Under the pieces are notes generated by a model. That model made no database searches. It was not told the DNA's origin and saw only the letters and a program-made list of their open reading frames with translations. A stretch of DNA of 42,469 bases from Gemmatimonadota bacterium. GTDB taxonomy: Bacteria > Gemmatimonadota > Gemmatimonadetes > Gemmatimonadales > GWC2-71-9. The stretch is from the NCBI GenBank assembly GCA_009692185.1, contig SHZT01000016.1:1-42469 (forward strand). The letters run 5' to 3'. Of this stretch, positions 1 through 42,469 are shown piece after piece (positions within the stretch are counted from its first letter, which is position 1; every line of letters begins with the position of its first letter). Position numbers and translations under genes: made by a program.

Positions 1-9
1 ACCGCCCAT
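1..9 (-). CDS. Possible start of a further minus-strand gene, cut off by the window edge
   Basis: Nine bases after the lipase stop codon there is an ATG on the minus strand (bases 9-7), preceded by AGGAG only two bases upstream. It could be the next gene of the amidase-lipase operon, but only three codons (Met-Gly-Gly) are visible. The ribosome-binding spacing is shorter than usual, so the true start may lie further left. No function can be assigned. Confidence 0.2.
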
Positions 10-15
10 TGCTCC

Positions 16-1026
16 TCACGGCCGAAGTTTCTTCAGCAGCTCCGCCTCGTCCATCGGTTTCTGCGCCGCCGCATAACCCCCATTGAATGCCGCCACGATC
101 TTCTCGTGGTCAATCTCCATCGTGAACCAGTCCAGGTACGCCTCGCTCGGCGCGACTGCCCAGATCCGCACGGGACGGTACTTCCCGGGCTTGAACTGAA
201 AGCCGTCGAGCAGCCGGTCTATGTCCTTCTGCGACCACCCCTTCGCCAGCAATTCCTTCTCCACGCGGAGGTACGCCGTCACGGATTTGTTGACATCCAG
301 CATGTGCAGGAGGTCCTCGCGGTAGATCTCGCTCGTGAGGATATCGAGTGAGCGGAGTGCCACGTGCAGCGCGTCCCATTTGACCTCCGTGACCCTTTCG
401 AGGTCAAGCGGCGATGACAGGAGGACATAGATCTCGTCCAGGTCGGTGTTGCTGCCGCCTCCGGCATCCTTGAGAGCCAGGAGCGCATCGCTGAGTGGCG
501 TGATGTCGCGGAGCCCGCCATCCACCCAATGCGCACCGCCGATCGTGGCCGGGGGAAACACCACCGGGGTCGCGATGCTCGCGAGAATCCATTGGTGGAG
601 ATCCGGCTCGTCCTGGGTCACGGAGTGGTAGGCACCGGTTTCCAGGGACACGGCTCCGACCCGGAGTTCCCGCCCGGATTTCCTGAGCCGATCGGGATCG
701 ACCTGTTTCTTGAGCGTCTTGGCCGTGGGACCGAGGTCGTACAGATGATTGCGGAAGGCCAGCACTACCGGGCCCAGGATGGATTTCTTGTAGAAGTCTT
801 TCGCGCTCGTGATACCAAGCCACAAATCGTGCAGCTCCGCCATTTCCTTCTCGAGCTCTGCTTGCCCCTTGGCCTGCGCGAGCTTGGCGCCGTTGAGCGA
901 ACCCACGGACACGCCGGTGATGACGTCGAAGCTGAGGTTGCGCTGACGAATCAGGTAGTCCGCGGCGCCGGCCTCGAATGCGCCCCGCGCGCTCCCGCCG
1001 CTCATCACCAGCGCCCGCTTGCCCAT
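16..1026 (-). CDS. Patatin-like phospholipase family protein
   Basis: A 336-residue protein with the hallmarks of the patatin serine lipase family. The glycine-rich oxyanion loop SGGSARG is at residues 9-15. The nucleophile elbow GVSVG is at 38-42, with Ser40 the predicted nucleophile. The catalytic-dyad aspartate is in the DGG motif at 169-171. Family members hydrolyse acyl chains from phospholipids or other lipids through this Ser-Asp dyad; the substrate here cannot be read from sequence. There is no obvious signal peptide, so a cytoplasmic or peripheral membrane location is likely. The ATG directly abuts the stop codon of the upstream amidase, so the two genes are almost certainly co-transcribed and translationally coupled. 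Confidence 0.88.
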   Translation of the reverse strand: MGKRALVMSGGSARGAFEAGAADYLIRQRNLSFDVITGVSVGSLNGAKLAQAKGQAELEKEMAELHDLWLGITSAKDFYKKSILGPVVLAFRNHLYDLGPTAKTLKKQVDPDRLRKSGRELRVGAVSLETGAYHSVTQDEPDLHQWILASIATPVVFPPATIGGAHWVDGGLRDITPLSDALLALKDAGGGSNTDLDEIYVLLSSPLDLERVTEVKWDALHVALRSLDILTSEIYREDLLHMLDVNKSVTAYLRVEKELLAKGWSQKDIDRLLDGFQFKPGKYRPVRIWAVAPSEAYLDWFTMEIDHEKIVAAFNGGYAAAQKPMDEAELLKKLRP

Positions 1027-2454
1027 CTACGCCTCCGCTTCCGGCGGCCAGCGCCGGTGCCAATCCGTATCCCGCTGAACGAACGTTCCCATGGCGAGCA
1101 ACGCCTCGTCGCCGTTTTCCGGTCCCACGAACTGAAATCCGATCGGCAGTCCCGCTTTGCTGAAACCGCAGGGGACGGAGAGCGCCGGCAGGCCCGCGAA
1201 GTTGGCGAGCGACGTGAGCCGGGGGAATTCCCTGAGAACCGGTTCCGTCCGCCCGCCAATCTGCACCTCGCCGGTGCCGATCACCGGCGGGAACGCCGGA
1301 AGAGTCGCGCCGACGAGTACCGACACCGACTCGAATGTCCGCTCGAGCGCAGCGATGGTCGCGAGCCGCTGTCGATGCGCCAGCACGAGGTCGCGCGCGG
1401 AGATGTCATAGGCTCGCTTCAAGCGCTCGAGGACCTTGGGCCCCAGGCCCGTCGAAGAGCCGACCGTCTGACCGTCTGACCGTCCGGCCGTTTCTGCTTT
1501 CTCGATGTACGGGTGGTAGTACGCGATCGCTTCGGCCAGCGTGATGAGCCCCGCCGCGTCCGGATTCCCGTCGAGTTCCGGGATCTTCACCTCGGTCACC
1601 CACGCATTGGCGCGGCGAAAGACCGCGATGGCACCCTCGACCGCGCGGGCGATTTCGGGGTCGAGATCGCGCATCAGGTATTCGCAGATGCCGATCTTGA
1701 GCCCGCGCATGCCCGTCCGTCCTGCCCGCCTCGCCCGTCCTGCCCGTCCAGAAATCACTCCAAACACCGCGGCGGCGTCTTCCGCACTGCGCGTCATCGG
1801 CCCGACGGAGTCCAGCGTCCAGGACAGGGGAATTACGTCTTCCGTGGAGATGCGTCCGCGCGTCGGCTTGAGACCGGTGATACCACAGGCCGCCGCCGGA
1901 ATCCGGACCGATCCGCGGGTATCGGTGCCGAGCGCCACCGGGACGAGGCCGGCGGCCACCGCAGCCCCGGAGCCGCCGCTCGACCCGCCCGGCGACCGGG
2001 CCAGGTCCCACGGATTGTGCACCGGATCAAAGTGCTCGTTCTCGCTCGTCACGCCGAGGGCGATTTCGTGGAGGTTGGTCCGGCCGACGATGATCGCGCC
2101 GGCCCGCTTGAGTGCGGCCACCACCGGGGCGTCGCGGTCACTCACCATCCCGTCGCCGAACACCCGCGATCCGGCCGTCGTCGGCGAGTCCTTGGTGAGT
2201 ATCAGGTCCTTGATCGCGACCGGGACGCCGAGGAGCGGTGCTCGCTGACCGCGCGCCACGCGGCGATCGGCGGCGCGCGCCTCGTCCAGGGCGGTGGTGC
2301 TGAGGGAAAGGAACGCATTGAGTGCGGGATTCAGCCGCTGGATGCGCGCGAGCGTGGTTTCCATCACCTCGGTCGGTGACACCTTCCGGCGCGCAATCAG
2401 CCTTGAAAGCTCGACCGCGCCCGCCTGCCAGATCTCTTCATTCATGCTGGGCAC
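1027..2454 (-). CDS. Amidase signature family protein (GatA-like amidase)
   Basis: A 475-residue member of the amidase signature family, which hydrolyses carboxamides with a Ser-cisSer-Lys triad. Expected residues are visible: Lys82 in the IKD motif, the cis-serine Ser159 in GGSSGGSG (157-163), and nucleophile Ser182 in DTRGSVRIPA. The sequence is closer to stand-alone amidases than to GatA proper, and no gatB or gatC is adjacent, so the substrate is unknown. The start chosen is GTG at 2454, which has GGAAGG at normal distance; an ATG nine bases downstream (2445) is the alternative. Two short-repeat tracts (1462-1493 and 1710-1749) lie within the gene and encode Gly/Arg/Ala/Thr-rich stretches not typical of the family. 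Confidence 0.9.
   Translation of the reverse strand: MPSMNEEIWQAGAVELSRLIARRKVSPTEVMETTLARIQRLNPALNAFLSLSTTALDEARAADRRVARGQRAPLLGVPVAIKDLILTKDSPTTAGSRVFGDGMVSDRDAPVVAALKRAGAIIVGRTNLHEIALGVTSENEHFDPVHNPWDLARSPGGSSGGSGAAVAAGLVPVALGTDTRGSVRIPAAACGITGLKPTRGRISTEDVIPLSWTLDSVGPMTRSAEDAAAVFGVISGRAGRARRAGRTGMRGLKIGICEYLMRDLDPEIARAVEGAIAVFRRANAWVTEVKIPELDGNPDAAGLITLAEAIAYYHPYIEKAETAGRSDGQTVGSSTGLGPKVLERLKRAYDISARDLVLAHRQRLATIAALERTFESVSVLVGATLPAFPPVIGTGEVQIGGRTEPVLREFPRLTSLANFAGLPALSVPCGFSKAGLPIGFQFVGPENGDEALLAMGTFVQRDTDWHRRWPPEAEA
1462..1493. repeat. Tandem 8-mer tract (4 units) inside the amidase gene
   Basis: Four consecutive 8-base units: two exact GACCGTCT, then GACCGTCC and GGCCGTTT. The tract lies in frame in the amidase gene, read on the minus strand. 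That strand (unit AGACGGTC) is free of stop codons in all frames, whereas the plus strand would give TGA. No inverted partner arm is seen nearby. Confidence 0.85.
1710..1749. repeat. Degenerate 9-mer tract inside the amidase gene
   Basis: Four copies of a 9-base unit TGCCCGTCC or close variants, at 1710-1718, 1723-1731, 1732-1740 and 1741-1749. A 4-base GTCC lies between the first and second copies. On the coding (minus) strand it encodes a Gly/Arg/Ala-rich stretch between two conserved parts of the amidase. It is the second such tract in this gene. Confidence 0.75.
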
Positions 2455-2496
2455 GCTACCTTCCCGCCGCGCCCACCGCTACTCTTTCACCCGTCG

Positions 2497-3477
2497 GTGT
2501 CATTCCTCCGAGTCGAAGCGCGTCGAGGCTCGATCGTCGAGTCCGTGCACCGGGTGTCCGTCGCCGTGGTGGACCCCGAAGGCCGGACGGTTGCCCGGGC
2601 CGGAGACCCGGAGTTCGTCACGTTCCTCCGTTCCGCCGCCAAGCCGTTCCAGGCGATGCCCCTCGTGGCCGATGGCGTTACGCTCTCGGCCGAAGAGCTG
2701 GCGCTTGCCTGCGCGTCGCACAATTCGGAGCCGGAGCACGTCACCCGGGTGCGGCAGTGGCTCGAGCGCATCGGGTGCCGCGAGTCGGACCTCGCGTGCG
2801 GGCCGCATCGCCCGCTATGGCGGGACCTGGCACTGTCAGCCGAAGTGAAGGGGCTGGAAGAGGGAACGCGAACCGCCGCGGCCAGCAACTGTTCGGGGAA
2901 ACACACGGGCATGCTCGCCTTGGCACAGCACCACGGGTGGTCAACGGCCGGCTACGAGCAGCCGGGTCACCCGGTGCAGCAGCGAGGCCTCGCCGAAATG
3001 GCGAAATGGTCAGGGGTCTCGAGGAGTGACGTGGGCGTGGCCGTGGACGGATGCGGCGTGTCGTGTTTCGCGTTGCCGCTCTCGCGCATGGCCCGCGCGT
3101 TCGCCCGGCTGGTGAGCGCCGATCCCGACGCTCGCCGGGTCGCCGGGGCCATGATGGCGCATCCAGACCTCGTCGCCGGGCGCGGACGCCTGGACACCGC
3201 CGCGATGCGGGCATACCCGGGGCGGCTGGTGGCAAAGGTGGGCGCGGAGGGCGTGTTCGGCGCCGCGCTGCCCGTGCGGGGGCTCGGCGTGGCCATCAAG
3301 GTGGAGGATGGGCACTACTGGGCCGCGGTCGTGGCGCTGGTCGCGGTACTCGAACGGCTCGACCTCGACCCGCGTCCCAGCACGCTCCTGGCGCCGTACG
3401 CCGAATTACCCGCGCGGAACACGCGCGGCGTGGTCACAGGCACGCTCGCGGCCGCCGGCGACCTCACGTTCGTTTGA
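2497..3477 (+). CDS. Asparaginase II family protein (Rhizobium-type L-asparaginase)
   Basis: A 326-residue protein of the thermolabile asparaginase family typified by Rhizobium etli, unrelated to E. coli AnsA/AnsB. Visible signatures are the serine/lysine motif SAAK at residues 46-49, CASHNSEP near 72-79, the segment CSGKHTGML, and VDGCGVSC, matching conserved serine, lysine and cysteine positions of the family. The predicted reaction is L-asparagine to aspartate plus ammonia. The GTG start at 2497 is the first in frame and gives the expected N-terminus. It is divergent from the amidase with only 42 bases between the starts, so the two promoters must overlap or one must lie inside a gene. The assignment is firm at family level; activity is inferred. 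Confidence 0.88.
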   Translation: MSFLRVEARRGSIVESVHRVSVAVVDPEGRTVARAGDPEFVTFLRSAAKPFQAMPLVADGVTLSAEELALACASHNSEPEHVTRVRQWLERIGCRESDLACGPHRPLWRDLALSAEVKGLEEGTRTAAASNCSGKHTGMLALAQHHGWSTAGYEQPGHPVQQRGLAEMAKWSGVSRSDVGVAVDGCGVSCFALPLSRMARAFARLVSADPDARRVAGAMMAHPDLVAGRGRLDTAAMRAYPGRLVAKVGAEGVFGAALPVRGLGVAIKVEDGHYWAAVVALVAVLERLDLDPRPSTLLAPYAELPARNTRGVVTGTLAAAGDLTFV

Positions 3478-3536
3478 TACACGAGGCAATGGATTGATGC
3501 GCGTTCTTTCTCTCTCTACCTCCACCTTCGGGTCCC

Positions 3537-4550
3537 GTGGCACTCATTGATCGCGCAGTCATCCAGGTCACCGGCGGTGCAGGCGGCGCAGGCTGTGAAT
3601 CGTTCCGCCGGGAGACGTTCGTCCCCAAGGGCGGTCCCGATGGGGGAGATGGCGGGCAGGGAGCCAGCATTTTCATCAAGGCCGAACCGAACATGTCCAC
3701 GCTGCTCGACTACCAATACAAGACGCATCGCAAGGCACCACGCGCGGGGCACGGGCTTTCGAAGAACCGCACGGGGCGCTCCGGGGAAGACGTGTACCTC
3801 CCGGTGCCGCTGGGCACCGAAATCCGCGACGCCGATACGGGTGACGTCGTCGGGGAAATTCTCCACCCGGACCAGGCCATCCTGGTCGCCAAGGGCGGGC
3901 GGGGCGGGCGGGGCAACGCCAAGTTCGCGACGCCCACCCACCAGTCGCCTCGCGAATGGGAGCCGGGCGAGTACGGCGAAGACCGGAAAATCGAGCTCGT
4001 GCTCAAGCTCATCGCCGATGTCGGCCTGCTCGGCCAGCCCAATGCCGGCAAGAGCACCCTGCTCTCGGTCATATCGGCCGCGCGGCCCAAGATCGCGGCG
4101 TATCCGTTCACCACGCTGGAGCCCAACCTGGGCGTCGTCGGGCTGACGGACAGCCGCTCGTTTGTCGTGGCAGACATCCCCGGCATCATCGAGGGCGCGC
4201 ACCACGGCAAGGGCCTGGGGGACAAGTTCCTCCAGCACGTCGAGCGCACGCGCGTCCTCGCGTACCTCGTTCCGCTGGACGCCGAAGATCCCCAACTCGT
4301 GTACGACATGCTGCGCCGCGAAGCGTCGGCCTACAGCGACGTCCTGGCTGGAAAACCGCACGTCGTGGTGTTCACCAAGGCCGACCTCCTGCCAGACGAC
4401 GCGCCGGCCCAGGCCGTCTCGGCTCCGGGCGCCGCGGGCGTGCTGACCATTTCGGCCGTGGCCAACCGCGGCCTCGACGGGCTGAAGGAGCGCCTCTGGG
4501 AAATGGTGCGGCGCGCGAGCGAAACCCCGAAGGACACCCTCGAGCTGTGA
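3537..4550 (+). CDS. obgE: Obg family GTPase (ribosome-associated, ObgE/CgtA)
   Basis: A 337-residue Obg GTPase. The glycine-rich Obg fold occupies roughly residues 1-158. The G domain follows, with P-loop GQPNAGKST near 165-173, DIPG near 213 and TKAD near 280. The family binds the 50S subunit and couples ribosome assembly to GTP/ppGpp levels. The protein ends shortly after the G domain, so it lacks the long C-terminal extensions of some homologues. The start is GTG at 3537, giving the canonical MALIDRA-like N-terminus. Its stop codon overlaps the ATG of dprA (TGATG), indicating translational coupling. Confidence 0.96.
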   Translation: MALIDRAVIQVTGGAGGAGCESFRRETFVPKGGPDGGDGGQGASIFIKAEPNMSTLLDYQYKTHRKAPRAGHGLSKNRTGRSGEDVYLPVPLGTEIRDADTGDVVGEILHPDQAILVAKGGRGGRGNAKFATPTHQSPREWEPGEYGEDRKIELVLKLIADVGLLGQPNAGKSTLLSVISAARPKIAAYPFTTLEPNLGVVGLTDSRSFVVADIPGIIEGAHHGKGLGDKFLQHVERTRVLAYLVPLDAEDPQLVYDMLRREASAYSDVLAGKPHVVVFTKADLLPDDAPAQAVSAPGAAGVLTISAVANRGLDGLKERLWEMVRRASETPKDTLEL

Positions 4551-5650
4551 TGGGCCGGGCCGGTTTACCCGCCTACGTCGCCCTTGCGCTAGTTCCCGGC
4601 ATCGGGCGCGCGCGATTGTCCAGTCTCCTGGCAACGTTCGAAACCGCCGACGCCGTGCTCGCCGCGGAGAGCGCCGCCCTGCAGGCTGTCAGCGGCATGA
4701 CCCTCGCCGCCGCATGCGCCATAAAGCGCACGACGCCCGACCACGGGGCCCGCGTCCTCGAGCAGGCGGACCAGCTGGGCGCGGTTGCGCTCGCTCCGGG
4801 CGACGCCCGGTTTCCCCATGCCCTCACGGAAATACCGGACGCCCCCACGCTGGCGTTCGCGCTCGGGAAACTCGAGCTGCTCGAGTCTCTTTCGGTCGCG
4901 ATCGTCGGGAGCCGCACCCACACGCGGTACGGGGCCGAGGTCTGCCGGCACTTCGCGTCCGGCGTTGCGCGCTTTGGCGTAACGGTGGTGTCCGGCATGG
5001 CGCGCGGGCTCGATGCCATCGCTCACGCCGCGGCTCTCGATGCGGGTGGGGGAACGGTTGGCGTACTGGGAAACGGGCTCGGTGTCATCTACCCCGCCGC
5101 CAACAAGGACCTGTACGACCGTGTCGGGAAAGATGGGTGCCTGCTCACCGAGTATCCGCCGGGAGACCGCCCCCACGCTGGGAGCTTTCCCCGCCGGAAC
5201 CGGCTGATCAGCGGGCTCTCGCGCGCCACGGTGGTCATCGAGGCCCGCGACGGCTCGGGTGCGCTCATCACGGCCGACTGCGCACTGGCCCAGGGCCGGG
5301 AAGTGATGGCCGTGCCGGGGCCCATCACGAGCCCGGTGTCCAATGGCTGTAACCGCCTTATTCAGTGCGGTGCCAAGCCCGCGCTTGGATTGCGTGACGT
5401 GCTCGAAGAATGCGGCGTGAGCTACTCGGCCGAAGCCGCAGCGGTCATGCTCCCCTCCGGTCTCTCGGACCCGGAGCGCCGCATGATGGATGTCCTGGCG
5501 CTTGGCCTGGAACACGTGGACGACGTCGCCGCCAAGGCCAGGCTCTCGACGGGTGAAGCGCTGGCCGCGCTCACGTCCCTGGAGATTCGAGGGCTCGTCT
5601 CTCAGCACCCTGGAAAAATCTTCCGCCGCGTGAGCCCGCTCAGCTTGTAG
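4550..5650 (+). CDS. dprA: DNA-processing protein DprA
   Basis: A 366-residue DprA/Smf protein, which loads RecA onto incoming single-stranded DNA during transformation. An N-terminal helix-hairpin-helix region (about 1-75; VPGIGRARL) precedes the Rossmann-like DNA-binding core. The core carries IVGSRTHTRYG, SGMARGLDAIAHAAAL and GVIYPAANKDLY. A winged-helix segment lies at about 305-366. The open frame extends further upstream without a stop, but protein similarity begins at the ATG at 4550, which overlaps the obgE stop, so I place the start there. Presence of dprA suggests competence genes may exist elsewhere. Confidence 0.95.
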   Translation: MGRAGLPAYVALALVPGIGRARLSSLLATFETADAVLAAESAALQAVSGMTLAAACAIKRTTPDHGARVLEQADQLGAVALAPGDARFPHALTEIPDAPTLAFALGKLELLESLSVAIVGSRTHTRYGAEVCRHFASGVARFGVTVVSGMARGLDAIAHAAALDAGGGTVGVLGNGLGVIYPAANKDLYDRVGKDGCLLTEYPPGDRPHAGSFPRRNRLISGLSRATVVIEARDGSGALITADCALAQGREVMAVPGPITSPVSNGCNRLIQCGAKPALGLRDVLEECGVSYSAEAAAVMLPSGLSDPERRMMDVLALGLEHVDDVAAKARLSTGEALAALTSLEIRGLVSQHPGKIFRRVSPLSL

Positions 5651-5659
5651 CTTCCGTCC

Positions 5660-6793
5660 GTGCGTCACATCTACGTTCACGTCCCATTCTGCGCCCGGCG
5701 GTGCAGCTACTGCGACTTTGCTATCGCGGTGCGGAAGGTCGTCCCGGCGGACCGCTACGTCGCGGCGGTGACGCGGGAGCTCGAGACCCGCAAGCAAAAC
5801 GGCGAATGGGACTCCGAGCCGCTGGAGACCCTCTACTTCGGCGGCGGTACGCCGTCGTTGCTGCCCCCAGGTCATCTCGCCGACCTGATTGCGACGATCA
5901 CACGATCCGCTCATCCGCTCATCCGCCCATCCGCTGAGATCACCTTCGAAGCCAACCCCGACGACGTCACCCCCGAAGCGGCCCGTATCTGGGTGGCTGC
6001 CGGAGTGAATCGCGTCTCGCTCGGTTCGCAGTCATTCGATCCCGCCGTGCTCGCGTGGATGCATCGCACGCACGACGCCGAGGCGGTGCCTCGCGCCGTG
6101 CAGGTGCTCAGGGACGCGGGGATTCCGTCTCTGTCGCTGGACTTCATTTTCGGACTGCCAACGGAGCTGAACGCCTCGTTCGAGCGCGACCTGGAGAAAG
6201 CGGTTGCGCTCGGTCCGGATCACCTGTCCATCTACGGTCTTTCGGTGGAGGCGCGGACCCCGCTGGCCCGGTGGATTTCCCGCGGCGCCACGACCGCGCT
6301 TTCCGATGAGCGGTACGCGGACGAATTCCTGCTGGCACACGACCGGCTCACGGCGTTCGGGTACCGGCACTACGAGGTGTCCAACTACGCCCTGCCGGGC
6401 CGCGAAAGCCGGCACAACAGCGCGTACTGGCTGGAGCGGGACTACGCGGGGCTGGGCCCCGCGGCGCACTCGATGAGGCGGGGAGTGCGGAGCTGGAACT
6501 TCGCCCAGTGGACTGCCTACGAGCGGGCCGCCAAAGGAGGCAGTGATCCCACCGAGGCGCGGGAGAAGTTGAGCGAGCGCGAACGCCGGCTGGAACGGCT
6601 CTACCTGGGTCTCCGGACGGATCGAGGCGTGGCAAAGGCCCCGTGGTGGACTATCGAGCGCTCCCGCGAGGACCTCTGGACCCGGGAAGGGTGGCTCGAA
6701 ACGACGGGAGACCAGTACCGGCTGACCGCTCGGGGATGGTTGCGATTGGACGACTTGGTGGCGTCCTTGACCACCTCGGCCGATGGTGGCTAA
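5660..6793 (+). CDS. hemW: Radical SAM heme chaperone HemW (HemN-like)
   Basis: A 377-residue radical-SAM protein with the cluster motif C11-x3-C15-x2-C18 (CARRCSYC) preceded by YVHVPF, and the GGGTPS motif. It is HemW-like because the cysteine following the cluster motif in true coproporphyrinogen oxidases (CxxxCxxCxC) is replaced (CDF). HemW proteins bind heme and deliver it to respiratory enzymes; oxygen-independent coproporphyrinogen oxidase activity is not expected. The start is GTG at 5660, nine bases after dprA. A four-copy 8-mer repeat at 5905-5936 encodes residues about 83-93, just before the conserved AEITFEANPD. Confidence 0.92.
   Translation: MRHIYVHVPFCARRCSYCDFAIAVRKVVPADRYVAAVTRELETRKQNGEWDSEPLETLYFGGGTPSLLPPGHLADLIATITRSAHPLIRPSAEITFEANPDDVTPEAARIWVAAGVNRVSLGSQSFDPAVLAWMHRTHDAEAVPRAVQVLRDAGIPSLSLDFIFGLPTELNASFERDLEKAVALGPDHLSIYGLSVEARTPLARWISRGATTALSDERYADEFLLAHDRLTAFGYRHYEVSNYALPGRESRHNSAYWLERDYAGLGPAAHSMRRGVRSWNFAQWTAYERAAKGGSDPTEAREKLSERERRLERLYLGLRTDRGVAKAPWWTIERSREDLWTREGWLETTGDQYRLTARGWLRLDDLVASLTTSADGG
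5905..5936. repeat. Tandem 8-mer tract (4 units, ATCCGCNN) inside hemW
   Basis: Four consecutive 8-base units: ATCCGCTC twice, then ATCCGCCC and ATCCGCTG. The coding strand has no stop in any frame, while the opposite strand contains TGA. The same ATCCGCNN unit recurs in the MBL hydrolase gene at 23109-23132. No inverted arm is seen. Confidence 0.88.
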
Positions 6794-6796
6794 ATT
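6767..6796 (+). promoter_or_regulatory. Predicted sigma-70-type promoter for hrcA-dnaJ
   Basis: A TTGACC -35 box (6767-6772) and a TAAATT -10 box (6791-6796) are separated by 18 bases, ending over the hemW stop codon. Transcription would start near 6803, just before the AGGAG ribosome-binding site of hrcA at 6808-6812. A convincing CIRCE element (TTAGCACTC-N9-GAGTGCTAA) is not present here. Confidence 0.5.
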
Positions 6797-6817
6797 AGTG
6801 TCCTATCAGGAGTTGTA

Positions 6818-7855
6818 ATGCCCAACATCGAGCTGAGCGATCGCGAACGGAAAGTGCTGGAGGCCGTCATCGAGTCGTACGTCGTGACGGCCGAACCGGC
6901 GGGCTCTCGCACGATCGCCCGCAAGTTCCCGCTTGGCGTTTCCGCGGCTACCGTTCGCAACACGATGAGTGACCTCGAGGATCGGGGTTACCTCTACCAT
7001 CCGCATACATCGGCGGGCCGAGTGCCCACGGATCTCGCGTACCGCATGTACGTGGATCAACTGGTTCCCCGGCCCGCGATCGCACAAAACGAAGTCGAGA
7101 CGCTGCGCCGCGAGCTGCGGGGCGAGTACACGCCCATTGACGCCTTGCTCCTCAAGGCCGCGCAGGTCCTGGGTGTCCTGACCCAGGAACTCGGCATCGC
7201 GGTTGGTCCTTCGCTGGACACCGCCGTGCTCGAGCGCCTCGAGCTGATCCAGGTATCGAGCGACCGGCTGCTCCTGGTGTTCGCGCTCTCGGGTGGCGTG
7301 GCGCGCACGATCTTCGTCGAAGTCTCGAACGCGCTCCCCCGCGAGGCCGTGGCCAGCGTCGGCATCGTGCTCAACGACCGGCTGTCGGGCCTTACGCTTC
7401 GCGAAGTGCGGGCGACCCTCCGGGACCGCCTACGGGACTCGGGCACATCCAGCGGCGAGGTCGAGCTGCTCAACATTTTCATCGAAGAGGCCGATCACCT
7501 GTTCGATCAGCCCGCCACCGACGGAGACCAGGTCCTCCTGTCCAGCGCGCAAATGCTCGCCGAGCAGCCGGAGTTCGCGTCGAACGAACAGATGCGGAAC
7601 CTCCTCGAGCTCACCGAGCGGCGTGATCTCCTGCGGCGGGCCTTGAAGGCCCGGCCCTTGGGCGGCCTCACGGTCAGCATTGGCGGCGAAAACATGGACC
7701 CGCGCCTGAGCGCATTCACGATCGTCACGTCGACCTACCGGCAGGGTGAACTGGAAGGCGTGATCGGCGTGATGGGCCCGACGCGCATGCCCTACCAGAA
7801 GATCGTCGCCTTGGTGGAACACACCAGCCAGTTGATGGGGGAGCTGCTCAAGTAG
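6818..7855 (+). CDS. hrcA: Heat-inducible transcriptional repressor HrcA
   Basis: A 345-residue HrcA. The N-terminal winged helix occupies about residues 1-75 (LSDRERKVLEAVIESYV, then SAATVRNTMSDLE, HTSAGRVPTDLAYRMYVD). GAF-like and dimerisation regions follow, ending with a typical C-terminus (GVMGPTRMPYQKIVALVEHTS). HrcA represses chaperone genes through CIRCE operators and is kept active by GroE. A strong AGGAG sits five bases before the ATG. dnaJ follows with no gap; grpE and dnaK, often found between them, are absent. Confidence 0.96.
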   Translation: MPNIELSDRERKVLEAVIESYVVTAEPAGSRTIARKFPLGVSAATVRNTMSDLEDRGYLYHPHTSAGRVPTDLAYRMYVDQLVPRPAIAQNEVETLRRELRGEYTPIDALLLKAAQVLGVLTQELGIAVGPSLDTAVLERLELIQVSSDRLLLVFALSGGVARTIFVEVSNALPREAVASVGIVLNDRLSGLTLREVRATLRDRLRDSGTSSGEVELLNIFIEEADHLFDQPATDGDQVLLSSAQMLAEQPEFASNEQMRNLLELTERRDLLRRALKARPLGGLTVSIGGENMDPRLSAFTIVTSTYRQGELEGVIGVMGPTRMPYQKIVALVEHTSQLMGELLK

Positions 7856-9001
7856 ATGGCGCGCGACTATTACGAGGTGCTGGGTGTCGAACGCACCGCG
7901 TCCGAGGCTGAGCTCAAGAAGGCCTACCGCCAGCTCGCCCTGCAACACCATCCCGACCGGAACAACGGGGACAAGGCCGCGGAGGAGCAGTTCAAGGAGC
8001 TCACCGAGGCGTACGAGGTCTTGCGAGATCCGGACAAGCGGACCAGGTACGACCGCTACGGCGTCGCAGGCGTTTCCGGTGCCGGCGCGTCCTATCAGCA
8101 CTTCGATCTCTCCGAAGCCCTCTCCGTTTTCATGCGCGATTTCGGCGGCATGGGCGGGTTCGACGCGATTTTCGGCGGCGGCGAGCGGTCGCGGCGGGCC
8201 CGGAGCCGCGGCCAGGACGTGCAGCTGTCCGTGCGCCTGACGCTGGCTGATGTCGCCAAGGGCGCGAAGCGGAAGGTCAAGCTCAAGACGCTCGAGGCCT
8301 GCAAGACCTGCAAGGGGAAGGGAACCGCCAACGGCAAGGAACCGGAGCGGTGCAAGACGTGCGCGGGCGCGGGCGAGGTCCAGCGTGCCACCAACTCGTT
8401 CTTCGGCCAGTTCGTCTCCGTGGCTGCGTGCCCTACCTGCCACGGCGAAGGCATCGTGATTCACGATCCGTGCACGGAGTGCCGCGGTGACGGTCGGGTG
8501 CGCGCCGAACGGACGCTGGACATCGAAGTGCCCCCGGGCGTCTCGGCCTCGAACTACCTCACGCTCCGGAGCGAAGGGGCGGCGGGTCCGAGAGGGGGCC
8601 CCAAGGGTGACGTGATCGTCGCGCTCGAGATAGCAGACGACGAGCACTTCGAACGCCACGGCGATGACATTCTCACCCAGCTCCCGCTGTCCTTCAGCGA
8701 GGCGGCGCTGGGCGGCGAGTTCAAGGTGCTGACGCCGGATGGCACCGAGGCGGTGCTCAAGGTCCCGTCCGGCACACAGGGCGGCGCCGTCCTCACGCTC
8801 CGCGGCCGTGGCTTGCCGGGGCTCAATGATGGGCGGAAGGGGAGCCTGCACGTCCGCGTCCAGGTGTGGACCCCGACTCGGCTCACCGCGGAGCAGGAAA
8901 CGCTCTTTCGGAAGCTGGCGTCCATGGAACCGGGAATGTCGCGCGACGACAGTCTCGGGCGGAAGCTCTGGGAACGGGTGCGTGAGGCGCTGGGATCGTG
9001 A
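7856..9001 (+). CDS. dnaJ: Chaperone protein DnaJ
   Basis: A 381-residue type I DnaJ (Hsp40), the co-chaperone that stimulates DnaK ATPase and presents substrates. The J domain spans about 1-70 with HPD at 32-34. A short Gly/Phe region follows (FGGMGGFDAIFGGG). The zinc-binding region has four CxxCxGxG repeats (CKTCKGKG, CKTCAGAG, CPTCHGEG, CTECRGDG) at about 149-213, followed by the C-terminal substrate-binding domains. The ATG immediately follows the hrcA stop. DnaK must be encoded elsewhere. Confidence 0.96.
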   Translation: MARDYYEVLGVERTASEAELKKAYRQLALQHHPDRNNGDKAAEEQFKELTEAYEVLRDPDKRTRYDRYGVAGVSGAGASYQHFDLSEALSVFMRDFGGMGGFDAIFGGGERSRRARSRGQDVQLSVRLTLADVAKGAKRKVKLKTLEACKTCKGKGTANGKEPERCKTCAGAGEVQRATNSFFGQFVSVAACPTCHGEGIVIHDPCTECRGDGRVRAERTLDIEVPPGVSASNYLTLRSEGAAGPRGGPKGDVIVALEIADDEHFERHGDDILTQLPLSFSEAALGGEFKVLTPDGTEAVLKVPSGTQGGAVLTLRGRGLPGLNDGRKGSLHVRVQVWTPTRLTAEQETLFRKLASMEPGMSRDDSLGRKLWERVREALGS

Positions 9002-9336
9002 CGGACTGCATGTTCTGCCGGATCGCCAAGGGCGAAATGCCCGCGACGATCGTCAATCAGGATGACCGCTACGTGGCCTTCCGGGACATTCACCCGCACG
9101 CGCCGGCGCACATCCTGGTTATCCCCCGGGAACACGTCCGGTCGCTCAACGAGGCCACCGATGCGGCACTGGTGGGCGGGTTGCTGCTCTTCGCGCGCGA
9201 CGTCGCGCAGGCGGAGAGCATCGGAACGGCGGGGTACCGGGTGGTCCTCAATACCAACGGCGACGGCGGCCAGACGGTCTTTCACATTCACGCCCACGTC
9301 ATGGGCGGCCGGGCAATGAAATGGCCGCCGGGGTAA
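8998..9336 (+). CDS. HIT family protein (HinT-type purine nucleoside phosphoramidase)
   Basis: A 112-residue histidine-triad protein. The active-site motif HIHAHVM places histidines at 96, 98 and 100. Cys4 and Cys7 (CMFC) resemble the zinc site of many HinT proteins. HinT enzymes hydrolyse adenosine phosphoramidates. The GTG start overlaps the dnaJ stop (GTGA), so expression should follow dnaJ. Length and domain are complete. Confidence 0.92.
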   Translation: MTDCMFCRIAKGEMPATIVNQDDRYVAFRDIHPHAPAHILVIPREHVRSLNEATDAALVGGLLLFARDVAQAESIGTAGYRVVLNTNGDGGQTVFHIHAHVMGGRAMKWPPG

Positions 9337-9365
9337 TTGTGCTTGCTCGTGGTCCTTTCTATGTT
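9337..9365 (+). promoter_or_regulatory. Possible promoter upstream of mutS2
   Basis: TTGTGC (9337-9342), a 17-base spacer and TATGTT (9360-9365) make a moderate sigma-70-like promoter at the beginning of the 191-base gap between the HIT gene and mutS2. The -35 box matches the consensus at only three positions. It would give mutS2 a leader of about 155 bases holding the small ORF and hairpin below. Confidence 0.35.
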
Positions 9366-9408
9366 TACATCCTCTTGAGCCCCGTACAGGTAAAGTGGTG
9401 ATTCGCGC

Positions 9409-9480
9409 ATGACACGTGAGTGCAAAAAGAGAAAGCAGGCCGAACGCCGCAAAGGGCGGCGGGAGCGCATTTGGGCGTGA
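9409..9480 (+). CDS. Possible 23-residue basic peptide
   Basis: An ATG-initiated ORF of 23 codons (begins MTRECKKRKQAE, ends ERIWA) rich in Lys and Arg. It lies in the gap between the HIT gene and mutS2, and its stop codon sits inside an 8-bp stem (9474-9494). Composition recalls the C-terminal tail of ribosomal protein S21, but the S21 body is missing and the match is compositional only. It may be a leader peptide or not a gene at all. Confidence 0.2.
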   Translation: MTRECKKRKQAERRKGRRERIWA

Positions 9481-9494
9481 CCGTGCGTCACGCC
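9474..9494 (+). other. Perfect 8-bp hairpin in the mutS2 leader
   Basis: GGCGTGAC (9474-9481) pairs perfectly with GTCACGCC (9487-9494) around a 5-base loop. No T-run follows, so it is not a standard intrinsic terminator. It lies 33 bases before the mutS2 start and overlaps the end of the small ORF. It could be an RNA structure or a protein-binding palindrome. Confidence 0.55.
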
Positions 9495-9527
9495 GATAGG
9501 GCCTCGAATCCCGGAACAGGGGTGTAG

Positions 9528-11846
9528 GTGACAAAGGTCACCGGCACCCCTTCCTCTTTTCCGGGCGTGGCGAGCGAGGCCGTACTCGCACAGATCGAGT
9601 TTCTCCCCGCGCTCGACGTCGTCGCCGGTTTCGCCGTGGGGCCGCATGGTGCCGCCTCGGTGCGCGCGCGCCGGCCGGTCATTGATGCCGACCTGGTTCG
9701 CACCGAACTCGAACAGGTGGACGCGCTGGCCGCCCTGTTGCGGGGAGGCGACGCACTCCGGCCCGAGCCCGTCGCCGACCTGGATCAACTGCTCGCGCTC
9801 CTCCGCATTCCGGGCACGGTCGCGGACGGCCCCATGCTGGCCGAGGCGCAACGCACGCTGGTCGCGATCGGCATCGTGGGGCGCGACGTGGCCCGTGTCG
9901 CACGCGAGGCGCCGGTCCTGCGGAGCTTCATCGTGGACCTGCCGCCCGGCGAACTGGCGAAGAAGATCGGCGCCGCGCTCGAATCCGACGGATCGGTCAA
10001 GGACAACGCGTCACCCGACATCACCCGCGCTCGGCGCAAGGTGCGGGAGGCACGCCAGCGGCTGGTGGCCTTCCTCGACGGGCTCCTCCGTTCGCTCTCC
10101 AAGCATGCCCCCGCGGACGCCGTCGCCACGGTCCGGAACGGCCGCTACGTGATCCCGGTGCTTCGCGAGGCGCGCGCCCGCGTCAGCGGCATCGTGCACG
10201 GCGAGTCCGGTTCCGGCGCGACGCTCTTCGTCGAGCCGACGGCGGCGGTGGAGCAGGGGAACGACCTGGCCGAAGCGGAAGGCGACGAGGCTCGGGCGAT
10301 ACTCGCGCTGTTCCGCTCGCTCACCGACATGCTGCGTCCGCACGTGGCCCAGGTCGAGTCTGGCTGGCGCATGTGCGTCGCGGTGGACGATCTCTACGCC
10401 CGATCGCGGGCCGCCATGGAATGGCGCGCCCAGCGGCCGCGGATCGATGAAGCCCGGGACCGGTTTGCCATCCGTCAGGGCCGGCACCCGCTGCTCATCG
10501 CCGAGCTCGGGCTCGAGGCGGCCGTGCCCTTCGACCTCGAGATCGAGCCGGGCGAGCATGTCCTGGTGATCAGCGGTCCGAACACCGGCGGCAAGACTGT
10601 CCTGCTCAAGGCCATCGGCCTCTGCGGTGCGCTGGCCCAGGCCGGCGTCATTCCGCCCGTGGGTGATGGAACCACGCTCCCGGTGTTTCGCGGCATCTTC
10701 GCCGACATCGGAGACCGGCAGTCCATTGCCGAGAGCCTGTCCACGTTCAGCGCCCACGTCGCGACGCTCAAAGGGGTGCTCGAGCGCGCCGATGACCTGA
10801 GCCTGGTCCTGCTGGACGAAATGGGCAGCGGGACAGACCCGGCCGAGGGCGCGGCACTCGCGGCGGCCGCGCTCACGGTGCTCGCCAAGCGCCATGCGCT
10901 GACGGTCGCGACCACGCACCTGTCACAGTTGAAGGAGCTGGCCACCACCACGCCCGGCGTCGTAAACGCCTCGCTCCGGTTCGACGGCGACAGCATGCGC
11001 CCCACCTATGAGCTGATCAAGGGCGTTCCCGGCCGCTCCTACGGCATTGCGATCGCGCGGCGGCTGGGGTTGCCCGCGGATCTCCTGGCGGACGCCGAAT
11101 CGCGCCGCTCGGACCGCGAGCGCTCCCTGGATACCCTGCTCGCAGAAATGGAAGCGAAGTCCGCCGACCTCACGAGGCGCGAACGCGAAACGCTGGAACG
11201 GGAAACAGCGTTCAGCGAGGCACGCGTGGACCTTGAATCCCTGCGCGCCGAACTCGAGCGGAAGAGCGCCGAGCTGGCCGCGCAGGGCCGGGAAATGGAG
11301 CGCAGCGGGCGCGAGCAGGCCCGGCAGTTCCTGCTCGATGCCCGCAAGCGCGTGGAGGAAGCACTGGGGCTGGCGCGCGCGGCCATGACGGAAGCGACCG
11401 CCAAGGAGGCCCGGCGCCTGATTGAAGAGGGTGTGCAGTCCGAGGCAGAGGCGGTCAAGAAGCTGAAAGAGGCAGCCGCGGCGAAGGGCTGGACGGTGAA
11501 GGGACAGAAGGGCTCGCTTGATTCCGCGAGCCGGGAACCAGCGGCGGCACCGAAGGTCGTCATTCGGAGGCCCTCGACCCACGACGAACGAGTGATGACA
11601 GCGGTATCCGAAATCGATCTGCGCGGCATGACCGGAGACGAGGCCGAATCGATCATCGTGCGCGCGGTGGACGATGCGATTCTCGCCGATCTGCCGAGCC
11701 TGCGGATTATCCACGGGAAGGGAACCGGGGCACTGCGCGTTCGCGTGGCGGCGATTCTCAAGGGCGATACCCGCATCAGCGCCTTTCGCGTCGCTCCGGC
11801 GGAGCAGGGCGGAACGGGCGTCACCATCGTGGAGTTCAGCGCATGA
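9528..11846 (+). CDS. mutS2: Endonuclease MutS2 (MutS-family ATPase with Smr domain)
   Basis: A 772-residue MutS2. It has MutS domain III-like helices and the ABC-type ATPase with Walker A GPNTGGKT near 349-356, a Walker B LLDEMGSGTDPAEG segment, and a long charged coiled coil (about 520-660). The C-terminal Smr nuclease domain (about 692-772) carries IDLRGM and HGKGTGALR. Family members act on branched DNA to suppress recombination or on collided ribosomes to rescue them; sequence alone does not decide. An in-frame TAG lies directly before the GTG at 9528, so this is the earliest possible start. It overlaps dnaG by four bases. Confidence 0.95.
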   Translation: MTKVTGTPSSFPGVASEAVLAQIEFLPALDVVAGFAVGPHGAASVRARRPVIDADLVRTELEQVDALAALLRGGDALRPEPVADLDQLLALLRIPGTVADGPMLAEAQRTLVAIGIVGRDVARVAREAPVLRSFIVDLPPGELAKKIGAALESDGSVKDNASPDITRARRKVREARQRLVAFLDGLLRSLSKHAPADAVATVRNGRYVIPVLREARARVSGIVHGESGSGATLFVEPTAAVEQGNDLAEAEGDEARAILALFRSLTDMLRPHVAQVESGWRMCVAVDDLYARSRAAMEWRAQRPRIDEARDRFAIRQGRHPLLIAELGLEAAVPFDLEIEPGEHVLVISGPNTGGKTVLLKAIGLCGALAQAGVIPPVGDGTTLPVFRGIFADIGDRQSIAESLSTFSAHVATLKGVLERADDLSLVLLDEMGSGTDPAEGAALAAAALTVLAKRHALTVATTHLSQLKELATTTPGVVNASLRFDGDSMRPTYELIKGVPGRSYGIAIARRLGLPADLLADAESRRSDRERSLDTLLAEMEAKSADLTRRERETLERETAFSEARVDLESLRAELERKSAELAAQGREMERSGREQARQFLLDARKRVEEALGLARAAMTEATAKEARRLIEEGVQSEAEAVKKLKEAAAAKGWTVKGQKGSLDSASREPAAAPKVVIRRPSTHDERVMTAVSEIDLRGMTGDEAESIIVRAVDDAILADLPSLRIIHGKGTGALRVRVAAILKGDTRISAFRVAPAEQGGTGVTIVEFSA

Positions 11847-13648
11847 ATATCCCGGAAGAAACCATCGAGCAGGTCCGGGATGCAGCGGACATCGTGGCCC
11901 TGATTGGCGAGCAGGTGCCGCTCAAGCGCACCGGGTCCGACTACCGCGGCGCCTGCCCGTTCCACGGCGGCGCCAACCGGAACCTCGCGGTCATTCCGCG
12001 GAAGCAGATGTTCTACTGCTTCGTGTGCCACGAGGGCGGCGACGTCTTCACGTTTTACATGAAGAAGCTGGGGATGGACTACCCGACGGCCGTGCGGGAA
12101 ATCGCGCGGCGGGTGGGTATCGAGATTCCCGACCGTCCGACCGGCGGCCCCGACCGCCGCGAGCCGCTCTACTCGGCCGTGGGCGTCGCGGCGGAGTGGT
12201 ACGCGACCCGGCTTCGCGAAGGGGCCGATGCCGCCGATGCGCGCGCGTACCTCAAGGGCCGCGGCATCGAAATGGAGGCCGTGGGACCGCTGGGACTGGG
12301 ATTCGCGCCAAAGGGCAACGCGTTCCTCGATTCGATGCACGCGGTGGGGCTCACCGACCCGGTCATGTTCGAAGCCGGCCTCCTGACCAAGCGGGACGAC
12401 GGCTCGCTGCGCCCGCGGTTCTGGGGTCGCCTGCTGTTTCCCATTCACGATCTGCGCAGCCGCGTGGTCGGCTTCGGCGGCCGGGTCATCGGCGAGGGCG
12501 AGCCCAAGTATCTCAACTCGCCGGACTCCGAGGTGTTCCACAAGGGCAAACTGCTCTACAACCTGCACGACGCGAAGCACGCGATCCGGAAAGCCGAGCG
12601 CGCGATTCTGGTCGAGGGTTACTTCGACGTTCTCCGGTTGGTCGAGGTGGGGATCGAGCACGTCGTGGCCCCCCTCGGAACGGGGCTCACGCCCGACCAG
12701 GCCCAGCTGCTCAAGCGTTTCTCCGGCCAAGTCACCCTGCTCTACGACTCCGACGCTCCCGGGCTCCGCGCCACGTTTCGCACGGCGGACGAATTCCTCC
12801 GCGCGGGCCTGCGCGTGACGGTGGCCACGTTGCCGCCCGGGGAGGATCCCGACACGCTCGCGGCCAAGGGCGGGCGCAAGGCGGTCGAGGCCGTGCTCAA
12901 CGATGCAATCGACGTGTGCGAAAGAAAGTTGCAGCTGCTCGAACGAAAGGGCTGGCTGGCAGACCTCTCCGGGCGCCGGCGGGCCCTGGACCGGCTCCTG
13001 ACCACGCTGCGCGCGGCGAGCGACCCGGTGACCAAGGATCTCTACGTCTCGCGCGTGGCCGAAGCGCTCGGGGTCTCGCGGCAGTCCATCGAACGGGAGA
13101 TGGCGGGTGGGGGAGACGGGAGACCGGAGACGAGAGACGCGCACTACTCGTCTCCGGCCTCTCGTCCCTCGTCTCCCGCCCAGACGGCTCGTCCCTCGAG
13201 GGGGACCGGCGCCGAGCGGGATCTGCTCCGGGTGGCCGTGCACGAGCCGGCGTGGCGGAGCCGGATCGCCGAGCAGTTGCCCGACCCGGCGCTCCTGCGC
13301 CAGCCCGAGGGCGCGCTCCTCCTCCTGGTCGCGCACACGGCGGAAGGAACGTCCGCGGGCACCCTGATGACCGGCCTCGACGGCGATGGGCGAGTGCTCC
13401 TCGCCGCGATGCTCGAGGAGCCGTGGGGCGTGATGGACGTGGACGCGATCGTGGCCGGCGCCGTCAACAAGCTGAGCGGCCGGAAGCTGGAAGCGGAGCT
13501 GAAAGATCTGGAGCGGCGCCTGCCGCTCGCCCCCGAGAGTGAGAAGCCGGCTCTCACCAATCGGGTAGACGTGTTGAGCCGGCAAATCTCACAGTTGGAT
13601 CCTGGCAGGTGGAACGTCATCCGTAGAGGAGGTCGCGTTGGATCTTGA
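11843..13648 (+). CDS. dnaG: DNA primase DnaG
   Basis: A 601-residue bacterial primase that lays RNA primers for replication. The CHC2 zinc finger is near residues 37-62 (CPFH ... CFVC). The TOPRIM catalytic region follows, with ILVEGYFD near 254 and the acidic LLYDSDAPG segment near 300. The C-terminal part is the helicase-binding domain. A pair of inverted four-copy 7-mer arms (13111-13177) encodes an odd Gly/Arg/Ser/Pro-rich stretch at about residues 423-445, in the linker before the helicase-binding domain, where an insertion could be tolerated. The ATG overlaps the mutS2 stop (ATGA). Confidence 0.95.
   Translation: MNIPEETIEQVRDAADIVALIGEQVPLKRTGSDYRGACPFHGGANRNLAVIPRKQMFYCFVCHEGGDVFTFYMKKLGMDYPTAVREIARRVGIEIPDRPTGGPDRREPLYSAVGVAAEWYATRLREGADAADARAYLKGRGIEMEAVGPLGLGFAPKGNAFLDSMHAVGLTDPVMFEAGLLTKRDDGSLRPRFWGRLLFPIHDLRSRVVGFGGRVIGEGEPKYLNSPDSEVFHKGKLLYNLHDAKHAIRKAERAILVEGYFDVLRLVEVGIEHVVAPLGTGLTPDQAQLLKRFSGQVTLLYDSDAPGLRATFRTADEFLRAGLRVTVATLPPGEDPDTLAAKGGRKAVEAVLNDAIDVCERKLQLLERKGWLADLSGRRRALDRLLTTLRAASDPVTKDLYVSRVAEALGVSRQSIEREMAGGGDGRPETRDAHYSSPASRPSSPAQTARPSRGTGAERDLLRVAVHEPAWRSRIAEQLPDPALLRQPEGALLLLVAHTAEGTSAGTLMTGLDGDGRVLLAAMLEEPWGVMDVDAIVAGAVNKLSGRKLEAELKDLERRLPLAPESEKPALTNRVDVLSRQISQLDPGRWNVIRRGGRVGS
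13111..13177. repeat. Inverted pair of 4x7-mer arms inside dnaG
   Basis: The left arm, 13111-13138, is four 7-base units of GGGAGAC and one- or two-base variants. The right arm, 13150-13177, is four units of the complement type GTCTCCC and variants. The 11-base spacer lets the arms fold into an imperfect hairpin of about 28 bp. Neither strand has stops in the unit. The region encodes a low-complexity linker of the primase. Confidence 0.88.
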
Positions 13649-14345
13649 TCTGGTTGCACTGCTGGCGCTGCAGGAAAAAGATCGTGTAGTGACGGCAAAC
13701 GAAGCGGAGCTGAAGGCCCTGGAGCCGCAGGTTGCCGCGCTGGATGACGAACTTGCCCGCGCCGAAAACGAGCTGGGGTCCGCCCGGAAGAACGTGGAAG
13801 ACGCCGGGATCAAGCGCACCGAGCTCGAGGGAAAGATCGACACCTATCGCATCATGCAGGAGCGCCGGCGCCAGCGCCTGGAATGGGTCAAGGGCGCCAA
13901 GGAAGCCGCGGCGTTGATGGCCGAGCTGGACCTCGCCCGCGGCGTACTCGCCAAGGAAGAGGCCGAGTGGATCCGGTCGGCCGACAAGGTGGAGGAAGCC
14001 GAGCGGAAGGTGACCGACGTGGAGCAGGCCGCGGAAGAGGCGCGGGCCGCGCAGGCACCGAGACGCGAGCAGATCGTGGCGCTGCAGGCCGAGTGCCAGG
14101 AACGCCTGAACCTGGCGCGGGCGGAGCGCGAGGAGTCGGCCAAGGCCGTCAAGAAGCCCCTGCTCGGCCGCTACGATCGTGTCCGCGGAGGGAACACGCC
14201 GCTCGCGGTGTACGCGCTCCAGGGAACGGCGTGCGGGCACTGCTACACGGCCGTTCCCATTCATCGCCGGCAGGTGATCCAGAACGGGCAGGGCGTCACG
14301 GGCTGCGAAGCCTGCGGTGTCCTGGTGTACGACCCGGCGACATGA
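13638..14345 (+). CDS. Coiled-coil protein with C4 zinc ribbon (zf-RING_7 family)
   Basis: A 235-residue protein. Residues about 5-175 form a long charged coiled coil, followed by a C-terminal zinc ribbon with C-x2-C (CGHC) and C-x2-C (CEAC) pairs at about 199-225. This matches the widespread conserved bacterial family often annotated as a nucleic-acid-binding or cell-cycle-associated zinc ribbon protein; its role is not settled. The start is TTG at 13638, supported by AGAGGAGG (13625-13632) at five bases spacing. It overlaps the end of dnaG by 11 bases and shares ATGA with recJ. Confidence 0.85.
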   Translation: MDLDLVALLALQEKDRVVTANEAELKALEPQVAALDDELARAENELGSARKNVEDAGIKRTELEGKIDTYRIMQERRRQRLEWVKGAKEAAALMAELDLARGVLAKEEAEWIRSADKVEEAERKVTDVEQAAEEARAAQAPRREQIVALQAECQERLNLARAEREESAKAVKKPLLGRYDRVRGGNTPLAVYALQGTACGHCYTAVPIHRRQVIQNGQGVTGCEACGVLVYDPAT

Positions 14346-16048
14346 TCGCCCTGGCGTCGCGCTGGCGGGTGGCGGCAGCGCCCGACGGCGACCGCGTGGC
14401 CGCGCTCACCGGGGCGCTCCGGATCCCGACGGTCCTCGCCCGGCTGCTGGTGCAGCGGGGCTTCGAAGCGCCCGAGGCGGCGCGGGAGTTTCTCAAGCCC
14501 GCGCTGGAAACCCTCTCCGATCCATTTTCCCTCAAGGACATGGACGTCGCGGTGCGGCTGGTGCGCGAGGCCGTGAGCGCCGGCCAGGCCATCCTGGTAC
14601 ACGGCGACTACGACGTGGACGGGCAGTGCGGAACGACGCTGCTCACACGTGTCCTCCGCGCGGCTGGGGCGACGGCGGTGCCGTTCGTGCCGCACCGCAT
14701 GCGGGACGGCTACGACTTCGGCCCCGCGGGAATCGCCGCGGCTCGCGAGGCCAGGGCCGGTCTCATCATCACGTGTGATTGCGGAGTCAGCGCGTTCGAC
14801 GCGGTGAGCGACGCCCGCGCCGCGGGCTTCAAGGTCATCGTGACGGATCACCACCTCCCGCGGGAACTCCCGCCCGCGAACGCCGTGCTCAACCCCCAGC
14901 GTGCCGACTGCGAGTCGCCCAGCAAGGGTCTCTGCGGCACCGGCGTCGCCTTCAAGCTGGCGCAGGCCCTGGTCGGCGAGCTGGGGCTGCCGCGGAACCT
15001 CCCGTTCCACCTGCTGGACCTCGTGGCCCTGGCCACCGTGGCGGACATCGTGCCGCTCACCGGCGAGAACCGGACGCTCGTCAAGTTTGGCCTCAAGCTC
15101 CTCACCGAGTCCCGCTGGCCGGGCGTGCGGGCGCTGGTCGAGAGCGCGGGTCTCAAGACGAAGACCATCCGGTCGGGGCAGGTGGGGTTTGTGCTCGCGC
15201 CGCGGCTCAATGCGGCCGGCCGGGTTGGCGAGGCAATGGACGGTGTGCGCCTCCTCCTGTCAGACGATCCCGGCGAAGCGCGCATGCTGGCCACCCGGCT
15301 GGAAACGCTGAACGAGGAGCGGCAGGCGCTGGACCAGCGCTTCCTCGATGAGGCGGCGGAAATGGTGGAAACGACGGCCGACCTCGATCGTGACTACGGC
15401 CTGGTCCTGGCGCGGGAAGGCTGGCACCCGGGGGTCATCGGCATCGTGGCGTCGCGTATCGTGGAGCGATACTCCCGGCCCGCTATCCTGCTCGCGCTCG
15501 AGGGGCGCGACGCGCGAGGGTCGGGCCGGAGCATTCCCGGGTTCAACCTGCACGGGGCACTGGCCCGGTGCGCGGACCTGCTCACCAAGTTCGGGGGACA
15601 CAAGATGGCGGCCGGGCTGACCCTGCCGGTTGACCGCATTGACGAGTTCCGGAGCGCCTTCAACGCGGTGGCGCGGGAGGAACTGACACCGGATGACCTC
15701 GTGCCCACCCAGTTCGTGGACCAGGTGGTGTCGGTGGGTGAACTGGACCTGGACCTCGAGCGCCTCCTGCGACGCCTGGAGCCGTACGGAATGGGCAACC
15801 CCACGCCGGTGTTTGGGGTCCCCGGCGTCACCGTCCAGGATCCGCGCATCATCAAGGAGAAGCACCTGAAATTTCGCCTCTCCGACGATACCGGCCGGCT
15901 GGATGCCATCGGATTCGACTGGGCCGACCGGGTGGACCCCGGCTGGTGGGACGCGCCCGTGGACGTGGCATTTCGCCTGGAGCAGAATGACTGGCGCGGG
16001 TCGCCCGACCTCCAGGCCCGCATCGTCCAGGTCAAACCTGCCGGCTGA
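14342..16048 (+). CDS. recJ: Single-stranded-DNA-specific exonuclease RecJ
   Basis: A 568-residue RecJ, a 5'-3' ssDNA exonuclease of the DHH phosphoesterase superfamily used in recombination and repair. Metal-binding motifs are visible: HGDYDVDG at 87-94, CDCGVSAFDA, and VTDHHLPRELP near 168-178. The DHHA1 domain follows with RSIPGFNLHGAL and FGGHKMAAGLTL, and then the RecJ OB fold. The open frame extends upstream inside the neighbouring gene, but similarity begins at the ATG at 14342, which overlaps the previous stop (ATGA). Confidence 0.95.
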   Translation: MIALASRWRVAAAPDGDRVAALTGALRIPTVLARLLVQRGFEAPEAAREFLKPALETLSDPFSLKDMDVAVRLVREAVSAGQAILVHGDYDVDGQCGTTLLTRVLRAAGATAVPFVPHRMRDGYDFGPAGIAAAREARAGLIITCDCGVSAFDAVSDARAAGFKVIVTDHHLPRELPPANAVLNPQRADCESPSKGLCGTGVAFKLAQALVGELGLPRNLPFHLLDLVALATVADIVPLTGENRTLVKFGLKLLTESRWPGVRALVESAGLKTKTIRSGQVGFVLAPRLNAAGRVGEAMDGVRLLLSDDPGEARMLATRLETLNEERQALDQRFLDEAAEMVETTADLDRDYGLVLAREGWHPGVIGIVASRIVERYSRPAILLALEGRDARGSGRSIPGFNLHGALARCADLLTKFGGHKMAAGLTLPVDRIDEFRSAFNAVAREELTPDDLVPTQFVDQVVSVGELDLDLERLLRRLEPYGMGNPTPVFGVPGVTVQDPRIIKEKHLKFRLSDDTGRLDAIGFDWADRVDPGWWDAPVDVAFRLEQNDWRGSPDLQARIVQVKPAG

Positions 16049-16563
16049 TGCGGATCATCGCTGGGGAGTTCCGCGGGCGCACCCTCAAGCCGCCGTCTGA
16101 CAAGCGCACCCGCCCCACGGCGGACCGCGTCCGCGAGGCGTGGTTCAGTATCCTGGCCGGTGAGATTCCCGGCGCCACGGTGCTGGACCTGTTTGCCGGG
16201 TCCGGAGCCCTGGGACTCGAGGCCCTGTCCCGCGGCGCCAGTCACGTGGAGTTCGTGGAGATCTCGCGCGCCTCGCTCACCGCCTTGCGGGCCAACGTAG
16301 CCGCACTGGATGCCGAGGCGCGGGTGACCATTCACAAGGCCGACGCCCTCCGGTTCGTGGAACGGCTCCCCGTCGGGGCGTTCGGGGTCGCGCTGGCCGA
16401 CCCGCCGTACGATACGGCGCAGGCACTCGAGATCGTCGAGGCGTTTCGCCTGCGGCCGTTTGCCACCCTCCTCGGCGTCGAACACCGCTCTTCCACGCAG
16501 CTCCCCGGCGACGAAACCCGGCGCTACGGCGACACCGCGCTTACATTCTGCCGCGCCCCATGA
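16048..16563 (+). CDS. rsmD: 16S rRNA (guanine966-N2)-methyltransferase RsmD
   Basis: A 171-residue class I SAM methyltransferase. It begins with the RsmD-typical MRIIAGEFRGRTL and RPTADRVREAWFSIL. The SAM-binding LDLFAGSGALGLEA lies near 45-58 and the catalytic DPPY near 118-121. It modifies G966 of 16S rRNA in the assembled 30S subunit. Its ATG overlaps the recJ stop (TGATG), and its own stop overlaps coaD (ATGA). The rsmD-coaD pairing is common in bacteria and supports both calls. Confidence 0.94.
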   Translation: MRIIAGEFRGRTLKPPSDKRTRPTADRVREAWFSILAGEIPGATVLDLFAGSGALGLEALSRGASHVEFVEISRASLTALRANVAALDAEARVTIHKADALRFVERLPVGAFGVALADPPYDTAQALEIVEAFRLRPFATLLGVEHRSSTQLPGDETRRYGDTALTFCRAP

Positions 16564-17039
16564 TTCGCATCGCGCTCTACCCCGGCTCGTTTGACCCCAT
16601 CACGCGTGGCCATGAAGACCTGGCCCGCCGCAGCCTGCATTTCGCCGACCGCGTGATCGTGGCCATCGCCGGCAACGCCACCAAGACGCCGACGTTCACC
16701 CTCGAGGAGCGCGTGGAGCTCATCCGGGAGGTCCTGCAAGACGAGCCGCGCATCGAGGTGCGGTCGTTCGACGGCCTGCTGGCCGACTTCGCGCGCGCCG
16801 TGAAGGCCAATGTCGTCGTCCGCGGGCTCCGCGCCGTGAGCGATTTCGAATACGAGTTCCAGATGGCCCTCATGAACCGCCAGCTGAACGACGATCTCGA
16901 AACCGTGTTCCTCGTGCCGGCGCTCCACCTCACATACCTGTCGTCGAGCCTGGTGCGCGAAGTGGCGCGGCTCGGCGGCGACGTGACCGAGTTCGTTCAC
17001 CCCGCCGTACTGGCCGCGTTCAAGCACAAGGCCCGGTGA
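16560..17039 (+). CDS. coaD: Phosphopantetheine adenylyltransferase CoaD
   Basis: A 159-residue nucleotidyltransferase of full family length. It has [12 protein letters not shown] (residues 7-18), with the TRGH version of the (T/H)xGH active-site motif, and the C-terminal SSSLVRE motif. It transfers AMP to 4'-phosphopantetheine, the penultimate step of coenzyme A synthesis. It is followed with a four-base GTGA overlap by a CoA-using phosphotransacetylase. Confidence 0.96.
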
Positions 17040-17947
17040 CCTTCCGGGCGGCGCTCCGCGCTCGCGCGGCGGCGCTCGGCGGCACTGTGGTACTGACAGA
17101 TGGACACGATGCGCGCGGCCGCCGGGCCGCGCGCATCCTGGGCCGCTCGGCGCGGGTGATTCTGCTCGACCGGCACGTGCCGGCGAAGGACCCCTTGTTG
17201 TCTGTCGCCGCGGACCTGCTGGCTGAGCGGCGGCCAGACAAGGTTCGCTCGCCGAGTGATGCCCGTCGCCTGGCGCGGGATCCGCTCCGCTATGCGGCGG
17301 CCCTGGTGGCCCTGGGGTACGCCGATGCGGCGGTGGGCGGGGCCACCTGTCCCACCGCTGACGTGCTCCGGGCAGCGTTGTGGGCCATCGGGCCGGTTGG
17401 CAAGACGGTGAGCAGCGCGTTCTACATGGTGCTGGGTCGGCAGGTGCTCACCTTCACGGACTGCGCCGTCGTCCCCGACCCCACGGCCGGGCAACTCGCG
17501 GAAATCGCCCTGGCCGCTTCGGCGGACCGGCGGCGCATTGTTGAGGACGAGCCGGTCGTGGCATTCCTCTCTTATAGCACGAAGGGAAGCGCCACCGGCC
17601 CGCGGGTAGAGAAGGTGCGGGAGGCCGTACAGAGGTTCCGGCGGTTGGCGCCCAACGTGCGGTGCGATGGGGAGCTTCAGGCCGACGCGGCCCTGGTCCC
17701 GGACATCGCCCGGCGCAAGGCGCCCGGGTCCCCCGTGGCGGGCCAAGCCAACGTTTTGGTGTTCCCCGACCTTGACACCGGGAATGTCGCATACAAACTG
17801 GTACAGCGCCTGGCGGGCGCCGGCGCCATCGGACCCATTATCCAGGGTCTTCGGCGCCCCATGGCCGACCTTTCGCGCGGCGCCACCGCGCAAGACATCG
17901 TCGATGTCGCATCTGTTGCCCTGCTACAAGCCGTGGAGGCCGAATGA
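17036..17947 (+). CDS. pta: Phosphate acetyltransferase (phosphotransacetylase)
   Basis: A 303-residue protein of the phosphate acetyl/butyryltransferase family. Signature segments include [39 protein letters not shown] and [10 protein letters not shown], which match acetyl-specific enzymes better than butyryl ones. It would interconvert acetyl-CoA and acetyl phosphate. It is slightly shorter than typical 320-330-residue enzymes but appears to hold the whole domain. No acetate kinase gene is adjacent. The start is GTG overlapping the coaD stop; the end overlaps the STAS gene by four bases. Confidence 0.88.
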
Positions 17948-18279
17948 GCTTTGCGGTCCGAAAAGACCCGAAGGGTGTTGTGGTCGTGACAGTGGACGGT
18001 CAGCTCATCGTGGGCAACCGGCACGAACTCAAGCAGAAGATCACCGAGGCGCTCGACGCAGGTGACCGCCGGTTCCTCGTGGATTTCACCAAGACCGGGT
18101 ACATCGACTCCTCAGGCCTCGGTGTGCTGGTGTCCCTCTCCCGGCGCATCAGGGAAGTGGGCGGCGACCTCCGCCTCGCTGGCCTCAATGAAGATCTCCG
18201 CACGCTTTTTGAGCTGACCAAGCTCGACACCCTGTTCAACATTGCCGACACCACAGCCGCTGCCATCGCCGGTTTCTGA
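17944..18279 (+). CDS. STAS-domain anti-sigma factor antagonist
   Basis: A 111-residue single STAS domain of the SpoIIAA/RsbV type. The phosphoacceptor motif DSSGLG lies near residues 57-62. In its unphosphorylated form such a protein binds an HATPase-type anti-sigma factor and releases the sigma factor or another target. It is followed by an HATPase gene and a SpoIIE-type phosphatase gene, so all three parts of a partner switch are present; no sigma factor gene is in the window. Confidence 0.92.
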
Positions 18280-18754
18280 ACCGGCGTTCGCCCACCTGCG
18301 CCTGTGCGTCCGGCGCTGTGAGCGCGCCGCGTCGGGGAGCGAGCGCGACAGCGTCGAGATCTCCGTGCGGGTCCCCACCGACCTCGAAGTCGTCGAGGAA
18401 GTGGTGGACGTCATCGCGCGGCACTGCCTCGCGTCGGGCCTTACGGCCCACACCGCCCGCTTCAACTTGCGGGTCGCGCTGTCGGAAGCGCTCGCCAACG
18501 CGATCGTTTATGGCAATCGCCTGGACCCAGACAAGCGGGTCGACGTGCGGGTCGAGGTGGAGCCCGATGGTTTCGCCGTGCACGTGCGGGACGAGGGGAC
18601 GGGCTTCGACCCGTCGAGCGTGCCCGACCCGACACAGCCGGATCGCGTCGAGCGGCCGGATGGCCGGGGCCTCTTTCTCATCCGCCAATTGGTGGACCAC
18701 GTCTCCTTCAACGACCGGGGAAACGCCATCTGCATGATCCTGCGCCGCGCCTAG
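18242..18754 (+). CDS. HATPase-domain anti-sigma factor / serine kinase (RsbW-like)
   Basis: A GHKL ATPase-fold protein of up to 170 residues. The N box is LSEALANAIVYGN; the ATP-lid region has DEGTGFDPSSVPDP, then DGRGLFLIRQL. Proteins of this type bind sigma factors and phosphorylate the STAS antagonist. The frame opens with TTG at 18242, overlapping the STAS gene by 38 bases. No better upstream or downstream start is obvious, so the first 25 or so residues are uncertain. The end carries a G GGA AAC heptamer (18718-18724) in the phase needed for -1 frameshifting into the next ORF. Confidence 0.85.
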   Translation: MPTPQPLPSPVSEPAFAHLRLCVRRCERAASGSERDSVEISVRVPTDLEVVEEVVDVIARHCLASGLTAHTARFNLRVALSEALANAIVYGNRLDPDKRVDVRVEVEPDGFAVHVRDEGTGFDPSSVPDPTQPDRVERPDGRGLFLIRQLVDHVSFNDRGNAICMILRRA

Positions 18755-18810
18755 ACCGGCTCGACGCACTCCTCCAGTCCCTCGGCTCGCTCGTCGGTTC
18801 TGAGGTCGGG

Positions 18811-20328
18811 TTGTGGCGGTACACGCGTGGCCGGATGCGACTGGTCTCGGGCCGGCGCGACGCCACTCCGCCGGCCGTGCGTGTCACGGACGGAGTCGTC
18901 GAGCGGGACCCCGCAGAACGCCGGTGGATCGACCCACTGCCGGGCATGGACGGGTATTGGTTCGAAATCGCCAATGCGCCCGATCCGGCCGCTGCCCGCG
19001 CCCAGCTCATGCCCGTGCTCTCCCAACTCCTCGCCAGCGAAGCCGATACGCTCCGCATGGCCGACGACCTGGCGGACCGGCTCGAGGAAATCGAGCTGCT
19101 GTATTCCATCAGCGAGGTGCTCGGGCGGACAATTCACCTGGAGGAAGCCGCCCGCATCATCGTCCGCGAGGTCAGTCGCGTCGTAGGCGCTCGCCGGTCG
19201 TCCATCCTGGTGCATGACGAGCAGACCGACATGTTGCGGCCCGTCGCTGGGTGGGGAACGGACATCCAGCAGTTCCGCCCGGTGCCCGTCAACGACCCGA
19301 AGTCCATCGCCGCGCGGGTGTTTCGCGACCGGCACATGGTCTTTTACGACCCGACCGGACCCGGGTGGGGCACGCCCGGACGGGGCCTCGACCCCACCTA
19401 CAAGGGTGCCGCGTTCCTGTCGGTGCCGATCCTGTACCCATCGCCCGACGGGCCGCCGCGCCCGGTCGGCGTCATCAACCTCACGGACCGCGAGGGCGCA
19501 GACGCGTTCACGTCCCGTGAGCGGCGACTGGTGAGCGCCATAGCCAACCAGATCGGCGCGGCGATCGAGAACGCCCGCCTCGTGGAGCGTGATCGGGGCC
19601 AGGACCGTGTCCGGCACGAACTCGAGCTGGCGCACGACCTCCAGCTCTCCCTCCTCCAGCGCCCGCAGGCCCTCGGGCTCGGCCGCTCGGTGGCGGCCCG
19701 CTGCGAACCCGCGGAGAGCGTGGGCGGCGATTTTTACCACGTGCTGCGGCTCCGCGGGGACCGCGTCGGCGTGATGCTGGGCGATGTCTCGTCCCACGGG
19801 TTCGGCGCGGCGCTGGTCATGGCGCTCGTCCTTTCCGCGGCGGGCATTCACGCGATGGATGCGGACACGCCCGAAGACATGCTGCGCCGGCTGCTGGAAT
19901 CCGTCGCGCCTGAACTGGCACGGGCCGAGATGCACCTGACGCTCTTCTACGGGATCGTGGACGCCAGGCACGGCACGCTCCGGTACTCGAACGCGGGACA
20001 CGCGCACGCCTTCCGGGTGTCCGCGTCCGGCGAAGCCCGCCGCCTGGGCGCGACCTCGCCGCCACTGGGGCTCGCGGCCGCCGACACGATCGGCGGCGCG
20101 GAAGTGCCGTGGAAGTGCGGCAGCGATCTGCTCGTCCTCGTGTCCGACGGCATCACGGAATCCCGCGATGAGTTCGGCCGCCCGTTCGGCGAGGAGAAGG
20201 TGCTGGACATCGTCCGCAAGCGGCTGACCGCCGAACCGGCCGCCATGGTGGACGCCGTATTCGCCGGCGTGCACGACTACACCGAGCGCGTGGCGGACGA
20301 CCGGACCCTGCTGCTGCTCCGCTGCTAG
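18811..20328 (+). CDS. GAF-domain PP2C-type serine phosphatase (SpoIIE/RsbU-like)
   Basis: At least 505 residues. A GAF-like sensor region lies at about 95-265. A SpoIIE-type PP2C phosphatase follows, with metal-binding motifs GGDFYH, GDVSSHG, NAGH, SDGITE and DDRT at about 305-505. It should dephosphorylate the adjacent STAS protein in response to a signal sensed by the N-terminal half. TTG at 18811 is the first canonical start in frame, but the same frame upstream (from about 18742) reads like genuine protein (RLDRLDALLQSLGSLVG). The real N-terminus is probably further upstream, either through a non-canonical start or by frameshift from the HATPase gene. Confidence 0.9.
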   Translation: MWRYTRGRMRLVSGRRDATPPAVRVTDGVVERDPAERRWIDPLPGMDGYWFEIANAPDPAAARAQLMPVLSQLLASEADTLRMADDLADRLEEIELLYSISEVLGRTIHLEEAARIIVREVSRVVGARRSSILVHDEQTDMLRPVAGWGTDIQQFRPVPVNDPKSIAARVFRDRHMVFYDPTGPGWGTPGRGLDPTYKGAAFLSVPILYPSPDGPPRPVGVINLTDREGADAFTSRERRLVSAIANQIGAAIENARLVERDRGQDRVRHELELAHDLQLSLLQRPQALGLGRSVAARCEPAESVGGDFYHVLRLRGDRVGVMLGDVSSHGFGAALVMALVLSAAGIHAMDADTPEDMLRRLLESVAPELARAEMHLTLFYGIVDARHGTLRYSNAGHAHAFRVSASGEARRLGATSPPLGLAAADTIGGAEVPWKCGSDLLVLVSDGITESRDEFGRPFGEEKVLDIVRKRLTAEPAAMVDAVFAGVHDYTERVADDRTLLLLRC

Positions 20329-21168
20329 GTGGGCCGCCACCTCGGCCAGCACTTCCTGAATGACAAGGCGATCCTCGACCGGATCGTCGCCGCCCTCGAC
20401 CCCACACCCGACGACGTGGTCATCGAAATCGGGCCGGGGAAGGGGAGTCTTACCCGGCGCCTTGCGCCCCGAGTTCGCGCCGTGGTCGCTCTTGAGCTCG
20501 ATCGCCTGCTGGCGGCCGATTTGAGGGAAAAGGGAAAAGGGAAGAGGGAAGGGGGGATTCCCGACAACGTTCGCATCGTTGACGGTGATGCCCTCGAGCT
20601 CGACTGGGGTCGAGTGGTCTCGGAGCAGACTTTTCCCTTTTCCCTTTTCCCTTTTCCCGCCTTCAAGGTTGTCGGCAACATCCCGTACCAGATCACGTCT
20701 CCGCTCATCGAGAAGGCGCTCACGCCGCCGTTGCCGGCGGTGATCGTCATGCTGATGCAGAAGGAGGTCGCCGATCGGCTCGTGGCCCAGCCAGGGTCGC
20801 GCGAGTACAGCGGCCTGACCGTTGGCGTACGGTCGGTCGCCGCGGTCGAACGGCTGTTCATCGTGCGCGCCGGCGCGTTCAACCCGCCGCCGAAAGTTGA
20901 CTCCGCGGTCGTGCGATTCCGGCCCCTGGCCGACCCGCTGATCGCGGAAGCGGAGCGCGCGCCGTTCCGGGCGTTCGTGTCCGGGTTGTTCAGCCGTCGG
21001 CGGAAGCAGCTGGGACGGAGCCTGCGGGATGTCGGCGGCCTGTCAAAGGAGCAGGCGGCCGCTCTGCTGGCCCAGGCGGGTATCGCCCAATCGGCCCGGC
21101 CGGAGACGGTGGCGCCGGCCGGGCTCGTCGCGCTGTTTCGTTTGCAGCAGGCATCGCATACATTGTGA
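20329..21168 (+). CDS. rsmA: 16S rRNA adenine dimethyltransferase RsmA (KsgA)
   Basis: A 279-residue KsgA that dimethylates A1518/A1519 near the 3' end of 16S rRNA. It has the N-terminal LGQHFLND, SAM-binding EIGPGKG (33-39), NIPY catalytic motif (117-120), and C-terminal domain with FNPPPKVDSAVV and FSRRRKQLG. Two low-complexity stretches, residues about 66-77 (Lys/Gly/Arg/Glu) and 101-110 (Phe/Pro/Ser/Leu), are encoded by paired 7-mer repeat arms and are not normal parts of the fold. Both lie in loops of the Rossmann domain. The GTG start follows the phosphatase stop directly. The stop codon lies within the Rex operator of the next gene. Confidence 0.94.
   Translation: MGRHLGQHFLNDKAILDRIVAALDPTPDDVVIEIGPGKGSLTRRLAPRVRAVVALELDRLLAADLREKGKGKREGGIPDNVRIVDGDALELDWGRVVSEQTFPFSLFPFPAFKVVGNIPYQITSPLIEKALTPPLPAVIVMLMQKEVADRLVAQPGSREYSGLTVGVRSVAAVERLFIVRAGAFNPPPKVDSAVVRFRPLADPLIAEAERAPFRAFVSGLFSRRRKQLGRSLRDVGGLSKEQAAALLAQAGIAQSARPETVAPAGLVALFRLQQASHTL
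20523..20557. repeat. Purine-only 5x7-mer arm inside rsmA (left arm; G-quadruplex motif)
   Basis: 35 bases of uninterrupted purine on the coding strand, built from about five 7-base units of the AAGGGAA type. It contains five G runs of three or more spaced by 2-4 bases, fitting the canonical four-run G-quadruplex pattern on the plus strand. It pairs in inverted orientation with the pyrimidine arm at 20630-20658. Confidence 0.88.
20630..20658. repeat. Pyrimidine-only 4x7-mer arm inside rsmA (right arm)
   Basis: 29 bases of uninterrupted pyrimidine built from four CCCTTTT-type 7-mers. It has four CCC runs spaced exactly four bases apart, giving a G-quadruplex motif on the minus strand. It is complementary to the left arm 72 bases upstream. 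The sequence between the arms is conserved rsmA coding sequence. Confidence 0.88.
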
Positions 21169-21180
21169 AAACATTCACAA
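21163..21180. promoter_or_regulatory. Rex operator (perfect inverted repeat) upstream of rex
   Basis: TTGTGAA, four spacer bases (AACA), then TTCACAA. This is a perfect match to the known Rex-binding palindrome and is placed eight bases before the rex ATG. It therefore predicts NADH-responsive autoregulation. The first half overlaps the TGA stop codon of rsmA (21166-21168). A weak -10-like TACATT at 21159-21164 abuts it, so bound Rex would block a promoter here. Confidence 0.9.
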
Positions 21181-21187
21181 ACTGGTC

Positions 21188-21808
21188 ATGCGACGCATTG
21201 CCGACTCGACCGTCCGGCGTCTTTCCCTCTACCTGAGCGCTCTCGAGGCGTTCGAGGCGCAGGGCATGACCACCGTCAGCTCGGCCGCGCTCGCAACCAG
21301 GGGCGGCACGACCTCCGCGCAGGTTCGGAAAGACCTCTCCTTCTTCGGCTCCTTCGGAAAACGCGGGCTCGGGTATGCGTCGGCCGAGCTGGCGGCACGC
21401 CTGCGGGATATTCTCGGCCTCAAGCGCGCCTACCGCCTCGCCTTTGTCGGCGCGGGGAAAATGGCGAGCGCGCTCGTCAACTATCGTGGGTTTGACCAGC
21501 GGGGGTTTCACATTCAGGCAGTGTACGACACTGACCCCAGCGTCATCGGGCAGACCTGGAACGGCGTCACGGTCCGGAACGCGAAGCAGATGGTCGGTGA
21601 CCTCAAGGGCAATCCGGTTGATATCGGCGTCATCGTGACGCCGGCGGATGCGGCACAGGGCGTGACGGATCAACTGGTCCAGGCGGGCGTCAAAGCCATA
21701 CTCAATTTCGCGCCGGCCCCCATCATGGCTCCTCCGGACGTGTCGGTGAAGAGCGTCAATCTCACCCTGGAGCTTGAGGCGCTGAGTTACGCGTTGAGTA
21801 ACCGCTGA
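21188..21808 (+). CDS. rex: Redox-sensing transcriptional repressor Rex
   Basis: A 206-residue Rex. The N-terminal winged helix (about 1-80) carries the RKDLSFFGSFGKRGLGY signature at 47-63. The Rossmann NAD(H)-binding domain has VGAGKMASALVNY near 87-99, followed by the C-terminal swapped helix. Rex represses fermentation and respiration genes when NADH is low and lets go when NADH is high. The open frame runs further upstream inside rsmA, but the family N-terminus and the operator placement fix the ATG at 21188. Confidence 0.95.
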   Translation: MRRIADSTVRRLSLYLSALEAFEAQGMTTVSSAALATRGGTTSAQVRKDLSFFGSFGKRGLGYASAELAARLRDILGLKRAYRLAFVGAGKMASALVNYRGFDQRGFHIQAVYDTDPSVIGQTWNGVTVRNAKQMVGDLKGNPVDIGVIVTPADAAQGVTDQLVQAGVKAILNFAPAPIMAPPDVSVKSVNLTLELEALSYALSNR

Positions 21809-22675
21809 GTGGTGACCACCAGCGCGGGGGTCATCCTCCGCCCCGACGGCACGTTGGTGGACCGGGCGCTCCGGCTGCTGGACGGGGCCCCCGCGGACAG
21901 CGGCCGCCTGACGCGTGACGTCCTGGGCATTCCGATCGCCAGTCCCGCCGTCGCTGAACGCCTGGTCACCGCGCTGCTCGGCAGTGACCCCCGCGTCGCG
22001 CGACTGGCCGATGGGCGCTGGGCCCTGGTCGGGTCGCCGGCCGGCTCACCCGGCGTCGCGGACTGCGTCTACGCCGTCGTGGATGTCGAAACCACCGGTA
22101 GCATGGCGGGGCGGGGAGACCGTATCACGGAGATTGCCGTGGTGCTTGTCCGGAACGGCGCATCGGAGACGGTCTACCAGCAGCTGGTGAACCCCGGCCG
22201 GCCCATTTCCCGCCAGGTCACGATGGTCACGGGCATCACGGACTCCATGGTTCGTGGCGCGCCGACGTTCTCGGAAATCGCCGACGACGTCATCGCGGCG
22301 CTCGCCGGGCGGGTCTTCGTCGCCCACAATGCGGGGTTCGACTGGCGCTTCGTTTCCGCCGAGCTCCGGCGCGCGCGGGGGTTCGCCCTCGAGGGGCCTC
22401 GCATCTGCACGGTCCGGCTCTCCCGGCGCCTCATCAAGGGGCTCAAGTCCCGGAGCCTGGACAACGTCGCGCAGTTTTTCGGCGTGGAAATAGAGGAACG
22501 GCACCGCGCGGGGGGCGATGCGCGGGCAACGGCCTGCGTATTTCTCCGGCTCCTGGCTCTCGCGGGCGAAGCCGGCGTGGCAACACTGACGGAACTCGCG
22601 GCCCTTGGCGAACGGCGAGGCAGGAAGCACCGCAAGAAGCGGCGGGCACACCCGACCTCGATGGACGAGGTATGA
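21809..22675 (+). CDS. DnaQ-like DEDDh 3'-5' exonuclease
   Basis: A 288-residue protein with an RNase T/DnaQ exonuclease domain at about 88-250. Exo I is VDVETTG, Exo II region HNAGFDW, and the DEDDh histidine with GGDARAT is near 230-237. The N-terminal 85 residues resemble a small extra domain of the kind found in PolC/DinG-like exonuclease proteins and are not further identified. The C-terminus is very basic (about 267-283), suggesting nucleic-acid contact. It could proofread for DNA polymerase III or act in repair. Start is GTG at 21809 or at 21812; the end overlaps the next gene (ATGA). Confidence 0.83.
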   Translation: MVTTSAGVILRPDGTLVDRALRLLDGAPADSGRLTRDVLGIPIASPAVAERLVTALLGSDPRVARLADGRWALVGSPAGSPGVADCVYAVVDVETTGSMAGRGDRITEIAVVLVRNGASETVYQQLVNPGRPISRQVTMVTGITDSMVRGAPTFSEIADDVIAALAGRVFVAHNAGFDWRFVSAELRRARGFALEGPRICTVRLSRRLIKGLKSRSLDNVAQFFGVEIEERHRAGGDARATACVFLRLLALAGEAGVATLTELAALGERRGRKHRKKRRAHPTSMDEV

Positions 22676-23595
22676 CGCTCGTCACGACGTTTCGGGTCGG
22701 CCGGCTCACGTGCCACACTCTCGAAGGCGGACGCCAGCACCTGGACGGCGGCGCCATGTTCGGCGTGGTACCCAAGCCGCTCTGGGAGCGGCGGATTCCC
22801 GCGGATGCGCGGAACCGCATTCCCCTCGCCCTGCGCTGCCTGCTTGTCGAGCATGATGCGGGACCGGTTCTCGTGGACACGGCCCTGGGCAATAAGGAAT
22901 CGGAGAAGTTCCGTGACATTTACGGCGTCGAGAACGCCGGAACGACCGGCCCCACCCAGTTGGAAGACGCGCTCGCCGAAGCCGGGTTCAAGAACACTGA
23001 CATCAGGTTTGTGATCAACACGCACCTGCACTTTGACCATGCGGGCGGGAACACGTGTGTCGAGGGGCAGGCGGCGGCAGGAGGGGGCAGCGAACCGCCC
23101 AACCGCTCATCCGCAAATCCGCCTATCCGCCTGTCCTTCCCCAACGCCCTGTACGTCGTCCAACAACGCGAGCTGGAGTACGCGCACCACACCAACGAGC
23201 GCACCGCTGCCAGCTACCTCCCTCACAACTTTGACCCGGTGACGGCGGCGGGTCGCTGGCGGCTCCTCGAGGGCGACGGCGAGGTTCTGCCTGGCATCGG
23301 GGTTATCCGCTCGCCGGGGCACGTGCCCCATCACCAGTCCATTCTGGTCCGGGACGGGGGTGAGACCGCCTGTTTTCTTGGCGATCTCGTCCCGACATCT
23401 GCCCACCTCCCGCTTCCCTGGATCATGGGGTACGACGTGGAGCCTTTGGTCAGTTTGGAGAGCAAGAGGGCGGTACTGACGCGGGCGGAGGCGGAGGCGT
23501 GGACGCTGGTGTTCGAACACGACCCGGAGCGGCCCCTTGGCCGGGTGGTGAAGGACGGTAAGTCGTTTGTATATCAGGCGCTTGACACTCGGTGA
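22672..23595 (+). CDS. MBL-fold metallo-hydrolase
   Basis: A 307-residue metallo-beta-lactamase-fold hydrolase with the metal motif THLHFDHAGG near residues 116-125 and downstream metal-binding His and Asp in GHVPHHQS and FLGDLVP. The pattern is like the AHL-lactonase/YflN-type subgroup, but the substrate is not determined. Residues about 129-154 form an unusual Gly/Pro/Ser-rich insertion partly encoded by an 8-mer repeat tract (23101-23132), placed just before the conserved FPNALYVVQ. Its last codons overlap the predicted infC promoter. Confidence 0.85.
   Translation: MTLVTTFRVGRLTCHTLEGGRQHLDGGAMFGVVPKPLWERRIPADARNRIPLALRCLLVEHDAGPVLVDTALGNKESEKFRDIYGVENAGTTGPTQLEDALAEAGFKNTDIRFVINTHLHFDHAGGNTCVEGQAAAGGGSEPPNRSSANPPIRLSFPNALYVVQQRELEYAHHTNERTAASYLPHNFDPVTAAGRWRLLEGDGEVLPGIGVIRSPGHVPHHQSILVRDGGETACFLGDLVPTSAHLPLPWIMGYDVEPLVSLESKRAVLTRAEAEAWTLVFEHDPERPLGRVVKDGKSFVYQALDTR
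23101..23132. repeat. Tandem 8-mer tract (4 units, ATCCGCNN) inside the MBL hydrolase gene
   Basis: Four 8-base units: AACCGCTC, ATCCGCAA and two of ATCCGCCT. This is the same ATCCGCNN unit as in hemW 17 kb away and again has four copies. The coding strand is stop-free while the other strand contains TAG and TGA. A G-rich stretch (23063-23091) lies just upstream but is not a clear complementary arm. Confidence 0.85.
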
Positions 23596-23610
23596 CGCGG
23601 GCTCTAGGTT
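23582..23610 (+). promoter_or_regulatory. Strong predicted promoter for the infC operon
   Basis: A perfect -35 box TTGACA (23582-23587), an optimal 17-base spacer and a TAGGTT -10 box (23605-23610). It overlaps the last codons of the MBL gene. Transcription would start near 23617, giving infC a leader of about 160 bases. Confidence 0.65.
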
Positions 23611-23696
23611 GCCCCTACAACTGAGCAAGCAAGCGCGTTGCGCTTCACCCTTCTGCCGCCGTTTGTAGGCGAGCGTTCAGGGTCCGATGAGAAAGA

Positions 23697-23714
23697 GGCG
23701 GCGTCACGGCCGCC
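23697..23714 (+). other. Hairpin in the infC leader
   Basis: GGCGGC (23697-23702) and GCCGCC (23709-23714) flank a 6-base loop, giving a stable GC-only 6-bp stem in the middle of the leader. It lies 18 bases upstream of a terminator-like element and could be part of a ribosomal-protein-type leader structure. Confidence 0.5.
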
Positions 23715-23732
23715 GCCAGCGGATTCCGGGGT

Positions 23733-23750
23733 AAACGGGTCCGTTTTTTT
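23733..23750 (+). terminator. Terminator-like element (possible attenuator) in the infC leader
   Basis: The palindrome AAACGG-GT-CCGTTT is followed without gap by a run ending in seven T residues (23744-23750). The stem is short if a tetraloop is required, so strength is uncertain. Its place between the strong promoter and the infC ribosome-binding site fits an attenuator better than a terminator for the upstream gene, though the latter is possible. Confidence 0.45.
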
Positions 23751-23776
23751 GTTCCCACGAATCGGGAGTTCGATCA

Positions 23777-24304
23777 CTGGCCACTCCAGCAGAAAAACCC
23801 ACCGAGCGCGTACGGGTTAACCGGCAGATCCGCATCAGCCCAGTCCGGTTGATCGGGGCCAACGGCGAACAGGTTGGCGTTGTCGCGGTCGAGGAAGCGC
23901 TCCGGATCGCGACAGAAGCCCAGCTGGACCTGGTCGAGGTCGCGCCGTTGGCGAGGCCGCCGGTCGTGAAGATCATGGACTACGGGAAGTACCGCTTCGA
24001 GCAGGCCAAGGCGGCCCGGGCGGCGAAGAAAAAGCAGCACGTGATTCACCTCAAGGAAGTGAAGTATCGGCCGGGCATTGACGTGCACGATTTCGACTTC
24101 AAAACCCGGCACGCGCGGACGTTCCTCGAGGAAGGCAACAAGGTGAAGCTGACGATGATGTTCCGGGGCCGGCAGGTTGCCCACCCGGAACTGGGGCGCG
24201 AAGTGCTCGACCGGGTCATGACGGCGCTTGCCGACATTGCCCGGGTGGAGTCTGACCCGAAGCTCGAGGGCCGGAACATGAGCATGGTCATCGCGCCGAA
24301 ATAG
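23777..24304 (+). CDS. infC: Translation initiation factor IF-3, with probable CUG start
   Basis: IF-3 controls start-codon selection and subunit separation on the 30S ribosome. The conserved N-terminal domain reads VRVNRQIRISPVRLIGANGE, which lies upstream of the first canonical start (TTG 23849). Only a CTG at 23777 fits as its start: it gives a 175-residue protein of normal length beginning (M)ATPAEKPTERV, and GGGAG (23764-23768) lies eight bases before it. Non-AUG starts on infC are known in E. coli (AUU) and serve autoregulation by IF-3 itself. The C-terminal domain ends normally (RNMSMVIAPK). infC-rpmI-rplT is a classic operon. Confidence 0.9.
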   Translation: MATPAEKPTERVRVNRQIRISPVRLIGANGEQVGVVAVEEALRIATEAQLDLVEVAPLARPPVVKIMDYGKYRFEQAKAARAAKKKQHVIHLKEVKYRPGIDVHDFDFKTRHARTFLEEGNKVKLTMMFRGRQVAHPELGREVLDRVMTALADIARVESDPKLEGRNMSMVIAPK

Positions 24305-24325
24305 CCAAAGGAAACGGAACTCGAG

Positions 24326-24517
24326 ATGCCCAAGAAAAAGAGCAAGCGCATGGCGCGGCGCCGGCTGTGGTTCACCGGTACCGGCAAGGTCAAGCGCCGG
24401 CGGGCCTACAAGGGTCACATCCTGACCAAGAAGACCAAGAAGCGCAAACGCAAACTGCGGCAGCCCGCGCTGGTTTCGCACGGCGATCGCCGGTTGCGCC
24501 GCCTGCTGCAGGTCTAG
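24326..24517 (+). CDS. rpmI: 50S ribosomal protein L35
   Basis: A 63-residue basic protein of normal L35 length beginning MPKKKSKRMARRR and containing the typical LTKKTKKRKRKLRQP segment. It sits in the conserved infC-rpmI-rplT order. A GGAA ribosome-binding site lies six bases before the ATG. Confidence 0.96.
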   Translation: MPKKKSKRMARRRLWFTGTGKVKRRRAYKGHILTKKTKKRKRKLRQPALVSHGDRRLRRLLQV

Positions 24518-24526
24518 GAGACACCC

Positions 24527-24880
24527 ATGCCTCGTTCGAGACCGAAGGTCGCGCGCCTCGCGCGCAAGAAGAAAATCATGGAGCTCGCCAAGGGTGCACG
24601 TGGCGGGCGCAGCAAGCTCTATGAGGCGGCGAAGGAAACCGTCGAACGCGCCTGGCGCTATGCGTACCGCGACCGGCGCAAGAAGAAGAGCGAGTTCCGT
24701 CAGCTCTGGATCGTGCGCATCAATGCGGCCGCGCGCCTCCACGATATCTCCTACAACCGCTTCATGTCGGGCCTCAAGGCGGCCGGCGTCGAGATCAACC
24801 GGAAGCAACTGGCTGATCTGGCGGTGCGGGACCCCGTAGCGTTTGGCGAGCTGGCGGAGGTCGCGAAGAAGGGTAAATAG
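24527..24880 (+). CDS. rplT: 50S ribosomal protein L20
   Basis: A 117-residue L20 of standard length, with the basic N-terminal extension ([20 protein letters not shown]) and globular C-terminus ([19 protein letters not shown]). It is required early in 50S assembly. In several bacteria L20 represses its own operon through mRNA structure, relevant to the structured leader before infC. AGGAG lies six bases before the ATG. The stop codon shares a base with the pheS GTG. Confidence 0.97.
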
Positions 24881-25887
24881 TGCGCGACAAACTGAACGAC
24901 CTCGCATCGGCCGCGGCGGAGATCGCCACGGCCGATGCGTCGCGTTTGGCCGAGCTCAAGGTCTCCCTCCTGGGCCGCAAGGCGGGAAAACTCACCGAAC
25001 TCCTCCGCGAGCTTCCCACGCTCTCCCACGAGGAGCGCCGTACCCTCGGCGCCCAGGCCAACGAACTCAAGAAGAAAATCGAAGCGGACATCGACGAGCG
25101 CGAACGCACCCTGGCGACGCCATCCGGCGCCGGGGCCGACGTGGATGGCTCCATGCCCGGCCGGCAGGCGTGGCGCGGGGCGCTGCACCCCGTCACGCTC
25201 GTCGTGGATGAGATCTGCGAGATCTTCCGGGAACTGGGCTTCAGCCGGGTCACCGGCCCGGAAGCCGAGACCGAGGAATACAACTTCACCAAGCTGAACA
25301 TTTCGCTGGACCATCCCGCCGCGGACGCCCAGGACACGTTCTACGTGGGGCAGGGCACGCTCCTCCGGACCCACACCTCGCCGATGCAGGCGCGCGTCAT
25401 GGAAACCAACAAGCCGCCGATCCGTGTCGTGGTGCCTGGGCAGGTCTACCGCCGCGATGCCTTCGACCCATCGCATTCACCGGTGTTCGAGCAGCTCGAA
25501 GGCCTCGCGGTCGACGAAGGCCTGAGTTTCGTGGACTTCAAGGCGGCGATCGACTACTTCGTGAAGCGGTTCTTTACCCGCGACACCGTCGTCCGGTTCG
25601 AGCCCTCGTTCTTCCCCTTCGTCGAGCCGGGCGCCCAGGTGCAGGTGCAGTGCGTCATGTGCCGCGGCAGCGGCTGCTCCACGTGCAAGCAGTCCGGGTT
25701 CCTCGAAATCATGGGCGCCGGCATGGTCCACCCCGAGGTGTTCACCCGGTGTGGCCTCGATGCGGAGCGCTACACCGGGTACGCCTTCGGCATGGGCCCC
25801 CAGCGAATCGCCATGCTGCGGTACCGCATTCCGGATATCCGATTGTTCTTCGAGGGTGACATGCGGTTCCTGGGCCAATTCACGTGA
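24880..25887 (+). CDS. pheS: Phenylalanine--tRNA ligase alpha subunit
   Basis: A 335-residue PheS. An N-terminal coiled coil (about 1-85) binds tRNA. The class II catalytic core follows, with THTSPMQAR, VYRRDAFDPSHSPVFEQLEG (motif 2 region) and GFAFGMGPQR-like motif 3 (YAFGMGPQRIAMLRY). A CxxC...CxxC segment near 258-269 (CVMC, CSTC) resembles a zinc-knuckle insertion seen in many PheS proteins. It works as an alpha2-beta2 enzyme with PheT, whose GTG start overlaps its stop. Confidence 0.96.
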   Translation: MRDKLNDLASAAAEIATADASRLAELKVSLLGRKAGKLTELLRELPTLSHEERRTLGAQANELKKKIEADIDERERTLATPSGAGADVDGSMPGRQAWRGALHPVTLVVDEICEIFRELGFSRVTGPEAETEEYNFTKLNISLDHPAADAQDTFYVGQGTLLRTHTSPMQARVMETNKPPIRVVVPGQVYRRDAFDPSHSPVFEQLEGLAVDEGLSFVDFKAAIDYFVKRFFTRDTVVRFEPSFFPFVEPGAQVQVQCVMCRGSGCSTCKQSGFLEIMGAGMVHPEVFTRCGLDAERYTGYAFGMGPQRIAMLRYRIPDIRLFFEGDMRFLGQFT

Positions 25888-28238
25888 ACCTGTCGCTCAA
25901 TTGGCTCTCCTCCATGCTCAACCGCTCGCTCGACGCCCGCGAGGTGGGGGATCTCCTGGCGCGCGCCGGTGCCCCGGTCGAGGCCGAAGAAGCCCTGCAC
26001 CAGGACCTGGGCGATGTCATCGTGGCGCTGGTCGAAAAGGTGGACAAGCACCCCAACGCCGACCGGCTCTCGCTTTGCCAGGTCAACGACGGATCCTCCG
26101 TCGTCGAGGTGGTGTGCGGCGCCCCCAACGTGACGGCGGGCAAGAAGTACCCATACGCGCGCGTCGGCACGACACTGCCGGGCGGCCTCAAGCTGGAATC
26201 GCGCAAGATTCGCGGCGTTCTCTCGAACGGCATGCTGTGCTCGGCCAAGGAGCTGGGGCTGGGTGTGGACCATGACGGCATCCTCGAGCTCAACACCGAT
26301 GCCGCTCCCGGAACCCGGTTCCTGGACGCCATGCCCCTGGCCGACCACCGCATCACCATCGAGGTCACCGCGAACCGGCCTGACCTCCTGGGGCACAAGG
26401 GCGTAGCCCGCGAGCTCGCGGCGGCGTATGGCGTGCCGCTCAGGTTGCCGCCATTCCCCGGCGCTCCAACCGACGTGCGCGAGGCGACCCGGGCGAAGGG
26501 CGCCGGCGCGGCCGACGGCGTCGAAGTCCGCATCGAAGACGCCGAGGGCTGCCCCCGGTATCTCGCGGCCGTCATCCGCGGCGTGAAAGTCGGCCCGTCG
26601 CCCGACTGGCTTCAGGCGCGCCTCCGGGCGATCGGCGCCCGGCCCATCAACAACGTGGTGGACGCCACCAACTACATCCTTTTCGAGCTGAACCAGCCGC
26701 TCCACGCGTTCGACCTGGCGCGGCTCAAGGGGCCCGCGATCGTCGTGCGGCGGGCAAAGCCCGGCGAACGGATCACGACCCTCGACGGCGTCGTCCGCGT
26801 ACCCGATGGCGAGATGACCATGATCTGCGATGCAACCACACCGGTTGCCGTCGCTGGCGTCATGGGCGGACAGAATTCCGAGGTGTCCAGCGACACGACC
26901 GACATTCTGCTGGAGTGTGCCTACTTCGAGCCGCGCCGCATCCGCCGTACCCGGAAGGCCCTCAAGACCTCCACCGAGGCATCGTACCGGTTCGAGCGTG
27001 GCATCGACCTCCAGTCAGCGCCGGCCGCGTTGCGACGCGCGGTGGAACTTCTGGTGGCAGTCGCGGGCGGTACGGTGACGGGCTCCGTGGATGTCTATCC
27101 GTCCCCGGTGCACGAGCCGACCGTCTTTCTGCGGACAGACCGCGTGGCACACCTGCTGGGCGTCGCCGTGCCGGTCGGTGATATCGAGCGCCACCTCGTG
27201 AGCGTGGGCTTCGCCGTCGCGCCCAAGGACCACCGGCTCGCCGTGCAGGTGCCCGGCTGGCGCCCTGACGTGACCGGTGAGGTGGACCTCATCGAAGAGG
27301 TCGCTCGCCTCAGGGGATACGACAATTTCCCCGTCGAGATCCGCGCGTTCCGCCCCAGCACCGTGCCCGACGACCCCGGGGAACGGGTCAAGGACGCCGT
27401 GCGCCGCCTGCTCACCGGGCGGGGACTCCACGAGACTCGTTCGTTCCCCTTGGGGGCTCAGGGGTCGCCCGAAGCCGTGGAGCTCGAGAATCCCATGTCT
27501 GCCGAAGAGGCGTATCTGCGGACGGACCTGTCGCCCGGCCTGGTGCGCGCCCTTGAGCACAACTGGGCGGTGCGGGAGCGGGACGTTCGCCTGTTCGAAC
27601 TCGGCATCGTGTTCCGCAAGCCGAATGCCGGCAAGCGACCGGTGGAAACCCTGCGTCTCGGAGCGGTGGTGTCAGGCGCGCGGACACCGTCCCATTGGAC
27701 GGTCTCCGGCAAGGCGCTGCAGTACGATCGGTGGGATGTGAAGGCACTCTTCGAAGAGGCGGCGGCGCTCGCCGGCGCCTTCGGCCGCGTGGTCGAAGAT
27801 GGCGATGGCTGGAAGCTGGAGGACGCATCGGGGAGGGTCTGCGGATGGGCTGGGGAACTGACCGCCGACCGGCCGGCCTGGGCGGCGAGCGCATTCGGCT
27901 TCGAGCTGGACGTCCACGTTGGTCAGCGCCGGGTCGTGGTGTTCGCGCCGTTGCCCGGGACGCCACCGGTCGAGCGGGACCTGGCCCTGGTGCTCAAGCC
28001 GGGGGTCCGGGCTGACCAGGTCGAGGCCGTCATGCGCCGGGTTGGGGCCCCGCTACTTGAGACCTGCCGTGCGTTCGACGAGTATAGATCAGAGCAGGTT
28101 GGGGGCCGGAGTGTCGCTTGGCGGCTGGTGTTCCGCGCCGGCGACCGGACACTCCGGGACGAAGAAGTGGATGCCGTGGTCAAGAAGATCGTCGGCACGC
28201 TGAAGGAGGAGCTGGATGCCCGACTCCGAGAGTCCTGA
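25884..28238 (+). CDS. pheT: Phenylalanine--tRNA ligase beta subunit
   Basis: A 784-residue PheT of full length. It carries an N-terminal EMAP/tRNA-binding OB fold (about 40-150), the B3/B4 editing domain that removes mis-charged tyrosine (about 215-390), the B5 domain, a catalytic-like core, and a C-terminal ferredoxin-fold anticodon-binding domain (about 690-784; PPVERDLALVL). It starts with GTG overlapping the pheS stop (GTGA). Its end overlaps the start of the next small gene by 23 bases. Confidence 0.96.
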   Translation: MNLSLNWLSSMLNRSLDAREVGDLLARAGAPVEAEEALHQDLGDVIVALVEKVDKHPNADRLSLCQVNDGSSVVEVVCGAPNVTAGKKYPYARVGTTLPGGLKLESRKIRGVLSNGMLCSAKELGLGVDHDGILELNTDAAPGTRFLDAMPLADHRITIEVTANRPDLLGHKGVARELAAAYGVPLRLPPFPGAPTDVREATRAKGAGAADGVEVRIEDAEGCPRYLAAVIRGVKVGPSPDWLQARLRAIGARPINNVVDATNYILFELNQPLHAFDLARLKGPAIVVRRAKPGERITTLDGVVRVPDGEMTMICDATTPVAVAGVMGGQNSEVSSDTTDILLECAYFEPRRIRRTRKALKTSTEASYRFERGIDLQSAPAALRRAVELLVAVAGGTVTGSVDVYPSPVHEPTVFLRTDRVAHLLGVAVPVGDIERHLVSVGFAVAPKDHRLAVQVPGWRPDVTGEVDLIEEVARLRGYDNFPVEIRAFRPSTVPDDPGERVKDAVRRLLTGRGLHETRSFPLGAQGSPEAVELENPMSAEEAYLRTDLSPGLVRALEHNWAVRERDVRLFELGIVFRKPNAGKRPVETLRLGAVVSGARTPSHWTVSGKALQYDRWDVKALFEEAAALAGAFGRVVEDGDGWKLEDASGRVCGWAGELTADRPAWAASAFGFELDVHVGQRRVVVFAPLPGTPPVERDLALVLKPGVRADQVEAVMRRVGAPLLETCRAFDEYRSEQVGGRSVAWRLVFRAGDRTLRDEEVDAVVKKIVGTLKEELDARLRES

Positions 28239-28488
28239 GTTCGCCGCGCTGGCCGAGCTGGAGGTGGTGGTCCGGCAGGTGAGCGACGAGCTGGCCGCCT
28301 GGCGCCGGCGCGCGCAGAAGGCGGAGATCGACCGCCCGGGTTCCACGCGAGGAGAGTCCTCCGGCAGTCTCGAGGCCGATAACGCCGAGCTCAAGCGCCG
28401 GCTCGACGCGACGCGGGGCCGGGTGGAAGAACTGCTCAAGCGCCTGCGCTTTCTCGAAGAGCAGGCCAGCGTCCACGAGGTCCGGTGA
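28216..28488 (+). CDS. Small coiled-coil protein, possible ZapB-like division partner
   Basis: A 90-residue, highly charged, almost entirely alpha-helical protein with heptad-like Leu/Val spacing (about 8-35 and 52-83) interrupted by a Gly/Ser-rich break. It lies between pheT and zapA and overlaps both, so it is co-translated with ZapA. In size and form it resembles ZapB-type coiled-coil division proteins, but homology is not demonstrable by eye. The function is inferred from position only. Confidence 0.65.
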   Translation: MPDSESPEFAALAELEVVVRQVSDELAAWRRRAQKAEIDRPGSTRGESSGSLEADNAELKRRLDATRGRVEELLKRLRFLEEQASVHEVR

Positions 28489-28817
28489 GCAAGAAGACGG
28501 TCGTCAAAGTCACGATCGGGTCGGACGAATACACCCTGCGTTCTGACCGGCCGCCGGAGTACACCCGTTCCGTTGCCGAGCACGTGGACCGCGCGCTCAA
28601 GGACGTCCTTTCGGTCGGCCCGATCGTCGAGACCCAGAAGGCGGCCATCCTGGTGGCTCTGGCCATAACCGACGAGCTGTTCCATTCCCGCCAGGCCCAG
28701 CGCGAGATGGCCCACCGCCTGACCGCCCTCACCGCCGACCTGGCCCGCCTGATCCCCCCGGGCAAGCGGGCGTCCCGGGCGTCGGGCTCGATTGCCTCCG
28801 GGGAACAGAAGGCATAA
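28485..28817 (+). CDS. zapA: Cell division protein ZapA
   Basis: A 110-residue ZapA. The N-terminal ZapA domain (VKVTIGSDEYTLRSDRPPEYTRSVAEHVD) is followed by a C-terminal coiled coil. ZapA crosslinks FtsZ filaments at the division ring. The last 20 residues are low-complexity. GTG start overlaps the previous stop (GTGA). The pheT-(coiled coil)-zapA-rny order is found in various bacteria and supports the call. Confidence 0.88.
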   Translation: MSKKTVVKVTIGSDEYTLRSDRPPEYTRSVAEHVDRALKDVLSVGPIVETQKAAILVALAITDELFHSRQAQREMAHRLTALTADLARLIPPGKRASRASGSIASGEQKA

Positions 28818-28910
28818 GTTCTGGCAGGACCGTCGGTTCGGGTTGGTTCCCGGCTCGACGATGCTTGTGGACGATGCGGCGGCAAGCGCCCCGTCTCCTC
28901 GGGCCGCCGC
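28806..28910 (+). other. Three-hairpin structured leader between zapA and rny
   Basis: Three consecutive stem-loops. CAGAA/TTCTG is at 28806-28823, over the zapA stop. An approximately 10-pair stem with a CGGG/CCCG top is at 28831-28860. An 8-bp GCGGCGGC/GCCGCCGC stem lies at 28876-28910, ending one base before the TGGAG of the rny ribosome-binding site. No T-run follows any of them. It may be an mRNA leader controlling rny or a small RNA; 6S RNA lies beside zapA in some bacteria, but no 6S consensus was recognised. Confidence 0.5.
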
Positions 28911-28923
28911 TGGAGATAGATAC

Positions 28924-30501
28924 ATGACAATAGATCTCGGCCTCCTCCTGGCCGTCATCGGTAGCGCAGTAATTGCCGGTGCGGCCTTTTTTGTTGTCGG
29001 TCGCCGCATCGAACGCCGGGTGGCCGAAGTCGCCGGGCAGTCGGTGAAGCAGCAGGCCGAACGGATTCTCTCCGAGGCCCGGCGGGACGCTGAAGCGGGA
29101 CGGGCCGCGTCGGTCATTGCCGCCAAGGAAGAGATCATCAAGGCGCGTGAGGGTTGGGAAACCGAGGCCCAGCGGCGGCGGCAGGAGGCCGAGCGGCACG
29201 AAAAGCGCATGGAGGAGCGGGAGACCCTGGTCGACCGCAAACTCAACGCGCTGGATGAGCGGGACAAGGATCTCCAGCGGCGCGAGCAGGCCGTGGTGGA
29301 CCGGGACAAGGCGCTCGCCAAGCGCGACGAGGAAGTCGCCCGGGCCATGGGCGAGCACCGCGCGCGGCTGGAACAACTGGCCGGCCTCTCCGCCCAGGAA
29401 GCCAAGGAACAGCTGAAACAGGCCGTGACCGACGAGGCGCGGAGCGAAGCGTCCGCCCTGGTGCGGGACATCAAGGAAGAGGCCAAGAAGAACGGGGACC
29501 GCGAGGCGAAGAAGATCGTCGCCATGGCGATCCAGCGGATCGCGGCGGAGACCACCGCGGAAACCACCGTTTCCAGCGTCACCCTCCCCAACGACGAAAT
29601 GAAGGGCCGGATCATCGGGCGCGAGGGCCGGAACATCCGCGCGTTCGAGACCGCGACCGGCGTGGACGTGATCATCGACGACACGCCGGATACCGTCGTC
29701 ATCTCCTGCTTCGACCCGGTGCGGCGCGAGGTCGCGCGCCAGTCGCTGGAGCAGCTCATTTCCGACGGGCGCATCCATCCGGGCCGCATCGAGGAGGTAG
29801 TCAACAAGGTCCGGGCGCAAATCGAAGTCGAGCTGGTGCAGGCGGGCGAACAGGCGGCGTACGAACTTGGCATTCACGGTTTGCACGCTGAGCTGATCAA
29901 GCTCGTCGGCCGCATGAAGTACCGCACGTCGTACGGCCAGAACATCTACTACCATTCGAAGGAAGTCGCCTGGCTCGCCGGCATGATGGCCGCCGAGCTC
30001 AAGATCGACGTTCATCTGGCGAAGCGCGGTGGCCTCCTGCACGACGTCGGCAAGGTGATGACGCACGACCACGAGGGCACCCACGTCGAGCTCGGCGTGG
30101 AAATGGCCACCAAGTATGGCGAGCACCCGGTGGTCATCAACGCCATCGCGGCCCACCACGACGACGTGCCGCACGAGACCCCGATCTCGGTCATTGTGCA
30201 GGCCGCGGACCGTGTGTCCGGCGCCCGGCCCGGCGCGCGGCGCGAGGCGTTCGAGACCTACGTGAAGCGCCTCACCAAGCTGGAGGAAATCGCGACGAGC
30301 TACCCCGGTGTCGAACGGAGCTTCGCCATCCAGGCCGGCCGTGAACTCCGGATCGTCGTCGTGCCGGAAGCCATTGACGATGTAAAGGCCCAGCAACTCT
30401 CGGAACAGATCGCCAGGCGCATCGAAACCGAACTCCAGTATCCCGGCCAGATCCGGGTGGTCGTCATTCGGGAGACGCGGGCGGTGGATGTCGCCCGCTA
30501 A
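28924..30501 (+). CDS. rny: Ribonuclease Y
   Basis: A 525-residue RNase Y, the membrane-anchored endoribonuclease that initiates mRNA decay where RNase E is absent. It has an N-terminal transmembrane helix (about 4-26), a long charged coiled coil (about 30-200), a KH domain (about 215-270; GRIIGREGRNIRAFE), and an HD domain with GGLLHDVGKV near 367-376. The frame is open upstream to 28792, but the ATG at 28924, preceded by GGAG at eight bases, gives the standard N-terminus. It overlaps folD by 14 bases. Confidence 0.95.
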   Translation: MTIDLGLLLAVIGSAVIAGAAFFVVGRRIERRVAEVAGQSVKQQAERILSEARRDAEAGRAASVIAAKEEIIKAREGWETEAQRRRQEAERHEKRMEERETLVDRKLNALDERDKDLQRREQAVVDRDKALAKRDEEVARAMGEHRARLEQLAGLSAQEAKEQLKQAVTDEARSEASALVRDIKEEAKKNGDREAKKIVAMAIQRIAAETTAETTVSSVTLPNDEMKGRIIGREGRNIRAFETATGVDVIIDDTPDTVVISCFDPVRREVARQSLEQLISDGRIHPGRIEEVVNKVRAQIEVELVQAGEQAAYELGIHGLHAELIKLVGRMKYRTSYGQNIYYHSKEVAWLAGMMAAELKIDVHLAKRGGLLHDVGKVMTHDHEGTHVELGVEMATKYGEHPVVINAIAAHHDDVPHETPISVIVQAADRVSGARPGARREAFETYVKRLTKLEEIATSYPGVERSFAIQAGRELRIVVVPEAIDDVKAQQLSEQIARRIETELQYPGQIRVVVIRETRAVDVAR

Positions 30502-31375
30502 GCTGATTGATGGGACCGAGATCTCCCGGCAGATGCGGAGCGAACTGGCGCCGGCGATTGCGGCGTTGAAGGCGAAAGGCGTAAACCCGGGGTTGGCTGT
30601 GGTGCTGGTGGGCGAAAACCCCGCGAGCCAGGTCTACGTGCGGATGAAGGGCAAGGCGTGCGAAGAGGCGGGTATCTACAGCGAGACCGTCCTCCTGCCA
30701 GACGACACACCCGAGGCGCGGTTGCTGGCCGAGATCGACCGGTTGAATGCCGATCCGCGAATCCATGGAATCCTCGTACAGCTCCCGCTCCCGAAACAGA
30801 TTGAAGAACACCGGGTGCTCCTCCGCGTCGCGCCGGCCAAGGACGTGGACGGGTTTCATCCCGAGAACGTCGGCAAGGTGGTCCTGGGCGACCCCACCGG
30901 GTTCCGCCCCGCCACGCCGTTCGGCGTCCAGCAGCTGCTTATCCGGAGCGGCGTCGAAACCAAGGGTGCCCACGTCGTCATTGTCGGCCGCTCGAACCTG
31001 GTCGGCCGGCCCATGGCGGCCCTGCTGTTGCAGGACGGCCCCGGCGGCAACGCGACCGTGACCACCTGCCACTCGCGTACCCGCGACATCGGCTCGGTGA
31101 CCCGGCAGGCGGATATCCTGATCGTCGCCATGGGGAAGCCGCGGTTCATTACCGCCGACATGATCCGCCCGGGGGCCGTGGTCATCGATGTCGGGACGAC
31201 CCGGGTGGATGATCCGAAATCAGAAAAGGGCTTTCGGCTCTCCGGCGACGTGGACTTCGATGGCGCAAAGGGCGTTGCGTCAGCGATCACCCCGGTGCCG
31301 GGCGGCGTCGGCCCGATGACGATCACCATGCTCCTTTACAACACGGTACAGGCGGCGAAGCAATGGACAGCCTGA
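30488..31375 (+). CDS. folD: Bifunctional methylenetetrahydrofolate dehydrogenase/cyclohydrolase FolD
   Basis: A 295-residue FolD interconverting 5,10-methylene- and 10-formyl-tetrahydrofolate with NADP. Visible signatures are ASQVYVRMKGKACEE with the catalytic lysine, QLPLPK, DVDGFHP, the nucleotide-binding GRSNLVGRP, and PGGVGPMTI near the C-terminus. The ATG lies within the last codons of rny and the end overlaps xseA by 13 bases. The folD-xseA-xseB-ispA-dxs order is widespread. Confidence 0.96.
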   Translation: MSPAKLIDGTEISRQMRSELAPAIAALKAKGVNPGLAVVLVGENPASQVYVRMKGKACEEAGIYSETVLLPDDTPEARLLAEIDRLNADPRIHGILVQLPLPKQIEEHRVLLRVAPAKDVDGFHPENVGKVVLGDPTGFRPATPFGVQQLLIRSGVETKGAHVVIVGRSNLVGRPMAALLLQDGPGGNATVTTCHSRTRDIGSVTRQADILIVAMGKPRFITADMIRPGAVVIDVGTTRVDDPKSEKGFRLSGDVDFDGAKGVASAITPVPGGVGPMTITMLLYNTVQAAKQWTA

Positions 31376-32523
31376 ACCTGTTCCCATCCGAGAAAGCCAG
31401 TCCCGCGTCCACCGACAGCGCGTGGAGCGTGCTCGAGGTCACGATGCGGGCGAAACAGCTGGTTGAAGGCGGGCTCGGCACGCTGTGGGTGCGCGGAGAG
31501 GTCACCGGGTTCAAGAAATATCCCTCCGGTCACTGGTATTTCTCGTTGCGCGACACCCAGGCGCAGATCAAGTGCATGATGTGGCAGACCGACAACCGCC
31601 GGATGAAGCCGCCCGAAGAGGGAACGCAGGTATTCGTCGCCGCCCGGCCGACCGTGTGGGAAGAGAAGGGCGAGCTACGCCTCACGGTGAAGCAGCTGAT
31701 ACCCACGAAGACCGGCGGCACCTGGCAGTTGAAGCTGGACCAGGCCCGCGCCGCGCTGCAAAAGGACGGCCTCCTCGACCCGGGGCGCAAACGCCGGTTG
31801 CCCGCGTACCCGCTGCGCATCGCCGTCGTCACGAGCATTGAGGGAGCGGCGCTCCAGGACATCATCTCCGTGATCGGGCGCCGGTGGCCGTCGGTCGAGC
31901 TCCTGGTCGTGCCGACCCGCGTTCAGGGTGAGGAGGCCGAGGGCGATATCTGCGCGGCGCTCGCCCTGGTGAATCGCGTTCCGGACCTGGACCTGGTCAT
32001 CGTCGGCCGGGGAGGCGGCTCTCGGGAGGATCTCTGGGCGTTCAATACGGAATCAGTGGCACGCGCCGTGGCTGCGCTGGGGGTCCCGGTGATCTCCGCC
32101 GTGGGCCACGAAACCGATATTTCACTCACGGACCTCGTCGCTGATCTTCGGGCACCCACGCCGTCAGCCGCGGCGGAAGCTGCCGTCCCGGACCGCGAGG
32201 CCGTGTCCGGGATGGTGGGAGAACTCGCGCGCCGCATTGCCCAGGGCCTCACGCGGCGGACGTCGGTCATCGCCGAGCGGCTGGACCGCGCGGGAGACCG
32301 GCTCCATGGCTCCGTCGTGTCGCTCAGCGACCGCGCGGGAGCGCGGGTGGCCCAGCTGGCCGCCCAGCTCGATGCCTTGAGTCCGCTCCGGGTGCTCCAG
32401 CGGGGGTACGCCGTGGCGCGGGGGGACGACGGACAGGTCCTCACCCGCCGGGCCCAGTTTCCCCCCGGGCGCGAGTTCCGGCTCACGGTCCAGGACGGGG
32501 ACGTGCGAGGAGCCGCGAAGTGA
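31363..32523 (+). CDS. xseA: Exodeoxyribonuclease VII large subunit
   Basis: A 386-residue XseA, a little shorter than E. coli's 456. It has the N-terminal OB fold (about 15-110; WVRGEVTGFKKYPSGHWYFSLRD) and the catalytic domain with GRGGGSREDLWAFN and SAVGHETDISLTDLVADLRAPTPSAAAE. The C-terminal coiled coil is shortened. With XseB it degrades single-stranded DNA from both ends. GTGA overlap with xseB. Confidence 0.95.
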   Translation: MDSLNLFPSEKASPASTDSAWSVLEVTMRAKQLVEGGLGTLWVRGEVTGFKKYPSGHWYFSLRDTQAQIKCMMWQTDNRRMKPPEEGTQVFVAARPTVWEEKGELRLTVKQLIPTKTGGTWQLKLDQARAALQKDGLLDPGRKRRLPAYPLRIAVVTSIEGAALQDIISVIGRRWPSVELLVVPTRVQGEEAEGDICAALALVNRVPDLDLVIVGRGGGSREDLWAFNTESVARAVAALGVPVISAVGHETDISLTDLVADLRAPTPSAAAEAAVPDREAVSGMVGELARRIAQGLTRRTSVIAERLDRAGDRLHGSVVSLSDRAGARVAQLAAQLDALSPLRVLQRGYAVARGDDGQVLTRRAQFPPGREFRLTVQDGDVRGAAK

Positions 32524-32744
32524 CCGAGCGTCCGTCGTTCCGCGATGAACTCACGCGGCTGGAGTCGATCGTCCGCCAGATGGAGGCGGACGAACTCGAT
32601 CTGGACAAGGCGCTTGAACTGTTCGAAGAGGGCGTGCGCCGCCTCAAGGCGGCGCGCGAATTGTTGTCGGAATCCGATCTCAAGGTGAAACGCGTACTGG
32701 AGGCGGCCGACGGAACGCTCCGGACTCGAGACCTCGACCGCTGA
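32520..32744 (+). CDS. xseB: Exodeoxyribonuclease VII small subunit
   Basis: A 74-residue helical protein of normal XseB size, with FRDELTRLESIVRQME and LDKALELFEEGVRRLKAARELL. Several copies bind the coiled coil of XseA and restrain its activity. GTG start overlapping the xseA stop. Confidence 0.94.
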   Translation: MTERPSFRDELTRLESIVRQMEADELDLDKALELFEEGVRRLKAARELLSESDLKVKRVLEAADGTLRTRDLDR

Positions 32745-32778
32745 CGTCACCGCGTTCCTGGGCGAGGCCCGGGGAGCG

Positions 32779-33630
32779 GTGGATCGCGTCCTGGCGGATT
32801 GGTGCGCCATCGTCGAACGGGACCTCCCCGGGCCCGTTGGGGCGGCGATTGCCTACAGCCTGGGCGCGCCCGGCAAGCGGCTGCGTCCCGCGCTGGTGTT
32901 TGCGGCGTTCCAGGAGCTTGGCGGAATCGGCGACGTCGCGGCGCTGGCCGCGGCGGTCGAGGTCATTCACACCTATTCCCTGGTGCACGACGACCTGCCG
33001 TGCATGGATGACGACGACCTGCGGCGCGGCCGGCCCACGACGCACCGCAAGTTCGGCGTGGATGTCGCAACCGAAGCGGGCTTCCGCATGGTGCCCCTCG
33101 CGGCCCGCGTGCTGGCCGCGGGAGCCACCCGCCTGGGGTTGCCGGTTCAGGTCGCCGGTGACATGGCCGCCGAACTGTTCCGTGCCGCCGGGGGTGCCGG
33201 CATGATCGGTGGGCAGGTGCTGGATCTCGAAGCCGAGGGTCAGCCGCTGGCACTAGAGGGGCTGGCCGGCATCCATCGGCGGAAAACCGGCGCCTTGATT
33301 GCGGCCAGCGTGGTGGTCGGGGCGCTCGCGGCGGGGGTGCCTTCGGCGCAGGTCGAGGCGATGCGAGGCTATGGGGAGGAACTCGGGTTCGCGTTCCAGG
33401 TGGTGGACGACGTGCTCGATGCCACCGGGACCTCCGAGGAACTGGGCAAGACGGCCGGCAAGGATGCCCGCCAACGGAAGGCGACCTTTGCCGTCCTCCT
33501 TGGTGCCGAAGGAGCCATCGCGGAAGCTCGCGCGGCCGCTCGGCGTGCGGTAGACCGCCTTGGGGAAGCCCGCATAGATTCCAGACTGCTCGCCGGTATA
33601 GCGGACTTCGTGGTCACCCGGCGCTCCTAG
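32779..33630 (+). CDS. ispA: Polyprenyl (farnesyl/geranyl) diphosphate synthase
   Basis: A 283-residue trans-isoprenyl diphosphate synthase. The first aspartate-rich motif is DDLPCMDDDDLRRGRPTTH (about 72-90) and the second is DDVLD (about 212-216), with GKRLRPALVF and GGQVLDLEAE also present. Bulky residues just before the first motif suggest short-chain (C10-C20) products. Its place before dxs supports a role in isoprenoid precursor synthesis. GTG at 32779 is the first canonical start, but coding-like sequence in frame (AFLGEARGA) continues upstream to about 32743, so the true start may be further upstream at a rare codon. Confidence 0.92.
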   Translation: MDRVLADWCAIVERDLPGPVGAAIAYSLGAPGKRLRPALVFAAFQELGGIGDVAALAAAVEVIHTYSLVHDDLPCMDDDDLRRGRPTTHRKFGVDVATEAGFRMVPLAARVLAAGATRLGLPVQVAGDMAAELFRAAGGAGMIGGQVLDLEAEGQPLALEGLAGIHRRKTGALIAASVVVGALAAGVPSAQVEAMRGYGEELGFAFQVVDDVLDATGTSEELGKTAGKDARQRKATFAVLLGAEGAIAEARAAARRAVDRLGEARIDSRLLAGIADFVVTRRS

Positions 33631-33643
33631 GGGAACACGGCGA

Positions 33644-35545
33644 ATGAGCCTGCTCGCGTCCATCAAGAGTCCCGACGACATCAAGCGCATTCCGCGCGAC
33701 CAGTTGCCTAGGCTGGCGGACGAAGTCCGCCAGCGGCTGATCGATGTCGTGTCCCAGACCGGCGGCCACATCGGGGCCGGGCTGGGCGTGGTGGACCTCA
33801 CGGTCGCCATGCTGACCTCCTTCGACTCGCCGCGGGACAAGATCGTCTGGGACGTCGGGCACCAGGCCTACCCGTGGAAGATCCTCACCGGGCGGAACGA
33901 CGCGTTCCCCACCTTGCGGCAGGCCAAGGGCCTGTCTGGCTTCCTGCGCCGGGATGAAAGCCCGCACGACCACTTCGGCGCCGGCCACGCGGGAACGGCC
34001 CTCTCTGCGGCCGTCGGCATGGCGACGGCGCGGGACTTGAAGGGCGAATCGTTCCAGGTCGTGGCGGTGGTGGGCGATGGCGCCTTCACCTGCGGCTTGC
34101 CGTACGAGGCGATGAACAACGCCGGCCATTCGGACCGGGACATCATCCTCGTCCTCAATGACAACGGCATGTCCATCGCGCCGAACGTCGGGGCCATCAA
34201 CAAGTACCTGGGCTCGATCATTGCCAGTCCGGCGACCAACCGCCTGCGCGAGAAGGTGAAGGGCCTGATCGAAAAGGCGTCGCACGTGGTGGGCGGCAAG
34301 CCCATGATCGAGTTCGCCCAGAAACTCGAAGAGAGCGTCAAGAATCTCTGGTCGCCCGGCATGCTGTTCGAGGAGCTGGGCTTCCGCTATTTCGGGCCGA
34401 TCGAGGGCCACAACATGGAGGCCCTGCTCAAGGCCTTCGAGCTGGTCAAGGGCCTCAAGGGCCCGCGGGTCGTGCATGTCATTACCGAGAAGGGAAAGGG
34501 GTTCCCGTTCCCGGAGCCCGACGTCGAGAAGTTCCACGCCCGCAACCCGTACAACCCCGTCACTGGGGAACTGAAGCCTGCCACGAGTGGGCCGCCGTCC
34601 TGGACCAAGGTCTTCGGCACCGCGATCACCGAGCTGGCGGCCGAACATCCCGAGCTGGTGGCCATCACCGCGGCCATGCCGTCCGGCACCGGGACCGACA
34701 TTTTCAAGAAGAAATGGCCGGATCGTTTCTTCGACGTGGGAATTGCCGAGGGCCACGCGACAACGTTCGCGGCCGGCCTGGCCACGCAGGGCATTCGGCC
34801 CGTGGTCGCCATCTACTCGACGTTCCTCCAGCGGGCGTACGACAACGTCATTCACGACGTCGCGATCCAGAACCTGCCGGTCATCTTCGGCCTGGACCGC
34901 GCGGGCATGGTGGGCGCGGATGGCCAGACCCACATGGGCCTCTACGATATTGCCTACATGCTGGCGGTCCCGAACATGACCGTCACCCAGCCGATGGATG
35001 CCGCGGAAATGGTCGGTCTCCTGCGTTGCGCATTGGCCCACAAGGCCGGCCCGTTCAGCATTCGCTACCCGCGCGACAACGCACCCGCCGCCTCGCCGCC
35101 CGCCGCCGAAGTCGCCCCGGTTCCCTACGGAACGTGGGAAATGCTCCGGTCGGGAAAGGAATGTGCCGTGCTGGCGGTCGGGGTCATGTGCGGGCCGGCC
35201 ATGGAGGCTGCCGCGCTTCTCAAGCCCGACGGCTTCGACGTGAGCGTGGTCAACTGCCGGTTCATGAAGCCCCTCGACCGCGCCATGCTGGAAACGCTGG
35301 TGCGCAATCACCGGGTCCTCGTCACCGTGGAAGACGGTGCCGTGGTCAACGGATTCGGGGCTTACCTCTCGACCATCGTCTCCGAGATCGCGCCCGACGT
35401 GCGGGTCGTGGTGATGGGCGCCGAAGATCGCACGTATGAACACGCCTCCCGCCCGGCCCAGCTGGCCGAGGTTGGTCTGACGGGGCGGGGCATTGCCGAC
35501 CGGGTCCGGGTGGCCGCGGCCCAGGAGAGCACGGTCGGCGCATGA
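33644..35545 (+). CDS. dxs: 1-deoxy-D-xylulose-5-phosphate synthase
   Basis: A 633-residue thiamine-diphosphate enzyme catalysing the first step of the MEP pathway (pyruvate plus glyceraldehyde 3-phosphate). The ThDP motif begins at GDGAFTCG (about 145) and ends with LNDNGMSI. The pyrimidine domain carries DVGIAEGHATTFAAGLA and GADGQTHMGLYD, followed by a transketolase C domain. The usual Gln after the catalytic Glu (AEQH) is Gly here (AEGH), a mild variation. ATG overlap with nadK. Confidence 0.95.
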   Translation: MSLLASIKSPDDIKRIPRDQLPRLADEVRQRLIDVVSQTGGHIGAGLGVVDLTVAMLTSFDSPRDKIVWDVGHQAYPWKILTGRNDAFPTLRQAKGLSGFLRRDESPHDHFGAGHAGTALSAAVGMATARDLKGESFQVVAVVGDGAFTCGLPYEAMNNAGHSDRDIILVLNDNGMSIAPNVGAINKYLGSIIASPATNRLREKVKGLIEKASHVVGGKPMIEFAQKLEESVKNLWSPGMLFEELGFRYFGPIEGHNMEALLKAFELVKGLKGPRVVHVITEKGKGFPFPEPDVEKFHARNPYNPVTGELKPATSGPPSWTKVFGTAITELAAEHPELVAITAAMPSGTGTDIFKKKWPDRFFDVGIAEGHATTFAAGLATQGIRPVVAIYSTFLQRAYDNVIHDVAIQNLPVIFGLDRAGMVGADGQTHMGLYDIAYMLAVPNMTVTQPMDAAEMVGLLRCALAHKAGPFSIRYPRDNAPAASPPAAEVAPVPYGTWEMLRSGKECAVLAVGVMCGPAMEAAALLKPDGFDVSVVNCRFMKPLDRAMLETLVRNHRVLVTVEDGAVVNGFGAYLSTIVSEIAPDVRVVVMGAEDRTYEHASRPAQLAEVGLTGRGIADRVRVAAAQESTVGA

Positions 35546-36405
35546 ACGTGGGGGTGGTGGGAAACCCCAGGTACCGCAACCTTCGCGGCCTCCTGGCCCG
35601 CCTCGTCGCCCTCGCCCCAAAGTTCGGGTTCGAGCTGTGCGGTGAGGACAAGATCGCGGAACTGTGGCCCGCCCCGGTTCCATTGCTGCACGCCAAGCCG
35701 CTGGATCTCCTCCTCACGTTTGGCGGCGACGGCACCCTCCTCCGCGGCGCACGCATCACCATTCCGCAGGACGTTCCCATACTCGGCGTCAACATCGGGC
35801 GGGTGGGCTTCCTGGCGCGCGCCACCCCGCAGACCCTGGAAGCGGCGCTCGAAGCCATTGCGAACAAGCAATACAACACCGAGCTGCGGCGTATCCTGGA
35901 GGCGGTGATCGAGGGGGCCGACGGGATTCGGCGGCCGGCCGCATCGGCGGTGAACGACGTGGTCGTGCACAAGACGGGGGTCGCCCGCGTAATCCACCTG
36001 CGGGTCAACATCGGCGATGAGGCCGTGGGACAGTACAGCGCCGATGGCATCGTGGTGGCCACCCAGACCGGCTCGACCGCCTACTCGCTGTCGGCGGGTG
36101 GGCCGGTCGTCGTGCCCGGGGTGGACGCCATGGTCATCACGGCCATTTGCCCCCACACGCTCGCCGTACGCCCTATCGTCGCGCCGGGATCCGCCACCAT
36201 CACCATCGAGGTCGTCCCGCCGTGGACCGACCAGGTCCTGGTGTCCTATGACGGCCAGACCGGCACGGCCCTCCAGGCCCATGACCGGGTGATCGTCAGC
36301 CAGGGCTCGGCCAGCGTTCGTTTGATCAAGCTCGGAACAGAAGGGTTCTTTGCCCGCCTCGCCCGCAAGCTACACTGGGGCGATCTGAGCGACCGCCAGC
36401 GGTAG
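35542..36405 (+). CDS. nadK: NAD kinase
   Basis: A 287-residue NadK that phosphorylates NAD to NADP. Motifs are TFGGDGTLLRGAR (about 65-77), GVNIGRVGFLA, NDVVVHK, and the glycine-rich DGIVVATQTGSTAYSLSAGGP. The start is ATG overlapping the dxs stop (ATGA). It is followed by the 116-base gap with repeat arms and then recN, a common nadK-recN pairing. Confidence 0.95.
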   Translation: MNVGVVGNPRYRNLRGLLARLVALAPKFGFELCGEDKIAELWPAPVPLLHAKPLDLLLTFGGDGTLLRGARITIPQDVPILGVNIGRVGFLARATPQTLEAALEAIANKQYNTELRRILEAVIEGADGIRRPAASAVNDVVVHKTGVARVIHLRVNIGDEAVGQYSADGIVVATQTGSTAYSLSAGGPVVVPGVDAMVITAICPHTLAVRPIVAPGSATITIEVVPPWTDQVLVSYDGQTGTALQAHDRVIVSQGSASVRLIKLGTEGFFARLARKLHWGDLSDRQR

Positions 36406-36408
36406 GAT

Positions 36409-36432
36409 GAAGGGAAAGGGAAAAGGGAAAAG
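36409..36432. repeat. Purine-only 7-mer arm in the nadK-recN gap (left arm)
   Basis: 24 bases of uninterrupted purine just after the nadK stop, built from three 7-mers of the GGGAAAA type. This is the same unit as in rsmA 16 kb away. It is complementary to the pyrimidine arm 49 bases downstream. It has three closely spaced GGG runs, one short of a full G-quadruplex motif. Confidence 0.88.
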
Positions 36433-36481
36433 TGGAACTCATGACGATCCCTTCCGGCCCGTGCCCGAGCTGATGCGCCTA

Positions 36482-36511
36482 CCTTTTCCCTTTTCCCATT
36501 TCCCATTTCCC
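36482..36511. repeat. 4x7-mer pyrimidine arm directly before recN (right arm)
   Basis: Four 7-base units, two CCTTTTC and two CCATTTC, ending ten bases before the recN ATG. CCC runs are spaced four bases apart, so the minus strand has a four-run G-quadruplex motif. Together with the left arm it would make an 18-bp or longer mRNA stem occupying the whole gap, followed by a T-rich stretch. Confidence 0.88.
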
Positions 36512-36521
36512 GTCTTTTCTG

Positions 36522-38195
36522 ATGCTGACTGAACTCAGAGTCAAAGACCTGGCTGTCATCGCGGACGTGACGATCCCGCTCCGGGCCGGGCTCAACGTGC
36601 TCACCGGCGAAACCGGGGCGGGGAAGTCCATGCTGGTGGATGCCCTCGCCCTCCTCCTCGGCGAGCGCGCCAGTGGAGACCTGGTGCGCCCCGGTGCCGA
36701 CCGCGCGGTGGTCGAGGCGGTGTTCGACATCGGCAAGGATGCGGACGTCGCCCGCACGGCGGACGAGCTGGGCGTGGACTTGGGAGACGAAGGCCTCGTG
36801 GTCCGGCGGGAAATCAGCGCCGGCGGCCGGAACCGCGCGTGGGCGAACGGCAGCCCGACCACCGTCGCGGCACTGGGGAAGCTCGGAAGCTTCCTGGTCG
36901 ATCTCCATGGCCAGCACGAGGCGCAGTCACTCCTGAAGCCAGCCGCCCAGCGGGACATCCTCGATGCTTTTGGCGGCGCCGAAGGAGAACGGCGGCGCGT
37001 GCGGGTCGGGTTCGACACGGCTGAAGAGTTGCGTCAGCGGGAAGCCGAGCTCAGCCGCCGCCGGGACGACATCCGGAAGCGCGCGGACTACTTGCGCCAT
37101 GTCCTCAAGGAGATCACCGGCGCCCAGATCAGGCCGGGAGAGGACGAATCCCTCGAGTCAGAGGCGCGCCGCCTGGGTCATGCTGAAGAGCTGACCCGCC
37201 TGGCGGCCCGCCTGGCAGACATTCTCGAGGGAGACGACGAGCGGGGCGCAGCGCCATCCCTGGGTGCCGCGGACAAGGCGCTTACGGCGCTGGAGCGAAT
37301 CGACCCCGATACCGGGAAATGGCGGGCGTTGCTGGACGCAGCCATCGCCCAGGTAGACGAGCTCGCCCGGCTGGCCAGGGACTACGGTGCCGGCGTCGAG
37401 CTGGACCCCGGCCGTTTGGGCGAGGTCGAGCGGCGCCGGGACCTGCTCTATCGGCTCCGGCAGAAGTACGGCGCCACCGTGGACCAGATCCTCGAGACCG
37501 GGAACGAAGCCAAGAAGGAACTGGACACGCTGGACACGGCCGACGGCGACCTCGCCGCCCTGTCGGAGCGGCGCGCTGCGGTCGAGCGTGAACTGGAAGA
37601 AGCGTGTAGCGTGCTCACGAAGAAACGCCGGGCGGCCGCCACCCGCCTCTCGCGGGCTGTGGAGCACTTGCTGCCCGGTCTGGGTCTCCCGGGAGGCAAG
37701 TTCTCCGTAGAGATCAAGGCGCTCGAGTCCCCCAGCGGGAGCGGGGCGGACCAGGTCGCGTTCCTGGTCCAGCTGAACGTTGGCCTCGAGCCTCGGCCTC
37801 TCGCCCAGGTGGCGAGCGGCGGAGAGCTGTCCCGGCTCATGCTCGCGCTCAAGGTGGTGCTGGCCGCGCACGACGCGGTGCCCACGCTGGTCTTCGACGA
37901 AGTGGATTCGGGCGTCGGCGCCGAGGTGGGGATCCAGGTGGCCGAGGCGCTGGCGAAGGTGGGAGAGTCGCGCCAGGTGCTGGTGATCACGCACCTCGCG
38001 CAAATCGCGGCCCGCGCGCGGCACCACGTCAAGGTGACCAAGGCGCCGAAGCAGGGCGTCGCGACGGCCGATGTGTCGGTGCTGGACGCGGGGGAGCGTA
38101 TCGAAGAGGTGGCGCGGTTGCTGGGTGGCGTGAAGGATCCCTCGCTACGCCGGCACGCAGAGGAGTTGCTTTCGGGAAAGGCGTCTAGGGAGTAG
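36522..38195 (+). CDS. recN: DNA repair protein RecN
   Basis: A 557-residue SMC-like ATPase active in double-strand break repair. Walker A is GETGAGKSML (about 30-39), followed by DLHGQHEAQSLL. A coiled-coil middle (about 165-370) precedes the signature VASGGELSRLMLALK and Walker B TLVFDEVDSGVGAEVG. The ATG at 36522 gives the standard N-terminus, but it has no purine-rich ribosome-binding site: the bases upstream are the pyrimidine repeat arm. The 3' end overlaps the convergent gene by 11 bases. Confidence 0.95.
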   Translation: MLTELRVKDLAVIADVTIPLRAGLNVLTGETGAGKSMLVDALALLLGERASGDLVRPGADRAVVEAVFDIGKDADVARTADELGVDLGDEGLVVRREISAGGRNRAWANGSPTTVAALGKLGSFLVDLHGQHEAQSLLKPAAQRDILDAFGGAEGERRRVRVGFDTAEELRQREAELSRRRDDIRKRADYLRHVLKEITGAQIRPGEDESLESEARRLGHAEELTRLAARLADILEGDDERGAAPSLGAADKALTALERIDPDTGKWRALLDAAIAQVDELARLARDYGAGVELDPGRLGEVERRRDLLYRLRQKYGATVDQILETGNEAKKELDTLDTADGDLAALSERRAAVERELEEACSVLTKKRRAAATRLSRAVEHLLPGLGLPGGKFSVEIKALESPSGSGADQVAFLVQLNVGLEPRPLAQVASGGELSRLMLALKVVLAAHDAVPTLVFDEVDSGVGAEVGIQVAEALAKVGESRQVLVITHLAQIAARARHHVKVTKAPKQGVATADVSVLDAGERIEEVARLLGGVKDPSLRRHAEELLSGKASRE

Positions 38196-39708
38196 TCGCG
38201 CTCCCGCCCCATAGTCTGTAGTAGAACCGCAAATACATCGTGAGCGTGGTGGCCTTGGGCACGAACCCGCCCGAACCGGTGTACACCGCCGAGTATGTCA
38301 GTCCCGCCTCGACCGGAAGTTTCTTCGCTCCGCCCACCGACCGGTATTGGATTCCGCCCGTGAAACTGGTTGCCTGCACTTCGGTGCGCACGCCGATGGA
38401 GTCCGCGTTGGGCGTACCCGAATAGCGGTCGGCGCCCTTGCGATAATAGGTGGCGCCGGCATACACCCGGAACGCCTCGCTGAGACGGATGCCCGGGAAG
38501 GCAGAAAGGGAAATCTCGTCTCCGAGGTCCCGCTTTACCCGCACGACGGGAGCGGCGTTGATGATCCGCTCCTGGGGTGACACCCGGCGATCGAGTTCGT
38601 CAGGGAACTGGCGGTTGTAGGACGCGGCGAGCGACAGCGCGATGGCCGTGCCGGGCTCGAATGCCGCCTCGAAGCCGCCGTTCACGTCGAGTTGCCCGTC
38701 AGCCGGCGCGATGTCAATCAGGTTGAGCGGCGAGTCGCGCTTGCCCGTGGGCAGGCGGGTTCCGCCGAACAGCACGACGCGCGCGTGCGGGTCCTGCACG
38801 ACTCCGAACCGCAGACCCAGCTCGGCGTCTCCCAGCCCCGTCACCTTGGTGTACCGGAACGCGGACGCGTTGTAGCCGAGCCCGGCCTCGGTGAAGACGC
38901 TCTGCACGTCGCTCGCGCGGAGGCGCGCGGCGGGCAGGGGCATCGTCAGGGTGGAGGAGATTCCCGTCACGCCGCAGGCGACCAGGTCGGTCCACAACTG
39001 GCTCACCGCGGATGCGATCGCGATACCGGCGGCGGAAGCGGCGGTTGGCGCGGCCGCGGGAGGAATGCCGGCACCCGTGCCCGCAAGGGCGGCGAGATTG
39101 GCGCTTATGCCTTGGGTGCGGGTCAGCACGGGTTGCGGGGCGGCGCACGTCGCCGTCGCCGCGGCGATTCGCTGGGACAACTGCGTCGCGGCCGCGCTCA
39201 GTTGGGCGAGCAGGCTGGTGATTTGCGCGGCGCCGGCGCCGTTGCCGGACGGCGGCAGGTTCTGATTCCAGCCCGCGTTCCCCTTGGTGCTGTCGAGCGT
39301 GAGGGTGGCGTTCATGCGCGTGACCACGACCGGGAGCGTGCCGCTCACAGTGAGCCGCTCTCCCAGGCCGACGGCGAATTCCAGCGGGAACGGGCGGACA
39401 TCTGCGTCGAGCGCGGTTTTCATGGCGCCCAGCGTGAGCCGGTAGGTGTTGTTGTTCGTGATGCTGCGAACCGCCGCCTCGGCCGCCGCGAGCGTGGGGA
39501 AAAGGTTTGCTCCGGCGCTGTCGGAGGACGCCAGGCTCGTGAGCAGCACCTCGGTGCCGGCCGTGTCGAGGACGCGGTCCCAGCTCTTCCATGACGGCGT
39601 GAAGGCCCACCTGAGGACGCCGGCGGGGAGCACGCGCGCGTCGGGGATCTGGGCGCGGAGGGGCAGGGCGGCGAGAAGCAAAGCGGCCGCCACGAAGAGT
39701 CGCTTCAT
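38185..39708 (-). CDS. Secreted protein of unknown function, probable outer-membrane beta-barrel
   Basis: A 507-residue protein with a clear Sec signal peptide (MKRLFVAAALLLAALPLRA, cleavage after about 19). Residues about 150-240 are Ala/Ser/Thr-rich, helical and low-complexity. The remainder has alternating hydrophobic/polar stretches with aromatic residues, ending in a strand terminating YLRFYYRLWGG and then ATTP, typical of outer-membrane barrels. I do not recognise a specific family. It lies 28 bases after the desaturase gene and is probably co-transcribed with it. It may be a transport or porin-like protein. Confidence 0.72.
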   Translation of the reverse strand: MKRLFVAAALLLAALPLRAQIPDARVLPAGVLRWAFTPSWKSWDRVLDTAGTEVLLTSLASSDSAGANLFPTLAAAEAAVRSITNNNTYRLTLGAMKTALDADVRPFPLEFAVGLGERLTVSGTLPVVVTRMNATLTLDSTKGNAGWNQNLPPSGNGAGAAQITSLLAQLSAAATQLSQRIAAATATCAAPQPVLTRTQGISANLAALAGTGAGIPPAAAPTAASAAGIAIASAVSQLWTDLVACGVTGISSTLTMPLPAARLRASDVQSVFTEAGLGYNASAFRYTKVTGLGDAELGLRFGVVQDPHARVVLFGGTRLPTGKRDSPLNLIDIAPADGQLDVNGGFEAAFEPGTAIALSLAASYNRQFPDELDRRVSPQERIINAAPVVRVKRDLGDEISLSAFPGIRLSEAFRVYAGATYYRKGADRYSGTPNADSIGVRTEVQATSFTGGIQYRSVGGAKKLPVEAGLTYSAVYTGSGGFVPKATTLTMYLRFYYRLWGGSATTP

Positions 39709-39736
39709 GACGGCCGGAATCTAACCCGCTTCGACG

Positions 39737-40747
39737 TCAGCGACCCGCGCGAATCATCTCCACGTCGGGCGTGTACTCCTCGGTCATCGCCACGTTGTTG
39801 CGTTCGCGGCGCACCACGCGGGACCAGAGCGAAAGCTTGGGATCGAACAGGAACTGGAGCAGTAGCCGGCCCCACGACTGGTGGGACTTGAGCGGCACGT
39901 ACAGCTCGGGCGCGATCGCGTTGATCTCGGGCAGCTTGCTCCACGGCACCGAGGGGAGATCGTGGTGCTCGTTATGGTAACCCACGTTGAACGCGATCTT
40001 GTTGAGCGCGCCGTAGTAGCTGAACGTTTCCTGCTCGTCCTCCCCCGTGAGATAGTGGCGCTGGATCCACCGGGCGCCCAGCGGGTGCAGGCCGATCGAG
40101 AACAACAGCGACAGGGTGAAGTAGACCACGGCGCCGGGGCCGAACACGAACCACACGGCGACATTCACCACCATCTGCACCAGCCAGTTCACGGCCGTCA
40201 GGCCGTCGAACAGCTGGATTTCCTTGAGCCGGAACGGGCGTGCCATCTGGAAGAACGCGTACAGCAGGAGCCAGGTCGCCTTGCCGAACGCCGAGTGTCC
40301 GATGAGGCGCGCTTCCCATTCGCTCGGCACGTCCGCGTCCAGCTCGTACACCCCCTGGAAGGCGTGGTGCTTGAGGTGGTACTTCTGGAACGATGCGTAG
40401 CTGGGGAAGGCGAGCGGCAGGTTGGCCAGCAGTCCCGTGATGATGTTCCCGATCCGCTGCTTGAAAACCAGCTTGTGCGTGGCCTCGTGGATCATCACGA
40501 ACAGCGAGTGATTGGCGAAGGCGCCCACGCACCATGCGAGGAGCGCGATGGCCCACCACGGCTTGTCGGCTATGAGCGCGGCAAGAACGAACTGGAACGT
40601 GACGAGGCCGAGCGTGAACCAGAACGTGCTCGAATCCGTCCCGATGAGTTGCCGGACTTCGGGGTGGGTCTTGAGGATGTCCTTGGTGCGAGCGCGGTGG
40701 GGCTCGGCAATTGTGGAATGACGAAAATCGGTGGTTTCGCCGCTCAT
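39737..40747 (-). CDS. Membrane fatty-acid desaturase, sphingolipid delta-4 desaturase-like
   Basis: A 336-residue integral membrane di-iron desaturase. All three histidine boxes are present: HEATH, HLKHH and HNEHH. The N-terminal HRARTKDILKTHPEVRQLIG and the C-terminal FNVGYHNEHHDLPSVPWSKLP closely recall eukaryotic dihydroceramide delta-4 desaturases (DEGS family) rather than bacterial acyl-lipid desaturases. Several transmembrane segments are visible (about 45-90 and 155-210). Likely substrates are a ceramide-like or other long-chain lipid, which is inference. Start is ATG at 40747; a TTG two codons upstream (40753) is possible. Confidence 0.87.
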   Translation of the reverse strand: MSGETTDFRHSTIAEPHRARTKDILKTHPEVRQLIGTDSSTFWFTLGLVTFQFVLAALIADKPWWAIALLAWCVGAFANHSLFVMIHEATHKLVFKQRIGNIITGLLANLPLAFPSYASFQKYHLKHHAFQGVYELDADVPSEWEARLIGHSAFGKATWLLLYAFFQMARPFRLKEIQLFDGLTAVNWLVQMVVNVAVWFVFGPGAVVYFTLSLLFSIGLHPLGARWIQRHYLTGEDEQETFSYYGALNKIAFNVGYHNEHHDLPSVPWSKLPEINAIAPELYVPLKSHQSWGRLLLQFLFDPKLSLWSRVVRRERNNVAMTEEYTPDVEMIRAGR

Positions 40748-40781
40748 TGCCAACCTGGGCTGAAGGACTGTTGGTAACTCG

Positions 40782-40813
40782 CGCGTGAAACGCGATCCGC
40801 GCCGGAAGGCGCG
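40782..40813. other. Two adjacent hairpins between the desaturase gene and tRNA-Leu
   Basis: CGCG-TGAAA-CGCG (40782-40794) and CGCGCC-GGAA-GGCGCG (40798-40813, with a GNRA-type tetraloop) lie side by side in the 133-base gap before the tRNA. No T-run follows. They could be part of the desaturase leader (minus strand) or a boundary structure. Confidence 0.45.
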
Positions 40814-40841
40814 CTCAAGAAGTTAGCCGGGGCGGGGAAGG

Positions 40842-40871
40842 TTGTGAAGCATTGGGGCCCTCCGCCATGTT
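40842..40871 (+). promoter_or_regulatory. Possible promoter for tRNA-Leu
   Basis: TTGTGA (40842-40847), an 18-base spacer and CATGTT (40866-40871) sit ten bases before the mature tRNA start. Both boxes are imperfect; the main support is the position. Confidence 0.3.
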
Positions 40872-40880
40872 TCCGCGCTG

Positions 40881-40963
40881 GCCCGGGTGGTGTAATGGTA
40901 GACACTGGGGACTTAAAATCCCCTGGGGGCAACCCCGTGCAGGTTCGAGTCCTGCCCCGGGCA
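40881..40963 (+). tRNA. tRNA-Leu (anticodon UAA)
   Basis: An 83-base class II tRNA with long variable arm. The acceptor stem is GCCCGGG with CCCGGGC and discriminator A. The D stem is GTGT/ACAC. The anticodon stem is GGGGA/TCCCC with loop CTTAAAA, putting anticodon TAA at 40914-40916. The variable arm has GGGG/CCCC, and the T arm is CAGG-TTCGAGT-CCTG. The 3' CCA is not encoded. A recombinase gene follows, so its 3' part is a likely integration site. Confidence 0.96.
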
Positions 40964-41006
40964 TAACGACTTACGCGGCCGGTGTTCCCCATGCGGTGCG
41001 GGGCTT

Positions 41007-41026
41007 GGTGGGACAAGTGGTGGGAC
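41007..41026. repeat. Direct repeat GGTGGGAC (x2) between tRNA-Leu and the recombinase gene
   Basis: Two exact GGTGGGAC copies (41007-41014 and 41019-41026) are spaced 12 bases start to start, about one helical turn. GGGCGCA also occurs twice nearby (41034-41040 and 41053-41059). Such closely spaced direct repeats beside an integrase gene may be arm-type binding sites; this is inference. Confidence 0.4.
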
Positions 41027-41053
41027 GCCATACGGGCGCATAAACCCCATAGG

Positions 41054-41084
41054 GGCGCAGGATTATTCATATAGACTCTGCGCC
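41054..41084. other. Inverted repeat directly after the recombinase stop codon
   Basis: GGCGCAG (41054-41060) and CTGCGCC (41078-41084) are perfect 7-base inverted repeats around an AT-rich 17-base centre, immediately downstream of the recombinase gene (minus strand). It may be a weak terminator or part of the attachment region. Confidence 0.45.
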
Positions 41085-42194
41085 TCACTGGCTGGCCGCT
41101 TCCCGGTCGGGCATCACGCCGTCGAACATCACGACGTCGAGCGCTTGGGCGACTTCACCTTTGTTCTTACTTCTGGTGTAGCGGCGGATCGTCCCGGGCG
41201 TCTTATCGCGCAGGTGGTCGCCCACGCGGGCCTCGCTCATGCCGGCGTCGGTGCTCCACTGGCCGGTGCAGTGGCGCAAGTCGTAGAGTCGGTTATCCCC
41301 CTGGCCGACGACTCGACAGGCCCGCTGCCAGGTATCGAGCAGCGGCTCGTAGCCGATGGGGCACGGGACGGCCTTCCGCACCCACGGCCAGGCCCGGGGG
41401 CCGAACTTCACGACGATCTTCCCTTGTCGGCCCTTCTTCGTCCCGATCACCACCAGCTCCTGGGTCAGGGGCCGGAGGTCGGTATCCTGACACCGCAGAT
41501 ACTCGCCCGGCCCCAACCCGCCGGCCGCCATAGCGACGTAGCAGGGGCGGAGTGGCGCGGGCACATGCTGGAGGATTTCCCAGAACCGTTCGATGGGCAG
41601 CTCGGGCACGCGGGTGTCGGGTTCCTCGCCGCGGGGGAAGTTCGACATCACTTCTAGTCGGAACGGGTGAAACTTCCCCTTGAGGCCCCCGCCCAGGGTG
41701 GTCGTCAGGAACGCACTCACGGTGCGCCGCACGTGGTTCCAGCCTGTGGGTCCCGTGGTCCAGTGCATATGCACCGCCCGCCAGTCCACCGCGTCCAAGT
41801 CGCGGATTTGCGCGAGCGGGCCGAGAACAGCCGCCCGCTGGAACGCCCGCCACGCTCCCCCGTACCGGCGTCGGGTAGCCGGTGCCGGGGCCGCCGTCGC
41901 CAGCCACCCGGCGCCGGTCTCCTGTCCCTCGGCGTCGAGCCCCACGGCTACCCACAGCGGCCGCGCCAGGACGACACTATCCCCGACATAGGTCAGCGCG
42001 TTCCGCCGTTGCGCGTCGAGGACTTCCCGGAACGTGAGCGCGCCACGCTTCAACAGCCGCAGGATCTCGAGCCGCCCGGTGTCGTAGAGCTCCGTCAGCA
42101 GCGCGTCCCAGGTCCGCCGTATGTCGGCGGAGGGACACCGCGCCGTCAGGCGCCCGATGCCGGGCACCACACGATCCAATCGCAGAGACTTCAT
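41085..42194 (-). CDS. Divergent tyrosine recombinase/integrase
   Basis: A 369-residue tyrosine recombinase from the ATG at 42194, chosen because GGAGG lies five bases upstream; the open frame extends to 42299. An N-terminal core-binding region (about 110-190) precedes the catalytic domain. Recognisable parts are the beta-hairpin lysine region GTKKGRQGKIV (about 251-261), YDLRH (about 302-306, Tyr for the usual first His), GDHL and RRYTR with the nucleophile Tyr near 338. The usual Arg of box I (TGLR) is replaced: the segment reads GGLGPGE. It may be a divergent or inactive integrase. It lies 121 bases from the tRNA-Leu 3' end with its 3' end toward the tRNA. Confidence 0.82.
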   Translation of the reverse strand: MKSLRLDRVVPGIGRLTARCPSADIRRTWDALLTELYDTGRLEILRLLKRGALTFREVLDAQRRNALTYVGDSVVLARPLWVAVGLDAEGQETGAGWLATAAPAPATRRRYGGAWRAFQRAAVLGPLAQIRDLDAVDWRAVHMHWTTGPTGWNHVRRTVSAFLTTTLGGGLKGKFHPFRLEVMSNFPRGEEPDTRVPELPIERFWEILQHVPAPLRPCYVAMAAGGLGPGEYLRCQDTDLRPLTQELVVIGTKKGRQGKIVVKFGPRAWPWVRKAVPCPIGYEPLLDTWQRACRVVGQGDNRLYDLRHCTGQWSTDAGMSEARVGDHLRDKTPGTIRRYTRSKNKGEVAQALDVVMFDGVMPDREAASQ

Positions 42195-42268
42195 TGCGTC
42201 CTCCGTTCCTGGGCCCAGCGACGGGCTAAAGTCCGCATGTGTACTTGATCCGATCCCGTGGACGGTGT

Positions 42269-42319
42269 CACTGCGCTGCAGTGGCCTGAGTCCATTCATT
42301 CCGCCTCCGGGAGTCCCGG
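42269..42319. promoter_or_regulatory. Two palindromes in the divergent gap beside the recombinase
   Basis: CACTGC-GCT-GCAGTG (42269-42283) and CCGGGA-G-TCCCGG (42307-42319) are perfect inverted repeats lying between the divergent recombinase gene and the gene starting at 42387. They may be operators of an element-encoded regulator. A TATATT (42356-42361) could be a -10 box for the rightward gene; its -35 box is not clear. Confidence 0.35.
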
Positions 42320-42386
42320 GACGATTCAGTCTCGCGTGACCAACTCATTGGACCCTATATTCCCAGCTTGATACTCTTCCGCGATC

Positions 42387-42469
42387 ATGGATGAACCCAA
42401 AGTGCCCGCGACTGCGACTGAACTGACTCGACGGCTTGGGAGACTGCATCGGACGCGGAAGAAACACCA
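42387..42469 (+). CDS. Start of an unidentified gene, cut off by the window edge
   Basis: An ATG at 42387 opens a frame that runs to the window edge without a stop. It begins MDEPKVPATATELTRRLGRL and continues basic. Too little is visible to assign a family. It is divergent from the recombinase gene and would be the first cargo or regulatory gene of the putative element. Confidence 0.4.
   Translation, partial: MDEPKVPATATELTRRLGRLHRTRKKH

What the first reader, a model, noticed from the sequence alone, without database searches (positions are those of the whole stretch)
20523..20658. Paired purine/pyrimidine repeat arms with G-quadruplex motifs embedded in the rsmA coding sequence
A 35-base purine run and a 29-base pyrimidine run, 72 bases apart, are mutually complementary and both inside rsmA. 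Each has at least four G3/C3 runs with 2-4-base loops, meeting the standard G-quadruplex pattern, one on each strand. They encode residues 66-77 and 101-110, which look like loop insertions on either side of a conserved segment of the methyltransferase core. An mRNA hairpin closing over the catalytic-domain codons, or quadruplexes on both strands, could affect transcription or translation of an essential-for-fidelity rRNA enzyme.
Basis: partly seen in the sequence, partly recalled or inferred. Interest (0 to 1): 0.65.

Follow-up and report, generated by a model that had tools for sequence, protein, structure and literature searches.

The report
Genome-wide heptamer hairpin arms inside rsmA
Two short, mutually complementary repeat stretches inside the gene for a ribosome-maturation enzyme belong to a family of paired seven-letter repeats scattered through this soil bacterium's genome; in related genera the same two spots carry different but again complementary repeats, which suggests that something keeps overwriting them with each genome's own repeat, even inside an important gene.

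Summary
The arms are one member of a family of heptamer-arm inverted pairs (G-rich arm first, usually about four units) found across this Gemmatimonadota genome, with a second GGGAAAA copy at 36410-36511. In at least 10 genera of the same family, the same two RsmA loops carry strongly complementary arms built from other units (GTGAAGA, GGGGAGC, GTGCAAC, GCGGAAC, TGCGGAN and others). In 9 of 10 genomes tested, the rsmA unit is the commonest of the four units counted genome-wide. Both loops are occupied or neither is, consistent with one gain on the RsmA tree.

Quadruplexes are not conserved: among 15 arm-bearing genomes only this one can form them on both arms. An mRNA function is not supported: sense-strand G.U wobbles are not favoured, and an arm pairs about as well with arms of other loci. 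Best reading: a Xanthomonas-type heptamer, REPIN-like repeat, installed once in two tolerant surface loops around a conserved core and later overwritten by each genome's prevailing unit. The copying mechanism is unknown, and the genome's RAYT-like transposase is flanked by other palindromes.

The parts
20329..21168 (+). rsmA (ksgA), 279 aa, start GTG
   Evidence: Pfam PF00398 and NCBIfam TIGR00755; AlphaFold2 model mean pLDDT 90.8
20523..20557 (+). first (G-rich) arm: GA(GGGAAAA)2 GGGAAGA GGGAA GGGGGGA; encodes loop residues ~66-76 (REKGKGKREGG)
   Evidence: loop between helix 59-68 and strand 81-85 in the model; insertion absent from arm-less relatives
20558..20629 (+). host segment between the arms: conserved RsmA core (NVRIVDGDALELDW) plus a short inserted stretch (VVSEQ) before arm 2
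   Evidence: alignment of 30 relatives; D87, A88, L89, D92, W93 invariant in alignment A1
20630..20658 (+). second (C-rich) arm: (CTTTTCC)4C; encodes loop residues ~101-110 (TFPFSLFPFP)
   Evidence: loop between helix 93-101 and strand 112-117 in the model
36410..36511 (+). second GGGAAAA inverted pair of the window, in the gap between an NAD kinase gene (35542-36405) and recN (36522-38195)
   Evidence: a few nt after one gene and 10-19 nt before the next
13115..13166 (+). related inverted pair (GGGAGAC-type unit, loop 12) in the inter-domain linker of dnaG; other genera carry hairpins with other units at this same site

Best explanation
The two arms are one copy of a dispersed, REPIN-like repeat family whose ends are tandem heptamers, usually about four units, always arranged G-rich arm first and C-rich arm second with a variable stretch between. 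SHOWN: such pairs are scattered through this genome and its relatives; each genome has its own prevailing heptamer(s); arms sit in the same two RsmA loops in at least 10 genera and use a prevailing unit of their own genome; the segment between the rsmA arms is conserved host coding sequence. INFERRED: arms were installed once, in the ancestor of a Gemmatimonadota clade, at two surface loops that tolerate in-frame insertions; later, as each lineage's repeat family changed its unit, the rsmA arms were overwritten in place by copies of the prevailing arm (ectopic copying or template switching at stalled, hairpin-forming replication intermediates), which keeps them complementary without any need for selection on rsmA itself. 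The stable mRNA/DNA hairpin is then a tolerated consequence. The agent that moves or copies the arms is not identified.
For: Genome-wide family: 35 exact and 123 near (<=2 mismatches) 17-mers in the own genome. Of 80 inverted pairs in 1.15 Mb of family DNA, 76 are G-first and 3 C-first. rsmA loops complementary beyond all 300 shuffles in 12 of the 30 rsmA loci read (own included), 11 of them strong, plus two named MAGs, Gemmatimonadetes AG36 and AG37. Cross-matrix: own loop1 x own loop2 mean score 40 against 16 for loops of different genomes, 0 of 20,000 permutations as high. The rsmA unit is the commonest of four counted units in 9 of 10 genomes, and second by 27 to 30 in the tenth. Tree: 17 of 19 members of one clade have inserts at both loops, none in its sister group. 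In G001 the ordered array GTGAAGA-GTGTAGA-GTGAAGA-GGGAAGA occurs in both rsmA arms (32/32 complementary) and exactly at other loci with unrelated flanks. Within a genome, own partner is little better than other loci's arms (42.8 against 39.3 in G000; rsmA alone). Same-site hairpins with different units also in the dnaG linker and at a MutS2-like linker.
Against: No copying intermediate or agent was seen. The clear Y1 transposase of the own genome is flanked by a different palindrome and no heptamer arms lie near it. How arms come to flank a conserved coding segment, instead of being inserted as one hairpin, is unexplained. G001's perfect 32-nt pair could also reflect selection for pairing. The single-gain reading rests on a clade with 92/79 support under midpoint rooting.
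Confidence: 0.66

Rival explanations
1. The pair is kept because the rsmA mRNA needs the long-range hairpin (for example to pace translation of the catalytic domain or protect the message).
For: Very stable fold, z -6.7 and -8.9 in two genomes; complementarity kept through complete sequence change in at least 10 genera.
Against: Sense-strand G.U mismatches are not favoured over A.C (5 against 12); pairing is explained by family identity; identical architecture occurs in intergenic DNA; weak, decayed or absent in 6 of 19 clade members.
Confidence: 0.14
2. Quadruplexes on both strands regulate rsmA.
For: Both arms match the G3+ pattern here; GGGAATC heptamers of Xanthomonas form quadruplexes in vitro (PMC4692102).
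Against: Only this genome of 15 has the pattern on both arms, and one other has it on one arm.
Confidence: 0.03
3. The arms are REP/REPIN elements mobilised by the Y1 (RAYT-type) transposase of these genomes.
For: REPIN-like anatomy: inverted doublet, conserved ends, variable spacer, weak inner-border motif; Y1_Tnp found in most arm-bearing genomes and in the own genome.
Against: The own genome's clear Y1_Tnp is flanked by a GGGCTGATAGCCCG palindrome and has no heptamer arm within the 15 kb read; several arm-bearing genomes lack a hit (G017, G019, G031; two of them incomplete) and several arm-less ones have one; a doublet moving as a unit would not leave host coding sequence between its arms.
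Confidence: 0.13
4. Protein-level selection for the basic and Phe/Pro-rich loops.
For: Inserts are always in frame and lie in loops.
Against: Encoded residues differ completely between genera while nucleotide complementarity stays.
Confidence: 0.02
5. Independent slippage-born microsatellites that happen to be complementary.
For: Heptamer arrays are slippage-prone and common.
Against: Fixed G-first polarity 76 to 3, recurrence at the same two sites, both-or-neither occupancy.
Confidence: 0.02

Closest known systems
GGGAATC heptamer repeats of Xanthomonas and GGGGA(C/T)T of Nostoc (Rehm et al. 2015, PMC4692102)
   Same: Heptamer unit, preference for four units, dispersed over the chromosome, 70-75 'convergent' inverted pairs per Xanthomonas genome, G-strand after stop codons and C-strand before starts.
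   Different: Mostly intergenic (89-93%) there, and quadruplex formation was proposed as the common property. Here many units cannot form quadruplexes, units change between genera at fixed sites, and one pair embraces conserved coding sequence.
REPINs / BIMEs (Bertels and Rainey 2011, PMC3116915)
   Same: Inverted doublets of a short repeat with an intervening spacer, able to form hairpins in ssDNA or mRNA, many copies per genome.
   Different: Arms are tandem heptamers rather than palindromic REPs; not associated here with the genome's transposase; rsmA copy has a host spacer.
Nostoc trnL intron P6b stem (Kaasalainen et al. 2015, PMC4476775)
   Same: Stem built from complementary seven-nucleotide repeats; one repeat class replaced wholesale by another, several times, at a fixed site.
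   Different: Intron of a tRNA gene with two repeat classes; here a protein-coding gene, many classes, and agreement with the genome-wide family.
Repeats inserted in genes: Rickettsia RPEs and intragenic GTAG/CGTC REPs (2013 survey, PMC3733652)
   Same: Short palindromic repeats in frame inside coding sequences, often of replication and repair genes; different REPs at about the same site of recB in two Xanthomonas species.
   Different: Those are single insertions; here two separate arms in two loops.
Template-switch homogenisation of inverted-repeat arms in coding DNA (PMC8604942; RNA hairpins, PMC8794818)
   Same: A known way to keep two arms complementary without selection.
   Different: Acts within one locus; it does not by itself explain the match to the genome-wide unit.

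Membership tests
Xanthomonas-type dispersed heptamer inverted pairs | tandem 7-nt unit, about four copies | tested here: met
   period 7 best in most arms; 28-nt arrays commonest
Xanthomonas-type dispersed heptamer inverted pairs | convergent (G-arm first) pairing in close proximity | tested here: met
   76 of 80 G-first, 3 C-first; loops 5-88 nt with a few to 189
Xanthomonas-type dispersed heptamer inverted pairs | dispersed in many copies over the genome | tested here: met
Xanthomonas-type dispersed heptamer inverted pairs | mostly intergenic | tested here: inconclusive
   at least 26 of 80 pairs clearly intergenic or at gene edges; a simple ORF caller over-calls coding context at gene starts
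Xanthomonas-type dispersed heptamer inverted pairs | quadruplex-capable unit | tested here: not met
   met in this window, but not in 13 of 15 rsmA orthologues with arms; so not a property of the feature as a whole
REPIN (RAYT-mobilised REP doublet) | inverted doublet with conserved ends and variable spacer | tested here: met
REPIN (RAYT-mobilised REP doublet) | linked to a cognate RAYT flanked by the same repeat | tested here: not met
   own Y1_Tnp flanked by other palindromes; no heptamer array in the 15 kb read around it
REPIN (RAYT-mobilised REP doublet) | GTAG/CGTC tag at one end | tested here: not met
   inner border GTA in 24 of 51 arms of the own genome, no fixed tetranucleotide; other families differ
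RsmA/KsgA | equivalog HMM over cut-off and conserved NxPY motif | tested here: met
   TIGR00755 233.7 against 171; NIPY present
G-quadruplex regulatory element | G3+ pattern kept in orthologues | tested here: not met
Structured mRNA element under selection | compensatory or wobble changes beyond what family identity gives | tested here: not met
   5 G.U against 12 A.C mismatches; own partner no better than other loci in most genomes

The most novel reading that the evidence does not exclude
These genomes host an active, transposase-independent process that copies about 30-nt hairpin arms between loci and overwrites them in place, including inside essential coding genes, so that both arms of a split pair around a conserved protein segment are exchanged in concert whenever the genome's heptamer family turns over.
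Probability: 0.35. Interest if true: 0.78.

Novelty: new variant of a known kind. Interest (0 to 1): 0.58.

Why it matters
Heptamer inverted pairs have been known in Xanthomonas and Nostoc for a decade without an origin or a function. Here the same two sites of one widely conserved gene record repeated unit exchanges over a deep clade, with a conserved protein segment between them to anchor the alignment. That makes the open question (how do such repeats spread, and why do both arms change together?) directly testable, and it warns that long-range complementarity conserved across genera need not mean a selected RNA structure.

Tried and rejected
Quadruplex as the conserved property: rejected. 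mRNA hairpin selection: sense wobble test negative, within-genome partner test negative. Protein-level conservation of the loops: rejected. RAYT/Y1 transposase as agent: searched in 61 genomes and read in the own genome, not supported. A universal unit rule GNGNANN: 16 of 24 distinct units fit against 9.7 expected, post hoc and weak, not used. Interior motif next to TGCGGAN arms: weak (about 0.3-0.6 bits at a few positions); three rsmA second arms score in its top 1%, suggestive only. Two region calls failed for being one base too long and were repeated. My first dnaG linker regex missed most genomes and was replaced by an alignment.

Full report
OBSERVATION. The coordinates hold to the base. 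The purine run is 20523-20557, the pyrimidine run 20630-20658, 72 nt between them; the best ungapped inverted repeat is 26 nt with one mismatch. The 17-mer GGGAAAAGGGAAAAGGG matches the window 11 times at <=3 mismatches against 0.04 expected. The host ORF 20329-21168 is RsmA/KsgA.

NOT A LOCAL CURIOSITY. The own genome (2.63 Mb, 30 contigs) has 35 exact and 123 near matches to the 17-mer, many falling into pairs in which a G-rich arm on the + strand is followed by its complement within 200 nt. One more pair lies in the window, between an NAD kinase gene and recN (36410-36511). A seed-and-extend search over 1.15 Mb of this bacterial family's DNA found 80 pairs with period 7, 8 or 9; 76 are G-first and 3 C-first. 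Because the arrangement is its own reverse complement, this polarity is the same on both strands and cannot come from gene orientation. The stretches read were partly chosen because they contain arms, so the count is not a density.

WHAT RELATIVES SHOW. RsmA was found in 56 of 61 genomes. Aligned, many genera of the same family have insertions at exactly the same two loops, with unrelated residues (REKGKGKREGG/TFPFSLFPFP here; RVKREE/LPSSLYTLHA; ECGMRSAECG/PHSAFRTPH; VQRATYNVQR/HVARCTLHA), while the segment between them (NVxIVxGDALxLDW) is conserved. At DNA level the two loops are reverse complements of each other in each such genome, with a different heptamer: GGGAAAA (own), GTGAAGA (G001), GGGGAGC (G006), GGAGGAC-like (G017), GTGCAAC (G031), GCGGAAC (G011), TGCGGAA/T/G (G016, G020, G026, G032), GTGTCGG (G028). 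Eleven are strong (no shuffle of 300 reaches them and score at least 31); two more (G036, G025) are weaker, and two (G021, G019) have the inserts but decayed complementarity. Two named records, Gemmatimonadetes bacterium AG36 and AG37, carry TGCGGAR arms at the same place and place the group in Gemmatimonadota. Loops of one genome do not pair with loops of another unless they share the unit: mean score 40 on the diagonal, 16 off it, none of 20,000 permutations as high.

HISTORY. In a tree of RsmA built without the two loops, 17 of 19 members of one clade have inserts at both loops and two have neither; no member of the sister group has them (support 92/79, midpoint root). No genome was seen with an array at one loop only. 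The simplest account is one gain of both arms, two losses, and repeated replacement of the unit.

THE UNIT FOLLOWS THE GENOME. Four unit patterns were counted in 61 genomes. In 9 of 10 genomes with a classifiable rsmA unit, that unit is the commonest of the four (for example G000 GGGAAAA 101 against 0, 0 and 1; G026 TGCGGAN 89; G021 GGGGAGC 120; G006 GGGGAGC 47; G001 GTG-type 65); in G031 it is second, 27 to 30. In G001 the ordered array GTGAAGA-GTGTAGA-GTGAAGA-GGGAAGA is shared exactly between both rsmA arms and other loci whose flanks and spacers are unrelated. What is shared is therefore the arm, about 30 nt, with a defined inner border (GTA follows 24 of 51 arms in the own genome; a weak longer motif in the TGCGGAN family).

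IS PAIRING SELECTED? The RNA would fold very stably (-83.8 kcal/mol, z -6.7; -89.1, z -8.9 in G001). But three tests speak against selection on the rsmA message. Mismatches in the rsmA stems are 5 sense G.U against 12 A.C, where selection on mRNA would favour G.U. Within a genome, an arm pairs with its own partner hardly better than with the C-arm of another locus (42.8 against 39.3 in G000, although pairs were chosen for complementarity), and for rsmA itself arms of other loci pair as well or better in five of six genomes; the sixth, G001, could not be judged from the few other pairs sampled then. And the same architecture occurs in intergenic DNA. So the complementarity of the rsmA arms largely follows from both arms belonging to one polarised, homogenised family.

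QUADRUPLEXES. Of 15 arm-bearing RsmA genes only the window's has the G3+ pattern on both arms; G006 has it on one. It is a property of the unit GGGAAAA, not of the feature.

WHY RSMA TOLERATES IT. In the AlphaFold2 model (mean pLDDT 90.8) the arms encode the connections between helix 59-68 and strand 81-85 and between helix 93-101 and strand 112-117, the two least confident internal stretches. Helix-to-strand connections in this fold lie on the side away from the cofactor (established knowledge of Rossmann-like methyltransferases, not measured here). The best solved RsmA matches have gaps at both places. The same tolerance is seen in the flexible linker of DnaG, where the window (13115-13166) and at least five relatives carry hairpins with different units at one site, and in a MutS2-like linker (identity of that gene inferred from sequence, not scanned). 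What is special in rsmA is that the arms flank a conserved coding segment; in the other intragenic cases read here the spacer is short or unconserved.

MECHANISM. Shown: family, polarity, sites, unit agreement. Inferred: copying of arms between loci and homogenisation of the two arms, most plausibly by template switching when replication meets hairpins; within-locus arm homogenisation in coding DNA is documented in yeast (PMC8604942) and template switching is reported to create and maintain RNA hairpins (PMC8794818). A RAYT-type transposase was considered because the anatomy is REPIN-like (PMC3116915); Y1_Tnp genes are common in the family, but the own genome's clear copy is flanked by a different palindrome and no heptamer arm lies in the 15 kb read around it.

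AGAINST WHAT IS KNOWN. The closest described repeats are the GGGAATC heptamers of Xanthomonas with 70-75 convergent inverted pairs and a preference for four units (PMC4692102). The closest described behaviour is the wholesale exchange of seven-nucleotide repeat classes in the P6b stem of the Nostoc trnL intron (PMC4476775). Intragenic REPs, some at about the same site in related species, are known (PMC3733652). I found no paper describing heptamer pairs in Gemmatimonadota or unit exchange at a fixed coding site, in the open library searched. I file it as a new variant of a known kind.

Noticed in passing
window 13115-13166: Inverted pair with GGGAGAC-type arms in the inter-domain linker of dnaG; at least five relatives (G016, G020, G011, G026, AG36) carry hairpins with other units at the same linker, and G042 of another family has an 8-mer version.
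   Followed up: partly
window 36410-36511: Second GGGAAAA inverted pair, filling the gap between an NAD kinase gene and recN.
   Followed up: partly
window 5905-5935: Octamer array ATCCGCTC x3.9 in frame inside a 377-aa radical-SAM/HemW-like ORF (5660-6793, encodes RSAHPLIRPSAE); a single C-rich arm without a clear partner. Gene identity is inferred from sequence.
   Followed up: no
window 23062-23136: Degenerate G-rich then C-rich octamer arrays inside a YtnP-like metallo-hydrolase gene (22672-23595), looking like a decayed hairpin insertion.
   Followed up: no
window 1460-1491: Octamer array CCGACCGT x4, another short unit without a found partner.
   Followed up: no
L275 7320-7853 (G000:C17:25320-25853): Y1 transposase gene flanked by repeated palindromes GCGGGCTGATAGCCCGCGCTCGGC: a classical RAYT-REP-like arrangement distinct from the heptamer family.
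   Followed up: partly
L173 7138-7201 (G000:C27:190137-190200): The inner flank of this intergenic arm shares GTCTGCTCCGA with the inner flank of the second rsmA arm, beyond the heptamer array; may mark a copy event between the loci.
   Followed up: no
L102 14365-14487, L128 14846-14985, L089 190-267: Inverted pairs with 7-nt periodic arms (AGTTGAA, ATTGAAA, TAGTAAT types) in Alloalcanivorax, a Nitrospirae MAG and a gammaproteobacterial MAG: the architecture is not confined to Gemmatimonadota.
   Followed up: no
G027 and G042 genomes: 203 and 71 matches to the GGGGAGC array pattern respectively, yet no arms in their rsmA: expansion of a family does not by itself place arms in rsmA.
   Followed up: partly
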